Both the position numbers and the translations under genes were made by a program. Under the pieces are notes generated by a model. That model was given only the letters and a program-made list of their open reading frames with translations. It did no database searches and was not told the DNA's origin. Source: Candidatus Nitrosotenuis chungbukensis (lineage in GTDB: Archaea; Thermoproteota; Nitrososphaeria; Nitrososphaerales; Nitrosopumilaceae). From it: a stretch of DNA of 64,000 nucleotides. Below, in pieces: positions 1 through 64,000 of this stretch. How positions within the stretch are numbered: the stretch's first letter is position 1; each line of letters begins with the position of its first letter. The stretch is taken from contig NZ_AVSQ01000002.1 of NCBI RefSeq assembly GCF_000685395.1, forward strand, positions 62,001-126,000, written 5' to 3'.

Positions 1-89
1 AGCGGCGCATCTATTGCCTTGACTAGGATGTCTCCCAGCTTGCCGACAAACACGTTTGCGTTCTGCGGGGTTATGAGTTCCTTTAGCAA
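1..89 (-). CDS. nuoB: NADH-quinone oxidoreductase subunit B, N-terminal fragment (cut by window edge)
   Basis: Reading leftwards from a TTG at 89, 29 codons stay open to the window edge and give MLKELITPQN followed by ANVFVGKLGD, the kind of N-terminus seen on archaeal NuoB, the Fe-S subunit carrying cluster N2. A purine-rich GAGGCGAGG lies just before the TTG and supports this start. The gene follows nuoA after 43 bases, the usual order of complex I operons. In ammonia-oxidising archaea the complex is thought to lack the NADH module and to work with a quinone and another electron carrier. The cluster-ligating cysteines lie outside the window, so the call rests on the N-terminus and gene order. 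Confidence 0.75.
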   Translation of the reverse strand, partial: MLKELITPQNANVFVGKLGDILVKAIDAP

Positions 90-132
90 AGTAATCCCTC
101 GCCTCTGCTACTTTGGATATGAGTAATAAAAT

Positions 133-507
133 TTACCATATGTTTCGCCTCTTTGACTGATAGAGTGCAAATGCCATTGCCGCAAACATGATTCCCAAAA
201 ACGCAATAATTGGCAAAGTCGCAGTTTTTGGAAGATTAAGCAACGTGCTTCCCCAAGCATACAGGAAAATCGACATTACGTCAAAAACAACAAACATCAA
301 GACATACGCATAATATTGCATCATAAAGTGAGTTCTTCCTTCGCCTTGAGGTACCTGGCCGCATTCCATCGGAAGGAACTTTACTGGATTGCTTCGCCTC
401 CGTGGCGAAATCATACGTGATAACAAGAGTGCCGGCCCTACTGCAACTATAGCAAATCCAAACATCAGAAGAACATGACTAAAGTTAGCAGCATATTCCC
501 CAACCAA
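133..507 (-). CDS. nuoA: NADH-quinone oxidoreductase subunit A
   Basis: 124 residues with three hydrophobic segments (about 10-30, 63-88, 94-115) and the NuoA signature around residues 43-52 (KFLPMECGQV), which is close to the family's E-C-G motif. NuoA is a small membrane subunit of complex I next to the quinone site. The start is TTG; a TATA-like box 20-33 bases upstream suggests a leaderless or nearly leaderless message. nuoB follows on the same strand, so this is the start of the complex I operon. The length is normal for the family. Confidence 0.9.
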   Translation of the reverse strand: MVGEYAANFSHVLLMFGFAIVAVGPALLLSRMISPRRRSNPVKFLPMECGQVPQGEGRTHFMMQYYAYVLMFVVFDVMSIFLYAWGSTLLNLPKTATLPIIAFLGIMFAAMAFALYQSKRRNIW

Positions 508-526
508 ATCAGCTTGACACCCTATT

Positions 527-540
527 GATAATATAAAAAG
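527..540 (-). promoter_or_regulatory. TATA box of nuoA
   Basis: On the minus strand an A/T stretch reading CTTTTTATATTATC lies 20-33 bases before the nuoA TTG, the distance expected for an archaeal TATA box of a leaderless transcript. Confidence 0.55.
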
Positions 541-593
541 CTATGCAAAAAAAATGCACAAAAAAACGCGATCTAAATTATGATCTCATTATG

Positions 594-603
594 ATTGATA
601 TAT
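594..603 (+). promoter_or_regulatory. TATA box of the peroxiredoxin gene
   Basis: TTGATATATG lies 22-31 bases before the ATG at 625, which suits a leaderless message. The region 508-624 is a divergent promoter shared with nuoA. Confidence 0.5.
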
Positions 604-624
604 GACAAAACCAAGTTGTAACTC

Positions 625-1098
625 ATGGCCGTAAATATTGGCGACAGAGCTCCGGAATTTGAGCTTGTTGATACAGAATTAAAAATGAGAAAACTGAGCG
701 AGTTCAAAGGCAAAAAAGTAGTTTTGTCATTTTTCGTAGCTGCAAGCTCTCCTGTGTGCACCACGGAAATGTGCACGTTCAGAGACAGATGGGGCGAGAT
801 ATCAAATCTCGGTGCCCAAGTGATTGGAATAAGTAACGATGGTCCATTTGCAAACAAGGCTTTTGCAGAAAAATTCAACCTCAACTATCCAGTTCTTGGA
901 GACTACAAAAGCAAAACAATTAGAGACTATGACATACTGATGCCAGATCTTTTGCACGTCAAGGGATACGATGCAGCAAAGCGCTCTGTTTTCGTATTGG
1001 ATGAAAACGGAACCGTCAGGTACAAGTGGGTCTCGGAAAGTCCTCTAGTTGAACCAAACTATCAAGAAATAATTGACTTTCTAAAGAAAGGAAATTAA
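625..1098 (+). CDS. peroxiredoxin (AhpC/TSA family, BCP/PrxQ-like)
   Basis: A 157-residue thioredoxin-fold peroxidase that reduces hydrogen and organic peroxides in the cytoplasm. The active site is PVCTTEMC, with the peroxidatic Cys45 in the P-x3-(T/S)-x2-C context. Cys50 lies five residues later, the spacing of the resolving Cys in BCP/PrxQ proteins. The C-terminal half (GTVRYKWVSE) is typical of the family. It stands alone, divergent from nuoA, and converges on the biotin carrier gene, whose stop is 12 bases away. Its electron donor could be one of the two thioredoxins in this window, but that is inference. Confidence 0.88.
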   Translation: MAVNIGDRAPEFELVDTELKMRKLSEFKGKKVVLSFFVAASSPVCTTEMCTFRDRWGEISNLGAQVIGISNDGPFANKAFAEKFNLNYPVLGDYKSKTIRDYDILMPDLLHVKGYDAAKRSVFVLDENGTVRYKWVSESPLVEPNYQEIIDFLKKGN

Positions 1099-1110
1099 TT
1101 TTTCTTTATT

Positions 1111-1623
1111 TTATTCTATTTCCGCCAAGATGTCGTTTTTAGCAACGGACATTCCGCCTTTGACTTTGATCTTTTTGACTACGCCGTCCTTGTGAGATTT
1201 GACTGAGACCTGCATCTTCATTGACTCTAAAACGCACACGACGTCGCCTTTTTTGACATTTGTGCCGTCTTCTACATTTACCGAGACAACCTTTCCAGGT
1301 ATCTGGCTTCGCAGACTTGTTTGCGCATCTCCACTGTCGGCACCGCCGGTATTTTTGTAAACAATTTCAGCAAACTTGGAATTCGTGTTTATTTTCATGG
1401 GAATTCCGTCAACTACCAGATTCATCTGGGCAGTCGTGTTTTCAAGATACTTGACTTTGTGGTATTTCTGATCCAAGATGAATTCGATTCCTCGGGAATT
1501 CATGCTGAGAACTTTGAGCTGGTGCTCTTGGGAATCTATCTTAATTACGTACTCGTTGTTCCCCAAATTTTTGAGGATTTGGCCCTGAAACGTTCCTGTG
1601 ACATCTTCTATTTTGTATTCCAT
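1111..1623 (-). CDS. biotin carboxyl carrier protein of acetyl/propionyl-CoA carboxylase
   Basis: 170 residues. The C-terminal domain (about 103-169) is a biotinyl/lipoyl domain with the motif ESMKM, so the biotinylated lysine is Lys136; the more usual sequence is AMKM. An acidic/Gly linker near residues 93-100 joins it to a beta-rich N-terminal part. The carrier moves carboxybiotin between the biotin carboxylase and carboxyltransferase encoded just upstream (4-base gap to the carboxylase stop). In 3HP/4HB archaea one enzyme carboxylates both acetyl-CoA and propionyl-CoA and fixes bicarbonate. It is the last gene of the three-gene operon. Confidence 0.9.
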   Translation of the reverse strand: MEYKIEDVTGTFQGQILKNLGNNEYVIKIDSQEHQLKVLSMNSRGIEFILDQKYHKVKYLENTTAQMNLVVDGIPMKINTNSKFAEIVYKNTGGADSGDAQTSLRSQIPGKVVSVNVEDGTNVKKGDVVCVLESMKMQVSVKSHKDGVVKKIKVKGGMSVAKNDILAEIE

Positions 1624-1627
1624 GTCA

Positions 1628-3115
1628 TCAATCCAGTTTATTTTTCCATGACGAGCTTCCAGTTGGCGAACTCTTTACCCTGCTTTTGAGATATTCAGAA
1701 TGCATTATGGCTGCAGCGAGTGCAGACTCTTTATTTTCAAGTTTTTCGTCTTTGATGTCTTGGGTCAGCTTGTCAATGATTCCGTATCTTTTCAGAAAGT
1801 CTGTTGAAAGATTGCCTTTTTTGTACTCGTCTGTCTTGAGAATTGTCTTGTAAAGTGGAATCGATGTCTCCACGCCCTGAATGTAGAAATCATTTAGCGC
1901 GTTGAGCATTCGAGTTCTTGACTCTTCAAAGTTCTGCCCCCACGCGCAAAGCTTTGCCATGAGCGAGTCGTAGTATGGCGAAACGGTGCATCCAGAATAC
2001 AGATAAGTGTCACAGCGAACCCCAGGACCTGACGGAATTGTGACATCGGGCACGGGGCCAGTAGACGGGGCAAAGTCCAAAAACGTGTCTTCGGCGTTTA
2101 TTCTGCACTCAATTGCATAGCCGTTCATTTTGAGATCTTTTTGCTGGAACGGAATCGGCTCCCCGTTTGCAATATCAATTTGCAGTTTTACAAGATCCAG
2201 CCCAGAAACAAGTTCTGTGATCGGGTGCTCCACCTGCAACCTGGCATTAATTTCAATAAAGTAAAATTCTCCGTTGTCAGCCCTCAGAAATTCCGCCGTT
2301 CCAAGATTCGTGTAATCGACTGCCTCAGCTGCCTTGACTGCCAGCTCCCCGATGCTATCCCTCGTTTTCTGATCAACTACCGGCGACGGCGTTTGCTCGA
2401 TGAGCTTTTGGTTGCGCCTCTGAATGGAGCACTCCCTTTCAAATATGTGGACTGCGTGACCGTGCTTGTCTCGGGCCAACTGGTATTCAATGTGGCGGAT
2501 TTTTTCAAGGAACTTTTCAACAAGAATTGCCGATTTTCCAAATGCCGCTATCGACTCGCCAGTTACTGTTTCAAACGCCTCGCGCAATTCCTTGTCAGTG
2601 TTTACGAGTCGGATTCCCCTTCCCCCTCCGCCATAAACTGACTTTAGCAGAACTGGGTATCCGATTTTGTTTGCAATGTTTAGTGCCTCCTCGACGTCTT
2701 TTACCAGGTCCGGGCTTCCAGGGATGGTTGGGATCTTTGCTTTTAGCATTGCAGACTTGCATCTCATCTTGTCGCCGCAAAGGTCCATGGACGCAGATGA
2801 CGGGCCGATAAAGTTGATCTTGTTATCCTCACAAAGTTTTGCAAAGTCAGAGTTCTCAGAAAGAAATCCGTATCCCGGATGGACAGCATCTGCACCAGAT
2901 GCAAGAATCGCTTCCATGATTTTTTCCTGGTTCAGGTAGCTTTCCTTTGGAGCTGCCTTGCCGATATGATACGATTCGTTTGCCTGCTTTACGTGCAACG
3001 AGTTGTAGTCCTCATCAGAATAGACCGCGACTGTTTTGATGCCAAGTGCCTTGCACGTCTTGATCACCCGTAGGGCTATTTCCCCCCTGTTTGCGATAAG
3101 GACTTTTTTTATCAT
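1628..3115 (-). CDS. accC: biotin carboxylase subunit of acetyl/propionyl-CoA carboxylase
   Basis: ATP-grasp biotin carboxylase of about 495 residues. It starts with IKKVLIANRGEIALR, has the glycine-rich ATP loop GGGGRGIR and the catalytic region EINARLQVEHPITE. It uses ATP and bicarbonate to carboxylate biotin on the carrier encoded next. ATG at 3115 gives the usual N-terminus MIKKVL. A GTG at 3124 in the same frame would overlap the upstream stop as GTGA and is possible. The C-terminal tail after about residue 450 is basic and low in complexity. This subunit links bicarbonate to the 3HP/4HB cycle. Confidence 0.93.
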   Translation of the reverse strand: MIKKVLIANRGEIALRVIKTCKALGIKTVAVYSDEDYNSLHVKQANESYHIGKAAPKESYLNQEKIMEAILASGADAVHPGYGFLSENSDFAKLCEDNKINFIGPSSASMDLCGDKMRCKSAMLKAKIPTIPGSPDLVKDVEEALNIANKIGYPVLLKSVYGGGGRGIRLVNTDKELREAFETVTGESIAAFGKSAILVEKFLEKIRHIEYQLARDKHGHAVHIFERECSIQRRNQKLIEQTPSPVVDQKTRDSIGELAVKAAEAVDYTNLGTAEFLRADNGEFYFIEINARLQVEHPITELVSGLDLVKLQIDIANGEPIPFQQKDLKMNGYAIECRINAEDTFLDFAPSTGPVPDVTIPSGPGVRCDTYLYSGCTVSPYYDSLMAKLCAWGQNFEESRTRMLNALNDFYIQGVETSIPLYKTILKTDEYKKGNLSTDFLKRYGIIDKLTQDIKDEKLENKESALAAAIMHSEYLKSRVKSSPTGSSSWKNKLD

Positions 3116-3120
3116 ATTAA

Positions 3121-4668
3121 TCACAAGTTGATGTTTCCGTGTTTTCGCGGAAGCTGTCTGTCTCGTTTGTTTACAAGCATTTCAAGCGCTTTGATCAGCA
3201 TTGGTCTTGTTTGGGCAGGATCGATGACTGCATCGACTGAGCCGGTGGATGCCGCAACGTAGGGGTTTGCAAATTTCTCATTAAACTCAGCCGTCAGCTG
3301 CTTTTTGAGCTCGTCTGGGTTTTTTGCCTTGTCAAGATCCTTTTTGTTCATGATCTTAACTGCGGCCTCCGAGCCAAGCACTGCTATCTGTGCAGTAGGC
3401 CACGCATAGTTGACATCGGTTCGAAGGTTTTTGCTGCCCATCGCAATGTAAGCGCCGCCGTATGCCTTTCCAATTACCAGAGTTATTTTTGGAACGGTTG
3501 CCTCGCAGTACGAGTAGAGGAGTTTGCTGCCGTGTCGAATTATTCCGTTGTGCTCCTGGTTTGTTCCCGGCATGTATCCTGGAGTATCAACTAGTGTGAT
3601 TATTGGGATTCCATAGCAGTCGCAGAACCTGATGAATCGTGATGCCTTGTTTGAAGAGTCGATGTCTAGCGCGCCTGCAAGAAAAAGCGGCTGGTTTGCG
3701 ACAATTCCAACTGTTCTTCCGTTCATTCTTGCAAATCCGACAACTACGTTAGGTGCAAAAAGCTCGTGGATTTCAAAGAAGGTATGATTGTCAACAATAG
3801 AGTGGATGATTTCTTTCATGTCGTATGGCTGAAGAGAGTTGTCAGGTATTTTGTTTATCAGATTGTGATCCATCCTGTTTGGATCGTCATCATTTGCAAC
3901 TATCGGGGGCTCTTCTGCATTGTTTGACGGGATGTATGAGAGCAGGGTTTTGATTTTATCCATGCAGTCGTACTCGTTTTTTGCAACAAAGTGAGCGACT
4001 CCGCTTTTTGTTCCGTGCGTCATCGCACCGCCGAGATCCTCAAACGACACTTCCTCCCCAAGGACTGTCTTGACAACTTCGGGCCCGGTGACATACATCG
4101 TTCCGGCCTTTTCCACCATGATGACAAAGTCAGTCATTGCAGGAGAGTACACGGCTCCGCCTGCAGACGGCCCGATGCTTGCAGTGATTTGCGGAACCAC
4201 GCCAGACGCAATCTCGTTGTGGTAAAATATGTCTGCAAATCCGTCCAGACTCAGAATTCCCTCCTGAATTCTCGCGCCGCCAGAGTCGGCGATTCCAATT
4301 ATCGGGCAGCCGGTTCGGGTTGCATGGTCCATGACCTTTGTTATTTTTTTGGCGCCCATCTGACTTAGCGTGCCACCAAGAACAGTAAAATCATAAGCAA
4401 ACACAAAGACCTGTCGTCCGGAAATTGTGCCATATCCGGTAATTACGCCGTCAGTGAAGAATTTCTTTTTCTGCATATCGTATTCATAATAATGATGAGT
4501 CACAAGGGAGTCAAGCTCGGTAAAGCTGCCCTCATCCAGGAGCAGGTTGATTCGTTCCCGTGCGGTGAGTTTTCCCTTTTCGTGTTGGGCCAGTATCTTG
4601 TCCTGTCCGCCACTTGCAAGCGCTGTGTTTTGTTTTTCTAAAAATTTTTCAATCTTATCAGAATGCAT
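3121..4668 (-). CDS. pccB: acetyl/propionyl-CoA carboxylase carboxyltransferase subunit
   Basis: About 515 residues of the crotonase-fold carboxyltransferase family (PccB/MmdA). Both acyl-CoA and carboxybiotin halves are present, with GGARIQEG, GPSAGGAVYSPA, DTPGYMPG and GKAYGGAYIAMGS. It transfers CO2 from carboxybiotin to acetyl-CoA or propionyl-CoA, giving malonyl-CoA or (S)-methylmalonyl-CoA in the 3HP/4HB cycle. ATG at 4668 is preferred to an in-frame TTG at 4692 because of the TATA-like box at 4700-4710. It is the first gene of the operon with accC and the biotin carrier. Confidence 0.93.
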   Translation of the reverse strand: MHSDKIEKFLEKQNTALASGGQDKILAQHEKGKLTARERINLLLDEGSFTELDSLVTHHYYEYDMQKKKFFTDGVITGYGTISGRQVFVFAYDFTVLGGTLSQMGAKKITKVMDHATRTGCPIIGIADSGGARIQEGILSLDGFADIFYHNEIASGVVPQITASIGPSAGGAVYSPAMTDFVIMVEKAGTMYVTGPEVVKTVLGEEVSFEDLGGAMTHGTKSGVAHFVAKNEYDCMDKIKTLLSYIPSNNAEEPPIVANDDDPNRMDHNLINKIPDNSLQPYDMKEIIHSIVDNHTFFEIHELFAPNVVVGFARMNGRTVGIVANQPLFLAGALDIDSSNKASRFIRFCDCYGIPIITLVDTPGYMPGTNQEHNGIIRHGSKLLYSYCEATVPKITLVIGKAYGGAYIAMGSKNLRTDVNYAWPTAQIAVLGSEAAVKIMNKKDLDKAKNPDELKKQLTAEFNEKFANPYVAASTGSVDAVIDPAQTRPMLIKALEMLVNKRDRQLPRKHGNINL

Positions 4669-4699
4669 GTAGCCCCGCAACAAATGGCGCAACGTAGGC

Positions 4700-4710
4700 T
4701 ATATTAATTT
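4700..4710 (-). promoter_or_regulatory. probable TATA box of the carboxylase operon
   Basis: The minus strand reads AAATTAATATAG about 32-42 bases before the ATG at 4668. It sits in the short gap after the stop of the 4719-5024 gene, so the carboxylase operon may have its own promoter. Confidence 0.45.
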
Positions 4711-4718
4711 TAGAACGG

Positions 4719-5024
4719 CTATTCTGTAATTTTGTCCCGCCCGCCTTTTGCGGTTCTAAAGACGTTCATTCCAATGTTAAAATTCTCATATAGGCAATCA
4801 AGGGTTTTTAGATCCTCTTCGGCCTGGCGAATGTCGGCAGTATTTGCTTCAGGATCGCTTCTTAGCCGATCTAGCCTTTCCATTTTTTCTTTGAGCAGAT
4901 CCGTTATTCCCACCTCGTAGTTTGAGGTTCCCCTGAATTCCGGACTGAGAATGTGTGCCGGTTTGTAGGGCGGTATCTGGTATGGCATTTCCTGCTCGTT
5001 CTTTTTTGGCTCAATCTCAGTCAT
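4719..5024 (-). CDS. conserved-looking hypothetical protein, 101 aa
   Basis: Not recognised. It is a 101-residue soluble protein with a Pro/Tyr-rich N-terminus (PYQIPPYKPAHILSPEF) and then a charged helical region (about 40-85) likely to form a short coiled coil; there is no Cys pair or membrane segment. Codon use looks like that of its neighbours. It lies between a histidine kinase (55-base gap) and the carboxylase operon (about 50 bases), all on one strand, so a role tied to either is possible but unproven. Confidence 0.6.
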   Translation of the reverse strand: MTEIEPKKNEQEMPYQIPPYKPAHILSPEFRGTSNYEVGITDLLKEKMERLDRLRSDPEANTADIRQAEEDLKTLDCLYENFNIGMNVFRTAKGGRDKITE

Positions 5025-5080
5025 TGATTTGTTCGATTAGATGGAATAATTTTAAGCTTCTATCAGATGGCGGATTGGTG

Positions 5081-6115
5081 TTACTGGTGTTGGATTTTTG
5101 GAATCGTTATGGTAAATGTGGTAGGGTTGTTTTCTACCCTGATTGAACCGTTGTGCTCATCGATGATCTTCTTGCATATTGACAATCCAAGTCCGGTTCC
5201 ACCCCTTTTTGTTGTAAACAGTGGCTCGAAGACTTTGTGCATGTACTGGTCTGGGATCCCGGGGCCAGTATCTTTTACTGTGATTACAACGTCGTCATTT
5301 TGCTCAAAGGCTTGAATCGAGATCGTTCCGTTGTCGTTCATTGCCTGGATGGAGTTTAGAATTATGTTTGTAAATATTCGCTGCATTCCAATTTTATCAC
5401 ATAGAATGGTGACGTCATTTGTCGGGAGCTCAATTGTTATGTTTTCAGGCTTTTCTATGTAGAAAAGCGACTCTTCCAGTATTTTCAATATGCCAATGTT
5501 TTCAATATGCAGTGAGCGCTCCTTAAGAAAATGCAAGACGTCGTCAAGCTGGGTAGTGATTCCGCCTACGGCCCTCTCCATTCTTCCAAGTGAGTCAAGC
5601 AGTATCTTGTCCTCCTGTTTTGAGTAGCGCAATTTTAAAAGATCCACCTGCACTTTTATCACAGATAGCGGATTTCTTATGTCGTGTGCCATCTTTGACG
5701 AAAACTCTCCAACTATTGAAAACTTGTCAGAGCTGGAGAACTGGCTTGTTTTTCTGTTAAACTCAGTCTGTAGCAGGGATTGTTTTTCCCTTAAGAGCTT
5801 TTTTGCCTGGTCCAGGCTTTTTGATTGCTGCTGGATTAGTGTTTGAATATCTTTTATCTGCTTTTCCTCTTCCTTGATTATGTTGTTAATGGTAACAATC
5901 CTATCTTGCTTTTTGTCTATATCATCAATTGAAACTTGGTCGTCTGGGCTTTTTGTCAGTTTATCAAATTCCTTATGGTCAGGGCCCTGATCTCTTGGAT
6001 GACTTTCCAGGTCTGTTTCTGCGTTTTCAGATGGGGATTTTGAAAAATATATCATTCTTCCTTTCTTGTCAGGCAAATCCGTCTCTGTGTTTTTACGAAT
6101 GAACTTTGTCAACAA
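5081..6115 (-). CDS. soluble orphan sensor histidine kinase
   Basis: 344 residues. Residues 1-65 are charged and probably disordered, 66-125 form a coiled coil, and the HisKA domain carries the phospho-acceptor His144 in MAHDIRNPL. The ATPase domain has the N box (Asn250-Asn254), G1 DTGPGI at 282-287 and G2 GGTGLGL at 305-311. No membrane segment or recognisable sensor domain (PAS, GAF) is seen and no response regulator lies nearby. The input may come through the coiled coil or a partner. The kinase function is well supported; target and signal are unknown. Confidence 0.85.
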   Translation of the reverse strand: MLTKFIRKNTETDLPDKKGRMIYFSKSPSENAETDLESHPRDQGPDHKEFDKLTKSPDDQVSIDDIDKKQDRIVTINNIIKEEEKQIKDIQTLIQQQSKSLDQAKKLLREKQSLLQTEFNRKTSQFSSSDKFSIVGEFSSKMAHDIRNPLSVIKVQVDLLKLRYSKQEDKILLDSLGRMERAVGGITTQLDDVLHFLKERSLHIENIGILKILEESLFYIEKPENITIELPTNDVTILCDKIGMQRIFTNIILNSIQAMNDNGTISIQAFEQNDDVVITVKDTGPGIPDQYMHKVFEPLFTTKRGGTGLGLSICKKIIDEHNGSIRVENNPTTFTITIPKIQHQ

Positions 6116-6232
6116 GAATTGGGCATTTTAGAACATGATAACCAATAATCTGTTTGAATCAGATAAGCTTGCTTTAAAGACCAACCGGCGTACCGGACAC
6201 GCCAGTCATGGTTTTAAACAAAAGGGGTTTGG

Positions 6233-7309
6233 CTATGGCTTCATCAGGATCTTGCCAAAGACGTTCCCTTTGAGCATCTTTGTGTGCGCATCCACCGCGT
6301 CCTCAAGCGAGTATACAGAGTCGATTATTGATCTGATTTTTCCCCTTGACATCCAATGCATTGCCTCCTCCAGCTCCGCCCTTGTTCCCTGCGTTGAGCC
6401 CAAGACGTTTGTTCCCTTGAAAAAGATGTGCCTTAGATCAGTCTGCACGTCATACCCGGTGGTGGCACCAGTCGTTACCAGCGTGGCGCCGTACTTGAGA
6501 AGTGTAAGCTCCTTGTTCCAGTGCGAGCCCCCGATGTGCTCAAAGATGACATCGATTCCCGGCGGCTCGTTTTTCTTTTTTGCCAGTTCCTTTGATATTG
6601 AAAATACCTCTTTGTGCCAGTCGTCCTTTCTGTGATCAACTGCATAGTCTGCTCCAAGCTTGAGGCATTTCTCAAGCTTGTCAGAGCTTGCGGTGCTGAT
6701 AACATCACAGCCGTACAGTTTTGCAATTTGAATTCCAAAGGTTCCCATGCCGGATCCCCCGCCCATTATCAGGACGGTTTGGCCTGGTTTGATTTTTGCG
6801 CGGCCCACCAGCATGTGCCAGGAGGTAGTGAGCACCATCGATGCGGCAGCTGCCTCCTCATAGCTGATGTTGTCTGGAATTTTCACCACGTTTACTTCGG
6901 GAAGGTGCGTGACTTCGCAGTATCCACCCCACAGGGGCCCGGTCTGAAACCCCCAGACCTTTCTTTGTTTGCAGTCGTATTCCCGGCCACTTGTGCACGC
7001 CCTGCAGGTTCGACATGAAATGTTTCCGTGCGACACGACCCTATCTCCTACTTTGATGCCAGTCACGTCTTCTCCTATTGCCACCACCTCGCCTGCCGCG
7101 TCCGTGCCCGATATGTGCGGCATCGGGATTTGGATCGGCTTTCCCCTCATGCCCCAGATGTCATCATGGTTAAGGCCGGCAAACCTTACCTTGAACACAA
7201 CCTCGTTTGATTTCGGCTTTGGTTCTGGAATGTCTTTTATCTTGAGGATTTTCTTGTAATCGTCGTCTGGCGCATATTCTTCGTATACTAGTGCCTTCAC
7301 AACAGGCAT
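6233..7309 (-). CDS. zinc-binding MDR-family dehydrogenase/reductase (possible acryloyl-CoA reductase type)
   Basis: 358 residues of the medium-chain dehydrogenase/reductase superfamily. A structural zinc site is formed by Cys99, Cys102, Cys105 and Cys113, and a Rossmann loop GGGSGMG (about 183-189) binds NAD(P)H. The usual first catalytic-zinc Cys is replaced in FAGLNHDDIW, as in quinone/enoyl reductase-like MDR enzymes. Such enzymes reduce activated double bonds, and acryloyl-CoA reduction in the 3HP/4HB cycle is done by an MDR enzyme in Sulfolobales. That role is only a candidate here. A 22-base gap follows the Cys-rich protein gene upstream. Confidence 0.8.
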   Translation of the reverse strand: MPVVKALVYEEYAPDDDYKKILKIKDIPEPKPKSNEVVFKVRFAGLNHDDIWGMRGKPIQIPMPHISGTDAAGEVVAIGEDVTGIKVGDRVVSHGNISCRTCRACTSGREYDCKQRKVWGFQTGPLWGGYCEVTHLPEVNVVKIPDNISYEEAAAASMVLTTSWHMLVGRAKIKPGQTVLIMGGGSGMGTFGIQIAKLYGCDVISTASSDKLEKCLKLGADYAVDHRKDDWHKEVFSISKELAKKKNEPPGIDVIFEHIGGSHWNKELTLLKYGATLVTTGATTGYDVQTDLRHIFFKGTNVLGSTQGTRAELEEAMHWMSRGKIRSIIDSVYSLEDAVDAHTKMLKGNVFGKILMKP

Positions 7310-7331
7310 AGTTTAGCAATACAATTTTTGT

Positions 7332-7655
7332 CTATTGCTTTGTGCTTAGCAGTGCAAAGTTGTTTTTTACGGCACCCTGGTACAGCACAAAAGAGTCCTT
7401 CGAGTCGCCGCATTTTTTGCATATGCAAAGCCCGGAAACCAAATCGCGGTCACAGTCGTCCTGAAATTCGCACTGCAGGCAGCCTGCCTGCCCGCCACAC
7501 ACTATGCACTTTAGCTCCTTTACTTCTGTTGATGCGCATCTTTCGTGTTTTACCCCGAGCCCCTTTGCCCAGAGCCCGGTTTCGTTTGCTTCGATTTTCT
7601 GGTTGCATACCACGCACGTCCCAGGAAACTTCATCGCAATTTTGCGCCAGCTCAT
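7332..7655 (-). CDS. Cys-rich multi-zinc-finger protein, unknown function
   Basis: 107 residues with 14 cysteines, many in pairs (CVVC, CIVC, CLQC, CICKKC) and one HERC, so several zinc sites are likely. The N-terminal part (FPGTCVVCNQKI) resembles a treble-clef or zinc-ribbon knuckle. It overlaps the rfcL stop by four bases (ATGA) and is almost certainly translated with it. No known family is recognised. A link with clamp loading or DNA repair is suggested only by this tight coupling. Confidence 0.7.
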   Translation of the reverse strand: MSWRKIAMKFPGTCVVCNQKIEANETGLWAKGLGVKHERCASTEVKELKCIVCGGQAGCLQCEFQDDCDRDLVSGLCICKKCGDSKDSFVLYQGAVKNNFALLSTKQ

Positions 7656-8812
7656 TTTAGCAGTGCCATCTCCTTTTCCAGGATTTCGTTGTATTCTGGA
7701 TTGATTTCAAGTGCAAGCTTTTTGTTTTTCATGCAAAACAGGATGTACGGAAAGTAAAACGTGGCAATAGCGCTCTGCGAGACATGGAATTTTTTTGCAA
7801 GCACCGATGCAAGCGATTTGATTACCTTTCCGTCCCACCTTATCTTGTTGAGGAGCGGCCACGGGAGGTTATACTGCGAAAACTGGACTTGGAGGTTTTC
7901 GCCGTGCAGTTTGAGCAAAATGTTGTCAAGGTATCGGAGTAGCCGCCATTCCTGCGTCCTCATTATTTTTCCATACAGGACGTCTGCTTCAGACAGGACG
8001 TCGAGCATTTTTGCCAGGTCTTTACTTGGGAGACTGCTTGTTATTATGCTGGAATAAAACGCATTAATTTTTTCTCGCGGATCTATTCTTAGCGAATACA
8101 GAACTATTCGCGCCTCTTCTTTTGACTTTGCCTTAAAGAACGCGTTTACCGCAGGCTCCACGTCAAGCGTCTCAAACGACTTGTCTGTCGGAGCGTCAAA
8201 TCCAGTCACCTGCGCTTGCGTCAGGTTGAGCATTGAGCGAATGTCCCCCCTAGATTCGGTGATCACTTTGATTATGGATCCGGGACTAAGTTTCTCCCCC
8301 TCGTCCCTTAGGACTTTTTCAAGGTACAGCCTCAGCAGTCTTGGCGGCACTGGCTTTAGGTAGATTGTCTTTGTCGTCTTTTTGATTGCCTTCATTTTGT
8401 CGGATTGATCAGAGTTTGCGGCAAGGATTATCGGGATTGTCGGCTCTTTGAGTATTTTTAGGAGCGCCTCCACGCCGCCAAAATCGGAGCGGCCGTGAAT
8501 CCCGTCCACCTCGTCTATGAAAATAAGCGATTTGCCAAGAAGCGTTGTGTTTCCCAAAAGAGGGGTCAGAATGTCCTCAATGTTTGTCTTGTTTCTAACG
8601 TCGCTTGCGTTTAGTCCCACAATGTCATATCCAAATTCTTTTGCCGTGATCCACGCAAGCGTTGTCTTCCCAATCCCGGGCGGCCCGACTAGGAGAATAG
8701 GCTTTGCGCCCTTTTTCCACTTTACAAGCCAGTCCACAAACGAGTTTCTTGCTTCCTCGTTTCCAACCATGTCAGAAATCTTTTGAGGCCTATGCTTTTC
8801 AGACCACATCAT
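7652..8812 (-). CDS. rfcL: replication factor C large subunit
   Basis: 386-residue AAA+ clamp loader subunit. It begins MWSEKHRPQKISDMVGN and has Walker A GPPGIGKTT, Walker B IDEVD, and a C-terminal collar domain without the long basic tail and PIP box of some archaeal RFC-L. With four small subunits (encoded at 30187) it loads PCNA at primer ends. Two ATGs (8812, 8809) are adjacent. The gene starts 7 bases after the stop of the unknown 371-residue protein and overlaps the next gene by 4 bases, so it sits in the middle of a tight operon. Confidence 0.92.
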   Translation of the reverse strand: MMWSEKHRPQKISDMVGNEEARNSFVDWLVKWKKGAKPILLVGPPGIGKTTLAWITAKEFGYDIVGLNASDVRNKTNIEDILTPLLGNTTLLGKSLIFIDEVDGIHGRSDFGGVEALLKILKEPTIPIILAANSDQSDKMKAIKKTTKTIYLKPVPPRLLRLYLEKVLRDEGEKLSPGSIIKVITESRGDIRSMLNLTQAQVTGFDAPTDKSFETLDVEPAVNAFFKAKSKEEARIVLYSLRIDPREKINAFYSSIITSSLPSKDLAKMLDVLSEADVLYGKIMRTQEWRLLRYLDNILLKLHGENLQVQFSQYNLPWPLLNKIRWDGKVIKSLASVLAKKFHVSQSAIATFYFPYILFCMKNKKLALEINPEYNEILEKEMALLK

Positions 8813-8819
8813 TTTTTGA

Positions 8820-9935
8820 TCACTTGGGTAGGTTGGCAGAAAATTCTGACCAGAGGTTTACCTTGTTTAGCTGGTTATACCAATACTGGTTGTAATGCTC
8901 TACTGTCAAAAACAGAAATTCCAGGAATTCCGTGTGGGCAAATTCCTTTGGCAGGAGTTCAAGCGCAAGTCTTGCATCGCTAAGGTACAGTTCGCTTTTT
9001 TTCATCGTAAAATCAAATCCTTTCTTGACGTCGTTTGTCAAAAAGGAATAGTAGAGCGGCCATGACGGCACCTTTACAAACTTGTTTTTTATCGAGTCCT
9101 CGATTTCATTTCCACACCCGACAGACTCTGCGGCTCGTGCCATTCCAAGATAAAAGATTTCGCCAAGAGGGTTTTTCCCAAGTGCCATGTTGCGGCCGGC
9201 AGTCCCCATTACTGCACGGTACTTTTTGTAGCACTCGTTCATTTTCTCCTCTGTTATTTTTCTTGGGTCTGTCTTTAGTTTGGTATCGATATACTGGCCG
9301 ACGCGCGCATCCTTGAACCCTTCCTCAAATTCCTCCAATACGTGCGCGCCGCCTTTTGCTATTTTAGAGCGGGCAAGCCTCAGAATGTACGGGTTCATGA
9401 GCTTGTAATCGTCAAGGTATTCAAGATCCTCGTCTTTGTCGACTATTCTGTCCATCGGCTCGCTGAGATCAATTGCTATTATGTGGCCGTCAACTAGATC
9501 CTGCCGCATTTGCGGATCACTTGTCCCAGAGTAGCTGGCAGACGCATCATATAGCGCATTGAAGACTGGAAACGTCATCTTTACAAAATTAGAGTTCAGT
9601 ATTCGCAGTACCCTGTCCTTTAGTACGTCGCGGTTTTCAAGCTTTGACTTTATTGGGCCAATCTCGGATTCCTGCAGGATGATTTCCTCAGAGCCGACCT
9701 CTGATGCAAATTCTTTTTGCGTGGAGTTTGGGGACGGGTCTGATTTTATCTCCCGGAAGAGGTCGTCTGTGAACCTGTCTGCAAAATTTGGGAATTCTTT
9801 TTCTGCCTCCTCTTTGTATTGATTGAATAATCGAAAACCTTTTGATTTGAAAAGACCTTGCTTTATGATTTGTTTTCCAGACTTTGTTGACATTAGCGCT
9901 TCTTTGCTAACAACGGACTGGTCCTTGCCACTCAC
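8820..9935 (-). CDS. uncharacterised 371-aa protein upstream of rfcL
   Basis: Not recognised. It is a mostly alpha-helical soluble protein with charged stretches (ITEEKMNECYKKYRA) and an acidic patch (DKDEDLEYLDD) at about 165-175. There is one Cys in the middle, one near residue 270, and no zinc motif, Walker motif or signal peptide. The start is GTG; an in-frame ATG 14 codons later (MSTKSGKQ) is an alternative. It lies 7 bases before rfcL on the same strand, so co-transcription with the clamp loader is likely. No function is claimed. Confidence 0.7.
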   Translation of the reverse strand: MSGKDQSVVSKEALMSTKSGKQIIKQGLFKSKGFRLFNQYKEEAEKEFPNFADRFTDDLFREIKSDPSPNSTQKEFASEVGSEEIILQESEIGPIKSKLENRDVLKDRVLRILNSNFVKMTFPVFNALYDASASYSGTSDPQMRQDLVDGHIIAIDLSEPMDRIVDKDEDLEYLDDYKLMNPYILRLARSKIAKGGAHVLEEFEEGFKDARVGQYIDTKLKTDPRKITEEKMNECYKKYRAVMGTAGRNMALGKNPLGEIFYLGMARAAESVGCGNEIEDSIKNKFVKVPSWPLYYSFLTNDVKKGFDFTMKKSELYLSDARLALELLPKEFAHTEFLEFLFLTVEHYNQYWYNQLNKVNLWSEFSANLPK

Positions 9936-10011
9936 ACAAGCACACCATTTTTCTTATTATTTATGCTTTCAAAAATTCTTGACTTAAATTACGAAAAACT
10001 CTAGACGTACT

Positions 10012-10812
10012 GTGCAACCAATCCAGGTACTCAGAGAAGCTTCGAGATTAGTCTATGAAAATGTAAAAAACTTGGCAGGGACCAAAGCTGCCGGAAAAGA
10101 CCACGGGACTGGCGCAGGTGGAGACATTTCAAGAAAAATAGACATTGTTGCAGAGAAAACAGTTCTTGATTATCTTAAAAAAATAAAATTTGACTGTGTC
10201 GTTCTTGGTGAAGAGTGCGGTAGAGTGGAGCTGTCAAAAAAGCCAGAAGGATTTGTCATAATGGATGCAATTGACGGCTCGGCAAACGCAGTCAGAGGGC
10301 TTCCTTTCTTTTGTTGCTCGCTTGCGTTTGCGACAGAGGACAGACTCAGCTCAATTACTGCAGGGGTTGTAACTGACTTGTCCTCAGGCGACATGTACTG
10401 GGCAACAAAGGGCAAGGGCGCTTACTGCAACAAAAAGAAAATCCAGGTCCACAAGGAAAGACCAGTCTACAAAATAGTAGGAGTTAATGTGTCAGGTGCA
10501 AAACCGCAGCTGGTAAAAAGAATCCAGCCACTTTTTGAGAATTCAAACCACACAAGGCACCTTGGCGCAAACGCACTTGAGCTTGCATTTTTTGCGCGAG
10601 GCCTAATTGACGTTTATGTTGATTTGAGGGAAAAGATTCGCGTGACAGACATGGCGGCAGGATATCTAATTGCAAAGGAGGCAGGAGGAATAATTTTGGA
10701 TCAAAAGATGAAGCCACTAGACTCGAATCTTGCTTATGAAACCAGGCTTTCGTTTATAGCTGCGGCAAACAATGAAATTCTCAGAGAAATTTCAAAGCAG
10801 CTCAAACTGTAA
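10012..10812 (+). CDS. inositol monophosphatase/fructose-1,6-bisphosphatase family protein
   Basis: 266 residues of the Mg-dependent, lithium-sensitive sugar phosphatase superfamily. The metal-binding motifs are LGEECG and MDAIDGSANAVRGLPFF, the latter equivalent to the D-P-(L/I)-D-G-(T/S) signature, and a second Asp appears late (RVTDMAAGYLIAKEAGG). Archaeal members often act on both inositol-1-phosphate and fructose-1,6-bisphosphate and can serve gluconeogenesis. The start is GTG. It is divergent from the rfcL operon and ends 47 bases before tRNA-Asp. The exact substrate cannot be told from sequence alone. Confidence 0.85.
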   Translation: MQPIQVLREASRLVYENVKNLAGTKAAGKDHGTGAGGDISRKIDIVAEKTVLDYLKKIKFDCVVLGEECGRVELSKKPEGFVIMDAIDGSANAVRGLPFFCCSLAFATEDRLSSITAGVVTDLSSGDMYWATKGKGAYCNKKKIQVHKERPVYKIVGVNVSGAKPQLVKRIQPLFENSNHTRHLGANALELAFFARGLIDVYVDLREKIRVTDMAAGYLIAKEAGGIILDQKMKPLDSNLAYETRLSFIAAANNEILREISKQLKL

Positions 10813-10859
10813 ATCTAGGCAACCATAGATCTGGTCAGGATTAGGTTAAGAAAATAAAG

Positions 10860-10934
10860 CGCCCTCGGCGGGATTTGAACACGCGTCTCAGCCGTGACAG
10901 GGCCGAATTCTAGACCGGGCTATACTACAAGGGC
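10860..10934 (-). tRNA. tRNA-Asp (GTC)
   Basis: The acceptor stem pairs GCCCTTG with CGAGGGC. The anticodon loop CTGTCAC gives GTC, the T-arm contains GTTCAAAT, and the discriminator base is G, as expected for Asp. No intron and no encoded CCA. Confidence 0.93.
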
Positions 10935-11029
10935 TTGAGTCTTTATGTAAAAATTCCTTTTTTAAAGTTTACATCTGGTGCCAAAGACTACTAAAAGACT
11001 AAATTATACACGATTGGCAAAACTGCGAA

Positions 11030-11103
11030 GGGTTCGTAGCTCAGCCAGGTAGAGTACCGGACTTTTAATCCGGCTGTCCGGGGTCCGAATCCCCGCGAAC
11101 CCG
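11030..11103 (+). tRNA. tRNA-Lys (TTT)
   Basis: The acceptor stem pairs GGGTTCG with CGAACCC. The anticodon loop CTTTTAA gives TTT between CGGA and TCCG arms, and the T-arm has GGTCCGAATCC. Discriminator G. No intron and no encoded CCA. Confidence 0.93.
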
Positions 11104-11193
11104 CTTCAATAGCTTCCTTTTTGGATCGGTTGTGAAATTAGCAGATTATTTGAAAAACATCACATATTGTGTCGGGTTTGCCGCAAAAGATGC

Positions 11194-12651
11194 CTAGACT
11201 AGCGACTTTACTTTTTTAGAAAGAGAGTCAAGTGAGGATATCACTTCGTTGCTTCGCTTTGCGACGCCTGTCTGGTACATGTTGACCTTTGTCTTTCTGT
11301 TTGAAACCATTCTTTTTTGCTCGGAGGTTCCTGAGGAGCCCTGAGAGGTCCTGTTTTTCAGCGAGGATTCTGCGTTAATTGACGTGATTATCTTCAGTAT
11401 CTTCTTAGAGTCGATGTCTTTTTCTTTTAGCGACTTGTTGATTTCCGCCAGAGTTAATTGCGAGAGAGATTTTTTTGATTCGTATGCTGCCTGTACCAGG
11501 TGGCCTACGATCTTGTGAGTAGTCCTAAATGGCAGCCCCTCTTTTACTAGCTCCTCGGCCACATCAAGTGCAGTGAGATAGCCGGAATTTGCAACCTTTT
11601 TCATCTTTTCCTTGTTGACCTTTAGCGTAGCAAACATTGCGTTTATCACAAGCAGTGCAGATATTGCGATTTTTGATGTAGACCACACCGACGGCTTGAT
11701 TTCCTGCAAGTCCCTTCCATATCCAGATGCAAGCCCCTTTACGGTAGTCAGAACCGACACGAGGTTCCCTATCACTCGTGCTGTCTTTCCGCGCGTCAGC
11801 TCCAAAACGTCTGGATTTTTTTTCTGCGGCATCACGCTTGATGGCGATGAAAACTGATCAGACAGTTCAACAAATGAGAACTCCGAAGTGGACCATATTA
11901 TCAGATCCTCAGATATGCGGCTAAGATTTGTCATCAGAATAGTGACAGCGCTCACGTATTCTGCAACAACATCGCGGCTGCTTGTCGCATCAATTGAGTT
12001 TTCCACCAGTCCCTTAAAGCCAAGCATCCTTGCAGTGCTGTTCCTGTCAATTGGGATGCTGGTCCCACCTATCGGCCCTGCCCCAAGGGGGGATTCGTTT
12101 ACCCTTCCATAAACGGCATAGAGCCTGTCCAGATCGCGAAACAAAGCGTCAGAATACGCAAGTAGGTAGTGCGAAAAAGTGCCAATCTGTGCCTGTTGGA
12201 GGTGCGTATAAAGCGGCACCGGGGTGTCTGTGTGTTTTTCTGAAAGTGTGACCAGTGTTTCTATTGTGTCCAGTATGCATTTGCACAAAATGTTAATGTC
12301 GTCGCGAATCTTCATGCGAAGATCAAGTGCCACCTGGTCATTGCGGGATCTGGCAGTGTGCATCTTGCCGCCAACTTTGACTCCAGTTTTTTTTATGACA
12401 AGTGTCTCTATTAGTTCGTGAATGTCCTCTGCAGAAGAATTATTCTGAAATTTTTCTTTTTTTAGCTTCTCTAACGCTTGAAGAATTTTTTTTATTTCTA
12501 ATTTGGTTATGATTTTATTTTCATAGAGCATTATTGCATGAGCTTGACTTCCAATGATGTCATAGAATGCGATTTCCGAATCGTCAGAAATCGAAGAAAC
12601 ATAATCAAGCGTCTGCTTGCCAAGGTTCTGGTCTAGTCGTGACCGATACAT
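11194..12651 (-). CDS. argH: argininosuccinate lyase
   Basis: 485 residues of the fumarase/aspartase superfamily. The signature SSVMPQKKNPD (flexible loop with the catalytic Ser) and the substrate region TARSRNDQVALD are present. It splits argininosuccinate to arginine and fumarate, the last step of arginine synthesis. The ATG at 12651 (MYRSRLDQNLG) is preferred; the frame stays open 11 codons further upstream through hydrophobic, non-family sequence. It diverges from the MIP18-type gene with 49 bases between the starts. No other arg gene is nearby. Confidence 0.93.
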   Translation of the reverse strand: MYRSRLDQNLGKQTLDYVSSISDDSEIAFYDIIGSQAHAIMLYENKIITKLEIKKILQALEKLKKEKFQNNSSAEDIHELIETLVIKKTGVKVGGKMHTARSRNDQVALDLRMKIRDDINILCKCILDTIETLVTLSEKHTDTPVPLYTHLQQAQIGTFSHYLLAYSDALFRDLDRLYAVYGRVNESPLGAGPIGGTSIPIDRNSTARMLGFKGLVENSIDATSSRDVVAEYVSAVTILMTNLSRISEDLIIWSTSEFSFVELSDQFSSPSSVMPQKKNPDVLELTRGKTARVIGNLVSVLTTVKGLASGYGRDLQEIKPSVWSTSKIAISALLVINAMFATLKVNKEKMKKVANSGYLTALDVAEELVKEGLPFRTTHKIVGHLVQAAYESKKSLSQLTLAEINKSLKEKDIDSKKILKIITSINAESSLKNRTSQGSSGTSEQKRMVSNRKTKVNMYQTGVAKRSNEVISSLDSLSKKVKSLV

Positions 12652-12670
12652 CAAACTAGGGATTATAATG

Positions 12671-12680
12671 GTTATATATA
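12671..12680 (+). promoter_or_regulatory. TATA box of the MIP18-type gene
   Basis: GTTATATATA lies 21-30 bases before the ATG at 12701, matching a leaderless archaeal promoter. It lies only about 20 bases from the divergent argH start. Confidence 0.6.
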
Positions 12681-12700
12681 GCATAGACGCTTTGCCGCAT

Positions 12701-13027
12701 ATGACTCAGGATTTACAAGAGTTGAGAAGAAAAATTTTTGACGAATTATCTGGAATTGTAGATCCTGAGATAAACACGTCGATTACCGACCTAGAGTTGG
12801 TGGATAATGTCGACATTGCAGACTCTGCAGTAAAGGTAGACTTGCACCTGACAAGCCCGTTTTGTCCTGCAGTATTTGGTTTTAAGATTGCGCAGGACGT
12901 TCATGACAATCTTCTAAAGATAGACGGTGTCAATGACGTAAAGGTAAACGTCTCAAATCATTTCATGGCAGAGCAGATAAACAATCAAGTAAACAACAGC
13001 GCAAACCCAAAAAAGCCAGCGTCTTAG
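12701..13027 (+). CDS. MIP18/SufT-type (DUF59) iron-sulfur assembly protein
   Basis: 108 residues. The MIP18 family core is visible: DPEINTSITDLELVD near the N-terminus, then LTSPFCPA, where the Cys is the conserved family Cys, and a C-terminal VKVNVSN strand. The family helps to mature Fe-S proteins, often with SUF proteins. The ATG at 12701 is chosen because of the TATA box upstream; an in-frame start further up would run into argH. It ends one base before the sdhB stop on the other strand, so convergence with the Fe-S-rich sdh operon is suggestive. The last 20 residues are low complexity. Confidence 0.87.
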   Translation: MTQDLQELRRKIFDELSGIVDPEINTSITDLELVDNVDIADSAVKVDLHLTSPFCPAVFGFKIAQDVHDNLLKIDGVNDVKVNVSNHFMAEQINNQVNNSANPKKPAS

Positions 13028-13028
13028 A

Positions 13029-13793
13029 TTATTTTCTAAATCCGAGCAGGTAGCCACGGAGCATTTGTATTCCCATTGCAGGGTCAACTCCTTTTGGACA
13101 CACTTGGCTACAAGAGCCGGCAAAGTGACATCGCCAGATTCCGTGCGAATCATCAATAATCTTTAGTCTCTCGTTTTTGCCCTTGTCCCTACTGTCTGCA
13201 ACATATCGGTATGCTTGTGCAAGCGCCTGCGGCCCCAAAAATGACGAGTCAGTAGCCATCGTAGGGCATGCGGAATTGCACAGTCCGCATTTGATACAGT
13301 TTGCAAACTGGATGTATTCTTCAACTTGTTCTGGGGTTTGGAGCAATTCCCTTGAATTTGGAGTGATCTCAGTGTCCTCCCTTACCATGAAAGGCTTCAT
13401 TTCCTTATGAGTGTCAAACATTTTTTCGAGATCAACTACGAGGTCCCTTACTATCGGATAGTTGCTCATCGGTTCTACTGTAACAACATCAGAGTCTAGT
13501 TCTGAAATCTTGGTAAAGCATGCAAGTCGCGGCCGCCCGTTGATTTTCATTCCGCAAGATCCGCATGTGGCTTGCCTGCAGGAATAACGTACTGCAACTG
13601 AATGATCCAGGTGCTTTTTCACATCCAAAATTGCGTCCAAAACGGTGGTCCATCTCTCGTATGAAACTTGGAAGCTTTCAAACTTGGTTACAGAGTCTTT
13701 CTCTGGGTTTGATTTAGCTATTCTTAGTGTAACTATCTTTGACGTGGATGTTTCAGCCGATGACTGGTCTTCTGCAATTTGCGTGTCAGCCAT
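13029..13793 (-). CDS. sdhB: succinate dehydrogenase/fumarate reductase iron-sulfur subunit
   Basis: 254 residues. A plant-type [2Fe-2S] site is formed by CRQATCGSCG plus a later Cys in RPRLAC; a [4Fe-4S] site by CIKCGLCNSACP; and the third cluster by CHFAGSCSQVCPKG. It passes electrons from the flavoprotein to the membrane anchor and quinone. It is the last gene of the sdhA-C-D-B operon, with one base between it and the preceding stop. An N-terminal extension of about 18 residues rich in Ser/Thr/Glu is present. Succinate dehydrogenase links the 3HP/4HB cycle and a partial TCA cycle to respiration. Confidence 0.94.
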   Translation of the reverse strand: MADTQIAEDQSSAETSTSKIVTLRIAKSNPEKDSVTKFESFQVSYERWTTVLDAILDVKKHLDHSVAVRYSCRQATCGSCGMKINGRPRLACFTKISELDSDVVTVEPMSNYPIVRDLVVDLEKMFDTHKEMKPFMVREDTEITPNSRELLQTPEQVEEYIQFANCIKCGLCNSACPTMATDSSFLGPQALAQAYRYVADSRDKGKNERLKIIDDSHGIWRCHFAGSCSQVCPKGVDPAMGIQMLRGYLLGFRK

Positions 13794-13794
13794 T

Positions 13795-14142
13795 TTATGT
13801 CATCCCCATGCTTGTCATCAATATAGTTCTTGAACCATATGCTATCAATATTGCCATCGATGCAAGGCACCCATAGTTGACTGCCTTTTCGTATGATTTG
13901 CCTTGTTTTAGCTCAAGCAAAATAACGCGCAATCCGTTAAACCCGTGAACTGAAAGCAGTACCAAGATAAGCTCAAGCATTATGGCATACGGGATAAACT
14001 TGTAGTTTGCAACCACGTTTTCATATTCTAACGAGTCTCCGAAGCTCATCATAGTTATCCTGTACAGAATGTGGACTGCCACTAGAACCACTGCGCCAAG
14101 CGCGGTTCCGTAATGAATCTTCATGATTATGCTTTCGCGCAT
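13795..14142 (-). CDS. sdhD: succinate dehydrogenase membrane anchor subunit
   Basis: 115 residues with three membrane helices (about 10-30, 50-70, 88-110). Histidines inside helices (VAVHILYR, LLSVHGFN) are possible haem b ligands. Sequence alone gives weak similarity to other SdhD, but position between the other anchor gene and sdhB makes the assignment firm. Two bases separate it from the upstream stop, so translation is probably coupled. It anchors the catalytic dimer and forms the quinone site with the other anchor. Confidence 0.82.
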   Translation of the reverse strand: MRESIIMKIHYGTALGAVVLVAVHILYRITMMSFGDSLEYENVVANYKFIPYAIMLELILVLLSVHGFNGLRVILLELKQGKSYEKAVNYGCLASMAILIAYGSRTILMTSMGMT

Positions 14143-14144
14143 TT

Positions 14145-14576
14145 TTATTCACCAAACAATACGCTCAGGCCATACATCATTGCGAGAGCTGCTATTCCTA
14201 TCGAGGCATAAATGCAAAGTTTGTTTTTCATGTTCATTGAATGTGGCAGGTACGGATAATCAGGTCTTGTCGGCTTTCCAATTCCTATCCCTCCATGGGC
14301 AAACATCAATCGTATTCCGTTTGCAGTGTGAAACACACACATTCCGATAACCAAGGTCAAGAAGATGTGGCCTTGTGTTGTCTGCGTGAGTTCAAGCATC
14401 GAGTCCCATGCGGCTTTTCCGCTAAGTATGGAGCTTGTCTCATAGATGTGGCCGATAAAATATGCAAGCAGCCCAAGTCCGGTTATTCTCATCAGCCAAT
14501 ATGAGACACGTTCTATTCCGTATCTCCCAGGGTTTGCCATCCCCTTGATTCCTTCTTTGTTTTCGTTTCTTTTCAT
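14145..14576 (-). CDS. sdhC: succinate dehydrogenase cytochrome b anchor subunit
   Basis: 143 residues with three membrane helices. The N-terminal SYWLMRITGLGLLAYFIGH resembles the SdhC quinone-site Ser/Arg region, and histidines at YFIGHIYE and CVFHTANG could bind haem. ATG 14576 overlaps the sdhA stop by one base; an ATG 12 codons later (MANPGRYG) is the other candidate. It is translated with sdhA and forms the membrane part with the 115-residue subunit. Confidence 0.85.
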   Translation of the reverse strand: MKRNENKEGIKGMANPGRYGIERVSYWLMRITGLGLLAYFIGHIYETSSILSGKAAWDSMLELTQTTQGHIFLTLVIGMCVFHTANGIRLMFAHGGIGIGKPTRPDYPYLPHSMNMKNKLCIYASIGIAALAMMYGLSVLFGE

Positions 14577-16288
14577 CAGTATTTTCTCTCCACTGGCTGG
14601 TATCTTGTTATGGTGACTGGATGCTTTTTCATTATCGGCTCCTTTGGATCATAGTAAGCAAGCGTATGATGTAAAAAGTTTGCATCGTCTCGTTGTGGAT
14701 AGTCAAGTCTTGAATGAGATCCGCGCGACTCGCGTCTGTTGATTGCTCCAACCAATACGACTTCTGCAACTCGAAACATTGAATCAAGCTCCATAACATT
14801 TGTAAAGTTTGTGTTGTATTCCTTTGCTGTATCATCCACATGCTTCCAAGTTCTGGCTTTGATCTCGCGAAGTTTCTTTAGTCCCTCAACCAGATCGGAT
14901 TCTGTCCTAAATACATACGCCTTGTCAGTCATGATGTCTGTTAATTCCTGCCTTATCTCGTATGGGTTGTATTCTCCCCTGCCCCTGAAAATACCATCAT
15001 AGATTCTTTTTTCTTCCAAGGCAACCAAATGATGTGGAAATTGCGATGACGGTTTGCTGTTCATTGCGTGCTTTGCGGCAAGTGCTCCTGTGATTTTTCC
15101 CCAGACGATGCACTCAGACGTAGAATTTGCTCCAAGCCTGTTTGCTCCGTGTACGCTGTTGCATGCTGCCTCGCCTGCAGCCCAGACGCCTGACAACTCG
15201 GTTGCGCCGTCGATGTTGGTGTGTATTCCACCCATCATGTAATGACACACGGGCCTTATGTCTAGCATTTCTTGTGCAGGGTCAATGCCTGAAAACTTGA
15301 TTGATATTTCACGGATTGCTCCAAGCTTTTCTTTGATAACGGCATCGCCTATGTGTCGCAAGTCAAGCTTCATGCAATCCACTCCCGTTTCATGCTTGAA
15401 TCCTCGCCCCTCCTTGATTTCAGTCATTATTGACCTTGAGACGATGTCTCTGGGGGCAAGCTCCATTTTGCTTGCAGCATATCTGCTCATGAATCGTTCG
15501 CCGTCTTTATTGACAAGATATCCTCCCTCTCCTCTTGCACCTTCTGTAATCAAGATACCAGACGGTAAGATTCCGGTTGGATGGAACTGGACAAACTCCA
15601 TGTCTTTCAGTGCCAGCCCTGCACGATATGCCATGTCAATACCGTCAGGTGTAGATGATAAGGCATAGGTTGAAAAACTGTAAATTCTTCCTGCGCCGCC
15701 GGTTGCGATTATCAACGACTTTGCCTTGATTGCATAAAACGTTCCGCTTGAGATTTGTATTGCGGTTATTCCCATGAACTTCTGCCCATCGTGGATTATG
15801 CTTGTGACAAACCACTCGTTTAGGAATTCAATGTTGTCAAATTTTTGGCACGTATCATACAAGGTCTGCATTTCAAAGAATCCTACTTTGTCAGAGGCGT
15901 ATGTGGCACGCGGAAAACTGTAACCTCCAAAATTTCGCTGTCCTATTCTTCCGTCCTTTCTTCTTGACCAAGGCATTCCCCAGTGGTCCAGTTGATAGAC
16001 TTCGCCTGGCATTTCCTTGCACAGCAGTTCTGCAACGTCTTGGTCTGCCAAAAAGTCACTTCCCTTTACAGTGTCATAGATGTGCGACTCTATGGTATCC
16101 CCTTCATCCTCAAAGAGAACTGCCGCAGTACCCCCCTCGGCAGAAACAGAGTGAGAACGCATGACCTGGACTTTGGAGATCACACCAATCTTAATTGACG
16201 GACTTGTTTTTGCAGCCTCGATTGCTGCGCGCAGACCTGCAAGACCAGATCCTACTATTATCAAATCATATTCAATAGAATCCGTCAT
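14576..16288 (-). CDS. sdhA: succinate dehydrogenase/fumarate reductase flavoprotein subunit
   Basis: 570 residues. The FAD-binding N-terminus IIVGSGLAGLRAAIEA, the covalent-FAD region MRSHSVSAEGG (with a His), and the active-site region QFHPTGI and GARGEGGYL are all present, as is the C-terminal HSRLDYPQRDD. It oxidises succinate to fumarate on the cytoplasmic side. It is the first gene of the operon, with a TATA-like box 27-37 bases upstream, divergent from a PadR-type regulator 104 bases away. Confidence 0.95.
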   Translation of the reverse strand: MTDSIEYDLIIVGSGLAGLRAAIEAAKTSPSIKIGVISKVQVMRSHSVSAEGGTAAVLFEDEGDTIESHIYDTVKGSDFLADQDVAELLCKEMPGEVYQLDHWGMPWSRRKDGRIGQRNFGGYSFPRATYASDKVGFFEMQTLYDTCQKFDNIEFLNEWFVTSIIHDGQKFMGITAIQISSGTFYAIKAKSLIIATGGAGRIYSFSTYALSSTPDGIDMAYRAGLALKDMEFVQFHPTGILPSGILITEGARGEGGYLVNKDGERFMSRYAASKMELAPRDIVSRSIMTEIKEGRGFKHETGVDCMKLDLRHIGDAVIKEKLGAIREISIKFSGIDPAQEMLDIRPVCHYMMGGIHTNIDGATELSGVWAAGEAACNSVHGANRLGANSTSECIVWGKITGALAAKHAMNSKPSSQFPHHLVALEEKRIYDGIFRGRGEYNPYEIRQELTDIMTDKAYVFRTESDLVEGLKKLREIKARTWKHVDDTAKEYNTNFTNVMELDSMFRVAEVVLVGAINRRESRGSHSRLDYPQRDDANFLHHTLAYYDPKEPIMKKHPVTITRYQPVERKY

Positions 16289-16314
16289 TTTCTATCATCA
16301 CCTGCTAAAAATCC

Positions 16315-16325
16315 GATAAATATGT
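16315..16325 (-). promoter_or_regulatory. TATA box of the sdh operon
   Basis: The minus strand reads ACATATTTATC 27-37 bases before the sdhA ATG. The position fits an archaeal core promoter with a very short leader. Confidence 0.5.
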
Positions 16326-16369
16326 GTTGTAAATTTGATTTGTGAGGAATTTTCAGTAATGATTATATT

Positions 16370-16383
16370 TATCGCTAGCGATA
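16370..16383. promoter_or_regulatory. 14-bp perfect palindrome, probable operator of the PadR-type gene
   Basis: TATCGCTAGCGATA is a perfect palindrome. It starts at the downstream edge of a TATA-like TTATATTTA and ends 9 bases before the ATG at 16393, so a bound dimer would cover the transcription start. PadR-family repressors commonly regulate their own genes. Whether the divergent sdh promoter, about 45 bases away, is also affected is unknown. Confidence 0.6.
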
Positions 16384-16392
16384 TTACTAGTG

Positions 16393-16899
16393 ATGGTAGG
16401 GGAGTGGCTTCAAAGAGTTGGAAGTTCGATACCAAGAGGGTTCTCAAGATATTTCATTTTAGAGTTGTTGACAACAAAACCATACACCGGAAAAGAGATC
16501 ATCGATGCTGCAACTCAGCAAAGCGACGGCAAGTGGAAGCCGTCCCCAGGTCTCATCTATCCGCTGCTTGGAAGGCTCCTAGATGAGGGCCTGATCGAGG
16601 AATCAAAAGACGGCAAATACCAGATAACAAAAAAGGGGAAAGACACCTCAGATGATTTGCAGACGGTCAACAAAATAATTAAAAATCAGCTAGACGTGCT
16701 GCTGAGAATCGGAAACGTAGGACGGTTTGCGACGATGGACGTGCTTGAGAGAATGAACATGTTGGGTTCAAGCCTTAGCTCAAATGTCATTAAAATGACA
16801 AAGGAAGAAACTCAGAAATACAGAAAATTCTTAGAATCGGAGCTCAAAAAACTGGACGCAAGTGAAGGCAAGCAGGGCAAAGAAATCAAAATAGACTAG
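16393..16899 (+). CDS. PadR-family winged-helix transcriptional regulator
   Basis: 168 residues from the ATG at 16393 (a GTG lies one codon earlier). The N-terminal winged helix (about 18-85) has the PadR pattern: ILELLTTKPYTGKEI, then PSPGLIYPLLGRLLDEGLIEE and the wing GKYQITKKG. The C-terminal half is helical and probably dimerises. It is a DNA-binding repressor in other organisms. A perfect palindrome covers its own promoter, suggesting autoregulation. The effector and targets are unknown; sdhA is divergent. Confidence 0.88.
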   Translation: MVGEWLQRVGSSIPRGFSRYFILELLTTKPYTGKEIIDAATQQSDGKWKPSPGLIYPLLGRLLDEGLIEESKDGKYQITKKGKDTSDDLQTVNKIIKNQLDVLLRIGNVGRFATMDVLERMNMLGSSLSSNVIKMTKEETQKYRKFLESELKKLDASEGKQGKEIKID

Positions 16900-16941
16900 G
16901 AATCAGTTTTAAAAATAAAAGAAGTGGTGTAAAGCGCTTTT

Positions 16942-17736
16942 TTAGTTATCTGCAACCATGTTCCAGTTTCTCAATATTTCTGCAGTGAATGGATATACGC
17001 AAGCTGGCGCGCCGGTTACGGAGCGTATGACTAGCTCGAATCCTTCTCTGCATTCAACCTGTTCTGGTTCAACTCCTGCCTTTACTTGTTTTAGTGGGGC
17101 AGGAACAATATTTGCTGGTCGTATAGGGGCTTTCTCAACTATTGGATCCCCGTCTGCTCTTACTGCATTGAGAAATACATTGGTTCTTGAACTAAGATTA
17201 GCATCCCATGATTCGACAATAATGGCAGATGTTTCAAATGGCCTCATTACCTTAAATGAAAACTCTACTAGTGTGGAGAATTCATTTAGTTCAGTTGCCT
17301 TTGCTGTAGCTCCTCCTAGAAAGCCATCATGATCAGTAACGATTGTTGTTTTGGCTCCTAGAAAGCTTTGGTCAAAGGAAACAGTTGCAAGGTCTGAGCG
17401 ATGTTTATCGTCTGCATAGTCAGATATGGAAAGCGCCGTGTGTCTTAATGCACTGACACCGCTGTTTTCATAGACTACCAGTCTTATTTTTACTGTATCA
17501 CCGGTGTTAAATGTCGTTGTTGGGATTGATTGGATTTGTCCTTCTACATTTATTGATCTACTATTGATAGTAAGTCCGTTTTCTACCACTCGCAGTCCAT
17601 CATCTAAAACCCCTAATGTTGGAGCTTCGCAGTCTCTACCGCAGTTTGCGTTTTCAGCGAATGCGTTGACTGTTAATAATGAGACTGAAGATAGTACGCC
17701 TACTGCAATTAGTACTTGAAGTAATACCTTTGTCAT
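16942..17736 (-). CDS. exported protein with signal peptide and C-terminal Cys-pair module
   Basis: 264 residues. A signal peptide (about 1-27, ending near NAFAEN) is followed by a probably beta-rich domain. A Pro-rich linker near 195-215 leads to a short C-terminal module with two Cys about 19 residues apart (ECREGFELV, APACVYP). Another Cys pair lies at the mature N-terminus (NCGRDCEAP). It is likely outside the cytoplasm, soluble or at the S-layer. I recall similar C-terminal modules on thaumarchaeal exported proteins, but no function is known to me. It stands alone between convergent and divergent neighbours. Confidence 0.75.
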   Translation of the reverse strand: MTKVLLQVLIAVGVLSSVSLLTVNAFAENANCGRDCEAPTLGVLDDGLRVVENGLTINSRSINVEGQIQSIPTTTFNTGDTVKIRLVVYENSGVSALRHTALSISDYADDKHRSDLATVSFDQSFLGAKTTIVTDHDGFLGGATAKATELNEFSTLVEFSFKVMRPFETSAIIVESWDANLSSRTNVFLNAVRADGDPIVEKAPIRPANIVPAPLKQVKAGVEPEQVECREGFELVIRSVTGAPACVYPFTAEILRNWNMVADN

Positions 17737-17862
17737 TAAATTTCAATCAAGTCTGGACATAATTAAATCCTATGTAGAGTTACGATCAATACTTGGTTCA
17801 ATCCCTCAGATATGGAGCATACATGGGTTAATCATAAATAATTAAAGTCACCATAATTTTTG

Positions 17863-18726
17863 ATGAAAAACCTGAGGAAAATGATCAACGACTCTTCAAA
17901 GCCTCTGGTTATTCCCGGCGTGTACGATGCGATAGGTGCAAAGATAGCCCAAAAGGCAGGATTTGAGGCAATGTTCCAGACAGGTTATGGGACATCTGCA
18001 ACTTTGTTTGGCATGCCAGATTATGGTTTTATTGGATCAACTGAAACAATTGAAAATGCGCGCAGAATCTGCAGGGCAGTTTCGGTTCCAGTAATTGTGG
18101 ATTCAGATACAGGCTACGGAAATGCACTAAGTGTCTGGAAGATCGTAAACGAATTAGAGTCAGCGGGGGCGGCAGGAATCTTCTTAGAAGATCAGAGATG
18201 GCCAAAGAGATGCGGGCACATGAGCGGAAAAGAAGTAATCGAAAAAGAAGAGTACGCTGAAAAACTGCAGGCGGCACTAGACGCTAGAAAAAGCAAAGAC
18301 TTCATCGTTGTTGCACGCACGGATGCCAGGGCGACAAGAGGCTTAGATGACGCAATTGAGCGCGGCAAGTACTATAGGAAAATAGGCGCAGATGTGATTT
18401 TTGTCGAAGCGCCAAAGTCAATCGATGAGATGAAAAAGATAGGAAAATCAATCAATGCGCCGCTTGTGGCAAACATGATTGAGGGCGGTGCGACTCCAGT
18501 CATCCCATCTGCCACTTTGCACAAGATGGGCTTTAGGATAATTTTGTATCCGCTTTCAGTTCTTTTCGCGAATGCGTTTGCGTCAATTCAGATCCTAAAG
18601 GAGCTAAAGAAATCAGGAACCACGGCAAAACTGAAGAAAAGCGTAGTTAGCTTTGACGAGTTCAACGACTTGGTGGATTTATCAAAATTTAGGAATCTGG
18701 AAAATCGCTATAAAAGAAAGTCATAA
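17863..18726 (+). CDS. isocitrate lyase/PEP mutase family protein
   Basis: 287 residues forming a TIM barrel of the ICL/PEPM superfamily. Key sites: VDSDTGYGN (metal Asp80/Asp82), LEDQ (Glu109-Asp110), and the flexible active-site loop RCGHMSGK with Cys117, as in isocitrate, methylisocitrate and dimethylmalate lyases. Enzymes of this family make or break C-C or P-C bonds next to a carboxylate. The loop Cys argues for a lyase rather than a true PEP mutase, which lacks that Cys. The in-frame TTG one codon earlier is ignored in favour of ATG. Natural substrate unknown. Confidence 0.8.
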   Translation: MKNLRKMINDSSKPLVIPGVYDAIGAKIAQKAGFEAMFQTGYGTSATLFGMPDYGFIGSTETIENARRICRAVSVPVIVDSDTGYGNALSVWKIVNELESAGAAGIFLEDQRWPKRCGHMSGKEVIEKEEYAEKLQAALDARKSKDFIVVARTDARATRGLDDAIERGKYYRKIGADVIFVEAPKSIDEMKKIGKSINAPLVANMIEGGATPVIPSATLHKMGFRIILYPLSVLFANAFASIQILKELKKSGTTAKLKKSVVSFDEFNDLVDLSKFRNLENRYKRKS

Positions 18727-18752
18727 AATAAAAAAGTTCAAGTAAAGAGCTA

Positions 18753-19040
18753 TTAAGAAGAGTTTCTCTTTACTTCAATCTCTATTGTGGATACGTTTCT
18801 TGTTTTGCCATCTTGTGATTCTAGCTGCTCAGAACCTATCTTTATTTCACCGATTGAATATCCAGCATTTTCTGTCTTGCGTGAGATGATTTGCGAAACA
18901 TCTACTGCACGACCGATGCTGAGTCCTCTGGCTTTGATGCGCACTGATGGTAAGTTTGCCAATTGGATGAGCGTAGAAGTAACATACGCCATCAAAGGTT
19001 TCTTACCAATGAAGATTACGTCTCTGTTTTCGGTTGACAT
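18753..19040 (-). CDS. albA: Alba-family DNA/RNA-binding chromatin protein
   Basis: 95 residues from the ATG at 19040 (MSTENRDVIFIGKKP). The Alba core is clear: IGKKPLMAYVTSTLIQL with the conserved Lys near position 13, and then the middle region IKARGLSIGRAVDVSQI. It coats DNA and RNA as a dimer and compacts the chromosome. The frame runs 43 codons further upstream but that part is A/T-rich and lacks family similarity; the TATA-like box sits at 19061-19072. It converges on the lyase gene. Confidence 0.94.
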   Translation of the reverse strand: MSTENRDVIFIGKKPLMAYVTSTLIQLANLPSVRIKARGLSIGRAVDVSQIISRKTENAGYSIGEIKIGSEQLESQDGKTRNVSTIEIEVKRNSS

Positions 19041-19060
19041 GTAATGATGGTTATATATGG

Positions 19061-19072
19061 ATAATTTAAAGC
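19061..19072 (-). promoter_or_regulatory. probable TATA box of alba
   Basis: The minus strand reads GCTTTAAATTAT 21-32 bases before the Alba ATG. A second A/T box, CCATATATAA, lies closer (11-19 bases) and is too near to be the TATA element of this start. Confidence 0.4.
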
Positions 19073-19133
19073 TAAAAATGGAAAACGGCAGATTACAAAA
19101 TTTCTTATTAACTAGACTCGATTCAAAATCAAA

Positions 19134-19682
19134 ATGATAACCCCTGAGCAGATTGAGAGTGTTATGCACTCTGATTCTAAAGAGGAAAAAATCAAAATCC
19201 TAGAACTGACTTGCAAATGCAAAGATTCCGCCGTATTAAACACGGTTATTTCAGCATTGGACGATAATGATATCCAGATTAGGGGGGAGGCGTTTAGTGC
19301 GCTAGTACTGAATGAAAACGACATATCAGATGTTTTGATTCAAAAACTAAACAGTCAGAGCAAAAACGTGAGGGGTTATTCCTTACTGGTCCTTGCAAAT
19401 AGAAGCGACCGGAAGGCAATTCCAAAAATAATTGATCTCATGTCAGATGAAAGTGCGATGGTCAGGTCTTGCGCAGTTGGAGCATTAGGACACCTTAAGG
19501 CGTCAGAAGCAATTCTTGCAATCCAAAAATGCATGGAAGACCCCAATTCGGAGGTGAGAAAGAGTGCAATAAAGGCAGCAATAGATATTGGTGACCAGAC
19601 TGTTTTTTCCAAACTAGATAAAATTTCCAAAGAAGATCCAGAAATTAGAAATTTGCTTGATTATGCCAAAAGTAAGTTATAG
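19134..19682 (+). CDS. HEAT-repeat protein
   Basis: 182 residues made of about five HEAT/PBS-lyase-like helical repeats (VISALDDNDIQIRGEAF, LMSDESAMVRSCAVGAL, CMEDPNSEVRKSAIKAA). Such right-handed solenoids bind other proteins; no catalytic motif is present. Two Cys in TCKCK near residues 25-27 are not part of the repeats. ATG at 19134 follows a TATA-like CTTATTAAC by about 24-33 bases. It is divergent from alba and its stop lies 1 base before tRNA-Ala on the other strand. Partner unknown. Confidence 0.8.
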   Translation: MITPEQIESVMHSDSKEEKIKILELTCKCKDSAVLNTVISALDDNDIQIRGEAFSALVLNENDISDVLIQKLNSQSKNVRGYSLLVLANRSDRKAIPKIIDLMSDESAMVRSCAVGALGHLKASEAILAIQKCMEDPNSEVRKSAIKAAIDIGDQTVFSKLDKISKEDPEIRNLLDYAKSKL

Positions 19683-19683
19683 A

Positions 19684-19757
19684 TGGACCGGGAGGGATTT
19701 GAACCCTCGATCTCACCCATGCCAAGGGCGTATCCTACCAGTCTAGACGACCGGCCC
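19684..19757 (-). tRNA. tRNA-Ala (GGC)
   Basis: The acceptor stem pairs GGGCCGG with CCGGTCC, giving the G3-U70 wobble that marks alanine tRNAs. The anticodon loop TTGGCAT gives GGC. Discriminator A; no encoded CCA; no intron. Confidence 0.94.
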
Positions 19758-19850
19758 ATGTTGTCAGAAAAATTCTGAACACATTAGACTTTATGAATTG
19801 AGTATTAACGTTTAACTAAAGTGAAATTTTTTGATAATCATCCAACATAA

Positions 19851-19859
19851 AATATTTAA
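19851..19859 (+). promoter_or_regulatory. TATA box of the FNR-like gene
   Basis: AATATTTAA lies 23-31 bases before the GTG at 19882, which suits a leaderless message. Confidence 0.5.
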
Positions 19860-19881
19860 CCGTGGCACCTAAGATCGTAAC

Positions 19882-20724
19882 GTGGTAGTAGAAAACAAAG
19901 CGACACTTACCTATGTTCAATTACTAAAAGAGGATTTGGCAGTTTTCAGGATGGTTCCAAACGACGGAGTGATACCAGAATACAAAGCTGGACAATTCAT
20001 AACTATAGGCATGCATGTCCCAAGCGAGGGCAAAGTAATCAGAAGGGCGTATTCGATTGCATCGCATCCAGAGAACAAAAAATATGTCGAGCTTGTCATA
20101 CGTTGGGTCAGAAAGCCGCTCCCAGGCCGTTTAACTACACAGCTTTTCAATGCAAAAGAAGGAGACGAAATAACTTGGATAAAACCAACAGGCGCTGCAC
20201 TCTTAATTAATGACAAATTACCAAACGGCGAAAAAGACGAGAGAAGAATCGTTTGCCTTGGCGGCGGCACAGGCATTGCGCCTTTTGTAAGCTTCGCACA
20301 ACACCTGCATGATGTTGGGGACAAGAGGGAGCTGATAGTACTTCACGGAGCAAGCTATGTTGATGAGTTAAGCTACAAGCAATTATTCACAGACTTGGAA
20401 ATCGAGAGTTTGGATAGAGGTCGAGACCAGTGGAACTTTAGATATCGTGCCGCAATTAGCCGCCCACAGGAATGGTTCAACAGATCGTGGAGCGGTCAAG
20501 TCGGAAGAGTCGAGACATTTCTCAGAACAAAGGACGGAGAACCGTCTCCTTTGGAGCAATTAATCGGCGAAAAGATCACGCCTCAAAACACAACGTTCTA
20601 CATTTGTGGTTGGCAGGGAACAATAGACGGATGTATGGACTATCTTAGCGCGAAAGGATTTGCGACTGAGAGAAACAAACGCCCAGACGGCAGTTTTGAG
20701 GTCAAGTACGAGTCATACGGATAA
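19882..20724 (+). CDS. ferredoxin-NADP reductase-like FAD/NAD(P)-binding oxidoreductase
   Basis: 280 residues. The FAD barrel is marked by RRAYSIAS (the R-x-Y-S flavin motif) and GRLTTQL; the nucleotide domain by CLGGGTGIAPFVSF and the C-terminal YICGWQGTIDGCMDYL. This arrangement fits plant/bacterial-type ferredoxin-NADP reductases. It may transfer electrons between ferredoxin, such as the one at 31323, and NADP. The start is GTG with a TATA box at leaderless distance. It lies alone between two tRNA genes. Confidence 0.87.
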   Translation: MVVENKATLTYVQLLKEDLAVFRMVPNDGVIPEYKAGQFITIGMHVPSEGKVIRRAYSIASHPENKKYVELVIRWVRKPLPGRLTTQLFNAKEGDEITWIKPTGAALLINDKLPNGEKDERRIVCLGGGTGIAPFVSFAQHLHDVGDKRELIVLHGASYVDELSYKQLFTDLEIESLDRGRDQWNFRYRAAISRPQEWFNRSWSGQVGRVETFLRTKDGEPSPLEQLIGEKITPQNTTFYICGWQGTIDGCMDYLSAKGFATERNKRPDGSFEVKYESYG

Positions 20725-20764
20725 GATACCAAAAATAATATTGAATGACGCAGCCCCAGTTTTT

Positions 20765-20838
20765 GGGGACGTAGGTTAGCTTGGTATACTGCCAGCCTCG
20801 GGCGCTGGAGATCATGGGTTCAAGTCCCATCGTCCCCA
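20765..20838 (+). tRNA. tRNA-Pro (CGG)
   Basis: The acceptor stem pairs GGGGACG with CGTCCCC. The anticodon stem CCAGC/GCTGG encloses loop CTCGGGC, giving anticodon CGG. Discriminator A; no encoded CCA; no intron. Confidence 0.93.
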
Positions 20839-20881
20839 TATTTTCAAGCATTGAAATATGACAGAAATTTAAGAAAAATGT

Positions 20882-21484
20882 TTGACTGTTGCAATTTACC
20901 TTGCACATCTGAATCCTGTCACAAATGCGCATGTAGAGATTATTGATGAGCTCAAAAAAGAATCCAAGGTGATAGTCATGCCGGTGATTTTCCTAAAGAA
21001 CGGCACCGAGGTAAACAGTCGTAGTTTTCCTTTTAGTTTTGAAATCAGGAAAAAAATGCTAGAATCGGTATTTGGTGATTCCATTGAGGCATCGTCAAAC
21101 TATACGTTCCATGCCCCATTTCTGAAGTATTTTCCGCCATTGCTGTCACCATACTCATGGAAGTTAAGAAGCCAAATCCTGCAGGGAGTGAAAAACGACT
21201 ACTTTACGTACACTGGAGACAAAATAGAGGGCATTATGCTCAAGATGTATAGGCTAAACCCAAAGGTCGGCACCAGAAAGGAAGTTTCTGCATCGTCAGT
21301 CAAAAGCAAGATGTATGATGCAGCCAGAGGAAAAGATACGGACTGGAAAAACTATGTCCCCCAACAAGTAATAAAAATCATCGAAGATAATTGGGAAATT
21401 GTTAAAAAATTCGCCACCATGGAAGACAGGACTACGAGAATTGCAGGAATGAAATTCCCAAAAGACGGCCTCAAGACAAGATAG
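20882..21484 (+). CDS. nucleotidyltransferase of the CoaD/NadM type, substrate unknown
   Basis: 200 residues with the two signatures of the HIGH-type nucleotidylyltransferase superfamily. The N-terminal NPVTNAH matches the T-x-G-H motif (TNGH in CoaD) with Ala for Gly, and VSASSVKSKM near 138-147 stands for the I-S-S-T-x-x-R motif, followed by YVPQQVIKII. Such enzymes couple NMN, phosphopantetheine or alcohol phosphates to a nucleotide. The middle is unlike CoaD or NadM known to me. The start is TTG, 43 bases after tRNA-Pro. Product not assigned. Confidence 0.75.
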   Translation: MTVAIYLAHLNPVTNAHVEIIDELKKESKVIVMPVIFLKNGTEVNSRSFPFSFEIRKKMLESVFGDSIEASSNYTFHAPFLKYFPPLLSPYSWKLRSQILQGVKNDYFTYTGDKIEGIMLKMYRLNPKVGTRKEVSASSVKSKMYDAARGKDTDWKNYVPQQVIKIIEDNWEIVKKFATMEDRTTRIAGMKFPKDGLKTR

Positions 21485-21510
21485 ATTAATAACGCATTTA
21501 CAGACTGCTT

Positions 21511-22428
21511 ATGAAACCTGGCATTTCAAAATTTGTTTGGTTTGACGGAAAATATACGACGCTTGAAAAAGCCAAAGTGCCAATTACAACACACGCCATA
21601 CATTACGGGACATCCATCTTTGAGGGAATACGAGCATACTGGAATTCGGAAAACCTCAATGTCTTCAGGCTTGAGGATCACATCAAGAGATTTCGAAATT
21701 CTGGAAGATTTTATTCAATATCATTAAGGTATACAGACGAGGAACTAATTGACGCAGTAATTAATTTGTGCAAAAAAAACAATATCAAAAAGTCATGCTA
21801 CATTCGCCCGTTTTATTTTGTTGGAGAGTACGGAATTAACCTGCATGTAAACGAAAGCGCCCCAGTCCACGCAGCAATGTTCATGTTTCCATTTGGGGAT
21901 TTGTTTAACAAAAATGGGATTAGCGCAGGAATTTCTTCATGGAGAAAATTCAGCGATGCTTCTACCCCACCACTTGCAAAGATGGGCGGAAACTATCTCA
22001 ATTCCATACTTGCCACGCAGGAATGCAAGAGAAACGGCTACGACGAGGCAATCATGCTCGATTTGAAAGGAAATGTGAGTGAGGCGCCAGGGGAGAATAT
22101 TTTCATGGTAAAAGATGGCAAACTGATGACTCCGCCCCTAAGCTCATCAGCGCTGGAGGGACTAACACGGGATTCTGTGATAAAACTTGCAGAAGACTTT
22201 GGATACCAAGTCAAAGAAAGCGAGATCACGCGGGGGCAGATGTATCTTGCAGACGAGGTATTTCTCACAGGCACTGCTGCAGAAATCACGCCAATCACGC
22301 ACATCGACAACAAAAAAATAGGAACCGGCAAGGCAGGTAAAATCACTCAACAGATCATGTCTGCATATCTTGACGTGGTAATGAATAAGAACGAGAAATA
22401 TTCCAGTTGGGTAACCTCGGTGTATTAG
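21511..22428 (+). CDS. ilvE: branched-chain amino acid aminotransferase
   Basis: 305 residues, fold-type IV PLP enzyme. The catalytic Lys lies in LAKMGGNYLNS and is followed by ECKRNGYDEAIMLD; phosphate-binding TGTAAEITPI comes later. It transaminates Leu, Ile and Val. It is the first gene of a run with 1-base and 4-base junctions (dehydrogenase, Trm112-like, acyltransferase); the other members look like sugar-modification genes. Whether it really acts on branched-chain amino acids here cannot be told from motifs alone. A TATA-like AGATTAATAAC overlaps the previous stop. Confidence 0.87.
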   Translation: MKPGISKFVWFDGKYTTLEKAKVPITTHAIHYGTSIFEGIRAYWNSENLNVFRLEDHIKRFRNSGRFYSISLRYTDEELIDAVINLCKKNNIKKSCYIRPFYFVGEYGINLHVNESAPVHAAMFMFPFGDLFNKNGISAGISSWRKFSDASTPPLAKMGGNYLNSILATQECKRNGYDEAIMLDLKGNVSEAPGENIFMVKDGKLMTPPLSSSALEGLTRDSVIKLAEDFGYQVKESEITRGQMYLADEVFLTGTAAEITPITHIDNKKIGTGKAGKITQQIMSAYLDVVMNKNEKYSSWVTSVY

Positions 22429-22429
22429 T

Positions 22430-23365
22430 TTGAAAATAGCGCAAATAGGAGTTGGCGGATGGGGGAAAAACCATGCCAGAGTCCTTTCCCAGTTTGGAGT
22501 TTTAACGGCAGTTTGTGATGCGGACCAAAAAAGGGCAAAAGAGACAGGCGAAAAATACGGTGTCAGTTATTACACCTCAGTTGATTCCATGCTAAAAGAG
22601 GCGCAGTTTGATGGGGTGTTCATTTGCACTCCAACGTCGACGCATTTTGACATCGCATCAAAGATAATCCAGCAAAAAAAGAGTGTCTTTATTGAAAAAC
22701 CGATGACGTATGAATCAAAGCAAGGTGCCACTCTTTTAGAGATGGCTAAAAAAAACGGAGTTCTTTTGACTTGTGGATACATAGAGAGATTCAATCCAGC
22801 TGTGGAATCTGTCAAAGAGTTGGTCAAATCGAAAAAATATGGCGACTTGATCATGCTTGAATTTCATCGCGAAAACAGAATGCCTCTTCACATTAAAGAC
22901 GTCGGCATAATCTATGATACTGCAGTCCATGACATAGATACTGCGATGTGGCTTTTTGACGACACCCCAGAGGTTGTATTTGCAAGGTCAGGTAAAATAA
23001 GACATGATCATGAAGACTTTGCTACAATAATGCTCGGTTTTAAGGACAACAAGGTTGCCATCATATCATCTAATTGGATTACCCCTGCAAGGGTAAGGCA
23101 CTTTAATGCGGTGTGCACGGACGGCATTATCTCGGCTGATTTCATCTCACAAGAGGTCAGAATTGAGAAAGACAGTGGTTCAGAAATACCAAGAAAAGAA
23201 AAAGCGGAGCCCTTGACGGTTGAAATTAGAAACTTTCTTGATTCGGTAGAGGGAAAAGAAAGTCTCAGAGTAAGACCGGAAGATGCACTAAACGTAACAA
23301 GAATCGCAGAAGCGGCACTTTTATCAAGCCAGAAGGGCGTGCCAATATATCTGGAGCTAAAATGA
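22430..23365 (+). CDS. Gfo/Idh/MocA-family sugar dehydrogenase
   Basis: 311 residues. The N-terminal Rossmann fold has IGVGGWGKNHARV, then CTPTSTH and the family EKPM motif with the catalytic Lys. The C-terminal domain has GYIERFNPAV and HDIDTAMWL. These NAD(P) enzymes oxidise sugars; WbpB-like members oxidise UDP-N-acetylglucosaminuronate at C3. The neighbouring hexapeptide acyltransferase and GlcNAc-1-P transferase support an amino-sugar role. The start is TTG, one base after the ilvE stop. Confidence 0.85.
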   Translation: MKIAQIGVGGWGKNHARVLSQFGVLTAVCDADQKRAKETGEKYGVSYYTSVDSMLKEAQFDGVFICTPTSTHFDIASKIIQQKKSVFIEKPMTYESKQGATLLEMAKKNGVLLTCGYIERFNPAVESVKELVKSKKYGDLIMLEFHRENRMPLHIKDVGIIYDTAVHDIDTAMWLFDDTPEVVFARSGKIRHDHEDFATIMLGFKDNKVAIISSNWITPARVRHFNAVCTDGIISADFISQEVRIEKDSGSEIPRKEKAEPLTVEIRNFLDSVEGKESLRVRPEDALNVTRIAEAALLSSQKGVPIYLELK

Positions 23366-23631
23366 ACAAGAAAATGATGGACATACTCGTGTGTCCAATT
23401 GACAAACAGTTTCCACTGGAGATCTTTGAGGCAGAGTCAAAAGACGAAATTGTGGTTGAGGGAGCCCTGTACTGCAACAAATGCTCCAGATTTTATCCAA
23501 TAATTGAGGAAATACCAATAATGCTGCCCGACGAACTACGCGACAAAAAGCAAGACATGGAATTTCTTGACAAAAATCAAAAAAAACTGCCCGAGAAAAT
23601 AATTAAGCATGCAAAACCATGGCATGTGTAA
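23362..23631 (+). CDS. Trm112-like zinc-ribbon protein
   Basis: 89 residues beginning MDILVCPIDKQFP, with the pattern VCPIDK and a second pair YCNKCSRFYPI, as in Trm112/UPF0434 proteins. Trm112 activates methyltransferases that modify tRNA and release factors. The short C-terminal tail is basic. It overlaps the dehydrogenase stop by 4 bases (ATGA), so it is translated with it. In this operon it might instead serve a glycan enzyme; the family match is good, the role open. Confidence 0.82.
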   Translation: MNKKMMDILVCPIDKQFPLEIFEAESKDEIVVEGALYCNKCSRFYPIIEEIPIMLPDELRDKKQDMEFLDKNQKKLPEKIIKHAKPWHV

Positions 23632-23633
23632 CC

Positions 23634-24107
23634 ATGGTCACTAATCACATTTCAGAAAAGGCAAAAATTGGGAAAAATGTCAGAATTTGGCATTTTGCGT
23701 ATGTGGGAGACAATACGGTAATTGGTGACAATGTGAAGATTGGCTCTTTGGCGCACGTAGACTACAACGTGATCATAGGCGACAATACCATGATAGAAGG
23801 GCTAGTTTACATCCCGCCACTATCAAGGATTGGAAAAAATGTTTTTGTCGGTCCTGCCGCTTCGTTGACAAACGATCCATACCCTCCAAGTGACAAACTA
23901 ATCGGCGTTACGATCAAGGACGGGGCAATAATTGGATCTCGCGCCGTAATAAAGGCAGGGGTAACAATAGGTGAGAACAGCGTGGTTGCGATGGGGGCAG
24001 TCGTTACAAAGGATGTTCCAGACAACGTCCTCGTAGCTGGGGTTCCTGCAAAGGTAAAGTATTCCAGAGAGGAATACGACAGAAAGCAAAAAGAGTGGAA
24101 GTCCTAA
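23634..24107 (+). CDS. hexapeptide-repeat acyltransferase (WbpD-like)
   Basis: 157 residues from the ATG at 23634 (MVTNHISEKAKIGKNV); an upstream in-frame ATG at 23619 would overlap the previous gene. Left-handed beta-helix repeats run from about 10 to 140 (IGDNVKIGSLAHV, IKAGVTIGENSVVAMGAVV), with the C-terminal end VAGVPAKV. Close families acetylate UDP-3-amino-sugars (WbpD-type). With the dehydrogenase and a nearby GlcNAc-1-P transferase it fits synthesis of a diacetamido-uronic acid for N-glycans or S-layer, an inference. Confidence 0.82.
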   Translation: MVTNHISEKAKIGKNVRIWHFAYVGDNTVIGDNVKIGSLAHVDYNVIIGDNTMIEGLVYIPPLSRIGKNVFVGPAASLTNDPYPPSDKLIGVTIKDGAIIGSRAVIKAGVTIGENSVVAMGAVVTKDVPDNVLVAGVPAKVKYSREEYDRKQKEWKS

Positions 24108-24340
24108 GACTCGATCTGTTTTTGAAATATTCTGTTTTTTAGTTTGGAGAGAACAACAATCCATGCAATGACAAACAAAATTGCAATCACAGCTTTGATT
24201 ATTGATGCAATTAGAAAATCAATTTCGTCCCCATATCCAGATATTGAGATTTTGGAAACTGCAGTAACCAGTATGCCGCCTCCTGCCAATATGAGAAGCC
24301 ACATTATTCCAATGAAGGCATACATTGAAGCGTGTCTCAA
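24104..24340 (-). CDS. small two-helix membrane protein
   Basis: 78 residues with two hydrophobic segments (about 5-27 and 43-65) and a short basic C-terminus. The TTG start overlaps the upstream transferase stop by 4 bases, so it is probably co-translated; an ATG five codons later (MYAFIGIMW) is an alternative. It overlaps the convergent acyltransferase by 4 bases. It has no recognised family; a role at the membrane with the transferase is possible. Confidence 0.6.
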   Translation of the reverse strand: MRHASMYAFIGIMWLLILAGGGILVTAVSKISISGYGDEIDFLIASIIKAVIAILFVIAWIVVLSKLKNRIFQKQIES

Positions 24341-25356
24341 ACTCTCACCCCCATGAGAAATGCCGTAATTATTGCCAAGATTCCTGAAAATATTGCAAGC
24401 CTAAAAACTGTGAATCCTATCTCTTTTTCAGTGAGCGATCTTCCCGCTACAAGCAGCCTTACAAGCGTAATTGGTGCGTCTTTTTCTTTTGTTGCAATGA
24501 TCTTGTGATCTTCGGTATGAGTTGTCGGATTTTTTATTTGCCTATGCTCCACTATTTTCTTTACACTTGACAGGAACAAGAACGAGTTAATGACAGCAGG
24601 CAAAAGCGCGATTGCTGCAACTACCTCCACGTGGCCTATTATGGCAATGACCCCGTACATTGCTCCAAGAGTTAAGGCGCCGGAATCACCTGGGAAAATC
24701 CTACTTGGGAATTTGTGGTATTTGTAAAATGCTAGCGATACAAAACCCAGAGGCAAGCTGATCAGTGCAACATCATAATTCTGCATTATCAAGAGCGCTA
24801 TGGTGAGAGAGAAACTAGCAATTGTCATAAATCCGCTTGCGATTCCATTCATCACATCTATTGAATTAATGGTGTTTCCAGTGATTGGTATCATCAAGAT
24901 TATGATTCCAATGTACAGCGCTGGAATCTTGACGGAGCCAAAAATCGGAAAAGTAAGATTTGGATCATAAACGCTGGTTGTATCATAAATGCCAATCAAG
25001 ACAAGTGGAATTGCGGATGCTGCAAGGGCAAGAGGCTTGAACCATCCTCCCAAAACTCTTCTGTCGTCAATGAACCCAACGACAAAGGCAAGAAATGTGG
25101 TTATCATGAGGGCGATGATCTTTAGGTTCCTCATGTCAGATGGAAAGACCAAAAAAAGAACAGCTTCTGAAATCAATATTGCCGCAATTATTGCAGGGCC
25201 TCCAGGTCTTGGCACCATCGCACCGCCAACTCGGTTGACGTCTGGCACTGCAAGTTTACGTTTGCCGAGTTCACGTATCAGAAATGGCGTTATTGCATAA
25301 ACAACAAAAAAAGCGACGACAGACACGACTAGAGCCGCAATTAGTTCTTGTTGCAA
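24337..25356 (-). CDS. polyprenyl/dolichyl-phosphate GlcNAc-1-phosphate transferase (AglH/MraY-WecA family)
   Basis: 339 residues with about ten membrane helices. The family metal-binding Asp pair appears as FIDDRR (near residues 95-100), then NSIDVMNGIASG, and the loop FPGDSGALTLG (with Asp) matches the F-x-G-D-x-G motif. It transfers GlcNAc-1-P, or a related sugar-P, to a dolichyl phosphate, the first step of archaeal N-glycan assembly. The TTG start follows the hel308 TAA with no gap, and the next gene overlaps, so it belongs to the end of the replication operon. Confidence 0.87.
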   Translation of the reverse strand: MQQELIAALVVSVVAFFVVYAITPFLIRELGKRKLAVPDVNRVGGAMVPRPGGPAIIAAILISEAVLFLVFPSDMRNLKIIALMITTFLAFVVGFIDDRRVLGGWFKPLALAASAIPLVLIGIYDTTSVYDPNLTFPIFGSVKIPALYIGIIILMIPITGNTINSIDVMNGIASGFMTIASFSLTIALLIMQNYDVALISLPLGFVSLAFYKYHKFPSRIFPGDSGALTLGAMYGVIAIIGHVEVVAAIALLPAVINSFLFLSSVKKIVEHRQIKNPTTHTEDHKIIATKEKDAPITLVRLLVAGRSLTEKEIGFTVFRLAIFSGILAIITAFLMGVRV

Positions 25357-27483
25357 TTACCTAACTTTTTTCAATTGGGATTTAATATTATCTGCAATTA
25401 TCGGACCAATTTTGTCTATTTCTGCAAGTTTTTTTGTCGGAATCGCATGTAGATCTTCAAGATTCTTGATACCGTGATCATACAGTTTTCTTGCACGAAT
25501 TCGCCCAATTCCTTTGATCTGGACAAGCTCGACGAGTTCCTCTTTTATGCCGTATGTGATTCTTTTTCGCAGCGTGGCAATTTGTTCCAATAGATCCGAC
25601 CGCCCAAGCAGCTTTGCAATCTCATAAAGGCAGTAGACAAGCCAGTCTGCAGTCTCTACCAGCCTATGCATGTCTCCTGACTCAATGTTTAGGCTATCAG
25701 ATAGATGAACCTCAGACGACTCGTTCAACCATGACTGTATGGCAAGAAGACTTCGCGAGCAGTCGTATTCGGATATCGGCTCTATTAGTTCCGAGGAATG
25801 ATTTTCAAGCAGTGTGCTAAGAACTTCGTGATCCTTGTTTCTTAGCGAGAATTTTGGGAAAAACTCTTCTGAGCTTGTAACTAGATGTAAAAATCCCAGT
25901 GTATGGTTTCTGTTTTCTGATGCTGTCTCTATTCCTCGCTTAAAGTAAATTGCAGTTATCGGATCAATGTACAGCATGGAGACTTTTTTGCCAAATTCTG
26001 TTGCGGCAAACCGGTCACCTTTTTGTACTATGAGTTCTTCATTTAGCAAAAACCTTTTGGAGATATCTATTGCAAACTTGAGCGTGTTTTTTCTTGTTTG
26101 CAAGCCTGCCAATGTCTTTAGGAAAAAATCAAAAACATCTTCGCTTTTTATTCCAGGATTTGTTACTATGTGGCTAAGGATATGAGTTCGCAGTGCACGA
26201 TCGTCGGCAAGCTGCGACTTGATTGGCTCAGGTGTTCCATTTATGTAATAATCAATCAGATCAGATGTGTTTGAATTTCCAACAATTATTGCCTCACCAT
26301 ACTTGTCATACTGCGGTCTGCCCGCTCTTCCGCAGAGCTGCTTGTACTCTAAAACACTAATCGGCTTGTTTGTGCCAGACTTTACGTCATATCTTGCAAT
26401 GTTTGATATTACGACCCTTCTTGCAGGCAGGTTCACTCCGGCTGCAAGTGTTGGAGTTGAGGCAAGCAGTTTGATTTTGCCGTTTCTGAATTCGCTTTCT
26501 ATTATTTCCCTACAGTTTTGGTTTAACCCGGCATGGTGAAAGCCGACTCCCTTTTTTAAAAGCGCTGCAAGTGTCTTAACCAAGTCCGTCTGTTCGTTTC
26601 CAGCAAGTAATTTTGCAGAAATTTTCTCAAGATCCTTTTTTTCAGAGTCGGAAAGAAACTTTGAGACGGCGTCTGCCCCCTTTGTTGCCAATGACGCCGA
26701 ACGTGTTCGCGTTTCTGCAAAAATAAGCGATTGTCCCCCATTTTTTATGGTATCAAGGGATAGATCCACGGGAGGCCCCCTAATGCTGGATTCAATTTCA
26801 TACGATTCCCCATTGCTCCACAGAATGGTTCCGCCATCAAAGATGCCTTCAGTCAACGGGACTGGCCTCCACTCGCTTGAAACCAACGTGCAGCCAAGCC
26901 ACTCAGATATTTCATCAGAATTTGTCACAGTCGCGCTCAGCCCAAGAATCTGAGGCCGGTTTTCAAGCTCCTTTAGTTTTGTGAGAACCACTTCGAGGGT
27001 TGGACCCCTGTCAGTATCCCCGATAAGGTGTATTTCGTCTGCCACGATAAGCCCAATTTGATCAAGCCATTCTACCCCATGACGAATCAGTGAGTCCATT
27101 TTCTCATTTGTCAACACAACAATGTCTGCATTTTCCGCATCCTTATCCACAGAGTCAAAATCCCCAGTGGAAATTGCAGTCTTTATACTCCTGCCGAGAT
27201 CCAGCTTTTCTAATTTTTTCAGCTCTGAGAACTTCTCCGACGCAAGCGCCCTCAGCGGAGTAAGGTAAATCACTCTGCCTTTGCTTTTGTACAAATAATT
27301 GATAATTCCAAGCATGGCAATCAGTGTTTTTCCGCTTGCAGTTGGTGCAGATACCAAGATACTTTTTCCCTCAAGCAGTCCTGCGTTGATTGCGTCTTCC
27401 TGAGGCGGGTATAACTTGGTGATTCCCTGCTGGCTAAGAAACTCTAGGGCAGAATCTGCCAGTGCCAAATCGGTCACTTTCAT
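25357..27483 (-). CDS. hel308: Hel308-type Ski2-like DNA helicase
   Basis: 708 residues. Superfamily 2 motifs are in order: APTASGKTL (Walker A), DEIH (motif II), GLSATVTN (III), FHHAGLN, QLCGRAGRPQYD (VI). A C-terminal helix-hairpin-helix region (IKGIGRIRARKLYDHGI, IDKIGPIIADNI) is typical of Hel308. It unwinds stalled replication forks with 3'-5' polarity. The ATG overlaps the mcm stop by 4 bases; mcm and gins lie upstream in the same operon, and the glycan transferase starts immediately after its stop. Confidence 0.92.
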   Translation of the reverse strand: MKVTDLALADSALEFLSQQGITKLYPPQEDAINAGLLEGKSILVSAPTASGKTLIAMLGIINYLYKSKGRVIYLTPLRALASEKFSELKKLEKLDLGRSIKTAISTGDFDSVDKDAENADIVVLTNEKMDSLIRHGVEWLDQIGLIVADEIHLIGDTDRGPTLEVVLTKLKELENRPQILGLSATVTNSDEISEWLGCTLVSSEWRPVPLTEGIFDGGTILWSNGESYEIESSIRGPPVDLSLDTIKNGGQSLIFAETRTRSASLATKGADAVSKFLSDSEKKDLEKISAKLLAGNEQTDLVKTLAALLKKGVGFHHAGLNQNCREIIESEFRNGKIKLLASTPTLAAGVNLPARRVVISNIARYDVKSGTNKPISVLEYKQLCGRAGRPQYDKYGEAIIVGNSNTSDLIDYYINGTPEPIKSQLADDRALRTHILSHIVTNPGIKSEDVFDFFLKTLAGLQTRKNTLKFAIDISKRFLLNEELIVQKGDRFAATEFGKKVSMLYIDPITAIYFKRGIETASENRNHTLGFLHLVTSSEEFFPKFSLRNKDHEVLSTLLENHSSELIEPISEYDCSRSLLAIQSWLNESSEVHLSDSLNIESGDMHRLVETADWLVYCLYEIAKLLGRSDLLEQIATLRKRITYGIKEELVELVQIKGIGRIRARKLYDHGIKNLEDLHAIPTKKLAEIDKIGPIIADNIKSQLKKVR

Positions 27484-29555
27484 ACACGGTTGTAGTGACC
27501 CGGCTTGGATTCATAAATTGATGCTTCGCGGAGCATTCTTCTGATGAAGTTTTTAGCTTCTTCTTCGGTGAATTTCGCTGTTTTTGCAAGTTCCTTTACA
27601 AATAATTTTTCCTCGACTGGCGTCTTGTTGTCTCCCTCAAGTGATTTTAGCACGTCCATGAACAATTGCATTTTTGATACCTCGCTGTGCGGCCTTCCCT
27701 GCAATACTCCGAGATCAACTTTTCCGGTGTTGACATCAACCCCGGCATCCTCAAGCATGCTCTGAATTAGAAATATCGCTCTGTCCGCATCCTCCGCATC
27801 AACTTGGTCTTTCATCAACAGTCGTGCTCTTGCAGTGGCAAGCCTTATCAGTCCTCCAAGCTGTCTTGGGGTCACGGTTATCATTTCCTCAGACTCCACA
27901 TTTCTCATTTTTAGATAATACTCTAGGATTTTCTCCTCCGCATCTGGCGTGAGCAATGGGTCTGACTTTTTACAATATGCCAAATATTTTGTAAATATGT
28001 CAATGTCGATCAAGGATTTGGTTTCAGAAGAAGAGTGCCTGTGCAGTCCTATGATGTGTCGCGCAATGTTTCGGTCTCGTTCTTTTGACGGAATATCACG
28101 TACAACGAAAATAAGGTCAAACCTTGTGAGAAGTGGGATTGGCAATGCTACGTTTTCTGTTATGTTTTTGAATGGATCGTATTTTCCATACATTGGGTTG
28201 GCTGCTGCCAAAATTGATGTCCTTGCGTTTAGGGTTGCGACGATTCCTCCTTTTGCAATGCTTGCAGACTGCTGTTCCATTACCTCGTGAAGTGCGCTTC
28301 GGTCTTCCGGCTTCATCTTGTCAAATTCGTCTATGCAGACTAGTCCTTGGTCCCCAAGTACTACTGCGCCAGCTTCGAGCATCATGATTCCAGTCTTGTC
28401 TCTAACCACTGCCGCAGTCAATCCTGCCGCCGTGGAGCCCCTGCCTGATGTGTACAGTCCCCTCGGAGCAATCCTTGCGCAAAACTTTAGCATTTCGCTC
28501 TTTGCAGTACCTGGATCTCCAACCAGGAACACGTTGATGTCTCCTCTGACTTTGGTTCCGTCTTGGAGCACTCTTTGAGTTGATCCTACTATTAGCAACA
28601 GAATCGCTTCTTTGATTATGGCATGGCCTTGGATGTGCGGCGCAAAGGAGCTTACCAGTCTTTCGTAAATGTCATCGCTTTTAGCAAGGGACTTGATTAT
28701 TTTTTCTTCCTCTGGGGAAATCTCTTCCCTTTCTGATTTTCTAGAGTTCTTCGTTCCCCTTCCTCCCAAGAATTCTATGTTGTTTCCCTCGATTCGAAGT
28801 CGGTGCAGTCCGCTGTTGACACGAGTTCCCGAGATTTGCTCCTGCTCGATTCTCACTATTCCAGTCAGTATGATTCTGTCCCCAGGTCGCGCGTTGTCCA
28901 CCAGATCCTGCCTTATGGTAACGTCAAGGTAATGCGGGAGCTGCCCAGGTGGAAGATCCTCTGGAAGTTCCTGCAGTCTAACTATTTGAAAGTCGATGAA
29001 CTTGCTGTGTTCAGGATCAATTCTTAGGTCGCGCTGCGTGCACCGGTCATGGCTGCATTTTGAAGGCGCGTATATGCTCAGGCCCCGCTCAAGCGGAACC
29101 TCGGTGATGTGGCCTTCAGGGCACTTGTAAAGAACGTTTTTTGCAAGCGGTTTTACCTCAGATGATCGCACAACCATTCCCGAAACGCTTGCCATCTTGC
29201 CAATTACCTCCGCATTGATTTGTCTAAGGCTGCGTTGTATTGGATAGTTTGCTATTCTTACTCGAATGTCATCATCAATTTTGTTTGCATATTCTGGAAA
29301 TCTTTCTTCAAGAATGTTTTTCACGGCTCGTGCAAACGCGTATAATATTTCATCTGGCTCGTTGTTGAATTTGATTTCGATTTCTCTTTGAGAGACCAGA
29401 TCGTTGTAGTCAACTACAATATACAGCGCCTGCTTTGCCATCATCTGGTCGATTTCTTCTACATACCTAAACGAGCCCGACTTGTCCTTAAATGACGATA
29501 AGAAACCCTGCACCTGATCAATTAGTGCTGCACGGGTCTGTGTTTCCAGAGTCAT
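27480..29555 (-). CDS. mcm: replicative DNA helicase MCM
   Basis: 691 residues. The N-terminal region has a zinc motif (CPEGH with a later CSHDRC). The AAA+ part has GDPGTAKSE (Walker A), CIDEFDKM (Walker B), AAANPMYGKYD and the arginine finger region LTRFDLIF. The C-terminal wHTH is present (EEAKNFIRRMLREASIYES). The MCM hexamer unwinds DNA at replication forks. It overlaps both the gins stop (ATG at 29555 vs TGA, 4 bases) and the hel308 start (4 bases), so the three form one unit. Confidence 0.95.
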   Translation of the reverse strand: MTLETQTRAALIDQVQGFLSSFKDKSGSFRYVEEIDQMMAKQALYIVVDYNDLVSQREIEIKFNNEPDEILYAFARAVKNILEERFPEYANKIDDDIRVRIANYPIQRSLRQINAEVIGKMASVSGMVVRSSEVKPLAKNVLYKCPEGHITEVPLERGLSIYAPSKCSHDRCTQRDLRIDPEHSKFIDFQIVRLQELPEDLPPGQLPHYLDVTIRQDLVDNARPGDRIILTGIVRIEQEQISGTRVNSGLHRLRIEGNNIEFLGGRGTKNSRKSEREEISPEEEKIIKSLAKSDDIYERLVSSFAPHIQGHAIIKEAILLLIVGSTQRVLQDGTKVRGDINVFLVGDPGTAKSEMLKFCARIAPRGLYTSGRGSTAAGLTAAVVRDKTGIMMLEAGAVVLGDQGLVCIDEFDKMKPEDRSALHEVMEQQSASIAKGGIVATLNARTSILAAANPMYGKYDPFKNITENVALPIPLLTRFDLIFVVRDIPSKERDRNIARHIIGLHRHSSSETKSLIDIDIFTKYLAYCKKSDPLLTPDAEEKILEYYLKMRNVESEEMITVTPRQLGGLIRLATARARLLMKDQVDAEDADRAIFLIQSMLEDAGVDVNTGKVDLGVLQGRPHSEVSKMQLFMDVLKSLEGDNKTPVEEKLFVKELAKTAKFTEEEAKNFIRRMLREASIYESKPGHYNRV

Positions 29556-30064
29556 TTCTCATCACGAAATATTTGATTTATGAAGTCGCTGCTGTTTTTG
29601 TGTATTACGTTGTATAGTGCTCTTTCTTCAATTGATAGTTTTTTTGCAATGTCTGCAGTCAGGGTCATGGAGTTTGCCCGTGGAACCAGCTTGCCAAGTC
29701 TTTTGCGGATTAGCATCTTGAGTAAGCTTTGTAGTTTGTCGTATTCTTTTTCTGACTGTCTTGCCATGTATCCGGTCATTTTTATGTAAAAGTCCGGCTC
29801 TAGGTGAGATAACTCTTCGCCTTGGAAATTTTCTTTCGACAGGGACTGTGTGAGCTCTATTCCCATGTCGGATTCTTGAATTTCAGCATGGCCTTCGGAC
29901 TCGAGGGTTTGTGCCACCCATCTCGGTATGTTTAGGATCTCTCCTTGTTTTCCGTCTATTGCCACGTTTGAAACATTTATCTTAAAATCATGATTAATGA
30001 GGGCCTTTACGTCCTGGGTCCCATAACCGATACTGTAAACTTGGAGCAATTCGTTAATGTTCAA
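29552..30064 (-). CDS. GINS complex subunit (Gins23-like)
   Basis: 170 residues. A beta-rich N-terminal part (about 1-60; GEILNIPRWVAQTLESEGHAE) matches the small domain of Psf2/Psf3, followed by an alpha domain (YMARQSEKEYDKL, LGKLVPRANSM). This B-then-A order points to archaeal Gins23 rather than Gins51. GINS joins MCM and the Cdc45/RecJ-type protein as the replicative helicase. It is first in the gins-mcm-hel308 operon, as in other archaea. The start ATG at 30064 is preceded by an A/T-rich stretch. Confidence 0.8.
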   Translation of the reverse strand: MNINELLQVYSIGYGTQDVKALINHDFKINVSNVAIDGKQGEILNIPRWVAQTLESEGHAEIQESDMGIELTQSLSKENFQGEELSHLEPDFYIKMTGYMARQSEKEYDKLQSLLKMLIRKRLGKLVPRANSMTLTADIAKKLSIEERALYNVIHKNSSDFINQIFRDEK

Positions 30065-30186
30065 CAGTTATGAAAGTGAGTTCAAGGATTTAATGGATAC
30101 GATCGATCAATTGTGTTTACAAGAAGCTTTGATCATTTGATCCTTAGCCGTAACTTATTAGTAAGACTAGCCGAAGAGTCAACTTA

Positions 30187-31143
30187 ATGCCGGTTTCAAA
30201 CATGATGTGGGTTGAAAAATACCGCCCCCTGAAAATAGCAGATCTTGTAAACCAAAAAGAAGTAGTCGGCAGCCTTACTTCGCTGCTCAAAAACGTCACA
30301 GAGATACCACATCTTTTGTTTTCCGGATCCGCGGGAGTTGGCAAAACCACACTAGCTGTGTGCATTGCAAGGGAGATACTTGGAGAGGGCTGGAAGGATT
30401 ACACCTTGGAGCTTAACGCCTCAGACGAACGCGGAATCAACATGGTTCGGGAAAGGGTCAAAAAGTTCTCAAAGTTTGCAGGACTTGACACAGATATTCC
30501 ATTTAAGATTATAATTTTAGACGAGGCAGACGAAATGACCGCTGACGCGCAGACGGCACTGCGTAGAATTATTGAGGACACCTCAAAACACTGCAGATTC
30601 ATACTGATTGCAAATAACATTTCCAAGATTATCGAGCCAATCCAAAGCAGGTGCGCGGTGTTCAAGTTCACAAGAATTTCTGAAAAAGAGGTAATTGCGC
30701 ACCTAAAGGAGATTGCGAAAAAGGAAAAGATAAAGGCAGACGAGGACGGCCTAAAGGCAATTTTTGATTATTCCGAGGGAGACATGCGACACGCAATAAA
30801 CATAATGCAGGCGGCGGCAAGCCTTGGAAGCATCACGGAAGAAAGCGTAAAGGGTGCAGCTGGCCTTACAAAAACAAAGGACGTAGACGAGGTTCTCAAA
30901 CTGTCTCTGGCAGGCAAGATAGTCGATGCAAGAAACAAGATGATCGAACTTATCAAAGTGTACGGCATGTCAGAGTCGGACTTTCTAAAATACATCAACG
31001 AAGCAATCTACAGATCAAAGGTAGAAAACCTAGTTGAGATTTCAGAGGCAATTGCAAAATACGATTACAGGATACTTTCCGGGGCAAACCCTGAAATTCA
31101 ACTGTCTGCACTTTTGGCAGAACTAAGCAAGTTTGGAAAATAA
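30187..31143 (+). CDS. rfcS: replication factor C small subunit
   Basis: 318-residue AAA+ clamp loader. It starts with MMWVEKYRPLKIADLVNQ, with Walker A GSAGVGKTT, Walker B IILDEADEM, and sensor/arginine finger region SRCAVFKFTR. Four copies join RFC-L (7652) to load PCNA. It is divergent from the gins operon, with a shared region of 122 bases, and ends one base before tRNA-Ser on the other strand. Confidence 0.94.
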   Translation: MPVSNMMWVEKYRPLKIADLVNQKEVVGSLTSLLKNVTEIPHLLFSGSAGVGKTTLAVCIAREILGEGWKDYTLELNASDERGINMVRERVKKFSKFAGLDTDIPFKIIILDEADEMTADAQTALRRIIEDTSKHCRFILIANNISKIIEPIQSRCAVFKFTRISEKEVIAHLKEIAKKEKIKADEDGLKAIFDYSEGDMRHAINIMQAAASLGSITEESVKGAAGLTKTKDVDEVLKLSLAGKIVDARNKMIELIKVYGMSESDFLKYINEAIYRSKVENLVEISEAIAKYDYRILSGANPEIQLSALLAELSKFGK

Positions 31144-31144
31144 G

Positions 31145-31228
31145 CGCAGAGAGAGGGATTTGAACCCCCGGGTGCTTGCGCACACAGGCTCTCAAGGCCC
31201 GCGCCCTACCGAGCTAGGCGACCTCTGC
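31145..31228 (-). tRNA. tRNA-Ser (TGA)
   Basis: The acceptor stem pairs GCAGAGG with TCTCTGC. The anticodon stem CGGGC/GCCTG encloses loop CTTGAGA, giving TGA. A long variable arm (GTGTGCGCAAGCAC) marks a class II tRNA, and the discriminator is G, as in Ser. A Leu-GAG reading would break the anticodon stem. No encoded CCA. Confidence 0.9.
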
Positions 31229-31322
31229 GGGATTCGGTGATTAGAACCAGTTAAAATTTGTTTTATTGTTGACTTTGGATATATACTAAAAATTATAAAA
31301 GAAAAGAAAAGAAATGTTGTTT

Positions 31323-31871
31323 CTAGTCGTGTGCGTGTGGGTTTTCTCCACCAGTTAATTTGATGAAGGTTCCAGCTGCTTTCTCGTGTGCTTCCAAGTT
31401 TGATTGATCAACCTTGATAGCTTGAGGTGGGCAAACTGATACGCAAGCCATACACCAGATGCAATCATGTTCTCTGATTGGGTCTGCTTTGTCTGTGAGG
31501 TCTTTGCGTTCTTCTTTAACTGAAGAGCCTGTACCTGCAAATGTCTTACCAACAACATCTTTTGCTGGAATGTCCATTTCGGTTCTGTACCATTGGAATA
31601 CTTGTACTGGGCAAGCCTCAATACATGCTCCATCTGCTACACAAGAATCCCAGTCGACTGCAACCATTGTGCCACTGACACCTAATGGAACCTGTGTCTC
31701 ACCACGTGCCTCGTATGCAGCGATTACATCATGGTTTGAGAAGCATTCTGCGTCGCTTCTGCCTGGTCCCCACATAAAGTGAAAGTGTTCTCCATCGGAG
31801 TGCATGATTTTGCCTATTGGTTTTAATCCCTGTGGGAAATGTTCGTCTATTGGCATGTTGAATACTTTCAT
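31323..31871 (-). CDS. zinc-containing seven-iron ferredoxin
   Basis: 182 residues. The first cluster region [12 protein letters not shown] has Cys77, Asp80, Cys83 and Cys87, so Asp replaces the second Cys, which favours a [3Fe-4S] cluster. The second, Cys137, Cys140, Cys143 and Cys147, is a full [4Fe-4S] site. His residues in the N-terminal extension ([16 protein letters not shown]) match the zinc-binding extension of Sulfolobus-type ferredoxins. It is a soluble electron carrier for oxidoreductases. It is monocistronic and its A/T-rich upstream region suggests strong expression. Confidence 0.9.
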
Positions 31872-32001
31872 GGAATGTTATTTAAATCTAAACAAAATTA
31901 GTGTAAACTAAACCGCTGATCGATGACATGAGTAAATTATAACACTGTTTTTACGATGATCTGCCCCTACGTTCATATTTTTTGATTCACAAAACTAGTA
32001 G

Positions 32002-32667
32002 TTGAATATTTTCAAATACGATGTATATCGAGGGCCAAACATAGGCATTTACACTAAGGCAAACGACAGTTTTGTTTTCATACCGAATGGTTTTGCGGAG
32101 ACAAAAGCAAGTACGCTGTCGTCCCATTTGCAAGTAGAGCCTTTGTTCACGTCGGTGGCAAATACGAGACTAATTGGAACCCTAATGGTGGTAAACAATC
32201 ACGGGATGCTCATTCCAAACATTTCCTTTGAGCACGAGCTGTCGTACTTGAAAAAAGCAACCGGCCTTAACGTCCAAGTACTGGATGTAAAGATGACGGC
32301 GCTAGGCAACATGATGTGCGTTAACGACAAGGGCGGAGTTGTATCGCCGAAAATTCCAAAGGAGGCCCTAAAGACAATCCAAGACACGTTAGGAATCGAG
32401 GTAATTCAGAAAAAAGTTGCAGGGTATCACCAGGCAGGAGCCATGGCGTACGCAAATAATCACGGCGGCATAATTCATCCAGAAACCGATGACGATGACA
32501 TCAAGGCAATTTCTGACGTACTGAAAGTAAGGATGGAGCCTGCAACAATAAACGGCGGAATACCGTATGTCGCGTCTGGAATTTTGGCAAACAACAAGGC
32601 AATCGTGGTAGGAAACTTGACAAACGGCCCTGAAATAATGATGCTCACGCGCGCATTCACAGATTGA
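32002..32667 (+). CDS. eif6: translation initiation factor aIF6
   Basis: 221 residues of five similar alpha/beta repeats forming the pentein fold (GPNIGIYTKANDSF, NNHGMLIPN, NDKGGVVSPK, NNHGGIIHPE). The protein binds the large ribosomal subunit and keeps it from joining the small one. TTG at 32002 is used. Its 3' end overlaps the hisS 3' end by 11 bases on the other strand. The start lies 130 bases from the divergent ferredoxin gene. Confidence 0.95.
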   Translation: MNIFKYDVYRGPNIGIYTKANDSFVFIPNGFAETKASTLSSHLQVEPLFTSVANTRLIGTLMVVNNHGMLIPNISFEHELSYLKKATGLNVQVLDVKMTALGNMMCVNDKGGVVSPKIPKEALKTIQDTLGIEVIQKKVAGYHQAGAMAYANNHGGIIHPETDDDDIKAISDVLKVRMEPATINGGIPYVASGILANNKAIVVGNLTNGPEIMMLTRAFTD

Positions 32668-33931
32668 AAATAGATTTTGCGTTTGAGAGCAAAGAGTCAA
32701 TCGTTTGAATGGTTTCTTTCCCATCAGACATGTTTTTCACAACAATCTGTTTTGTGGAATATTCTTTTGGCGCGACAATTACGGAAAACTTTGATGCTGA
32801 TGCGTTTTCGATTTGTTTTTTGAACGGCCTTCCGACAAGATCAATGTCAGTTGCAATTCCCATCTGCCTTAGCTGCGATGCAATGTTTACTGCAGGCGCT
32901 ATCATCTCCTCGTTTACAAAGAGTACTGAAACAGCTGGAGAGGAGTCAATTTTTTTCATCCCCTGTTTTTCAAGTGACAGAATGATTCGCTCTACTCCGC
33001 CGGCAACTCCTGTTGCCCCCAGGTCATCACGTCCAAACGCTTTTGGCAGGCTGTCGTATCTGCCACCTCCAACCAATGCGCCGTAATCGGAAGTAGTGTC
33101 AAATGCCTCAAAGACCACGCCGGAGTAATAGTCCAGCCCCCTTACAATCCCAAAGTTAATCCGGACGTTCTCGACTTGCCTGTTTTTAAGGGAGGAAAAT
33201 AGTAATTTTATCTCATTCCAAGCATCCAGCCCTGAAACGTCAAACTGTTTTTCGACTTGTTCAGGCGTGCCCTTTATTTTTGAAAATTCAAGTATTTTTT
33301 CCAGTTTATCTGCAGGGTATCCTTTTTGCTCGTATTCTTTTAGAATTTCCTCTTTTTTCTTTTTTTGGATTTTGTCTATTGCGCGCAGTATGTCGGCAAT
33401 CAGGCCAGAATCGGTCGACTGGAAAATTTTTGCGACGACGGATTCAACCAGTTTTCTATGCGAGATGTCTATTATCACTCCAGATAGGTTTAGCTTTGAA
33501 AAGAATTTGGACGTAAACTCGATTATCTCCGCATCGGATTCAAGGCTTGGCTTTCCGTATATTTCCAGATCCCACTGGTGAAAGAATCTGTACCGGCCTT
33601 TTTGCGGTTCGTCGTACCTCCACACTCCCCCAAAAGCTGCAATCTTTGCCGGAAGTCTAAGCGACTTTTGTGCTGCCAAGTAACGCGTCAGCCCCACTGT
33701 AAAATCAAATCGAAGCGCTATGTCTCGCTCTCCCTTGTCTTTGAAAAAATAAATTTCGTCCCTAATTGTAGGCCCGCTCTTTGCTTCTATCACCGAGACA
33801 AGTTCCAGCGGAGACGGATCCATCAGATTGAAGCTAAACGTCTTGCAGATTTCAAGAAATGTTTTCCTTACATATTCAATTTTTGACAGCTCATCAGTTT
33901 CAAAATCTTTCATTCCCCTCGGAAGACTCAA
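32657..33931 (-). CDS. hisS: histidyl-tRNA synthetase
   Basis: 424 residues, class II aminoacyl-tRNA synthetase. Motif 2 is seen as RYDEPQKGRYRFFHQWDLEIYG, the His-binding signature as RGLDYYSGVVFEA, and motif 3 as GVAGGVERI. The C-terminal anticodon-binding domain starts near 325 (SVLFVNEE). It charges tRNA-His. It converges on aIF6 (11-base overlap) and diverges from archease. Confidence 0.95.
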   Translation of the reverse strand: MSLPRGMKDFETDELSKIEYVRKTFLEICKTFSFNLMDPSPLELVSVIEAKSGPTIRDEIYFFKDKGERDIALRFDFTVGLTRYLAAQKSLRLPAKIAAFGGVWRYDEPQKGRYRFFHQWDLEIYGKPSLESDAEIIEFTSKFFSKLNLSGVIIDISHRKLVESVVAKIFQSTDSGLIADILRAIDKIQKKKKEEILKEYEQKGYPADKLEKILEFSKIKGTPEQVEKQFDVSGLDAWNEIKLLFSSLKNRQVENVRINFGIVRGLDYYSGVVFEAFDTTSDYGALVGGGRYDSLPKAFGRDDLGATGVAGGVERIILSLEKQGMKKIDSSPAVSVLFVNEEMIAPAVNIASQLRQMGIATDIDLVGRPFKKQIENASASKFSVIVAPKEYSTKQIVVKNMSDGKETIQTIDSLLSNAKSIFNL

Positions 33932-34011
33932 TTCAAAACAAACTGTGGAATTAATGCATTTAGACGTTGCTGCTTTTTATCTATTAATAATAGAAGTAGT
34001 CAAGCACAGTA

Positions 34012-34428
34012 TTGTCCTATAGATATTTGGAGCATGCTACAGACGCAATCATTGAAGTCGAGGCGCCAACACTAGAAGAGGCGTTTGTATTGGCAGGAAA
34101 ATCTGTTGTAGATACAATTCTTGATTCCAAACTAGTCGAGGAAAAAAAAGAGAGAACGCTCACCGTCACTGGAAAAGACCTCAGCTACTTGCTGTATAAT
34201 TGGCTTGAGGAGATGATCATACTTACAATCACAGATGGCTTTGCTGCAAAAAAAATCAGCCTTCAAATTGAAAAAAACTCATCTTACAGGATTACGGCCG
34301 TGCTAACAGGCGAGGATATCAGCTTTGAAAAGCATCATTTCAAGGTCGAGATAAAATCGCCCACTTTTCATTTGATGGAAATAAAACAGGAAAACGGCGT
34401 CATGATGCGTTTTCTTTTGGATCTCTAA
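34012..34428 (+). CDS. archease, cofactor of RNA ligase RtcB
   Basis: 138 residues with the archease core YLEHATDAIIEVEAPTLEEAF. Conserved residues continue in LLYNWLEEMI, and the C-terminus has VMMRFLLDL. Archease speeds tRNA and mRNA ligation by RtcB and broadens nucleotide use. The start is TTG, 26-38 bases after a TATA-like TTTTTATCTATTA. The neighbouring thioredoxin gene has its own TATA box, so an operon is not implied. Confidence 0.9.
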   Translation: MSYRYLEHATDAIIEVEAPTLEEAFVLAGKSVVDTILDSKLVEEKKERTLTVTGKDLSYLLYNWLEEMIILTITDGFAAKKISLQIEKNSSYRITAVLTGEDISFEKHHFKVEIKSPTFHLMEIKQENGVMMRFLLDL

Positions 34429-34439
34429 ATTATAAATAA
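34428..34439 (+). promoter_or_regulatory. TATA box of the thioredoxin gene at 34461
   Basis: AATTATAAATAA lies 22-33 bases before the GTG start, at leaderless distance, and directly follows the archease stop. Confidence 0.55.
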
Positions 34440-34460
34440 CAAATAGGCGCCCGAGTTTTC

Positions 34461-34862
34461 GTGGAAGATCCTGAAATTGAAAAAATCAAACAGCGAAAGC
34501 TGGCAGAGATGCTAAAGCAACAATCCGATGTAATGGCACAGGCGCAGATAAGCGTAATCGATTTGGATCAGGCAAACTTTGATCAAACCATTTCAGAAGG
34601 CCTTGTACTGGTGGATTTTTGGGCGGAGTGGTGCGGCCCATGCAAGTCAATGCATCCGATTTTCGACAGGATGTCAAAAAAATACAGGCACATCAAATTT
34701 GCGCGAGTCAATGTTGACAGATGCCAAGACATTGCCATGCGATTTGCTGTTCAGTCAATACCGACATTTATCATGTTCAAAAACGGGCAGCCGGTTGACA
34801 GAATGGTGGGAGCAGTAGGCGAGCCTGGCATCCACATGATTGCCAAAAAGTATCAGATGTAG
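34461..34862 (+). CDS. thioredoxin with N-terminal extension
   Basis: 133 residues. The thioredoxin fold (about 37-132) has the redox site WCGPCK and the cis-Pro region QSIPTFIMF. The first 35 residues form a charged helix (EDPEIEKIKQRKLAEMLKQQ) that resembles the N-terminus of PDCD5-type DNA-binding proteins and is unusual on thioredoxins. It is a disulfide reductant in the cytoplasm. The GTG start is set by the TATA box upstream. Its 3' end overlaps the infB 3' end by 10 bases on the other strand. Confidence 0.9.
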   Translation: MEDPEIEKIKQRKLAEMLKQQSDVMAQAQISVIDLDQANFDQTISEGLVLVDFWAEWCGPCKSMHPIFDRMSKKYRHIKFARVNVDRCQDIAMRFAVQSIPTFIMFKNGQPVDRMVGAVGEPGIHMIAKKYQM

Positions 34863-36637
34863 CCGTAGGCAGAATCTTGCTTTCTCTGAATTTCCAAAAT
34901 TTCGTTTAGTATTGTTTGTTCTTCTGCCGACAGCTTGTGTGAAAACCTTTCAATGAGAAGTTTTGCCTCAGACGATTTTGGTAAGGAGTAAAAAACATCC
35001 TCTTCCAAAATTTGCCTTCCAATCGTCACGTCTTGTATGGAACAGGCGACTTCCTGGCCCTTTGTTGCAGTGCTTATCGATTTTTTTCCGTCCTGCAGCT
35101 GGTGAACTAGGCCTATTTTTTTGCCCTGCTTGTTCATGATTGGGATTTTTTGCCGCACCTTTCCCACGTCAACACGTATTCCAAACACTGCGGGATTGCT
35201 ATTTCGAAATATGTAGCCCTTAAGAAAAGTAAATTTGCAAATAGGGGTAATTTCGCCAAATATCGCATCGTCCTCATGTGCAGAGTCCTCGGTGACCCAG
35301 TTGGTGTAATTGTCAATTAGGCTGTAGATCACCTTGTCACTGAAGATTTTGATGTGGTTGTTTTCCGCCTCTTCTTGGGCATCAGGAAATATCTTTACGT
35401 TAAATGCCAAGACTACGCCCAAATGTCTCTCGTTGTCTTTGACCACTTTGGCCTCCATGACGTCGCGTCTGGTTACTGGCCCAATGTCTGCTTTTGCTAC
35501 TGGCACCTGCGCACGCCTTAGCATTTCAGTCAGCGCTTCAAGCGAGCCTATGGTATCGCATCTAAGAATAACTCCGTTTGTCTCGGTGCTGACAAATACT
35601 GACTTCATCTCGGATTCTATGATTTTCTTAAATTCCTCTATCTTAGATTCGTCACCTGTCACATAGACTGTGCTTCCCGGGAGTACCCCATCTAGGTCAG
35701 GTGACGCAATTTTAATTCCTGCTGCGGCCTCGACTTGATTTACGGGTTTGAACTTGTCTCGGGGATCGCGCATTTCGTCAAGTGGTTTTGGCAGCAGCAT
35801 CGCTTTTGGCTTTGTGACAATCACGGAATCCCTTTTTGCGACAATTACGCTGTCTCCTTTTTTCATCTGACCGTCAATTAAGATCATATTAGCAGTAGTA
35901 CCAAGTCCAATCTCGTCGTTTACCTCAAGGATGATTCCACGGCTCGGCTTTTCCTCCTGGGTGAGTCTTTTTTGCAGATATTGCTGAGTCAACCCGACAA
36001 GCACAGTTAGGAGCTCAGGTATCCCGACACCTGTCCTTGCACTTACTGGAACGATTGCTATTTCTTTTGAAAAGTCCTGTATTCTATAGAATGCCTCCGA
36101 TTGGTACCCGAGAATCGAGAGCGTGCCGACCACATTGTAGATTTGCTCATCAATTGTCGTCTGCATGAACGGATCCTGTTGCTTTATCGCCTGCGTAATG
36201 TACGGAGTGTCGACTTTCCTCCAACCGGGAATCTGATCAACTTTGTTTAATGCTATGACAAATGGGACCTTTCTTGCTTGGAGAATTTTTAGGCTCTCAC
36301 TTGTTTGCGGTTGGAATCCTCTATTCGTGTCCACTACCAAGATTGCAATGTCAGCTGCAGAGCCCCCCCTCGTTCTGAGATTTGTAAACACTTCGTGCCC
36401 AGGCGTGTCAATTACCAAAAGGCCGGGCACTTCGTGCTCTGTTTTTGTTAATTTGTCATATAGTTGTCCGCACATGCCTTTGATTGTCTCAGTTGGGAGA
36501 AAGCTTGCGCCTATGTGTTGTGTGATTCCACCTGCCTCTCTTCCCTGAACGCCGGTGCCGCGTATTTTATCAAGTAGGGAGGTTTTACCAGAGTCTACAT
36601 GGCCCAAGACGGCCACTATGGGTTGTCGAATTCGCAA
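34853..36637 (-). CDS. infB: translation initiation factor aIF5B
   Basis: 594-residue GTPase. G-domain motifs: GHVDSGKTS (G1), DTPGHEVF (G3), ALNKVDQIP (G4). The elongation-factor-like domain 2 and the eIF5B domains follow, ending near SAEEQTILNEILEIQ. It helps initiator tRNA delivery and subunit joining. It lies last in the L7Ae-S28e-L24e-ndk-infB operon, known from many archaea, 6 bases after ndk. The start is TTG. Confidence 0.95.
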   Translation of the reverse strand: MRIRQPIVAVLGHVDSGKTSLLDKIRGTGVQGREAGGITQHIGASFLPTETIKGMCGQLYDKLTKTEHEVPGLLVIDTPGHEVFTNLRTRGGSAADIAILVVDTNRGFQPQTSESLKILQARKVPFVIALNKVDQIPGWRKVDTPYITQAIKQQDPFMQTTIDEQIYNVVGTLSILGYQSEAFYRIQDFSKEIAIVPVSARTGVGIPELLTVLVGLTQQYLQKRLTQEEKPSRGIILEVNDEIGLGTTANMILIDGQMKKGDSVIVAKRDSVIVTKPKAMLLPKPLDEMRDPRDKFKPVNQVEAAAGIKIASPDLDGVLPGSTVYVTGDESKIEEFKKIIESEMKSVFVSTETNGVILRCDTIGSLEALTEMLRRAQVPVAKADIGPVTRRDVMEAKVVKDNERHLGVVLAFNVKIFPDAQEEAENNHIKIFSDKVIYSLIDNYTNWVTEDSAHEDDAIFGEITPICKFTFLKGYIFRNSNPAVFGIRVDVGKVRQKIPIMNKQGKKIGLVHQLQDGKKSISTATKGQEVACSIQDVTIGRQILEEDVFYSLPKSSEAKLLIERFSHKLSAEEQTILNEILEIQRKQDSAYGYI

Positions 36638-36643
36638 CGCATC

Positions 36644-37045
36644 TCACTGAAATACTACCCTCGCTTCCTTTTCAAAACTTTCCTTAGAGTCGGACGCGTG
36701 AATGATATTGTCTGAGAACCCAAGGCCAAAGTCCCCACGGATTGATCCTGGTGCGGCCTCAAATGATTTTGTTGCGCCAATCATCAGTCTTGTTGTAGCG
36801 ACTGCATTGTTTCCCTCAATTACTGCAGCAACAACTGGGCCTGATGTGATAAATTCCACCAGCTCGCCAAAAAACGGTTTTGTGTTGTGCACAGAGTAAA
36901 AGTCCTCCGCTTGAGCTTTTGTGAATGTAAACATTTTGAGTTTTAAAATTTTGAATCCTTTATTTTCGAATCGGCTGATTATTTGTCCGGTCAATTTTCT
37001 CGCTACTGCGTCTGGTTTTGCTATGAAGAGAGTTTGTTCGGCCAA
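36644..37045 (-). CDS. ndk: nucleoside diphosphate kinase
   Basis: 133 residues. The start [14 protein letters not shown] and the active-site NIIHASDS with the catalytic His are diagnostic; Arg residues of GSIRGDFG bind phosphate. It exchanges gamma phosphates between nucleotides and keeps GTP supplied for translation. The start is TTG, 11 bases after L24e. It is in the ribosomal operon with infB. Confidence 0.95.
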
Positions 37046-37056
37046 TTTTTCCTAGT

Positions 37057-37257
37057 TTATTTCTTGACGATTCCGCCTTTCTGATATTTTTTCGTCCACT
37101 TGAGTGTACGTGGATCGCGTTTTAGTACCAACATGTTCTTTTTGCATTTCGGAGAACAAAACCATAGAACGGTTCCATCGTTTTTTACAAGCATGGTGCC
37201 AGATCCTCTTGCGACTGGTCTATTACAAAAACTGCAAGGTTTTACTAGAAGGCTCAA
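37057..37257 (-). CDS. rpl24e: 50S ribosomal protein L24e
   Basis: 66 residues. The zinc-finger pattern C-x2-C (PCSFCNRPVARGSG) and C-x3-C (FCSPKCKKN) is typical of archaeal L24e, followed by DPRTLKWTKKY. It binds the large subunit rRNA near the subunit interface. The start is TTG, 7 bases after S28e. Confidence 0.94.
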   Translation of the reverse strand: MSLLVKPCSFCNRPVARGSGTMLVKNDGTVLWFCSPKCKKNMLVLKRDPRTLKWTKKYQKGGIVKK

Positions 37258-37264
37258 GTTTCAA

Positions 37265-37480
37265 TCACCTTATTTTTTTAGCTTCGCGTTCTGTTTCTCG
37301 CAGCATCAAGATGTCAGACATTCGTACTGAGCCTTTTACGTTTCTTGTAAGAATTCTTCCCTTGTCCCTACCGCTTAGGATCTTTACTCTAACTTGGGTT
37401 ATTTCGCCTGCGATTCCAGTCTTACCAACAAGTTGTATTACTTCGGCAGACACTACGTCTTCTGTCTGGGAAGTGCTCAT
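37265..37480 (-). CDS. rps28e: 30S ribosomal protein S28e
   Basis: 71 residues of the OB-fold S28e family: [17 protein letters not shown] and a C-terminal [22 protein letters not shown] start, 2 bases after the L7Ae stop. The order L7Ae-S28e-L24e-ndk is common in archaea. Confidence 0.95.
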
Positions 37481-37482
37481 TG

Positions 37483-37860
37483 TTACTTGCCACCTTTAAT
37501 CTTCTTTATTGAAGAAACGACTTCTTCAACAATGTGGTTAGCATCGCCTGCATCAATTATTGCGGCAGCTGCAGAGGTCACGTCGATGCCCAATGCCTTT
37601 CCCAAGTCAAGCTTGCTTGGAACAAATGCATATGCGGCGTTTTGCTCTTCACAGATTATCGGGAGATGTGCTACTACCTCTGGAGGCTCTACATCTTCTG
37701 CAATAACTATTAGTTTGCTAATTCCTCTTTCGATTGCCTTTGTTGCTTCGTTTGTTCCTTTTCTAACCTTACCACTTTGCGATGCAACTCTAACTGCTTC
37801 AAGTATTGGATTTACCAGATCAGCTGGAGTCTCGAATTTTACGTAATAAGCCTTAGCCAA
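37483..37860 (-). CDS. rpl7ae: 50S ribosomal protein L7Ae
   Basis: 125 residues. The L7Ae core is clear: [40 protein letters not shown]. It binds kink-turns in rRNA and in box C/D and H/ACA guide RNAs, and also serves RNase P. The start is TTG. It is first in the ribosomal operon; glmM stands 60 bases upstream. Confidence 0.95.
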
Positions 37861-37920
37861 TTATATCACCCATAGGGATCATTTCCATTCCTTGAGTTCT
37901 TTAACATCGCCTTATTAGTG

Positions 37921-39270
37921 TTATCTGTCCAGAATCGAGTTTACCTTTTTGGTGTATTTTGACATGAGGTTGCCAAGTTTTTCCTCCGAATCCGCCTCCG
38001 CATAGATTCTCGCTATTGGCTCAGTGCCACTTGGCCTAATCATAATCCAATTTTTCTCATCAAAAATTAGTTTGATCCCGTCTGTTGTGTCATAGTTTTT
38101 GTGTTCCTTTTTTAGTTGCGAGATTATTTTTTCTGCCTCTTTTTTAGAGCAGGCGACCTTGTCCTTTGTCGTGTATGACGGAGGCAGAGCAGACATTTGT
38201 TCAGACATGGCTTTGCCCGAGTCCGCAATGAGGTCCAAGGCCAGTGCAAGAGTCATTGCACCGTCCCGTACTTGGTTGTGCTTTCCATACATAAAGCCGC
38301 CATTTTCCTCAAAACCAACAAGTGCTTTTTCTGGAACCATTTTTCTTGAGACCTCAACGCTTCCAACTTTGGTCCTAATCACCTTTGAGTTTGTCTTGGA
38401 AGCTATTGCCTCTATAACTGAACTTGAGTTAAGGCACGTTACAATTTTGGATTTTGGGTTTTTCTCCAAAAGATAATTTGTCAAGAGCAGTGCGGATTTG
38501 TCGCCAGTTAGAATTTTTCCATGATTGTCGCAGAAAATGCTCCTGTCTCCATCACCATCAAAGGCCACGCCAAAATCTGCTTTTTTTTCTATTACTTTCA
38601 GTGATAATTTTTGCAAGTTGCTTGGTGTTGGCTCCGATCCCCTCCCCGGAAATTTTCCATCGACTTTTTCATTGATTAGAAAGACTGTGCAGCCAAGTTC
38701 CTTGCAGAGATCAGGCGCTGCCACGGCCTGTGCCCCATTGCCAAGATCTAGCGCCACTTTGAACTTTTTTGATTTGATTTTGTTTGCATTCACCTGCGAT
38801 TTTATCCCGTCAAGATATGTGCGGACAACTCTTGACTCAGTTCGGGTTTTGCCAAACTTTTTGGAATTTCTTATCCATTTTTTGCCAAAGTAAATGTCTT
38901 CTATTATTAATTCGTCTTCCCGTGAAACTTCCACGCCGTCCTTTGCGGCTGGCTTTAGGCCGTTGTACTGAGGCGGGTTGTGAGACGCAGTAATCATTAT
39001 TCCTCCCGAATACCCAAGTGCTTTTGTGGAGTATTCCAGTGCGGGGGTGGGGACAAGTCCTGCCAGACCACAGTCAAATCCGCAGCAGTTTATGGCAGAA
39101 CACACTACTTTTGCAACAAGCGGACTGGAGTCCCGACCGTCATAGCCTACGAGAATCGGGCCTTTCTTGAAATATGTTGCAATGGAGGAAACCATATCGG
39201 AGATGAATTCCAGGCTAAGTTCGTCTGGGAAAACTCCGCGTATTCCGTTGGTGCCAAATAACTTTCCCAT
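37921..39270 (-). CDS. glmM: phosphoglucosamine mutase/phosphomannomutase family protein
   Basis: 449 residues, alpha-D-phosphohexomutase. The phosphoserine loop ITASHNPP has Ser96; the metal site is DGDGDR, the sugar-binding loop EENGG, and the phosphate loop RPSGTEP. It interconverts 6- and 1-phosphates of glucosamine, mannose or glucose, supplying UDP-GlcNAc for glycans. The GlmM name is the best fit but the sugar specificity cannot be fixed from sequence. The ATG start lies 34 bases after the membrane protein's stop. Confidence 0.88.
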   Translation of the reverse strand: MGKLFGTNGIRGVFPDELSLEFISDMVSSIATYFKKGPILVGYDGRDSSPLVAKVVCSAINCCGFDCGLAGLVPTPALEYSTKALGYSGGIMITASHNPPQYNGLKPAAKDGVEVSREDELIIEDIYFGKKWIRNSKKFGKTRTESRVVRTYLDGIKSQVNANKIKSKKFKVALDLGNGAQAVAAPDLCKELGCTVFLINEKVDGKFPGRGSEPTPSNLQKLSLKVIEKKADFGVAFDGDGDRSIFCDNHGKILTGDKSALLLTNYLLEKNPKSKIVTCLNSSSVIEAIASKTNSKVIRTKVGSVEVSRKMVPEKALVGFEENGGFMYGKHNQVRDGAMTLALALDLIADSGKAMSEQMSALPPSYTTKDKVACSKKEAEKIISQLKKEHKNYDTTDGIKLIFDEKNWIMIRPSGTEPIARIYAEADSEEKLGNLMSKYTKKVNSILDR

Positions 39271-39304
39271 TAATTCTTACTTTTATGAGCTAGATTTGTG
39301 CTTT

Positions 39305-39925
39305 TCAGGTTTCTTGCAGTTTGTGTTCAACGGTACGATTTTTTGTTACGATTCTGGTAATTCCTACAACTGTAACTGCGATTAGTAAGAACGTGATCCA
39401 GTCATGCCCTTGAAAAGACACCATCTTGTTGATTACCGGTATAAAGAAAGGAAACGAGGTAGTGCCGCCAAGCAAAATATCAAATGATACATGCGCCAAA
39501 ACGGCCGAAAAAGAAACGGCTCCAAGCAGATAGTCTTTTTTTCCCACAAAGAACATCATTAATGGTACTGAGATCAGTCCGAACAGAACAGAATGCGACA
39601 TGCGTGGGACTGCCTCCAAATTTAGGAATTGAATGAGATGATCTGCATCCAAAGCAATTGGGAATAGTCCTGCAATGGCAACATATCGGATACGCATGCT
39701 GGCAAGCCCCACAATCATGCCAAGTACCACATGACCTACAACATGCTCTACGGAGATTCCGCTTGCCTCCAACGGGTTTCCAATCACATATGACTTTGGT
39801 AAAAGATGCTCAAGTGTTGGAAACAGGCCAGGTATTGAAAACGCTGCTGAAAGTGCAGCATAGAGAATTATCGACTTTAGGATAAATTGTGATGATTTCA
39901 ATTCGGATGATTTTGACCGGCCCAT
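39305..39925 (-). CDS. membrane protein, YdjM-like metal-dependent hydrolase type
   Basis: 206 residues from the ATG at 39925 (in-frame TTG at 39937). About five membrane helices are visible. Conserved polar residues occur in the membrane part: GHVVLG, ALDADHL, SHSVLFGL, LAHVSFDIL, a spacing of His and Asp like the LexA-binding inner-membrane/DUF457 family, often called metal-dependent hydrolase. It has no firm function. It precedes glmM on the same strand with 34 bases between. Confidence 0.65.
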   Translation of the reverse strand: MGRSKSSELKSSQFILKSIILYAALSAAFSIPGLFPTLEHLLPKSYVIGNPLEASGISVEHVVGHVVLGMIVGLASMRIRYVAIAGLFPIALDADHLIQFLNLEAVPRMSHSVLFGLISVPLMMFFVGKKDYLLGAVSFSAVLAHVSFDILLGGTTSFPFFIPVINKMVSFQGHDWITFLLIAVTVVGITRIVTKNRTVEHKLQET

Positions 39926-40032
39926 AATTTTTATCAACTGCTTTGGAATCTGTCACACATGGCTTTTGGCAGTCAGGTGCGATTTTGATTGCAATGGTAA
40001 CCAATAAGTTTGTGTAAAATTGGAGCATCACT

Positions 40033-40120
40033 GCGGAGGTCGCCCAGCCCGGTCAAAGGCGTAAGGTTTAGGCCCTTATCTCTTAGGAGTTCGTGGGTTC
40101 AAATCCCACCCTCCGCACCA
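40033..40120 (+). tRNA. tRNA-Leu (TAG), with encoded CCA
   Basis: The acceptor stem pairs GCGGAGG with CCTCCGC. The anticodon stem TAAGG/CCTTA encloses loop TTTAGGC, giving TAG. A long variable arm marks a class II tRNA. The discriminator A is at 40117 and CCA (40118-40120) is encoded, unlike most tRNAs in this window. Confidence 0.93.
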
Positions 40121-40160
40121 TAAACTCTTTTTACAAAAAATATCCAAAATCAGACTAGAG

Positions 40161-40170
40161 AATTAATAAG
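40161..40170 (+). promoter_or_regulatory. TATA box of purU
   Basis: AATTAATAAG lies 22-31 bases before the GTG at 40192, at leaderless distance. Confidence 0.45.
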
Positions 40171-40191
40171 GTCAAATTGTGACACAATTCT

Positions 40192-41034
40192 GTGAAAAAG
40201 ATCAGAATAGGCATCACAGTTGTAGGAAAAGACAGAGAGGGAATTGTCGCATCATTTACCAATTTCATATTTCAAAGAAACGGCAACATTGAGAAGGTCA
40301 ATCAAAACGTCATAAAGGGATTGTTTGGAATGCACCTTGAGGCGTCATTCTCAAAGGAAATCGACATCAAAAAATTCGACAAAGATCTCCAAGACCTTGG
40401 AAAAAAGATAGGAATGGAGGTAAGCATCTATCATGAAATCAACTCTGACAAAAACATCGCACTGTTTGTTACAAAGGAGCCCCACTGCCTGGAGGCATTG
40501 CTCAATGCAAATGCCAGGGGCCAGCTCAAAGGCAAAATAAGCGTAATTGTAGGAACTGAAAAAACGCTAGAACCAACGGCAAAGAAGGCAAAGATCCCAT
40601 TTGTGATAGTTGACGAAAAGGATCAGCTCGAGGCAGAAAACAGGCTAATTGAAATCGCAAAACAGTATGACATTGACCTTGTGGTGCTTGCACGATACAT
40701 GAGAATCATGACGCCTAACTTTGTTTGGAGATATCCCCACAGAATAATCAACATTCATCCGTCGCTGTTGCCTGCATTCCCAGGTGCGTTTGCATATGCG
40801 CAAGCATTTGAGAGGGGAACAAAAATTGTCGGCGTTACTGCCCATTATGTTACTGAGGAGCTTGATCAGGGTCCAATCATCTTCCAAGACTCCTTTAAGG
40901 TAGGTCCAAAAGACACTCTAGAATCCATAAGGCAAAAAGGCCAAAAGCTTGAAGCAAACACTTTGCTTAAAGCAGTAAAGATGCATCTTGAAGGAAAGCT
41001 TGAGGTCAGTTGGAGAAAAGTGCATACAAAGTGA
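40192..41034 (+). CDS. purU: formyltetrahydrofolate deformylase-type protein
   Basis: 280 residues. An N-terminal ACT domain (about 1-85, VVGKDREGIVASFTNF) is followed by a formyltransferase fold with NIHPSLLPAFPG (catalytic Asn and His) and ELDQGPII (catalytic Asp). PurU hydrolyses 10-formyl-THF to formate and THF; in archaea formate serves purine synthesis by PurP, and cofactors may differ. The gene overlaps the next one by 25 bases. The start is GTG. Confidence 0.88.
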   Translation: MKKIRIGITVVGKDREGIVASFTNFIFQRNGNIEKVNQNVIKGLFGMHLEASFSKEIDIKKFDKDLQDLGKKIGMEVSIYHEINSDKNIALFVTKEPHCLEALLNANARGQLKGKISVIVGTEKTLEPTAKKAKIPFVIVDEKDQLEAENRLIEIAKQYDIDLVVLARYMRIMTPNFVWRYPHRIINIHPSLLPAFPGAFAYAQAFERGTKIVGVTAHYVTEELDQGPIIFQDSFKVGPKDTLESIRQKGQKLEANTLLKAVKMHLEGKLEVSWRKVHTK

Positions 41035-41732
41035 CTGGCATACAAGACAACTTTGATCCAGACCTTAGGAAAATAATCAGGACAAAAAAACAGATTGCCA
41101 TAATTCCTGTAGGCTCAATTGAACAGCATGGCCCGCACCTACCAGTATCGACTGATTCAGACATAGTAACGGAGGTTGCAAAGAGGGTTGCAAAAAAGTG
41201 CAATCTCTTGCTTTTGCCCACAATAACATACGGGGTTTCCTTTGAGCATGCCCCGTTTTTCAATCTCAGCGTAACTAGGATGACTCTACAAAATCAGCTA
41301 GTCGACATTTGCAACTCACTTGTAGAAAACAAGATCAGAAAAATAATAATTCTAAACGGGCATCATGGAAATCAAAAGGCGCTATCAGGAGTGGCAGGCA
41401 AGATATCCAGAGGCAAGGGCAAGATCTCTGTGATTTCATACTGGCACCACATGGAGACAGAGTTTGATCATGCAGGGTTTGCAGAAACTTCGCTCATGTT
41501 GGCAGTATCAAATAAGGCAAAGATGAGTCGTGCAAAAAAAGGGCTAGTCACAGACAGGATGTCCGCAGAACAAAAATCAAAAGTATCCAAGATCGCATCC
41601 ACGCACTTTATCAAAGCGACTAAAACAGGAGTTTGGGGAGATCCCACGAAGGCAACCAAGAAAGACGGCATGAGGATTTTATCTGAAATAGTGCAAAACA
41701 TCGCCAAAAAAGTCTCAAAGTTGCCTTACTGA
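41010..41732 (+). CDS. creatininase-family amidohydrolase, candidate ArfB (FAPy deformylase)
   Basis: 240 residues. Creatininase-family metal motifs are present: PVGSIEQHGPHLPVSTD near residue 38, then GVSFEHAPF, NGHHGNQ and a later Glu (FAETSL). In archaea without a bacterial RibA, ArfB of this family removes formate from a formylamino-pyrimidine in the riboflavin and F420 pathway. The overlap with a formate-releasing PurU suggests a one-carbon link but not proof. The start is TTG inside purU. Confidence 0.82.
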   Translation: MEKSAYKVTGIQDNFDPDLRKIIRTKKQIAIIPVGSIEQHGPHLPVSTDSDIVTEVAKRVAKKCNLLLLPTITYGVSFEHAPFFNLSVTRMTLQNQLVDICNSLVENKIRKIIILNGHHGNQKALSGVAGKISRGKGKISVISYWHHMETEFDHAGFAETSLMLAVSNKAKMSRAKKGLVTDRMSAEQKSKVSKIASTHFIKATKTGVWGDPTKATKKDGMRILSEIVQNIAKKVSKLPY

Positions 41733-41798
41733 TTAAAACTCATACACCAATGAAATTTTAATATATTACCTCGTTAGGAGAGCCAATAAGTGAATTAA

Positions 41799-42029
41799 AT
41801 GTCAGTCGACATGGCAGTAAAAGTACTGGACGAGAGCATCGATAAGGTAGTTTTAATCAAACTCAAAGGCGGCAAGACCATCAGAGGCAATCTTCGTGGT
41901 TTTGACCAACACATGAACCTGCTACTTGACAACTCAGAGGAGATCCCTGCTGACGGTCAAGCAAAAAGCATTGGAACCATTGTTGTGAGAGGGGACAACG
42001 TAGTTATGATTTCCCCACCACCCGCGTGA
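41799..42029 (+). CDS. Sm-like RNA-binding protein (LSm)
   Basis: 76 residues. Sm1 is [21 protein letters not shown] and Sm2 is [12 protein letters not shown]. LSm proteins form heptameric rings on U-rich RNA. A TATA-like TTTTAATATAT lies at 41756-41766. The L37e gene follows after 6 bases, the gene pair conserved in many archaea. Confidence 0.93.
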
Positions 42030-42035
42030 TGATGT

Positions 42036-42203
42036 ATGACTAGAGGAACTCCTTCGATGGGGTTGATGACAAGAAAGCATCCCCATATACGATGTAGAAG
42101 ATGTGGAAAGAACTCCTATCACAAGCGTCAGCACAGATGCTCAAGTTGTGGTTTTCCAGATGCAAGAATTCGAAAGTACTCTTGGATCAAATGGTACGCG
42201 TAG
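42036..42203 (+). CDS. rpl37e: 50S ribosomal protein L37e
   Basis: A short gene of 55 codons. It starts [20 protein letters not shown] and has the zinc motif CRRCG then CSSCG, 14 residues apart, ending with KYSWIKWYA. This is the full length of archaeal L37e, a zinc-binding protein of the large subunit. It follows LSm by 6 bases, and the next gene's ATG comes directly after its TAG. Confidence 0.95.
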
Positions 42204-43154
42204 ATGCAAGAAATTGCTCTAGTTATTAGTTCCATTGCAGGTGCATGCACCGCAGCAACAGTTAGCAAATTTCCAAGAAGTAAGATTTCACTTTTAGGCG
42301 CAAACGCTCACATCAAAAGTCAAATCGAAACACTTCGAATCGAAAAAGACATTCTGACAAAAACAATATCAAGATTATATCAGGACAGCCCCGATTTAAC
42401 AAAAATTCAGCGAGACAAGCTACTCTCAAGGTACCAACACCAGCTTGGAATCATTCTAGCCAAAATCGAAAAACTGGAAGCTGCAAGCAAGTATCCGGAT
42501 CTCGGTCCCATCGGAGACGGCTTGATTACCCTAATGGATCAAAAGCTTTCCGCACTGGACAGAAGACTGACAGAAATATCGTCAAAGATTTCCGTTGCAA
42601 GTGTCCAGATTGAAAAGCCAGAGCCCAAAAAAGAAGAGATCAAAGCAGAGACAAAGCAGGTCGAAGTAAAACCAGCCGAAAAGCCAGTGATTCAAAAACA
42701 GGAAATCATCACATCGCCAACAATTGAGGAGTTAATCCAGTCATTTGCCAAACCAACTAAGAGACTAGAGATCACAACGCTAACGGAAATTCCAAGAAAC
42801 TTTACTGCCGCCCCGCAAATCACACCTATGATTGAAATTCCAGCACAGGTGGTTACTCCGCAAATTCAGCCAGAAATCGCACAGCCTCAAATGATCCAGC
42901 CAGAGCAAGAGATCGTTGCAGAATCAATTCCACAAGAACTAAAAGTGCAAAGTCCTGTGCTTGAGCCAATCGATATTGAAAAGAAAATAAGAGAAGAGCC
43001 TCCGAAGCTTGAATTCAAAGAGGAGAGAAGGAAAAGGCCAACTGTCAACATACCAGAGCCTGAGGAAGTCGAAGATGACGAAGACGACCTTGATTCCATT
43101 AAACGCGAAATAATGAAAACGCTGTCAAAGTTAGAGCAAGCTGAGGTAGAATAA
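42204..43154 (+). CDS. coiled-coil protein with long Pro/Glu-rich linker, unknown
   Basis: 316 residues. Residues 1-20 are mildly hydrophobic and may be a membrane anchor or signal-like segment. About 35-120 form a coiled coil (SQIETLRIEKDILTKTISRL, QKLSALDRRLTEISSK). Residues 130-290 are a Pro/Glu/Gln/Ile-rich, probably disordered linker, followed by a short conserved-looking acidic and helical end (DDLDSIKREIMKTLSKLEQ). No family is recognised. It starts at the base after the L37e stop and ends at the base before rpiA, so it belongs to a ribosomal-type operon. Confidence 0.72.
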   Translation: MQEIALVISSIAGACTAATVSKFPRSKISLLGANAHIKSQIETLRIEKDILTKTISRLYQDSPDLTKIQRDKLLSRYQHQLGIILAKIEKLEAASKYPDLGPIGDGLITLMDQKLSALDRRLTEISSKISVASVQIEKPEPKKEEIKAETKQVEVKPAEKPVIQKQEIITSPTIEELIQSFAKPTKRLEITTLTEIPRNFTAAPQITPMIEIPAQVVTPQIQPEIAQPQMIQPEQEIVAESIPQELKVQSPVLEPIDIEKKIREEPPKLEFKEERRKRPTVNIPEPEEVEDDEDDLDSIKREIMKTLSKLEQAEVE

Positions 43155-43832
43155 TTGTCATTTGATGATGCCATTTCGGCATTGTCTAAAGATGCATTAA
43201 AATTTGTAAAGAACAACTCCGTGCTCGGGTTAGGCAGTGGAAGGGCTGCAACTGCATTTGTAAAGGAATTGGGAAAATATGTCAAAGAAAAAAACATGAC
43301 AATAAGGGCAGTTCCAACGTCTCTGCAGATCAAGCTTGTTGCAGAGCAGGGCGGAATTCACATAATTGGGGCAGATCAGATTGACAGAATTGACGCAGTA
43401 TTCGATGGTGCAGATCAGATTGATTCTCAGGGAAATCTAATCAAGGGAGGGGGAGGTGCATTACTGCGAGAAAACATTCTGATTTCTTCTGCAAAGCGCG
43501 TGATAATCATGGCAGACTCGACAAAATTTGTAAAACACCTTAACAGAACTGTTCCAGTCGAGGTTCATCCGTTTGCAAGAAGCACCGCAAAAAAATTTAT
43601 TGAGAAACTTGGCGGCAAGCCAGACCTTCGAACGATAGACAGGGGATATCCATTCATTACGGAAAACGGCAACATCATCTATGATTGCGATTTTGGCACA
43701 ATCATGGTTCCAAAACCACTCTCCCAAAAAATAAAACAGATTCCAGGAGTAGTCGAAGTTGGAATATTTACTAGAAAACCAGACGTGATATACAAGGCAA
43801 AAGGAAATGGGAAGTTCGATATCCTAGCCTAG
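43155..43832 (+). CDS. rpiA: ribose-5-phosphate isomerase A
   Basis: 225 residues. GLGSGRAATAFV, VFDGADQID and KGGGGALLRE are the RpiA signatures, with the catalytic Glu in LLREN and Asp in the ADQID loop. It interconverts ribose-5-P and ribulose-5-P. The TTG start is adjacent to the previous stop. Its 3' end overlaps the amidohydrolase gene by 9 bases on the other strand. Confidence 0.94.
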   Translation: MSFDDAISALSKDALKFVKNNSVLGLGSGRAATAFVKELGKYVKEKNMTIRAVPTSLQIKLVAEQGGIHIIGADQIDRIDAVFDGADQIDSQGNLIKGGGGALLRENILISSAKRVIIMADSTKFVKHLNRTVPVEVHPFARSTAKKFIEKLGGKPDLRTIDRGYPFITENGNIIYDCDFGTIMVPKPLSQKIKQIPGVVEVGIFTRKPDVIYKAKGNGKFDILA

Positions 43833-45212
43833 TCTTCGCTTGACTAGCTTCCCATATCCTGGCTTTCCTACAACCTGCATGTTTTCTGTGACCAGGCTTC
43901 CCCGAACCATAGTGGTTTGAGGCCAGCCCTTTAGGTTCCAGCCCTCATATACGATGTAATCTGAAAAGGCGCCAAAAAAATCCGCGCTCACCTTTTGCTC
44001 TTTTTTTAGGTCGATTAATGTGATATCGGCATCTGAATTTTTTTGGAGTGCGCCCTTTTGAGGGAACATTCCAAATATTTTTGCGGCATTTGTGCTAGTC
44101 AGTTCAACTAGTTGTGTAAGGTTGATTCTGTTTTTGTTTACGCCTTCTGATAACAAAATTGGAAGCAGTGTGCCAATTCCAGGAAATCCTGCCAAAGATA
44201 ACCACACGTCATCTCTAACTTTGAGCTTCAATTGGTTTGCAACATGATCCGTTCCAATTGTGTTGATTTGTTTTTGAGATATGGCGTTCCAAATTTTCTC
44301 CTTGTCAGACGAAGATCTAATTGGCGGCATTACCTTTGCCAGATATCCAGATTGTTTTTCATAAGACAGTGTCAGATAATGCGGGCATGTCTCAACTAGG
44401 ACTTTGGTTCCCTTTTTTCTTTCTTGCTCAATTGCATCTAATGCTACAGCTGAACCAATGTGTACAAAATAGACAGTTGTTCCATATTCCCTTGCAATTT
44501 CGCAAACCTTTTTGATACTTTTTGCCTCCGAATCAGGCGGCCTGCTTTCAGACCAGGCTGGTAGTCCGTCTTTTTTGTTTTCCTTTGCTTTTTTTATTCC
44601 ACACTCGCACATTTGATAGTCTTCAGCATGGACAAGAACAGGACAGCCAAGATGTGCCGCATTTGCCAATACCTTTCTTACTGTGTCTGTTTCCAGTTGC
44701 ACGTGAGATTCAAACAAATCTGACGAGCCAGGATCCATGTCCATGTAAACATGTCCAACTTCGCCTCCAAGATTCATGTACAACTTGAACGACGTGATTC
44801 CGTTTTCTGTAATGTACTTCATTTCGTCTGCCTGACTTGCATCAAATATTGTTGCATGTATGGAATAATCCACATAGTGCGACGATTTGGATGCTGCAAG
44901 TTGTGCTTGAAGGTGCGTCTTGTACGAGTGGCCAAGTCTTAGCATCCTCATCATTGTGGTAACGCCTCCCAGTGCTGCCGCACGTGACTCTGTCTTTGCA
45001 GCCTCCTCGATTGGAGAATAAACACCATAGTGTACGTGTGTGTCTATCAGTCCTGGAATTGCAACCAGTCCCCTTGCATTGATTTTTTTATCGCATTGTG
45101 GTATATCGGTAGTAAAATCTACGATTTTTTCATCATCGATTACGATATTTCTTTCCAGGACTCCTTTTGGCGTCATGATATGAGAATCTAGTATGATACA
45201 GTCTGCAGTCAA
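43824..45212 (-). CDS. dihydroorotase/hydantoinase-family amidohydrolase
   Basis: 462 residues of the metal-dependent amidohydrolase superfamily. LIDTHVHYGV holds the first metal His pair, SFKLYMN is where the carbamylated Lys normally lies, and later His residues appear in LVHAEDYQ and FVHIGSA; the last metal Asp is in TIGTDHV. Archaeal members are dihydroorotases (pyrimidine synthesis) or dihydropyrimidinases. The two are hard to tell apart here, though the TDHV end resembles dihydropyrimidinase/allantoinase types too. The start is TTG. Confidence 0.8.
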   Translation of the reverse strand: MTADCIILDSHIMTPKGVLERNIVIDDEKIVDFTTDIPQCDKKINARGLVAIPGLIDTHVHYGVYSPIEEAAKTESRAAALGGVTTMMRMLRLGHSYKTHLQAQLAASKSSHYVDYSIHATIFDASQADEMKYITENGITSFKLYMNLGGEVGHVYMDMDPGSSDLFESHVQLETDTVRKVLANAAHLGCPVLVHAEDYQMCECGIKKAKENKKDGLPAWSESRPPDSEAKSIKKVCEIAREYGTTVYFVHIGSAVALDAIEQERKKGTKVLVETCPHYLTLSYEKQSGYLAKVMPPIRSSSDKEKIWNAISQKQINTIGTDHVANQLKLKVRDDVWLSLAGFPGIGTLLPILLSEGVNKNRINLTQLVELTSTNAAKIFGMFPQKGALQKNSDADITLIDLKKEQKVSADFFGAFSDYIVYEGWNLKGWPQTTMVRGSLVTENMQVVGKPGYGKLVKRRLG

Positions 45213-45255
45213 TCTGTCTATTATGCAAAAATCCTGCTATTATGCTTTGACAGAT

Positions 45256-46503
45256 TTACCAGCTGGTTTTGTATGCAATTTGTTTTTTTGAGAGCCGGTC
45301 TATTTTGACATTCATTGAATTTAATGCGTCCACAGCTACCTGATAGTCGATTTGTTCTGGCACATCATAGACTAGATTCCGCATTTTTTTGTGGTTTTTT
45401 AAAATGTACAGAATGGAATACAGTTGGTTTGAAAACGATAACGCCATGATCTCTGGCGGGTGCCCTTCTGACGCAATCAGATTTGCTACTCTTCCCTTGC
45501 TGATAAGATGAATTTTTTTCCCGTTTGGCAAAACACACTCATCAAGATTTGGTCTTACTTGTCTCACCTTTTGTTTTAGCAAAAACTTGCTGTCAATTTC
45601 TACATCAAAGTGTCCTACGTTTCCAACTATTGCACCGTTTTTCATGGAGAGCAGGTGTTTCTTTTGAATTACATCTCTCATGCCGGTGCAGGTAATGAAA
45701 ATGTCTCCGATTTTCGCAGCCCGACTCATAGGCATCACATCAAATCCGTCCATGTGTGCTTCTAGTGCCCTTATCGGATCAATCTCGATAACTATTATTC
45801 TTGAGCCCATACCCGCGCATTTTTGGGCAACACCCTTGCCAAGCCAGCCATATCCGCACACCACTACTCTTTTTGAGGCAAAAAGGAGATTCATTGCGTG
45901 CAAATATCCAGCTATTGTAGATTGGCCGGTTCCGTACTTGTTGTCAAATATCGTTTTTGTTTTTGCATTATTTACTGCAATGATTGGATAGCGTAGTTTT
46001 CCTTTCTTTTGCATTGAATTGTATCTTGTGATCCCAGTTGTGGTCTCCTCAGTTGCGCCAAGAATTTTGAGCGGCTGGAATTTTTTATCAAAGTGGGCCT
46101 TTGTGTTAAGGTCTCCCCCATCGTCGACTATGATATCCGGTTTGTATGACAGGACTTTATTTTGACACCAATCATATTCAGATTTTGTTTGGTTTGACCA
46201 TGCAAATATTTCGATTCCATTGGATGCGAGAAAGGCAGCGATGTTGTCTTGAGTGGTAAGTGGGTTTCCACTGCATGCCACTACCTTTGCCCCCAGTTCT
46301 TTTGCACCAATCAACAAAACTGACGTTTCCTTCGTTATTTGGAGGCAAAACCCAAGAGTGATTCCCCTAAGCGGTTTTAATTCTTTTAATCTGTCAATAG
46401 AATGCGTGAGAATTCGCATGTGGGATTTTGCCCAGTTATGCGAAAGATTTCCTGTATCAGACATGGCAGGATCTTTGATTTTGCCCAATAATGTGGAATG
46501 CAT
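45256..46503 (-). CDS. ahcY: S-adenosylhomocysteine hydrolase
   Basis: 415 residues. NAD-binding CGYGWLGKGVAQ and the substrate regions DGGDLNTKAHF, EETTTGI and NVGHFDVEID are typical of SAHH. It hydrolyses S-adenosylhomocysteine to homocysteine and adenosine after methylations. The ATG at 46503 is used; the first 16 residues are less conserved, so ATGs further in are possible. It is 65 bases from the divergent tRNA-Ala. Confidence 0.94.
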   Translation of the reverse strand: MHSTLLGKIKDPAMSDTGNLSHNWAKSHMRILTHSIDRLKELKPLRGITLGFCLQITKETSVLLIGAKELGAKVVACSGNPLTTQDNIAAFLASNGIEIFAWSNQTKSEYDWCQNKVLSYKPDIIVDDGGDLNTKAHFDKKFQPLKILGATEETTTGITRYNSMQKKGKLRYPIIAVNNAKTKTIFDNKYGTGQSTIAGYLHAMNLLFASKRVVVCGYGWLGKGVAQKCAGMGSRIIVIEIDPIRALEAHMDGFDVMPMSRAAKIGDIFITCTGMRDVIQKKHLLSMKNGAIVGNVGHFDVEIDSKFLLKQKVRQVRPNLDECVLPNGKKIHLISKGRVANLIASEGHPPEIMALSFSNQLYSILYILKNHKKMRNLVYDVPEQIDYQVAVDALNSMNVKIDRLSKKQIAYKTSW

Positions 46504-46568
46504 TGTCTGTAAAATAACGATTTACCAAGTAAATGAGTAAAATAGAGGTGCAATCTGTTCCAATATAC

Positions 46569-46643
46569 GGGCTGGTGGTTTAGTGGTATAATGCTGCATT
46601 CGCAATGCAGAAGTCGAGGGTTCAATTCCCTCCCAGTCCACCA
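46569..46643 (+). tRNA. tRNA-Ala (CGC), with encoded CCA
   Basis: The acceptor stem pairs GGGCTGG with CCAGTCC, with the G3-U70 alanine identity pair. The anticodon stem CTGCA/TGCAG encloses TTCGCAA, giving CGC. Discriminator A at 46640, then CCA is encoded (46641-46643). Confidence 0.94.
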
Positions 46644-46964
46644 CATTTAACAAAAAGCAGGTTTTCTCGCATCACAGATACGTTTTATGTGTTCTAGGCA
46701 CGCATGACAGTGTTTTCTGGAACCTAATCTACAATTCAAGCTGGCAAAAGAATTCCAGGAAGGTTAAGGCATAGGACATTACATTGCATGTTATATTTGA
46801 TGCCAGTTTTTGTGCGTAAAATCAAATAATCAGGATTCATAATCATAAAACCCATCCGTATAATCACTGAATCGTTTTTACATCATAGAAAATACTTGTA
46901 ATTTATCTAGAGATAGTCTGGATCATCCAATTCCGATATCTACTTCAGAACAGGCAGCTTTGTT
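46644..46964. other. non-coding stretch, nothing assigned
   Basis: About 320 bases after tRNA-Ala with no supportable ORF, TATA-led gene or clear inverted repeat found by reading both strands. It is A/T-rich with some short T-runs. No copy of the tRNA-Ala 3' end, which would mark an attachment site, was seen. Confidence 0.4.
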
Positions 46965-47075
46965 TTACTTGAATGGTACCCATCCGCCACAAGAGCGACA
47001 GATATTGACCCCGTCTTCGTTTTCGTAGCTTTCAGAACCTGGAGGGCACTGACATTGTGGGATTTGATCTTCCAT
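46965..47075 (-). CDS. 36-aa zinc-ribbon microprotein
   Basis: ATG at 47075 opens 36 codons ending with TAA. The protein reads MEDQIPQCQCPPGSES near the start and CRSCGGWVPFK at the end, so it has Cys8-x-Cys10 and Cys28-x2-Cys31 and could bind one zinc ion. The codon use and the coherent Cys pattern make it a credible gene too small for most annotation pipelines. It lies in an otherwise gene-poor stretch. No function is recognised. Confidence 0.6.
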   Translation of the reverse strand: MEDQIPQCQCPPGSESYENEDGVNICRSCGGWVPFK

Positions 47076-47193
47076 CGGTATGATACGCTGTTGAACCTTT
47101 TAAGATTTTCAGTGACGATTTGTGTTTAGAACTAATAATTACACAAAATATTGTAAAATTTGACTGTTAGAACCATTTCCGAGAGATAGGACT

Positions 47194-47296
47194 GAAGCTG
47201 ACTCGCTGAAAGGCATCTTTTGCTTTGGGCAGACGGGGAGTGTCTACCGGCAAACTGGTGCCGCAACAACACAGGCCTCTATGTCGTGTCAGCTTC
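47194..47296. ncRNA. candidate structured RNA of unknown type
   Basis: A perfect 9-bp inverted repeat (GAAGCTGAC 47194-47202, GTCAGCTTC 47288-47296) closes an 85-base region and is extended inside by a T-T mismatch and two more pairs. Within it lie two adjacent hairpins, AGAC/GTCT (47231-47245) and ACCGG/CTGGT with a CAAA loop (47246-47259). They are enclosed by TTGGGC/GCC-CAA pairing (47225-47230 with 47260-47266, one bulged base), giving a branched fold. The GC content is higher than around it. It does not look like 5S, SRP or RNase P RNA. The strand is unknown; a 74-codon ORF (47167-47391, minus) crosses it but resembles nothing. Confidence 0.4.
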
Positions 47297-47480
47297 TTGT
47301 TGTATAGTACGTTGCCAAAGAAGATAAGGGTGTGTTTGTGCTTTCTGACAATCTGTTCAGGCGCGAATGCGATCACCATCCAAGTGTTCAATTATGTTGG
47401 GAATTAATTAAAAATAATGAACATTTGTATGGCATTACATTATTCAAACAAATGAATTAACAGGTTTTTGATAATTCATC

Positions 47481-47488
47481 ATATATAT
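47481..47488 (+). promoter_or_regulatory. TATA box of the 47509-48295 operon
   Basis: ATATATAT lies 21-28 bases before the ATG at 47509, giving a leaderless first gene. Confidence 0.6.
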
Positions 47489-47508
47489 GTAAATGTGCAT
47501 ACTATACC

Positions 47509-47652
47509 ATGAGCTATTGTATAGAATGTGGAGACGAAGCAGAAGTCTGCTTTTGTGACTACGAGAAAAAACCAATGGATGAATACATAAAAGCGCTCAA
47601 AGAATGCACAGACCTAAAGTGCTATTGTAAAAAGCACATGCCGGAGAGATGA
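47509..47652 (+). CDS. 47-aa Cys-rich small protein
   Basis: 47 codons with seven Cys and one His: YCIEC, VCFC, KECT and CYCKKH. This spacing suggests one or two zinc or Fe-S sites. The start is set by a TATA box at leaderless distance, and the stop overlaps the next ATG by 4 bases (ATGA). It is the first of three coupled genes. Not recognised; a metal-binding or redox helper for the next two proteins is possible. Confidence 0.72.
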   Translation: MSYCIECGDEAEVCFCDYEKKPMDEYIKALKECTDLKCYCKKHMPER

Positions 47653-47894
47653 TTTTGTCGTCGGCATATGTTCTGATAAACTGTGATCTTGGAGCTGAGG
47701 AAAAAGTAATCACCGAACTAAAGTCAGTCGGAAGGGTAAAGGAAATGCACGGAGTCTTTGGGGCATACGATATCATTGCCAAAGTGGAGGCTCCATCAAG
47801 CGAGATGGTACGTGATATCATCACATCAAGAATTCGAAGCATCGACAGAATTCGCTCTACTCTGACTTTGATGGGAATAGAGGGGCAAGAATGA
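47649..47894 (+). CDS. stand-alone Lrp/AsnC ligand-binding (RAM) domain protein
   Basis: 81 residues matching the C-terminal RAM domain of Lrp/AsnC regulators (YVLINCDLGAEEKVITEL, VFGAYDIIAKVEAPS, IRSIDRIRSTLTLMGI) without a DNA-binding domain. Stand-alone RAM proteins bind small molecules, such as amino acids, and may form heteromers with full Lrp proteins. It overlaps both neighbours by 4 bases, so it works with them in stoichiometric amounts, at least by translation. Confidence 0.85.
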   Translation: MILSSAYVLINCDLGAEEKVITELKSVGRVKEMHGVFGAYDIIAKVEAPSSEMVRDIITSRIRSIDRIRSTLTLMGIEGQE

Positions 47895-48295
47895 AGCCCC
47901 TACTCCACAAAATCCTTTATCCCGGATATGATGAAAAATGCAAACAACTAACAAAAGAAGACGAAATTAGATTTGCCGCAATAATTGACAAGGACGGTAG
48001 GATAGTTGCAGGCGGATTCAAAAAAGGAATCATTCCGCTTGAAAAAGACAAACTTAGACTGGAGGAATTTATGGAGTTCGCGTACGAGATTTCGCAGAGA
48101 AAGTCCTTTGATGAGTCATTAGGTCCAATAAACTACATTGCTGCAAGGAGGGACAAGATTGTTTTAATCAGCTTCCCATTAACGGATCTGACATTGTTGA
48201 TTTCAGCGGATCACACACTTGATATTGAAAAGTTGGCAAGCCATGTAGTAAATGTGTTTGACTCCGAGCAGTCGCGATTCTCTGACGGCACGTAA
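47891..48295 (+). CDS. uncharacterised 134-aa protein, roadblock-like in outline
   Basis: 134 residues with alternating strands and helices: FAAIIDKDGRIVAGGFKKG, EFMEFAYEIS, YIAARRDKIVLISFPLTDLTLLISAD. The layout resembles roadblock/LC7 or profilin-like folds, but I cannot confirm it. I recall similar short proteins from thaumarchaeal genomes, perhaps named DUF6659. The ATG overlaps the RAM stop by 4 bases. Function unknown; the RAM partner suggests a signalling role. Confidence 0.7.
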   Translation: MKPLLHKILYPGYDEKCKQLTKEDEIRFAAIIDKDGRIVAGGFKKGIIPLEKDKLRLEEFMEFAYEISQRKSFDESLGPINYIAARRDKIVLISFPLTDLTLLISADHTLDIEKLASHVVNVFDSEQSRFSDGT

Positions 48296-48376
48296 TTAGT
48301 AATTTTATACCTAAAACAATTCATTTTTTGAGTAGTGAAAAACAAATCTGGCCGTTTGTAGCACAAATTACACGTG

Positions 48377-50776
48377 TTAAGGACGTCGTTTAGGATTCCA
48401 TCTTTTCAGCGCCAAGGAGCTTCCGGTTACAGAAACAGAGCTAGCAGCCATTGCCATTCCCGCTATAGTTGGATAAAGCAATCCAAGTCCAGCAACTGGA
48501 ATCAAGGCCGCATTATACACAAACGCGTAAAAAAGATTCTGCTTTATTTTTTGTATAGTTTTTTTGCTTATCTCAAATGCAGATAAAACGTCATTTAGAT
48601 TACTTCGTACTAGAATAATTTTTCCTGCCTCTATGGCAATATCGGTTCCACTAGACATGGCAATCCCAATATCAGACACGGTCAAGGCAGCTGCATCGTT
48701 TATCCCATCTCCGACCATTGCAACTTTGTTTCCGTTTTCTTGTAGTTTTCTTATTTCATCTGCTTTTTGATCCGGTAAGACGTTTGCGATTACTCTATCA
48801 ATTCCAATTTCCTTAGCTACAGTATCTGCTGTTTTCTGATTATCTCCCGTCAGCATTATCACTTGAACTTTCATTTTCTTTAATTGGCTCACAACTGCGG
48901 CTGCTTCCTTTCGAGGCACATCAAGTATTCCTATGATGCCAATTGGCTTTTTGCCTAGTCCGACTAGGATTCCAGTTTTTCCCTCTTGTTGTAATCGCAG
49001 TAGGGGTTGATAGTCAGATTCCAAACTCGCGTCTGAAAAAAACTTGGCACTTCCAACGAAAATCCTAGAGTCACCATGTTCTGCGACAATTCCCTTTCCA
49101 GGCATAGCTACAAAGTCAGACGCGTTTGGGATTACAATCTTATCATCCTGTGCTTTTTGCAAAATTGCCTTTCCCAAAGGATGCTCAGAATTCTTTTCAG
49201 CAATTGCTGCAAGTTCTAGAATCTTCCTTTCATCAAATGAACTGTCAAGCGATACAACATCAGTTACGTGGGGCTTTCCTGCAGTCAGAGTGCCAGTCTT
49301 GTCAAATACAACAGTGTTGATTTTTCCTAGCATTTCTAGCGCCTCACCACTCTTGAACAAGACCCCGTTTTGCGCACCCTTCCCCATTCCCACCATAACG
49401 GCAGTAGGCGTAGCAAGTCCCAACGCGCAGGGGCATGCAACTACCAATATTGCAACTGCGGGAATCAGAGATGCTGCAAAGTGGTGTTCGCCATGAGCGG
49501 TAAAAAAATACCATGCAAGAAAAGTTCCAAAAGATATCGCCATTACAATAAACGCAAAGTATCCTGCTATTTTGTCAACCATCTTTTGCATGGGGGGCTT
49601 TTTGCCCATCGCGTCCTCAACTAGTCTGACAATTTGTGAAAGAATAGTATCGTTTCCAACTTTTTCTGCTCTAATCTGCAATACGCCTTCCTTGTTCACG
49701 GTGCTTCCAATAACCAGATCACCGATTTTTTTTTCAATCGGAATTGATTCGCCAGTAATCATAGACTCGTCCACTGCAGAGTGCCCATATAGCACAATAC
49801 TGTCCACAGGAATCTTTTCGCCCGGCCTTACAACTATGACATCGCCTGGCTTTATCAATTCGATCGGCACTTCGATTTCCTCATCATTTCTTTTCACTCT
49901 GGCAGTCTTGGGGGAAAGATCCAGCATTTTTTTAATTGCGGAGGATGTTTTTCCCTTAGTCTTGTTTTCAAGATACTTTCCAAGTATGATGAAGGTTATG
50001 ACAGCTGCACCCGCATCATAATACAGATTGTGCCAGATAGGTACTGGAAACGTATTGTATACACTAAACAAATAGGCTGCCGTAGTTCCCACAACAACTA
50101 GCGTGTCCATGTTTGCAGATCTCAGTTTGGCAATTCTGTATGCGCCAACGTAGAACCTGCTACCTGCAACAAACTGAACTATACTTGCACACAAAAACAA
50201 AACATATGCAGAATAGGTAGTTCCAGAAATTGGAATGAATGAAAAAAAGTCAGGCATGCCAAGTAAGACGATCGGAATTGTGAAAACAGACGCTATTACG
50301 AACAGTTTTTTGAGTTTTTTTGCCTCTATTTCCTCTGCGGATGCGGACAGATCCTCACTTAGGATCCGGTAACCGCTTTTTGCCAGGAATTGCCGGATAT
50401 CAGACAGTGAAATCAGTGCCGAATTGTATTGTATTATGATCTGGCTGTTTCCATAGTTTACAGATGCGTCCTTGATTCCGTTCATACTCTGGAGTTTTCT
50501 TTCTAAATTATCCGCATCAGAAGAGTCTGTAATTCCACCCACTTTCATTGTGAGCTTTTCGTAAATCACAGAATAGCCAGCTGATCTTACCGCGTTTTCT
50601 ATTTTTGATAAATCAGATATGCTAGGATCATACTCCAAGAACGCCTTTTGCGATGCTAGGCTTACTTCGCATTTTTGTACGCCGTCAAGCTTGGAAACGT
50701 AGTTCTGGATCGAGTTTACACAGCCTGCGCAATGCATGCCGCCGATTTTCAGTACGGTTTGTTTTGTTTCCACCAT
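48377..50776 (-). CDS. copA: copper-translocating P1B-type ATPase
   Basis: 799 residues. Two N-terminal heavy-metal domains are present; the first has GMHCAGC (Cys17, Cys20) while the second (about 76-140, [11 protein letters not shown]) lacks the Cys pair. The transporter core follows with TGES, the metal site CPCALG, DKTGTLT (phosphorylated Asp), SEHPLG and [10 protein letters not shown]. It exports Cu(I) from the cytoplasm at the cost of ATP. It is divergent from an HTH-TRASH regulator with a palindrome between. Copper balance matters in AOA because ammonia and nitrite enzymes are copper-based. Confidence 0.94.
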
Positions 50777-50800
50777 ACCATAGAACAGTCTTATTGCGTA

Positions 50801-50809
50801 CTTAAAATC
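50801..50809 (-). promoter_or_regulatory. TATA-like box of copA
   Basis: The minus strand reads ATTTTAAGT 25-33 bases before the copA ATG. Confidence 0.45.
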
Positions 50810-50813
50810 AGTA

Positions 50814-50831
50814 CTTTACAACTGTAAAGTC
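50814..50831. promoter_or_regulatory. 18-bp palindrome, probable operator for copper regulation
   Basis: ACTTTAC-AACT-GTAAAGT has perfect 7-bp arms around a 4-base spacer. It lies in the 84-base divergent region between copA and the TRASH regulator, 4 bases from the copA TATA-like box and touching the regulator's TATA box (50832-50840). A bound dimer could control both promoters. Confidence 0.65.
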
Positions 50832-50840
50832 TATAAAAGA
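50832..50840 (+). promoter_or_regulatory. TATA box of the HTH-TRASH regulator
   Basis: CTATAAAAG lies 21-29 bases before the GTG at 50861, directly adjoining the palindrome. Confidence 0.6.
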
Positions 50841-50860
50841 TAATCAGCCATACAGACATT

Positions 50861-51313
50861 GTGCCGTTTAAGCTAGATGACATTGATTATGCGATACTTG
50901 AATCCTTAAATGAGGATGGAAGAAAGTCGTTCAGGCAGATTTCAAGGGAGATCAAGATAAGCACGCCGACAGTGAAAGCACGGTATGAGAGGCTGGTGAA
51001 CATTGGCTTGATAAAAGCAGTTTTGCCAATCATAGACTTTGGGAAGCTTGAGAACAAAATGGGCACAAAGATAGACGCAATACGCTCAAAGACCATCAGA
51101 AATCACGATGTAAAGCTCACAAAGGGCTTACTTGTCAAGATGTCTTGCGATTATTGTGATGGGCCGGTTCCTGAAAAGCCGAGCATTTTGAAATTTGCAA
51201 ACTTTGAGAGGTTTTTTTGCTGCACATCGTGCAGAAGCCTGTATAAAGAAAAATACAGAGGGCGAATTGAAAAGTTATCAGGCAAAACCAACCATGATTT
51301 GAATGTGAGTTAA
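50861..51313 (+). CDS. copper-responsive regulator with AsnC-type HTH and TRASH domain
   Basis: 150 residues. The N-terminal AsnC-type winged helix (about 5-60, DDIDYAILESLNEDGRKSFRQI, TPTVKARYERL) binds DNA. The C-terminal metal domain has MSCDYCDGPV and FFCCTSCRSLYKEKY, the C-x2-C and C-x2/3-C pattern of TRASH domains found in archaeal CopR/CopT. No RAM domain is present. The divergent copA gene and shared palindrome make copper sensing the best explanation. The start is GTG, at leaderless distance from a TATA box. Confidence 0.88.
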   Translation: MPFKLDDIDYAILESLNEDGRKSFRQISREIKISTPTVKARYERLVNIGLIKAVLPIIDFGKLENKMGTKIDAIRSKTIRNHDVKLTKGLLVKMSCDYCDGPVPEKPSILKFANFERFFCCTSCRSLYKEKYRGRIEKLSGKTNHDLNVS

Positions 51314-51357
51314 GACAGTTTTTAATTTTACAAAATCAGTCGGCGTGTGCAGTAGGA

Positions 51358-51570
51358 TTATTTTCTCATTGCGTCAATCTGGCCTGTCACAATCCATTCG
51401 AGTAGTTCGTGTGCTGTCGGATTAAGATCTGGTTTGTTATGCATCAGGTTACTAACCCAGATGAAATTAATTTGGTTTAGCAGCGGCTTGTTTTGTTCGT
51501 CGCCACTTCTAACTTTGTTACGCAGATCTTCTGGAATTGTATTCCACCACTCCGCAAAGGTTCTTGCCAT
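51358..51570 (-). CDS. 70-aa hypothetical protein
   Basis: 70 residues starting MARTFAEWWNTIPED, rich in Trp and Leu and probably helical (LLNQINFIWVSNLM, AHELLEWIVTGQ). There is no signal, Cys pair or known motif. It starts 11 bases after the stop of the 104-residue gene, so the two are probably an operon. Function unknown. Confidence 0.6.
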   Translation of the reverse strand: MARTFAEWWNTIPEDLRNKVRSGDEQNKPLLNQINFIWVSNLMHNKPDLNPTAHELLEWIVTGQIDAMRK

Positions 51571-51581
51571 TTTTTGCTATT

Positions 51582-51896
51582 TTATTTGCCAAGGAACGAT
51601 AGAATTGGCATTGCGTCCCATTGATACAGATAGTAATCAAGCACGTTTGAACAGATCTTGTCATAGTTGTCGTAAATTGAGTTTGCCTCTTCGTCTGTAG
51701 CCTCAAATATCGCTATTCCCGTCTTGTTGTCGCTTAATGCGCCTGACCACATTATTCGTCCTTGTGACTGCCAAGCGTCAATCAAATTACTTATTTGGGG
51801 TCGCACTCTTTCTATATCCTGCTCAGTTGTAGATTCTTTTAGTATGCTTACAAGAATCCATGGTTTTCTTTGAGAAATTAATTCTGTTTGACTCAT
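51582..51896 (-). CDS. 104-aa protein, possibly of the YCII/dimeric alpha-beta barrel group
   Basis: 104 residues with a beta-alpha-beta pattern: PWILVSILKESTT, then RIMWSGALSDNKTGIAIFEATDEEANSIYDNYD, which resembles dimeric ferredoxin-like proteins (YCII, muconolactone isomerase type). No catalytic residue can be fixed. It precedes the 70-residue gene by 11 bases. The family assignment is tentative. Confidence 0.6.
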   Translation of the reverse strand: MSQTELISQRKPWILVSILKESTTEQDIERVRPQISNLIDAWQSQGRIMWSGALSDNKTGIAIFEATDEEANSIYDNYDKICSNVLDYYLYQWDAMPILSFLGK

Positions 51897-51973
51897 AATA
51901 CAAAGAACAAGGCAGAGAGAATTAAGAATAATGCTGATTTCAGTCTGTTGTTCTTTAGTTTTGTACTAGTCTG

Positions 51974-52192
51974 ATGAAATTACACTCTGCAATGTTAAAC
52001 ATTTTTAATAATTACAAATATGCAACCTATTTTGATCTTGCAGTAGACAGCATCGCAATCAAGGTCAAAGAGAGTCACCAGTACGAAAATGTACAGATAA
52101 TCGTCCAACCAAATCGGGAAAATTGCTATTGGCAGATTTTGATCACTGGACTGGTGACTACTCTTTTACTTAGAGCGAAAAAATATCTCTGA
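51974..52192 (+). CDS. weakly supported 72-aa ORF
   Basis: 72 codons from ATG with a hydrophobic stretch near 52-66 (WQILITGLVTTLLLRA). It has no clear TATA box, no recognisable family and a composition like non-coding DNA. It is listed because no competing gene occupies the region 51897-52226. It could be spurious. Confidence 0.25.
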   Translation: MKLHSAMLNIFNNYKYATYFDLAVDSIAIKVKESHQYENVQIIVQPNRENCYWQILITGLVTTLLLRAKKYL

Positions 52193-52226
52193 CATCAATA
52201 TCGCAGAACAGTTTCTTGTTAAAATA

Positions 52227-52589
52227 TCAGTCTTGAGTTGCACCGCATTCTGTACAAAACTTGGCAGACAGTGAAATTTTAGAGCCACAGTCTGAGCAAA
52301 ATTTTGTGTCAGAGCCAGCTACCTTGTTTACATTTCCATACATACTTGTGTTTCTGACAGCGCCTGTTGGCTCATACTTGTCATCGTCGATTATGTTTAC
52401 TGGTGCAAAGTCTTTTTCCTCAACATACGCCATGATTCTTGGAATGGTGTTGTCTTTGTTCTTTGGATCAGGGATGATATCTGCAAGCCAAAAGGAGTAC
52501 CTCATAAGCGTGAGTTCAGGCGTGGAAAAGGCAAGTGTGTGAGCAGACATGTAGTCTTCTGCTGCTGCCTTTCCGTTGAAAACCTGCAT
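52227..52589 (-). CDS. protein with C-terminal double zinc ribbon (A)
   Basis: 120 residues. The N-terminal part (about 1-90) is unknown and contains FSTPELTLMRYSFWLAD and a charged stretch. The C-terminus holds the module FCSDCGSKISLSAKFCTECG, two C-x2-C pairs, as in zinc-ribbon_2 tails. Similar tails end the proteins at 53945 and 54945. Such tails usually mediate protein-protein contacts. Function unknown. Confidence 0.68.
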   Translation of the reverse strand: MQVFNGKAAAEDYMSAHTLAFSTPELTLMRYSFWLADIIPDPKNKDNTIPRIMAYVEEKDFAPVNIIDDDKYEPTGAVRNTSMYGNVNKVAGSDTKFCSDCGSKISLSAKFCTECGATQD

Positions 52590-52694
52590 GAGAAGAATGA
52601 TCCATATTAGATGTATATTGTTTACTGGAGTTTTGATGGCAATTTGATTTGACTTTGCCTGATAATGTACCGACAGAAATGCACTCTCAAAAAC

Positions 52695-53801
52695 TTACTT
52701 TTTGATTAGTTTTGAACCCTTGATTTTGGTTATCGCTATAACCACGCCCAGAATGGATGTCATTGCAATCAAGGCGCCAAATGGAAACTCTGGAACGATT
52801 TTTGCAACATCGTTCATCTTGACAAGTATTGCGTCAACCTGCGCGTCTACTTCGGAGGTAGGTGCGCCATTTTTAATCATGTCTCGTAGTTCTTCGCGCA
52901 TCATAAGTTCAATCTCATCTTTTAGCTCAGGGTTTTGCTGAGCAATTGGCGACTCTAAAAATTCATAGTTATCCAAATATGCCTTTGTAGCAAGGCTCAG
53001 TGCCTCATCTGCGTTTCCAGCAGCGTACTCTTCTTTTGTCTCTTTCAACAGGGATCTTATGTTTTCAACATAATCTAAAAGATCGGTATCATCGCTTTCA
53101 ACGCCCATAACTTCGTCAAGCTCGTGGATTACCCCGTCTGCAAAAACTGCAATGTTTGCCGGGTCTGCTCTGGAATCATATCCAGCCCACAGGTCACCGT
53201 AGAATTCTTCAATCTCTTCTGCCTCATGTTCTGGTAATTCTGATTTTATTTCGTCAAAGATTTGCTGGGAGCGCCAGACAAATGCGGAGCCGTCTTGGAA
53301 TTCTGCCATCATGCTTATCTCGCCGTCTGTTATTGCTTCCTCGTATTCTCCTTTGGAGGTCTCTAGTAATCCCTGCATTAGTTTCATCTTGAAATTCGTA
53401 TCATGACTAAGTTCGTCTCCGACTATTGCGGTTCTTGCAATTTCGACTACTTCTTTTGCCTCATCGATTGCATCCTGAGCGTCTTGACGGGTCACACCTT
53501 GGCCTGTCTTTTTGCCAAGATCCATGAGAATCTGGTTTACTTGAGAATCTAAATCAGGGCTACTTTCTTGTAGTACTGGTTTCATTATGTCGTACAATTC
53601 GGCAATTGGATGAGTCGCATGCACTAGTGCTAGTTCTGCATTGTCGTCATCCAAGTTCTGCTCGATTGCCCAGAAATGGCCAAGGGTCTCCTCGAGTGAG
53701 CCTGCAAATGCGAGTCTTTCATCATAATCAGTATCTGCAAACGCAATAGAAGTAGAAGATGCAATTACAACAAGTGCAAAAATAGCAAGCAGTGATTTCA
53801 A
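52695..53801 (-). CDS. exported protein with PEF-CTERM sorting signal
   Basis: 368 residues. A signal peptide (about 1-22, ending SIAFAD) is followed by a long helical acidic domain with repeat-like segments (EEAITDG, EYAAGNADEALS). At the C-terminus the motif VPEFPFG, a hydrophobic helix and basic residues (KGSKLIKK) form the tripartite PEF-CTERM signal that an archaeosortase cuts and processes. The protein is likely surface-attached. No enzyme motif is seen. A TATA-like GGTTTAAAGC lies 25-34 bases upstream. Confidence 0.83.
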   Translation of the reverse strand: MKSLLAIFALVVIASSTSIAFADTDYDERLAFAGSLEETLGHFWAIEQNLDDDNAELALVHATHPIAELYDIMKPVLQESSPDLDSQVNQILMDLGKKTGQGVTRQDAQDAIDEAKEVVEIARTAIVGDELSHDTNFKMKLMQGLLETSKGEYEEAITDGEISMMAEFQDGSAFVWRSQQIFDEIKSELPEHEAEEIEEFYGDLWAGYDSRADPANIAVFADGVIHELDEVMGVESDDTDLLDYVENIRSLLKETKEEYAAGNADEALSLATKAYLDNYEFLESPIAQQNPELKDEIELMMREELRDMIKNGAPTSEVDAQVDAILVKMNDVAKIVPEFPFGALIAMTSILGVVIAITKIKGSKLIKK

Positions 53802-53865
53802 CAGAATGAGTAAATTTTGACATACGCTTTAAACCGATGCATGATTCCACACTCTTAAAACAAAA

Positions 53866-53890
53866 TCCCATAACGAATTGTTTTGTGGGA
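53866..53890. repeat. stem-loop in the gap before the PEF-CTERM gene
   Basis: TCCCATAA (53866-53873) pairs with TTGTGGGA (53883-53890) with one G-T pair and a 9-base loop. It sits 55 bases after the stop of the 53945 gene and about 65 bases before the PEF-CTERM start. It may be a leader hairpin or a decay signal; no function is shown. Confidence 0.35.
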
Positions 53891-53944
53891 ATACACGATT
53901 AAGATTTTCATGAAATACGAAAAACCTGAATAAAACACTTCGCG

Positions 53945-54460
53945 CTAGGTTTTGGTTCCGCACTTGGTGCAGAACTTTGCACCTGCTCTAAGATCTGCGC
54001 CACATGACCTGCATCCAGTTTGTGAAGATCGTGGCATCATTGAAGGATCTGGTGAAGGCAGCGTACCTGGTGAGGAAAACGCCTCGCCTGCAGAAACAAT
54101 CGACGGCGGTCGTCCTGGTGTCTGAGCTGGCATGACTGGCACTCGCCCCATGCCGGGCATCATTCCGCCCCCCATGCCGGGCATCAATCCCGGGGACTGG
54201 GTTGTACCAAGGTTTCCTGCGCCAACTTTGTCTATTGCCTTTTTCATCTCAAAGAGCACTTTTACTGCCAAAAATTCTAGCGCAGAATATGCGACGATAT
54301 AGTCGCCCATCTTTTCAAAAAATTCCTTATCAGATAGTTTTCCATGCTTGTACATTGTGTTTGCATCCAAAAATGACTCGTAGTATCCTTGAGAGTCCTT
54401 AAACAAATTATCTAATTTTTCTGCTAAAAGGTTTAGTGTATCTACTTCACCAAGCGACAT
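53945..54460 (-). CDS. protein with C-terminal double zinc ribbon (B)
   Basis: 171 residues. The helical N-terminus (about 1-75) is followed by a Gly/Met/Pro-rich linker (PGMGGGMMPGMG) and a C-terminal module CRSCGADLRAGAKFCTKCG. It is similar in layout to the zinc-ribbon proteins nearby but with its own N-terminus. It stands alone between trxA and the PEF-CTERM gene. Function unknown; the ribbon probably binds a partner. Confidence 0.7.
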   Translation of the reverse strand: MSLGEVDTLNLLAEKLDNLFKDSQGYYESFLDANTMYKHGKLSDKEFFEKMGDYIVAYSALEFLAVKVLFEMKKAIDKVGAGNLGTTQSPGLMPGMGGGMMPGMGRVPVMPAQTPGRPPSIVSAGEAFSSPGTLPSPDPSMMPRSSQTGCRSCGADLRAGAKFCTKCGTKT

Positions 54461-54510
54461 ATCACAAATTTGCTAGACGCTTATTAATTACTTTAGGATA
54501 AAAAGAAGAT

Positions 54511-54843
54511 TTAGGTTTTAGAGAGTGCTCTGTCAATCATTCCCTTGTAGGATTCCTTTGATGCCGCGCCAACCTGTTGAGCCAAGACCTGACCCTTGTG
54601 CATAAGCATTAGGGTTGGAATGCTAAAGATGTTGTATTTTGCGGCCAGCTCATTTGCCTCATCGACGTTTACTTTGACAAAGTTTACCTTGCCTTCGTAA
54701 TCTTTGGCAAGCTCTTCTACTACAGGGCCTACCATTCTGCACGGACCGCACCATTCTGCCCAGAAATCTACGAATACCGGGTTTGGAGAATCCACGACTT
54801 GTGTTTGCCAGTCCTTTGCATTTGTTATGTGTGCTAAAGCCAT
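54511..54843 (-). CDS. trxA: thioredoxin
   Basis: 110 residues from the ATG at 54843 (MALAHITNAKDW). The redox motif is WCGPCRM and the cis-Pro region is FSIPTLMLM. It reduces protein disulfides. The eight residues of the frame before this ATG are not family-like, and a TATA-like CATATTTAGAT lies at 54872-54882. It is divergent from the PRC-barrel gene and forms the second thioredoxin of the window. Confidence 0.94.
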   Translation of the reverse strand: MALAHITNAKDWQTQVVDSPNPVFVDFWAEWCGPCRMVGPVVEELAKDYEGKVNFVKVNVDEANELAAKYNIFSIPTLMLMHKGQVLAQQVGAASKESYKGMIDRALSKT

Positions 54844-54944
54844 CTTAATCAAAATCGTTCTAGTCAAACGTATCTAAATATGTTAAGGCGTAGTTCTGGG
54901 CAGATCAACATATACTTAAATGTCCTCTGGCTATTTTTCAAAAT

Positions 54945-55685
54945 ATGAGCTCAGAGCTGCGTTTGAAAAAGCTTAGAGGTTCAGGCGGATTTGTCATGGC
55001 CCAGGTTTCAGACGATCAGCAAAGAAAGGGCAACTTGGGAGGACCTGACTTGTTTTTAGCCCCAATTGGAAGATTGGATCAGGAAAAAATTTCAAAATAT
55101 TACTGTAATACGTGTGAGAAGGATTACGAGGGAAGTCCAAAAATCGAATATGAGAGCCCAAATGAAGAAGTCGCGCAAAATTTGATCCTGTTGGAGCGAG
55201 GACAGTACATGTGCATCACTTGCGGCTCCACCATAGCAGAATACAGGGAATTCCAAAAACAAAACCAGCAGGCAGATGTAGGTCTTGCAAAGCCGATTTC
55301 CCAATCAATTGATCAGCCTACTGTTTCTGAATCAACCATTCAGCCACTTGCCCAGTCAGAAACCCAAACGTTTTCCTCGCCATCAGATCCACAGAACTCG
55401 TTTAGCTCAATAGTCGGGATGTCAGTCTATGACTCTGATGCAAAAAAGGTAGGAGTAGCAAAACAAGTTGGAGTGAATTCATCGCACCAAGTAGTCTTGA
55501 TTGTGACAAAAAACAACGGTTCTGATGAGACCATCGAATGGGGCAAGATCAAAAAAATTGGCGAGATAATCCTGTTGGGAGACGGAACCCAGTCCGGAGC
55601 AGATTCAGGACTCAGATGCGCTGGGTGTAGTTTTGAAAATAAGGCAGGCTCCAAGTTTTGCGAGAGTTGCGGAAGCAAGCTTTAG
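54945..55685 (+). CDS. PRC-barrel protein with two zinc ribbons (C)
   Basis: 246 residues. A first zinc ribbon has Cys54/Cys57 and Cys90/Cys93. A Ser/Gln-rich linker leads to a PRC-barrel-like domain (about 157-211, VGMSVYDSDAKKVGVAKQV, WGKIKKIGEIILLG). The C-terminal double zinc ribbon (Cys225/228, Cys239/242) resembles those at 52227 and 53945. PRC-barrels bind proteins or RNA (RimM) or sense signals. It is followed after one base by the signal peptidase gene. Function unknown. Confidence 0.75.
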   Translation: MSSELRLKKLRGSGGFVMAQVSDDQQRKGNLGGPDLFLAPIGRLDQEKISKYYCNTCEKDYEGSPKIEYESPNEEVAQNLILLERGQYMCITCGSTIAEYREFQKQNQQADVGLAKPISQSIDQPTVSESTIQPLAQSETQTFSSPSDPQNSFSSIVGMSVYDSDAKKVGVAKQVGVNSSHQVVLIVTKNNGSDETIEWGKIKKIGEIILLGDGTQSGADSGLRCAGCSFENKAGSKFCESCGSKL

Positions 55686-55686
55686 C

Positions 55687-56388
55687 ATGGCTTCAAGCTC
55701 AACGGTAAAGACAATCGTAAAGGACGTTATCATAGTTGCAGTGGGAGTTGCCGCAATCTGGTTTGGACTCCAGCTAGCGTTCGGAACGCAGAATCCGTTC
55801 TATGTCGTATCTAGCGGAAGCATGATTCCAGTCTTAGAAGTGTATGACGTATTGGTAGTCCAAGGTCATGTGCCGTTTGCAGACATCCAAGTAGGCGACA
55901 TAATCGTGTTCAACAGGCCAAGCGGTCATGACAGGGTAATTGTCCACCGTGTCGCAGATATTTTGGACGATAATCCAAAGACGATTCGAACAAAGGGCGA
56001 TGCAAACCCCAGCTCTATTCCTGGAACCGACTACCCGCTCACAGAAGAGGAGTACATCGGCAAAGTCGTCTACGTCGTACCGCAAATAGGATACCTAACA
56101 AGGATTCTGACGCCCCCAATCAACTACATCATAATTGCGGTAATAGTCGGCATAATGATTGTAAAGCAGTATTATGGAAAGGGCAAGAAGGAATCACCCA
56201 AATTTGAAACTACCCAAGCAGAATCTGCCACGGTGGAAGAATTTACAAAATCGCCAGATACAGAATACAATGATTCTGCCTTGGATTTGCCAAAAGAGGA
56301 TCTCGTAAAATCACCAGATACAGAACGCGTTGATCCCACAATGGATTCAAGCCACGACGGCAAGGACCAAAACGAGAGTAAAACCTAA
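55687..56388 (+). CDS. signal peptidase I (archaeal/ER type)
   Basis: 233 residues from the ATG at 55687. One N-terminal membrane helix (about 10-32) leads to the catalytic Ser45 in SSGSMIP, His87 in VIVHRV (archaeal/ER type instead of Lys) and Asp105 in KGDAN. A second membrane helix lies at about 145-165. The charged tail contains two copies of KSPDTE about 22 residues apart. It cleaves signal peptides outside the membrane. It starts 1 base after the PRC-barrel gene. Confidence 0.9.
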   Translation: MASSSTVKTIVKDVIIVAVGVAAIWFGLQLAFGTQNPFYVVSSGSMIPVLEVYDVLVVQGHVPFADIQVGDIIVFNRPSGHDRVIVHRVADILDDNPKTIRTKGDANPSSIPGTDYPLTEEEYIGKVVYVVPQIGYLTRILTPPINYIIIAVIVGIMIVKQYYGKGKKESPKFETTQAESATVEEFTKSPDTEYNDSALDLPKEDLVKSPDTERVDPTMDSSHDGKDQNESKT

Positions 56389-56457
56389 AGGCATATCTCT
56401 CCGAAACAGAGTCATAAAACATTAAAGCATACGGAAGACCCTTAAACATTCTCAATT

Positions 56458-57609
56458 ATGACCACGGCAAAAAAAGCGCTGGCGCTTCACAGGAGACTAA
56501 AAGGCAAGATAACAATTGAAAGTAAAATTCGCAACCTGAAGCAGGACGATATCAAGATAATTTACACGCCCGGCGTAGCTTTTGTTTGCGAGGCAATTTA
56601 CAAAAAGCCTTCTGAAAAATACAACCTTACTTCAAAGGGCAACAACGTTGCAATAGTAACCGATGGAACGAGGATTCTCGGCTTGGGAAACATCGGCCCT
56701 TATGCCGCCCTTCCAGTCATGGAGGGAAAGGCAGTGCTGTACAAAGAATTTGGCAACGTGAATGCATTTCCCATTTGTCTTAACACTACAGACAGGGATC
56801 AAATCACAAGTACGATTAAAGCAATTGAGCCAGTCTTTGGCGCGATAAATCTCGAAGACATTGAATCCCCAAAGGCGCTAGAGATTTCTGCCGAGCTTGA
56901 AAAAACACTTTCGATTCCTGTGTTTCATGACGATAGACATGGGACTGCAGTTGTAGCACTAGCAGCTCTGTTTAATTCATTAAAGCTTGTAAGAAAACCG
57001 CTGTCATCTAGAATCATACTGGCAGGTGCAGGGTCAGCAGGTTATGGAATCTGCAAGCTTCTAAGATTTGCAGGATGCCGGAATTTGGTTGTGGTGGACT
57101 CGGAAGGCGCTATTTACAAAGGACGGACAAGGCGCATGAACAAGTACAAAAAAGAGATTGCTGAAATTACAAATCCAAAGAGACAGAAAGGAACACTGGA
57201 GAACATCATAAAAAACGCCGACGTTTTCATCGGGGTTTCCGGAATCAAGGGACTTCTTTTGCCCAAGATGATACAAAGCATGAACAGGGATCCGATAATC
57301 TTTGCACTCACAAACCCTGATCCAGAAATAGACCCAAAAGTTGCAAAGAAATCAGGGGCAAGAATCATCGCTACTGGCAGTTACATGTATGAAAACAAGA
57401 TCAACAACGCGCTCGTGTTTCCATACCTGATGAGAGTCATCTTGGATAGAAGGATAAGAAAAATCACCCTTGCCTTGCTGCACGCTGCTGCAAAAGCAGT
57501 AGCAGGTACGGTTCCCAGCACACAACTTGCCTACAACCACATAATGCCTGAAATCGGCAATAGGCAAATACAAAATAACATCAGCAGAGCATTAAGGAAA
57601 TTCAAATAA
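56458..57609 (+). CDS. malic enzyme (oxaloacetate-decarboxylating malate dehydrogenase)
   Basis: 383 residues. YTPGVAFVCEAI carries the catalytic Tyr, HDDRHGTAVV binds the metal, and GAGSAGYGICKLL binds NAD(P). It converts malate to pyruvate and CO2, or the reverse. In 3HP/4HB archaea it could link C4 acids to pyruvate. It is monocistronic, with a TATA-like CTTAAACATT just upstream. Confidence 0.92.
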   Translation: MTTAKKALALHRRLKGKITIESKIRNLKQDDIKIIYTPGVAFVCEAIYKKPSEKYNLTSKGNNVAIVTDGTRILGLGNIGPYAALPVMEGKAVLYKEFGNVNAFPICLNTTDRDQITSTIKAIEPVFGAINLEDIESPKALEISAELEKTLSIPVFHDDRHGTAVVALAALFNSLKLVRKPLSSRIILAGAGSAGYGICKLLRFAGCRNLVVVDSEGAIYKGRTRRMNKYKKEIAEITNPKRQKGTLENIIKNADVFIGVSGIKGLLLPKMIQSMNRDPIIFALTNPDPEIDPKVAKKSGARIIATGSYMYENKINNALVFPYLMRVILDRRIRKITLALLHAAAKAVAGTVPSTQLAYNHIMPEIGNRQIQNNISRALRKFK

Positions 57610-57673
57610 TCCAAGTTCTTACGTGTCTTGACAATAAACAGTACAGAAATGCGCAGTAAATTAGAAAACAGAA

Positions 57674-59179
57674 TTATTTTTGTGGAATCTTGAATACCCG
57701 TTTAAAGTAGTCAGAGTTCTCTGGTGTTTCGTCTGCGTTTTCTTTGACGTTTGCAAGGCTCTTTGCTAGATTTTTCTTGTACCCAAGCTGCATTTGTCGC
57801 GCAATCTGAATTCTTTGGGCCTGGGGTGAACCTGCGCCGTGCATTGACTCAGTCAGATATCCCACTGCGTTTCGTCCAAGTGTCATGTTTTCAATTAATC
57901 GCAAAATACGTACTCTGTTCTCAACATCTATTCCCTTTCTTCCGGCAAGATACTTTTTGAGTAGCGGTCCTGCCACAGGATGCCTAAAGTCCTGCTCAGA
58001 AGGCATTGTGACAACAAGCCCGCCAGCTATATCCTGTGCAAGTCTAGAGATTTCGTATGGGAATCTAGTGACGTTGTGCTTGCATACGTTTGCAAGCATG
58101 TCATCGTTTAGCCACACGCCTGATTTCATTTCTTGCGCTTGATATGAAGAGGCAATTCCTGCAGCGTAGATGGATTCGTTTAGATGAGTCATCTCGACAA
58201 GCTTGTCTCTAATATGGGAAACATCTGGGATGCCATTATAATCAGAAATTGCAGCTGATGCACCAATTAATACATCGCCAAGTCCAGTCTTGCAAACGTA
58301 GCTTCTCCTGTGATAGCAGGTGAATCGCTCAACTAGCATTGCCGCGAATTCGTACTCGCCGTCCATGAAAATTTTATCATTTGGAATGAAAACGTCATCA
58401 AGGATCATCAAAGCCTCCTGTCCTGCAAATTTCGAGTTTCCTGCATCGATGTCTCCTTCTTCCATGCTTCTTGTGTCACATGACTGGCGGCCATAGATGT
58501 AGGTGATTCCCGGAGCGTCTGCCGGAATTGCTCCAACTATGGCATAGTCCTTGTCTTTTTCTGTCAGTCTCATGGTAGGCATTACGATTATCCAATGTGA
58601 ATTGATGCAGCCAGTCTGGTGCGCCTTTGCGCCCTTGACATATACGCCATCTTTGGTTCTTTTTGTTATTCTAAGAAACAGATCAGGATCTGCCTGCTCG
58701 TGCGGAGCCTTGCCTCTATCTCCTTTGACATCAGTCATTGCTCCACCTATGACAAAGTTTTCTTCCTGCATCTGTTTGATAAATTCTAGTAACTTTTTGT
58801 GATAACTGGTATGGTGTTTTTCATCTATTTCAAACGTGGTTGAGTGAAGTGAATTCAGCGCATCCATTCCCACACACCTCTGGAAGCAGGTTCCTGTAAG
58901 CTGGCCTAGTTTTCTTTGCATCTTGTTTTGCAAAACCAAGTCCTGTGCAGATTCTGCAATATGTAAAAATCGATTCACGTGCTTTCCTGAAATCTTTGAC
59001 ATTGGAGATGCCAGTTGTTCCTCCCTTGCTGCCAGGTCGTATGTTTCGGCAACCGCGTTAATTGAAGGACGAATCATTGGATGATCCACCGGATCCTTTA
59101 CTAGTTCTCCAAAAAGATAGACTGTAAGTTTTCTGCCCCTTAAGCTTTGGATATACTCCTGCCCAGTTCTTATTGGCAT
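57674..59179 (-). CDS. 4-hydroxybutyryl-CoA dehydratase
   Basis: About 501 residues of the HpaB/4-hydroxybutyryl-CoA dehydratase family. Counting from the GTG at 59185, Cys100 and Cys104 (GTCFQRC), His292 and Cys298 (YHRRSYVC) match the Clostridium ligands of the [4Fe-4S] cluster (Cys99, Cys103, His292, Cys299). The radical-type enzyme makes crotonyl-CoA from 4-hydroxybutyryl-CoA and is a hallmark of the 3HP/4HB cycle. A TATA box 21-31 bases before the ATG at 59179 suggests a leaderless message; GTG at 59185 is also possible. Confidence 0.92.
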   Translation of the reverse strand: MPIRTGQEYIQSLRGRKLTVYLFGELVKDPVDHPMIRPSINAVAETYDLAAREEQLASPMSKISGKHVNRFLHIAESAQDLVLQNKMQRKLGQLTGTCFQRCVGMDALNSLHSTTFEIDEKHHTSYHKKLLEFIKQMQEENFVIGGAMTDVKGDRGKAPHEQADPDLFLRITKRTKDGVYVKGAKAHQTGCINSHWIIVMPTMRLTEKDKDYAIVGAIPADAPGITYIYGRQSCDTRSMEEGDIDAGNSKFAGQEALMILDDVFIPNDKIFMDGEYEFAAMLVERFTCYHRRSYVCKTGLGDVLIGASAAISDYNGIPDVSHIRDKLVEMTHLNESIYAAGIASSYQAQEMKSGVWLNDDMLANVCKHNVTRFPYEISRLAQDIAGGLVVTMPSEQDFRHPVAGPLLKKYLAGRKGIDVENRVRILRLIENMTLGRNAVGYLTESMHGAGSPQAQRIQIARQMQLGYKKNLAKSLANVKENADETPENSDYFKRVFKIPQK

Positions 59180-59199
59180 ATTCACCCTTGCTCGAACTG

Positions 59200-59210
59200 T
59201 TATAAATATT
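59200..59210 (-). promoter_or_regulatory. TATA box of 4-hydroxybutyryl-CoA dehydratase
   Basis: The minus strand reads AATATTTATAA 21-31 bases before the ATG at 59179, typical of a strong leaderless archaeal promoter. Confidence 0.6.
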
Positions 59211-59258
59211 CAGTATTTTTCGGCGAGATCACAGATAAAATGGGTTAATTTGAGAACA

Positions 59259-59825
59259 TTAGGATAAACTAATTTTGGATTTGTACCTAAAGCAGTTTGT
59301 GGTGTGATCATTTGTGATTCCAACTGCCTGCATAAACGCATAACAAATTGTCGAACCAACAAAGTTGAATCCTCTTTTCTTGAGGTCCTTGCTGATTTTA
59401 TCAGACAAGACTGTGGATGGAGGAATGTTATGTAATTTTTTGTAGTTGTTTTTAATTGGCTTGTTGTTGACAAAACCCCAAATGTACGCATCAAAGGAAC
59501 CGAATTCCTTTTGGATTGCAATAAATTGTTTTGCGTTGTTTATAGCAGACTGAATTTTCAGCCTGTTTCTGATGATTCCTTCATCATGGAGCAATCTGCT
59601 TACATCCTTTTGTGTGTATTTTGAAACCTTGAGCGGGTTAAAATTGGAAAATGCCTTGCGATACGTTTGTCTTCTTTTTAGTACGGTAGACCATGACAGT
59701 CCTGCCTGGGCCCCCTCAAGTATTAGCATCTCAAAGAGTCTTTGATCATCGTGCACTGGAATGCCCCATTCGTTGTCATGGTACTGAATCATCAGATCGT
59801 CCTTAGCCCACTCGCATCGTTCCAT
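59259..59825 (-). CDS. tag: DNA-3-methyladenine glycosylase I
   Basis: 188 residues from the ATG at 59825 (MERCEWAKDD). The Tag zinc ligands are seen: Cys4, His16 (IQYHDNEWG), and a late His and Cys in NDHTTNC. The substrate region GLSWSTVLKRR follows. It removes 3-methyladenine from alkylated DNA. It ends 33 bases from the divergent 3' end of the dehydratase promoter region and has no repair partners nearby. ATG 59843 would add a few non-family residues. Confidence 0.9.
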   Translation of the reverse strand: MERCEWAKDDLMIQYHDNEWGIPVHDDQRLFEMLILEGAQAGLSWSTVLKRRQTYRKAFSNFNPLKVSKYTQKDVSRLLHDEGIIRNRLKIQSAINNAKQFIAIQKEFGSFDAYIWGFVNNKPIKNNYKKLHNIPPSTVLSDKISKDLKKRGFNFVGSTICYAFMQAVGITNDHTTNCFRYKSKISLS

Positions 59826-59870
59826 GTTACGAAAACTAACCAAATTAGTAATTTATAGAAACGCCTGTTA

Positions 59871-60173
59871 TCAGGTAAATTTTTCCGAACGGATCACTTT
59901 GGCATCTCCGACATACAGAATTATTGCAAAATCAGAGAACATGGTTCTCATTATCTCTTCTACGATACTTTCAAGCTTATCGTTGCTCAAGAGTACTTCG
60001 ATTTTTACATTCTTGTCAGTTATTCCTTTGCCATGCAGGTTTTTTGATCCGCTGCCTTCTACTTCATAAAAAGTATATCCAGAAACTTGGTGCTTGTCAA
60101 GAATATCAAAGATGTTTCTTTGTGCAAGAACCTCACATGTTATTGTAAGTAGTTTGATTTCGTATAACTTCAT
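59871..60173 (-). CDS. sbtB: PII-like regulatory protein (SbtB type)
   Basis: 100 residues of the PII-like ferredoxin fold. The core is KLLTITCEVLAQ, GYTFYEVEGSGSKN and the T-loop region, then VKIEVLLSNDKLESIVEEIMRTMF and YVGDAKVI. The G-x-G-S pattern resembles SbtB. The C-terminal CGPxGC redox loop of many cyanobacterial SbtB is absent. SbtB binds adenine nucleotides, including cAMP and ADP, and closes SbtA. It follows the bicarbonate transporter by 39 bases on the same strand. The ATG at 60173 is used. Confidence 0.83.
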   Translation of the reverse strand: MKLYEIKLLTITCEVLAQRNIFDILDKHQVSGYTFYEVEGSGSKNLHGKGITDKNVKIEVLLSNDKLESIVEEIMRTMFSDFAIILYVGDAKVIRSEKFT

Positions 60174-60212
60174 ACATATCTCCAAGAATTTGCGTGAATA
60201 AGCTTATCGATT

Positions 60213-61277
60213 CTACAAATTATGCAGGTATGAAGAGAGGGTAAGCATGATAGGCAACATTACAATTATGTTGTATGGGAATGTTATGCCAAGTGCAGAC
60301 GTAATGTACAAGCTTGGCTTTGCCTGAGGGATAGCTGTTCTAAGAACTGCAGGAGCTGCAATAAACGAGGCACTGGCAAGCAGCAATCCGAACATAACAG
60401 AACCACCTACGCTTAATCCAAGAAAAGTAGACACGGCAACGCCAATGACTCCGTTTATTGTTGGAATAATAATTGAGAATCCCACCAGAAACGGGCCAAC
60501 GTTTCTGATATCATCTAGTCTTTTTCCAGCGATTATTCCCATCTCTATTAGAAATATCACTATGGCCCCGGCAAAAAGATCCTCAAAGACTAGTTTTATT
60601 GGTTGAAATCCCTCCTTCCCAATGGCGTAACCAATCATTATGCTACCAAGTAAAATCACAATTGCTTTTCCGGTGATAGATTCGCGTAAAACATGATAGA
60701 ATGATCTGTTTTGTTTTATGCTAGCTTCAAGCTCGGCATACGCGGTAGGATCATTTTGATCGTCTTTGGAGTATTTTTGTAATGTTTGCTTTTTCTTTTG
60801 CACCATCTTTGATACTGCCATATTGGTAAGAAATATTGCCAAAACAAAGCTTACCGGCTCCAATACTGCCAATATGGCAGCAAGAAATCCTTCTGATGTC
60901 ACTCCCTGATTTTTTAAAAACGATAGTCCTACTGAGAAGGTTACCGCCCCTACTGCCCCATATGTGGACGCCAGTGCATAAGAGTCAAAAATGTTGAATT
61001 TGCCAAGCTTACGCAATATTTGATAGTGATTCAGAGTCATGATTAGAGACAGGGCTATTGCCACAAACATTGGGATGAGCATGCTTTCAAATCCAGTTGT
61101 TCTCATCTCTATTCCGCCGTGAAGCCCTATGGCAGCTAGCAGGTATATTGGCAGAAATTCAGATATTGCTTCTGGAATTTTTAGATCAGACTTGATTCTT
61201 GCAGCCACAATTCCAAGAATAAAGAACAGTACGACTGGCGTTAGAAGATTAGATTGGATTAGCTCAATTATACCCAT
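60213..61277 (-). CDS. sbtA: SbtA-type sodium-dependent bicarbonate transporter
   Basis: 354 residues with about ten membrane helices in two halves. Family landmarks: LLAAIGLHGGIEM, ASTYGAVGAVTF, LAVLEPVSF, IEMGIIAGKRL, ASASFIAAPAVLRTAIPQAKPSLY and GITFPYN. These match the DUF897/SbtA family. It imports bicarbonate with sodium in cyanobacteria. A hydrophilic loop of about 45 residues (DDQNDPTAYAELEAS) joins the halves. With the PII-like gene downstream it forms an sbtAB pair. The substrate is inferred from family and context. Confidence 0.88.
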   Translation of the reverse strand: MGIIELIQSNLLTPVVLFFILGIVAARIKSDLKIPEAISEFLPIYLLAAIGLHGGIEMRTTGFESMLIPMFVAIALSLIMTLNHYQILRKLGKFNIFDSYALASTYGAVGAVTFSVGLSFLKNQGVTSEGFLAAILAVLEPVSFVLAIFLTNMAVSKMVQKKKQTLQKYSKDDQNDPTAYAELEASIKQNRSFYHVLRESITGKAIVILLGSIMIGYAIGKEGFQPIKLVFEDLFAGAIVIFLIEMGIIAGKRLDDIRNVGPFLVGFSIIIPTINGVIGVAVSTFLGLSVGGSVMFGLLLASASFIAAPAVLRTAIPQAKPSLYITSALGITFPYNIIVMLPIMLTLSSYLHNL

Positions 61278-61413
61278 TTTTGATCAGCCCAAAATTAACA
61301 ACGAATAACTAATGCAGTAATTGCAGACATCGCATTTGTAATAGACAGATTATTTTTTGTTTGCATAGGTACAATGTTTTTGAGTTTTCGTTATTGATAT
61401 AAAGATAAGCGTT

Positions 61414-62076
61414 TCAATTTTTTGCAAGTTTCTTGTACAATACACCAACGATTCCGGCACTCACGAATGGGGCGGTCCAATACAGCCACAAATCGCCCAA
61501 CGACCAAGAAAGCAAGGCCGGAGCTAAGGAACGTGCAGGATTCATCGATGCACCAGAGATAAAAGACAAAAAGAAAATGTCAAGGCCAACCATGCCCCCA
61601 ATCGCAAGACCTGATACACCATACAATCCCTTCGTGTGAATCACAATCAAGATGACTGACAGTAGAAGAGCGGTAGCAAAAATCTCAACGCCAAAAATTA
61701 CTGGCAGTGCATAGGAGTAGTTAGGAGTATTTGCGCCAAGATTTGCGTCTGTGCCAATCAAAAATTTTACAAACAAGCTTGCCAAGAACGCTCCAATGAT
61801 TTCAGCTGAAAGATAAATGAATAGTTGATTTTTAGGCATGTGTCTTGTGATTAGAAATGTGATTGTTGTTGCAGGATTAAAGTGAGCCATCGAGACTTTT
61901 CCAACTGCATATACCATCAAAGAAACCGCAACAAACGGCGCAAAAGCCTCAAACCAAAGTCCGATTTTCCCCCCATATTGCGCATTGATTACGACAGAGC
62001 CAGTTGCAAGTACAACTACTACAAAAGTTCCAGCAAGTTCGGCAAAAAATCTCTTCTGATTTGAAGAAAGTTTCAT
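61414..62076 (-). CDS. aquaporin-family channel of the arsenic operon (AqpS-like)
   Basis: 220 residues with six membrane helices and two half-helices with HFNPATT and SMNPARS. It belongs to the MIP family. In operons with ArsC such a channel (AqpS) lets arsenite leave the cell down its gradient. The ATG at 62076 overlaps the arsC stop by 4 bases (ATGA), which strongly supports co-expression. No ArsB or Acr3 pump gene is seen in this window. Confidence 0.9.
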   Translation of the reverse strand: MKLSSNQKRFFAELAGTFVVVVLATGSVVINAQYGGKIGLWFEAFAPFVAVSLMVYAVGKVSMAHFNPATTITFLITRHMPKNQLFIYLSAEIIGAFLASLFVKFLIGTDANLGANTPNYSYALPVIFGVEIFATALLLSVILIVIHTKGLYGVSGLAIGGMVGLDIFFLSFISGASMNPARSLAPALLSWSLGDLWLYWTAPFVSAGIVGVLYKKLAKN

Positions 62077-62471
62077 TCCAGTGCTTTGCAAAGATCAATC
62101 ACCTTTTTTTCGATTAAATCGCGAATTTTTCGCACCTCGTCAAGTGGCTTTCCCTTTGGATCTGGAATCCCCCAGTCCAAGACATTTTGAACAAATATCG
62201 CTGGACATGATTCTTTGTCCATGCAGCCCATGTTCACTATTCTAGCTGACTGCTTAATCATAGAATCAGAGATCACCTTTGACTGATGATTAGAAATGTC
62301 AATTCCGATTTCGCTCATTACCGCGATGGCAAGCGGGTTTACCGTGTCAACGGGCCTTGTTCCCGCACTTTGCGGCTCGTATCCAACAGGCGCGTATTTC
62401 CGGAAAAATCCTTCTGCCATCTGGCTCCTACCAGCATTTTCTACGCATACAAAGAGGACTTTTTTCTGCAT
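62073..62471 (-). CDS. arsC: arsenate reductase, low-molecular-weight phosphatase type
   Basis: 132 residues. The P-loop is FVCVENAGRSQMAEGFF (Cys9-x5-Arg15), and the thioredoxin-coupled Cys pair is in GCMDKESCP. This is the thioredoxin-linked ArsC class, which reduces arsenate to arsenite. Two thioredoxins are encoded in this window. It lies 13 bases after arsM and overlaps the channel gene by 4 bases. Confidence 0.94.
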   Translation of the reverse strand: MQKKVLFVCVENAGRSQMAEGFFRKYAPVGYEPQSAGTRPVDTVNPLAIAVMSEIGIDISNHQSKVISDSMIKQSARIVNMGCMDKESCPAIFVQNVLDWGIPDPKGKPLDEVRKIRDLIEKKVIDLCKALE

Positions 62472-62484
62472 TTTGCTCGTGAAG

Positions 62485-63237
62485 TTACTCTTTTATTGCT
62501 TTGATAACAAGGCTTGTAATTTTTCTGGCGTTATCCTCCATGTAGATCCGCTCATCTAATACGCTGATGTTTTTGAATCCTGCCTTGTTTATTGCGTCAA
62601 GATAATTTTCTTTTGTTAGTGCGCCGTCAATGCAGGCGCACCACTGCTCAGAACTAGTCTCGTGCATTTGCAATTCTTTGTTTGTAATGAGATCAGAGAT
62701 CACCATCCTGCCTCCCTTTTTCAAAATTCTGTAAATTTCCTTAAACGCCTTGGTTTTGTCTATTGTCAGATTAATCACACAGTTGCTGATTACAGTATCT
62801 ATAGAATAGTCAGGCAGTGGAATATTATCCTCCACGTCGCCTTTTTTAAATTCGACATTGGTGTATTTTCCATCCGTTGCATTTTTTCTTGCCTTTTCTA
62901 GCATTTCGTCAGTCATGTCAATGCCGATTACTCTTCCTGACTTTCCAACCGCGTTCGCTGCCAAAAACGCATCAATGCCTGCGCCGGAACCAATATCGAC
63001 TACCACTTCGCCCTCCTTGAGGTCGGCCAGTTTTATCGGCGCGCCGCACCCAACTCCAAGAATGGAAGACTTGGGAATTGATTCCAGATCTTTTGCATCA
63101 TATCCAATCAAGCCGGCAGCTTCGATCGGTGAGGCGTCTGTGCCGCACTCGCCAGGCATGCAGCAGCAACTGGAATTTCCGGATAGCGCTATCTTGCCAT
63201 ATCTTTGCTTTATTTCCTTTTTAATTTCTACAGTCAT
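62485..63237 (-). CDS. arsM: arsenite S-adenosylmethionine methyltransferase
   Basis: 250 residues from the ATG at 63237. The SAM site is VVVDIGSGAGIDAF. The three arsenite-binding Cys fit: Cys64 (VGCGAP), Cys153 (SNCVINL) and Cys202 (CACIDGAL). An extra Cys cluster lies near residues 24-31 (SSCCCMPGEC). It methylates arsenite to volatile or less bound forms. It is the first gene of arsM-arsC-aquaporin and has a 9-3-9 palindrome just upstream. Confidence 0.93.
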   Translation of the reverse strand: MTVEIKKEIKQRYGKIALSGNSSCCCMPGECGTDASPIEAAGLIGYDAKDLESIPKSSILGVGCGAPIKLADLKEGEVVVDIGSGAGIDAFLAANAVGKSGRVIGIDMTDEMLEKARKNATDGKYTNVEFKKGDVEDNIPLPDYSIDTVISNCVINLTIDKTKAFKEIYRILKKGGRMVISDLITNKELQMHETSSEQWCACIDGALTKENYLDAINKAGFKNISVLDERIYMEDNARKITSLVIKAIKE

Positions 63238-63240
63238 GCT

Positions 63241-63261
63241 ATGGTTTACTAGGTAAACCAT
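63241..63261. promoter_or_regulatory. 21-bp palindrome (9-3-9), probable ars operator
   Basis: ATGGTTTAC-TAG-GTAAACCAT has perfect 9-bp arms. It begins 3 bases upstream of the arsM start, covering the initiation region, and meets a TATA-like CTTAAAT (63260-63266, minus). It lies 39 bases before the divergent HxlR gene. A repressor bound here would block arsM and could affect its own gene. Confidence 0.7.
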
Positions 63262-63300
63262 TTAAGTTGTCAAGTACAAATTATTGCAGTTAGTGTAAAA

Positions 63301-63681
63301 TTGGAAACTAAAAGAAAACCAATACCAATCGTACAGGATGCCTGCGGTTTTGAGGGTTATGACGCCTCGTCGCTGATGAGCGAGACTGCCAAGCTTAGGA
63401 AAATCATAACAAAACGGGGCACGTTAGAGATCCTAATTCCACTTTGTTGCACTGTGGAGCCGGTAAGATACAAGCAGTTCAGGCAAGCCTTGAAAGGCAT
63501 TAGCAGCAGAACACTATCCACCAGATTAAAAGAGCTTGAGAAAAGCGGAATCTTGGAAAGACAGTCGTTTAATGAGATTCCTCCGCGAGTCGAATACAGG
63601 CTAACTAACAAGGGGCAAGAACTCGTTGAATCCATGATCAATCTTTTACAATGGATGAAGAAATGGTCAAAATCAAAGTAG
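63301..63681 (+). CDS. HxlR-family transcriptional regulator, probable arsenic repressor
   Basis: 126 residues. The HxlR winged helix is RYKQFRQALKGISSRTLSTRLKELEKSGILER and the wing PRVEYRLTNKGQEL. Cys15 and the pair Cys49-Cys50 (PLCCTVEP) could bind trivalent arsenic between subunits or helices; this is inference. The start is TTG. Its position divergent from arsM with a shared palindrome argues that it controls the ars genes in place of an ArsR protein. Confidence 0.85.
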   Translation: METKRKPIPIVQDACGFEGYDASSLMSETAKLRKIITKRGTLEILIPLCCTVEPVRYKQFRQALKGISSRTLSTRLKELEKSGILERQSFNEIPPRVEYRLTNKGQELVESMINLLQWMKKWSKSK

Positions 63682-63730
63682 GATTAACTTTACATGAGTT
63701 CTTGAAGTGATTTTGAGTTGTTATTTTATG

Positions 63731-64000
63731 TCATTCTGATTTCAAATGCTTTGAGGCCTTTTTTGCCTTCTGGAATACTTTGAATCCAGACTTTGATGCC
63801 TTTAGCGTCTTGACTAAGCTCACAGATATCTTTGCAAATTTGAACGCGGTAAGAAACGGGATTAATGCAAGCATTGCAATGTCGTGCCAGTGCTTTTTCA
63901 AAAACAATTTGTAATTATTGATTTCCCTGTACTTGAAATAAAGATCAACGATCAGCAGGGCAAATATTGCCCAGAGTAGAATGTCAAAATAAATTTCGTA
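63731..64000 (-). CDS. membrane protein, C-terminal part (cut by window edge), voltage-sensor-like outline
   Basis: 90 codons run open from the window edge to a TGA at 63731. The visible part has a hydrophobic helix (DILLWAIFALLIVDL), FKYREINNYKLFLKKHW, a second helix (HDIAMLALIPFLTAF), and a very basic tail (LVKTLKASKSGFKVFQKAKKASKH). The layout faintly resembles the S2-S3-S4 part of a voltage-sensor domain, but the N-terminus is missing. No function is claimed. Confidence 0.6.
   Translation of the reverse strand, partial: YEIYFDILLWAIFALLIVDLYFKYREINNYKLFLKKHWHDIAMLALIPFLTAFKFAKISVSLVKTLKASKSGFKVFQKAKKASKHLKSE

Follow-up and report, generated by a model that had tools for sequence, protein, structure and literature searches.

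Ammonia-oxidising archaea are among the most abundant archaea of sea and soil, and their small-RNA biology is nearly blank. According to a 2012 review, no member of the phylum had been analysed for small RNAs at that time (PMC3432209). Tan1 is described in PMC5069720 as an abundant 229-nt non-coding RNA of marine group II Euryarchaeota. Here, we examined a locus in the window, by which we mean the whole 64-kb stretch of DNA that was analysed. Read on the minus strand, the segment 47194-47296 very probably encodes, as a gene in its own right, a small structured RNA of about 105-115 nt that belongs to a family found so far only in one ammonia-oxidising archaeal family (Nitrosopumilus and its relatives). 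When 4227 Rfam families were searched at the gathering cut-off, only tRNAs were detected in the window and in the loci of 14 relatives, and nothing was found over the window element up to E 10, in agreement with the initial annotation, which had recognised no common archaeal RNA here. No description of the family RNA was found in searches of the open-licence literature or in passages of PMC5069720, PMC2864571 and PMC3432209. Since neither an Rfam fit nor a literature description was found, we consider the RNA to represent a new family of small structured non-coding RNA gene. RNase P RNA, SRP RNA and tRNA were rejected as identities of the element: the genome's own RNase P RNA (RF00373) is at G000:C15 with 187.2 bits and its archaeal SRP RNA (RF01857) at G000:C3 with 110.5 bits, neither family matches at this locus, and the seven tRNAs of the window (ARAGORN, RF00005) all lie away from the element.

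The segment had been annotated as strongly foldable, closed by an exact 9-bp helix over 103 bases and richer in G and C than its surroundings. The helix is there, formed by GAAGCTGAC (47194-47202) and GTCAGCTTC (47288-47296) with a span of 103 bases, and the G+C content of the element is 0.54, higher than that of the surroundings by eye. The minus-strand fold of 47190-47300 reached -43.1 kcal/mol with a z score of -4.40, and 0 of 200 shuffles were as good; the plus-strand fold of the same interval reached -40.3 kcal/mol with a z score of -2.32. We also scanned the 64-kb window for folding in 1154 tiles of 111 nt on both strands (111-base step, 20 shuffles per tile), and the target element itself was placed manually on each strand. 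Of the 1154 tiles tested, the best-folding was the minus-strand element (z -5.6), a rank that is somewhat flattering because the target was deliberately centred and the other tiles were not, and the plus-strand element ranked 23rd.

Using blastn with the segment against the 16 other genomes of the genus, we found near-full-length matches in five, with 91-98% identity over 107-111 bases, short core matches in G012 and G002, and a weaker one in G015. The RNA is 97, 87 and 83% identical in G003, G008 and G006, respectively, and the flanking stretches are 57-78% identical; such conservation above the flanks would speak for selection on the RNA. Nine minus-strand sequences from the window genus were used to build a first covariance model (R1). 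When 250 family genomes were searched with R1, 42 gave a match at E ≤ 0.5. The matches were strong (E below 1e-10) in 12 of the 17 genomes of the genus, its own genome included, and two further genera, g15 and g18, gave full-length matches with E of about 1e-5 to 1e-3. The g15 and g18 sequences share the fold, and the seven that were folded had z scores of -2.2 to -4.8. One R1 match (L068 in G136, 34 nt) was judged to be chance and was left out of the alignments; G136 later gave another, full-length match with R3. A second model (R2), built from g15 and g18 alone with no window-genus sequence, matched the window copy at E 2e-5, the sole significant match in 64 kb (next best 3.8). Against the 250 family genomes, R2 found 99 at E ≤ 0.1 and reached the new genera g4 and g12 with E down to 1e-19. 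A third model (R3), built from 69 matches, was run on 400 genomes from the order, where it matched 100 in 6 of 66 genera, and on 400 from the class, where it matched 98 in 6 of 82 genera. The order and class samples overlap and strict filters may lose weak matches; among the R3 results listed for these two samples, no match fell outside archaeal family f1. The family matches are not all independent, because the models were built from one another (R1, then R2, then R3). The family is much wider than the window locus alone.

Within the genus, the covariance models gave no convincing match in G001, G004, G005 and G010, and although G001 and G005 do have the neighbouring small gene, no RNA was found beside it even with filters off. 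With filters off, a divergent copy in G016 was found beside this gene at E 7e-6. Several single-contig genomes of g12 were also without the RNA in the R3 search (G135, G155). Because the distribution is patchy, with absences in some genus-mates and in single-contig g12 genomes, the RNA is not essential across the family. Divergent members with a quite different P1 helix were observed as well (L112:2954-3067 and L134:3049-3156), and in G181 and G185 such divergent-P1 members lie no more than about 500 bases from a typical copy and are oriented opposite to it. Elsewhere in the window, a second strong fold with a long closing helix (GAGTCACCAGT/ACTGGTGACT) was detected at 52060-52170, with z of about -4.4 on both strands. 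This stretch is 78-85% identical in the same five close relatives that gave near-full-length blastn matches to the minus-strand RNA, and it overlaps a 72-codon ORF that a one-base gap appears to shift in relatives.

The conserved fold is three-way: P1 closes the ends, P2 is a short hairpin, and P3, P4 and P5 form a long arm. On the minus strand, the RNA extends from a 5′ end near 47296 to a 3′ end a few bases past 47194, as supported by the covariance models, covariation in six genera and folds. P1 pairs GAAGCUGAC (5′ arm, 47288-47296) with GUCAGCUUC (3′ arm, 47194-47202), and its cells are 96% paired in 66 distinct sequences, with double-sided changes at 9 of 10 pairs. P2 comprises ACGACAUAG (5′ arm, 47279-47287) and CUGUGUUGU (3′ arm, 47266-47274), was located by the minus-strand fold, and has 86.7% of its cells paired with double changes at 3 of 5 pairs; in the window clade it is longer and its loop is different. 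P3 (GGCA, 47259-47262, with UGCC, 47212-47215) is supported by the fold and by a G-C to A-U change on both sides. In P4 (UUUGC, 47250-47254, with GCAAA, 47219-47223), one pair is A-U in 41 and G-C in 22 of the 66 sequences. P5 (GGUAGAC, 47242-47248, with GUCUGCC, 47228-47234) is supported by the fold and by double changes among congeners.

Compensatory changes in relatives proved to be strong. Alignment A7 holds 69 rows, 66 of them distinct, from loci chosen for fetching, a subset of all R2 matches. Over its 29 pairs, 92.2% of the cells in the 66 distinct rows are paired, and 23 of the 29 pairs changed on both sides. Double-change cells numbered 191, whereas the shuffles averaged 65, and not one of the 500 shuffles was as high on any measure; when the partners were slid by 1-3 columns, 29-49% of cells were paired versus 92%. 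The result was the same with P2 left out, and an earlier 27-row alignment (A4) had double-sided changes at 17 of 33 pairs. Both A4 and A7 were fitted to the model and thus lean towards structure, a bias that the slid and shuffled controls address, and the counts for genus g1 in A7 are unfavourable because its P5 arm is out of register. The core changes in G012, G002 and G015 pair on the minus strand and not fully on the plus strand, as in P5, where GGUAGAC/GUCUGCC became GGUGGAA/UUCUACC. In the copy of G015 that adjoins tfe (L049:1501-1633), we observed that the P2 region carries a long insertion and that P1 has diverged, with one A-U pair replaced by U-A in a compensatory manner. In the minus-strand reading of the family alignment, G-U cells exceed A-C cells by 223 to 48, and the RNA strand is therefore minus; the U-G pair of P5, which would be C-A on the plus strand, also favours the minus strand. 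The RNA is encoded on the minus strand, with a conserved fold that differs from the plus-strand fold. The initial proposal of a new non-coding RNA is thus supported by strong conservation and compensatory changes without an Rfam match, while the branching drawn at that time, two hairpins in a bulged helix, survives as a possible plus-strand fold but is not the conserved one.

We found a TATA-like motif (TTTTAT or [TC]TTTTA) at -36 to -20 relative to P1 in 51 of 66 distinct loci, versus 1-5 of 66 in six other intervals, and a GATC at -45 to -30 in 44 of 66 loci, versus 0-7 of 66 in five other intervals. A GCGTA-TAGTA-like element lies downstream of these motifs, before P1. Furthermore, TTTT occurs within about 25 nt past P1 in 45 of 66 loci, versus 28 of 66 in the next 30 nt. 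The putative promoter of the window copy (47302-47329, minus strand) consists of a TATA-like CCTTATCTT at 47321-47329, a weak match, and a AACGTACTATAC element at 47302-47313, which align with the TTTTTAT and GCGTA-TAGTA sequences of other loci. At the sequence level, the family RNA would appear to have its own promoter and terminator, as a small trans-acting RNA gene should. Its TATA promoter would start transcription directly before P1, the T-run would end transcription directly after P1, and the RNA ends would be held in P1 as a result of these start and stop positions. The promoter before P1 and the T-run after it predict a transcript that is about 105-115 nt long and whose ends are paired.

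Several genomes carry more than one R3 copy, with five each in G176 and G178, four in G027, and three in G169, G144 and G207. Two G144 copies share 1310 bases at 99.5% and are probably one locus assembled twice. In a blastn comparison of six multi-copy genomes, the paralogues of G176, G027 and G169 are alike largely over the promoter and RNA only, and in G178, G137 and G144 the likeness extends past the RNA. The stretch shared between two copies is 233 bases in G178 and 421 bases in G137, so the duplicated unit can be larger than the RNA gene.

In the window, 47509-48295 holds a 47-codon cysteine-rich ORF, a stand-alone Lrp/AsnC ligand-binding-domain gene and a DUF6659 gene as divergent neighbours of the RNA, and the order of this gene row is kept beside the RNA in several congeners. 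The 47-codon ORF is present in 14 of the 17 genomes of the genus. We scanned 43 neighbours for Pfam families, hand-picked from 119 listed with near-duplicates dropped, and the families were diverse; Lrp/AsnC-like neighbours accounted for 3 of 43 and DUF6659 neighbours for 2 of 43, and we claim no link of either to the RNA since such genes are probably common in these genomes. On the RNA's strand, a 36-codon cysteine-rich ORF (MEDQ...) lies downstream at 46968-47075 (minus), and its homologue is divergent from the RNA in G015.

The segment could also be read as a cis-acting leader or riboswitch, that is, as the 5′ UTR of a downstream gene such as tfe (transcription factor E). In several congeners tfe begins about 42 nt downstream on the same strand, with same-strand downstream tfe present in G002, G011, G012, G013, G014 and G015, and a DUF72 gene starts about 30 nt downstream in several g12 genomes, both of which would suit a leader. 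However, no tfe follows the RNA in the window, and of the 58 loci scored, 35 have their nearest downstream gene on the same strand and 23 have it on the opposite one, with varied gene families, so that a constant orientation to related downstream genes is not seen. In tfe-linked species, moreover, a TATA-like ATATTAAATATG between the RNA and the tfe start means that tfe probably has its own promoter, and we consider the leader very improbable. It is scarcely believable that the segment is a small protein gene. The 74-codon frame in question (47167-47391, minus strand) remains open in several close relatives, but its start codon is TTG, it has no Pfam match, and it is shifted and stopped in G006, so that the coding homology named at the outset as a refuting result was not found. 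Substitutions show no third-position excess (18/10/20 and 21/8/21 at codon positions 1/2/3 in the two most distant relatives), the frame spans the RNA and its promoter, and its conservation is explained by compensatory changes. An RNA on the plus strand, folded as first annotated, would draw on the symmetry of the closing helix and on the plus-strand z of -2.32; set against the minus-strand z of -4.40, the 223 to 48 ratio of G-U to A-C cells and a promoter motif that reads on the minus strand, it is next to inconceivable.

We favour the stand-alone gene. Paralogues keep the GUAAAGG strand beside P4 and the P5 terminal loop while their stems change, which suggests action in trans through these two parts. 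This is a tentative reading, with a little under an even chance, and the RNA would most likely act by using the two parts to bind a partner, either a protein or one fixed RNA. Of the 69 rows, 62 have UAC in the P5 terminal loop and 39 have UCC in the P2 loop. The window subclade has neither, and its P5 loop is replaced by a C-rich CUCCCC; with both loops changed, the partner or target may therefore have changed there. That the RNA is a multi-copy, lineage-specific regulatory RNP or global sRNA regulator, possibly acting on the transcription machinery, with the window subclade retargeted by swapping two loops on a retained scaffold, is speculative and on balance unlikely. That the RNA is 6S-like and controls the archaeal transcription machinery by DNA mimicry is a guess only and improbable: its compactness, its paired ends, the internal loops of its long arm and its position beside tfe in six congeners would suit such a role, but the window lacks the tfe link, none was seen in the other genera, and no 6S family matches. 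Equally doubtful is a self-cleaving ribozyme or RNA-borne mobile element, to which the dispersed copies, the likeness confined to the RNA gene in some pairs and the conserved internal loops would point. A promoter-like motif accompanies the copies, however, no transposase is among the 25 Pfam families shown for the 43 neighbours, and no viral contig was found with the one exact pattern tried.

The preferred reading, a conserved, multi-copy RNA gene with a defined fold and a predicted promoter of its own, offers a well-defined target for work with cultured strains, and the covariance model allows the family RNA to be counted in metatranscriptomes. Compared with Tan1, it is likewise an unassigned archaeal non-coding RNA of complex structure, but Tan1 belongs to another phylum and is twice the length. 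Archaeal H/ACA guide RNAs resemble the family RNA in having a closing stem of about 10 bp, an upper arm with internal loops and a single-stranded stretch on the 3′ side. Unlike them, the family RNA has a three-way junction and no Rfam snoRNA match above threshold; only 33 of the 66 distinct rows have an ANA box directly past P1, the 7 genus-g1 rows checked, the window's among them, all lack one, and no kink-turn was seen by eye between P3 and P4. With 6S RNA and other polymerase-binding RNAs, it shares a stand-alone gene, paired ends and a long irregular arm, a resemblance only, as the family RNA is shorter, three-way and without a 6S-family match. Finally, although no Rfam 5S match was obtained at E ≤ 10 over the elements tried, the family RNA shares with 5S rRNA a three-way layout, a closing stem and a similar length.

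Follow-up and report, generated by a model that had tools for sequence, protein, structure and literature searches.

An SbtA-type transporter and its PII-like partner beside arsenic and phosphate genes in ammonia-oxidising archaea

Genes of the SbtA–SbtB locus

The window, by which we mean the whole 64,000-nucleotide stretch of Candidatus Nitrosotenuis chungbukensis DNA that was analysed, contains a gene for an SbtA-like transporter followed on the same strand by a gene for an SbtB-like protein (together SbtAB). These genes and their neighbours are:

57674–59185, minus strand: 4-hydroxybutyryl-CoA dehydratase (4HBD) homologue, HpaB family (Pfam HpaB_N/HpaB)
59259–59843, minus strand: 3-methyladenine glycosylase Tag, between SbtB and 4HBD (Adenine_glyco, 278.6 bits)
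59871–60173, minus strand: SbtB-like PII-like protein, 100 aa from the ATG at 60173, in a frame open from the TTG at 60185 (P-II, 55.5 bits)
60213–61277, minus strand: SbtA-like Sbt_1/DUF897 transporter (PF05982, 342.7 bits; AF2/Foldseek matches to SbtA)
61278–61413, minus strand: aquaporin–SbtA gap of 136 nt, which would leave room for an SbtAB promoter
61414–62091, minus strand: MIP-family aquaporin in an AqpS-like position (MIP, 128.5 bits)
62073–62471, minus strand: LMW-PTP type arsenate reductase ArsC (LMWPc, 72.6 bits; NCBIfam arsC matches below their cut-offs)
62485–63261, minus strand: ArsM-type arsenite methyltransferase (NCBIfam PRK11873, 280.7 bits, cut-off 263)
63301–63681, plus strand: HxlR-type transcriptional regulator of the cassette, divergent (HxlR, 77.7 bits)

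The 354-aa transporter matched Sbt_1 far above the cut-off of 27 bits and covered positions 1–306 of the 308 in the profile, which places it in the superfamily along its whole length. Its closest PDB sequence was SbtA slr1512 (7cye; E 9e-36). When the AF2 model (pLDDT 92) was compared with the PDB using Foldseek, the top five matches were 7egl, 8zor, 7egk, 7cyf and 7cye, all of them SbtA (TM 0.71–0.80), followed by ASBT; the predicted fold is of the SbtA type. Profile score and fold thus bear out the SbtA-family membrane protein of 354 aa that the initial annotation had placed here. The sequence contains no cysteine.

The SbtB-like gene likely starts at the ATG at 60173. Its frame (59871–60185) had TTHA0516, 3dfe and cyanobacterial SbtB as best PDB matches. 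SbtB lay directly behind SbtA in 74/74 archaeal loci examined, so the pairing in the window is not due to chance; together with the P-II match, this upholds the earlier report of a 100-aa PII-like protein after the transporter. The SbtA stop and the SbtB-like ATG are 39 nt apart in the window, unlike most archaeal loci, where the two genes overlap by 4 nt (ATGA). In alignments, most SbtB copies of ammonia-oxidising archaea (AOA) retain the GxGx(K/R) stretch. They differ from cyanobacterial SbtB in a T-loop that is 4–5 residues shorter, and the C-terminal CGPxGC redox loop (R-loop) found in some SbtB was absent from all aligned AOA copies. At a position where a conserved Arg is found in most AOA SbtB, the window protein carries His (KNLHG versus KG(I/L)RG), and a copy in a genome of the same genus (G222) is identical to it, KNLHG included.

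Placement of the transporter

The AOA pair shares superfamily, fold, gene order and a PII-like partner with the cyanobacterial SbtA1–SbtB pair (slr1512/slr1513). However, the window protein is 27–28% identical to cyanobacterial SbtA1, and in a 66-row tree SbtA1 and the AOA proteins formed separate clades, each at 100/100, with a branch of 3.78 leading to SbtA1. The approximately unbiased (AU) test did not reject AOA and SbtA1 as neighbours (p 0.098); a single clade of AOA and cyanobacterial DUF897 proteins was rejected (p 0.005). The eight cyanobacterial DUF897 rows probably belong to the SbtA2 subfamily (PMC9477826, PMC13249358), and to the extent that this assignment holds, membership of the window protein in SbtA2 is rejected by the same test.

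Identity was higher, at 34–37%, to plasmid-borne DUF897 permeases of Arthrobacter, Anoxybacillus and Haliscomenobacter. An unannotated SbtA–SbtB pair with close resemblance to the Arthrobacter plasmid copies was seen on a conjugative plasmid of Pseudomonas hygromyciniae (L049:1573–2837). Our bacterial DUF897 sample comprised 92 loci among the matches listed for a consensus query with closer relatives. These transporters share with AOA about 37% identity and the motif ASAS(Y/F)IA(A/V)PA, and have a PII-like gene directly behind them in about 53/92 loci among the matches listed. On sequence comparison, the window protein belongs to one archaeal clade within the wider DUF897 branch (about 37%) and is not a canonical SbtA1. 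The name SbtA therefore stands as far as the Sbt_1 family and the fold are concerned, but not in the narrow sense, since both the tree and the pocket residues put the protein outside SbtA1. The stretch ASASFIAAPA, previously read as an SbtA landmark, is DUF897's motif; SbtA1 has SSSDISGPP.

Residues of the substrate pocket

In slr1512, Liu et al. proposed S114, Y140, S324 and S327 as bicarbonate ligands, and an Ala mutant of S114 had 10–40% of transport left (PMC8352866). We compared the pocket, in slr1512 numbering, across 152 aligned rows (59 AOA and 93 others). All 59 AOA rows have G, L, S and A at positions 114, 140, 324 and 327, respectively; S114, Y140 and S327 of the SbtA1 ligand set are replaced and only S324 is retained. 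The differences at 140 and 327 are found in all DUF897 rather than in AOA alone. At position 114, every AOA row (59/59) carries Gly and every other row (93/93) Ser. Phe occupies position 325 in all AOA rows (59/59), against Tyr in 90/90 DUF897 and Asp in SbtA1, the change from Y325 to F being confined to AOA. G111, S322, S324, I326 and P329 are kept in all AOA rows. This residue pattern indicates that the Na+/anion site is partly retained, with two positions altered in AOA only; as read from the alignment, the AOA pocket has lost two hydroxyl-bearing residues.

Association with arsenic and phosphate genes

The MIP, ArsC, ArsM and HxlR genes lie directly upstream of SbtAB in the window and were absent from the initial annotation. 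At the position of HxlR/ArsM in this cassette (61414–63681), other AOA have ArsR. Neighbours were counted at the 74 archaeal loci, with labels checked by Pfam. Within about 5 kb of SbtA, ArsC was found in 62/74, MIP in 61/74 and ArsR in 51/74, and Pit in 28/74, DUF47 in 27/74, PhoU in 14/74 and ArsM in 12/74, all approximate counts since some genomes occur twice and more than 30 loci have only about 1.5 kb of flank, making the values for distant genes lower bounds. The shared gene content is that of an ArsR–ArsC–aquaporin cassette of the AqpS type, of which SbtAB is, to our knowledge, not a known part. By hand count, uncorrected for kinship, ArsC occurred in about 117/125 SbtA-positive versus 64/125 SbtA-negative genomes.

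A genome of the same genus that lacks SbtA (L174) has the order ArsR-ArsC-MIP-Tag-4HBD at the site where the window has ArsM-ArsC-MIP-SbtA-SbtB-Tag-4HBD. Outside this genus, the ars cassette is flanked by phosphate-uptake genes on one side and hemL-hemC on the other; Nitrosopumilus has SbtAB next to it, whereas L176, L177 and L182 lack the pair there. SbtAB accompanies the ars cassette at both of these genomic sites, lying on either side of it and facing either way (the window, L131, L136, L138). At least four gene orders occur, and the pair probably travels with an arsenate/phosphate gene island.

Such linkage might say nothing about function, whatever the substrate, if a spot that collects accessory genes happened to put SbtAB beside ars genes. 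We regard this as a real possibility, though we lean somewhat against it. Close relatives differ in whether SbtAB, ArsM and regulators are present at this spot (L174 versus the window), and the same turnover separates L176/L177 from the Nitrosopumilus loci, but SbtAB adjoins the cassette at both of two unrelated places in the genome and in more than one orientation.

Where Pit or PhoU is directly upstream, SbtAB starts 35–54 nt after it in nearly all loci. In Nitrosopumilus-type loci (L152, L012, L146 and others), a conserved TTTTTATT box ends about 27 nt upstream of the SbtA ATG, which would fit a leaderless archaeal promoter. Because the box is also present where pit/phoU are not directly upstream, it suggests that SbtAB has its own promoter, and co-transcription with pit/phoU was rejected despite the tight spacing. 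We take locus L152 to be N. maritimus, in which case its aquaporin would be Nmar_0489. The Nmar_0489 gene is named in PMC6912568. In Ca. N. brevis, the colocalised genes with high FST between Atlantic and Pacific sites include SBT, MIP and a PII, phoU having the highest value (PMC9239043).

A different explanation is that the archaeal clade has switched substrate to an arsenic or phosphorus oxyanion, for arsenic export or phosphate-like transport, adenylate-gated via the PII-like protein. The neighbour counts, the gene orders at two sites, the spacing after Pit or PhoU, the Ca. N. brevis genes and the two AOA-only pocket changes all fit such a switch, as does a search of ten AOA genomes, all ten of which lacked an ACR3-type permease and eight of which lacked ArsB. 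Nevertheless, we consider it unlikely. Many genomes keep ArsC–MIP without SbtAB, the second SbtAB paralogue described below is not ars-linked and the TTTTTATT box suggests a separate SbtAB promoter. Ars or phosphate neighbours were found in 0/92 of the bacterial DUF897 loci listed, and ars genes were thus rejected as a general DUF897 partner. ACR3 needs a cysteine, and an ACR3-like arsenite pump was rejected by sequence, the window protein having none. Very doubtful in our view is the specific proposal that fixed loss of the two pocket hydroxyls re-purposed an SbtA-type transporter into an adenylate-gated arsenic/phosphorus oxyanion transporter working with ArsC and the aquaporin.

Carbon-fixation genes and carbonic anhydrase

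Profile matches place both the acetyl/propionyl-CoA carboxylase genes (1111–4692) and the 4HBD homologue in the window, as had been noted, and their closeness had been offered as support for a bicarbonate pump feeding the 3HP/4HB cycle. However, 4HBD is near SbtA in 5/74 archaeal loci, all five in the window's genus, and where relatives carry the ars cassette at another site, SbtAB is found at that site instead of next to 4HBD. Since SbtAB follows the ArsC–aquaporin cassette to two sites, the carbon-fixation neighbour is a by-product, and gene position lends no support to a CO2-concentrating step that would supply the cycle.

The relatives in bacteria have other neighbours. Among the 102 genes adjoining the bacterial DUF897–SbtB loci listed, the commonest Pfam family was beta-carbonic anhydrase (11), followed by LysR (7). 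Beta-carbonic anhydrase lay within 3.5 kb in 18/92 of the bacterial DUF897 loci listed by Pfam, and in 21 with three more found by a custom profile. In cyanobacteria, sphingomonads, Roseibium and Verrucomicrobiaceae, the genes for SbtA, SbtB and carbonic anhydrase adjoin one another. In six cyanobacterial loci (L084, L098, L107, L126, L128, L129), SbtA(DUF897), SbtB and beta-carbonic anhydrase form a same-strand trio. These neighbours provide the best evidence that DUF897 proteins handle inorganic carbon and point to bicarbonate as the most likely cargo.

AOA differ from bacterial DUF897 in this respect too: G114, F325 and the ars/phosphate neighbours are found in AOA only, and no carbonic anhydrase partner was seen beside SbtAB in AOA loci. 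No alpha- or beta-carbonic anhydrase scored above cut-off in ten AOA genomes. For gamma-carbonic anhydrase, the sole route was a Hexapep search, and the matches from the window's own genome that were read look like acyltransferases. A 'ca' gene is drawn in AOA in PMC12774514.

Transport of a different small monovalent anion, formate for instance, or bicarbonate export for pH/CO2 balance rather than carbon-fixation supply, would also accommodate a DUF897 protein. DUF897 is common in heterotrophs, and the DUF897-type SO_3758 of Shewanella oneidensis affects formate tolerance, efflux being favoured by the authors with the wild-type direction not established (PMC12093963). The pocket of SO_3758 is of the DUF897 type, like that of the AOA proteins, and retains counterparts of S322, S324 and I326, but has Ser and Tyr at the equivalents of 114 and 325. 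We think this explanation improbable, as the carbonic anhydrase neighbours of the bacterial relatives fit bicarbonate better.

Distribution and a second copy

SbtA was found in 125/250 and SbtB in 127/250 Nitrosopumilaceae genomes. Among 398 Thermoproteota genomes, Sbt_1 matches above the Pfam cut-off occurred in Nitrosopumilaceae only (43). In seven genomes (G138, G177, G154, G136, G112, G127, G156), ORFs of 412–543 aa gave weak Sbt_1 matches below the threshold, perhaps a distant transporter family. As one archaeal clade sits among bacterial sequences, a single acquisition by gene transfer is suggested; Nitrosopumilaceae probably acquired SbtAB once and then duplicated it. Half of the family lacks SbtA, which is therefore not a general part of the 3HP/4HB cycle.

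The window's own genome has a second SbtA–SbtB pair, broken by an assembly gap between contigs C19 and C20. One half of SbtA closes C19 and the other opens C20, a short run of Ns adjoining the break, and SbtB is at C20:2013–2318 (the pair corresponds to L007:9130–9620 and L006:1400–2318). The pair is intact in a genome of the same genus (L133). Its clade (paralogue B: L133, L139, L141, L144) shows no ars linkage and has a conserved upstream gene of 179 aa without a Pfam match.

Discussion

The AOA gene is already labelled as a bicarbonate transporter or 'sbt' (PMC7265257, PMC12774514, PMC9239043), a label given by family membership alone. We found no published account of the AOA SbtA subfamily, its pocket changes or its ars linkage.

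From the evidence above we infer the Na+ coupling, substrate, direction and gating of the AOA pair as follows, and moderately favour a Na+-coupled, PII-gated small-anion transporter with bicarbonate as its most likely cargo. An elevator-type Sbt_1/DUF897 transporter would be made together with the PII-like protein, which would bind its cytosolic face and close it according to adenine-nucleotide state; bicarbonate would be drawn from Na+-rich water. Bicarbonate is favoured by the Sbt_1 score, the SbtA fold, the retained G111, S322, S324, I326 and P329 and the constant SbtB partner. It is weakened by the pocket changes, by linkage to ArsC/MIP/ArsR/Pit/PhoU rather than carbon fixation, by the half of Nitrosopumilaceae without SbtA and by the missing carbonic anhydrase partner. 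Seawater, moreover, already holds about 2 mM bicarbonate. Further points in favour of bicarbonate are its uptake by SbtA2 with SbtB2, the second cyanobacterial subfamily (reviewed in PMC13249358), its consumption by the host's carbon-fixation cycle (PMC7265257) and the absence of any alpha- or beta-carbonic anhydrase above cut-off in the ten AOA genomes.

The linkage to arsenate/phosphate genes is unexplained by a carbon-uptake story. Nitrosopumilaceae are among the most abundant autotrophs of the ocean, and the two named pocket residues lend themselves to a point-mutation assay.
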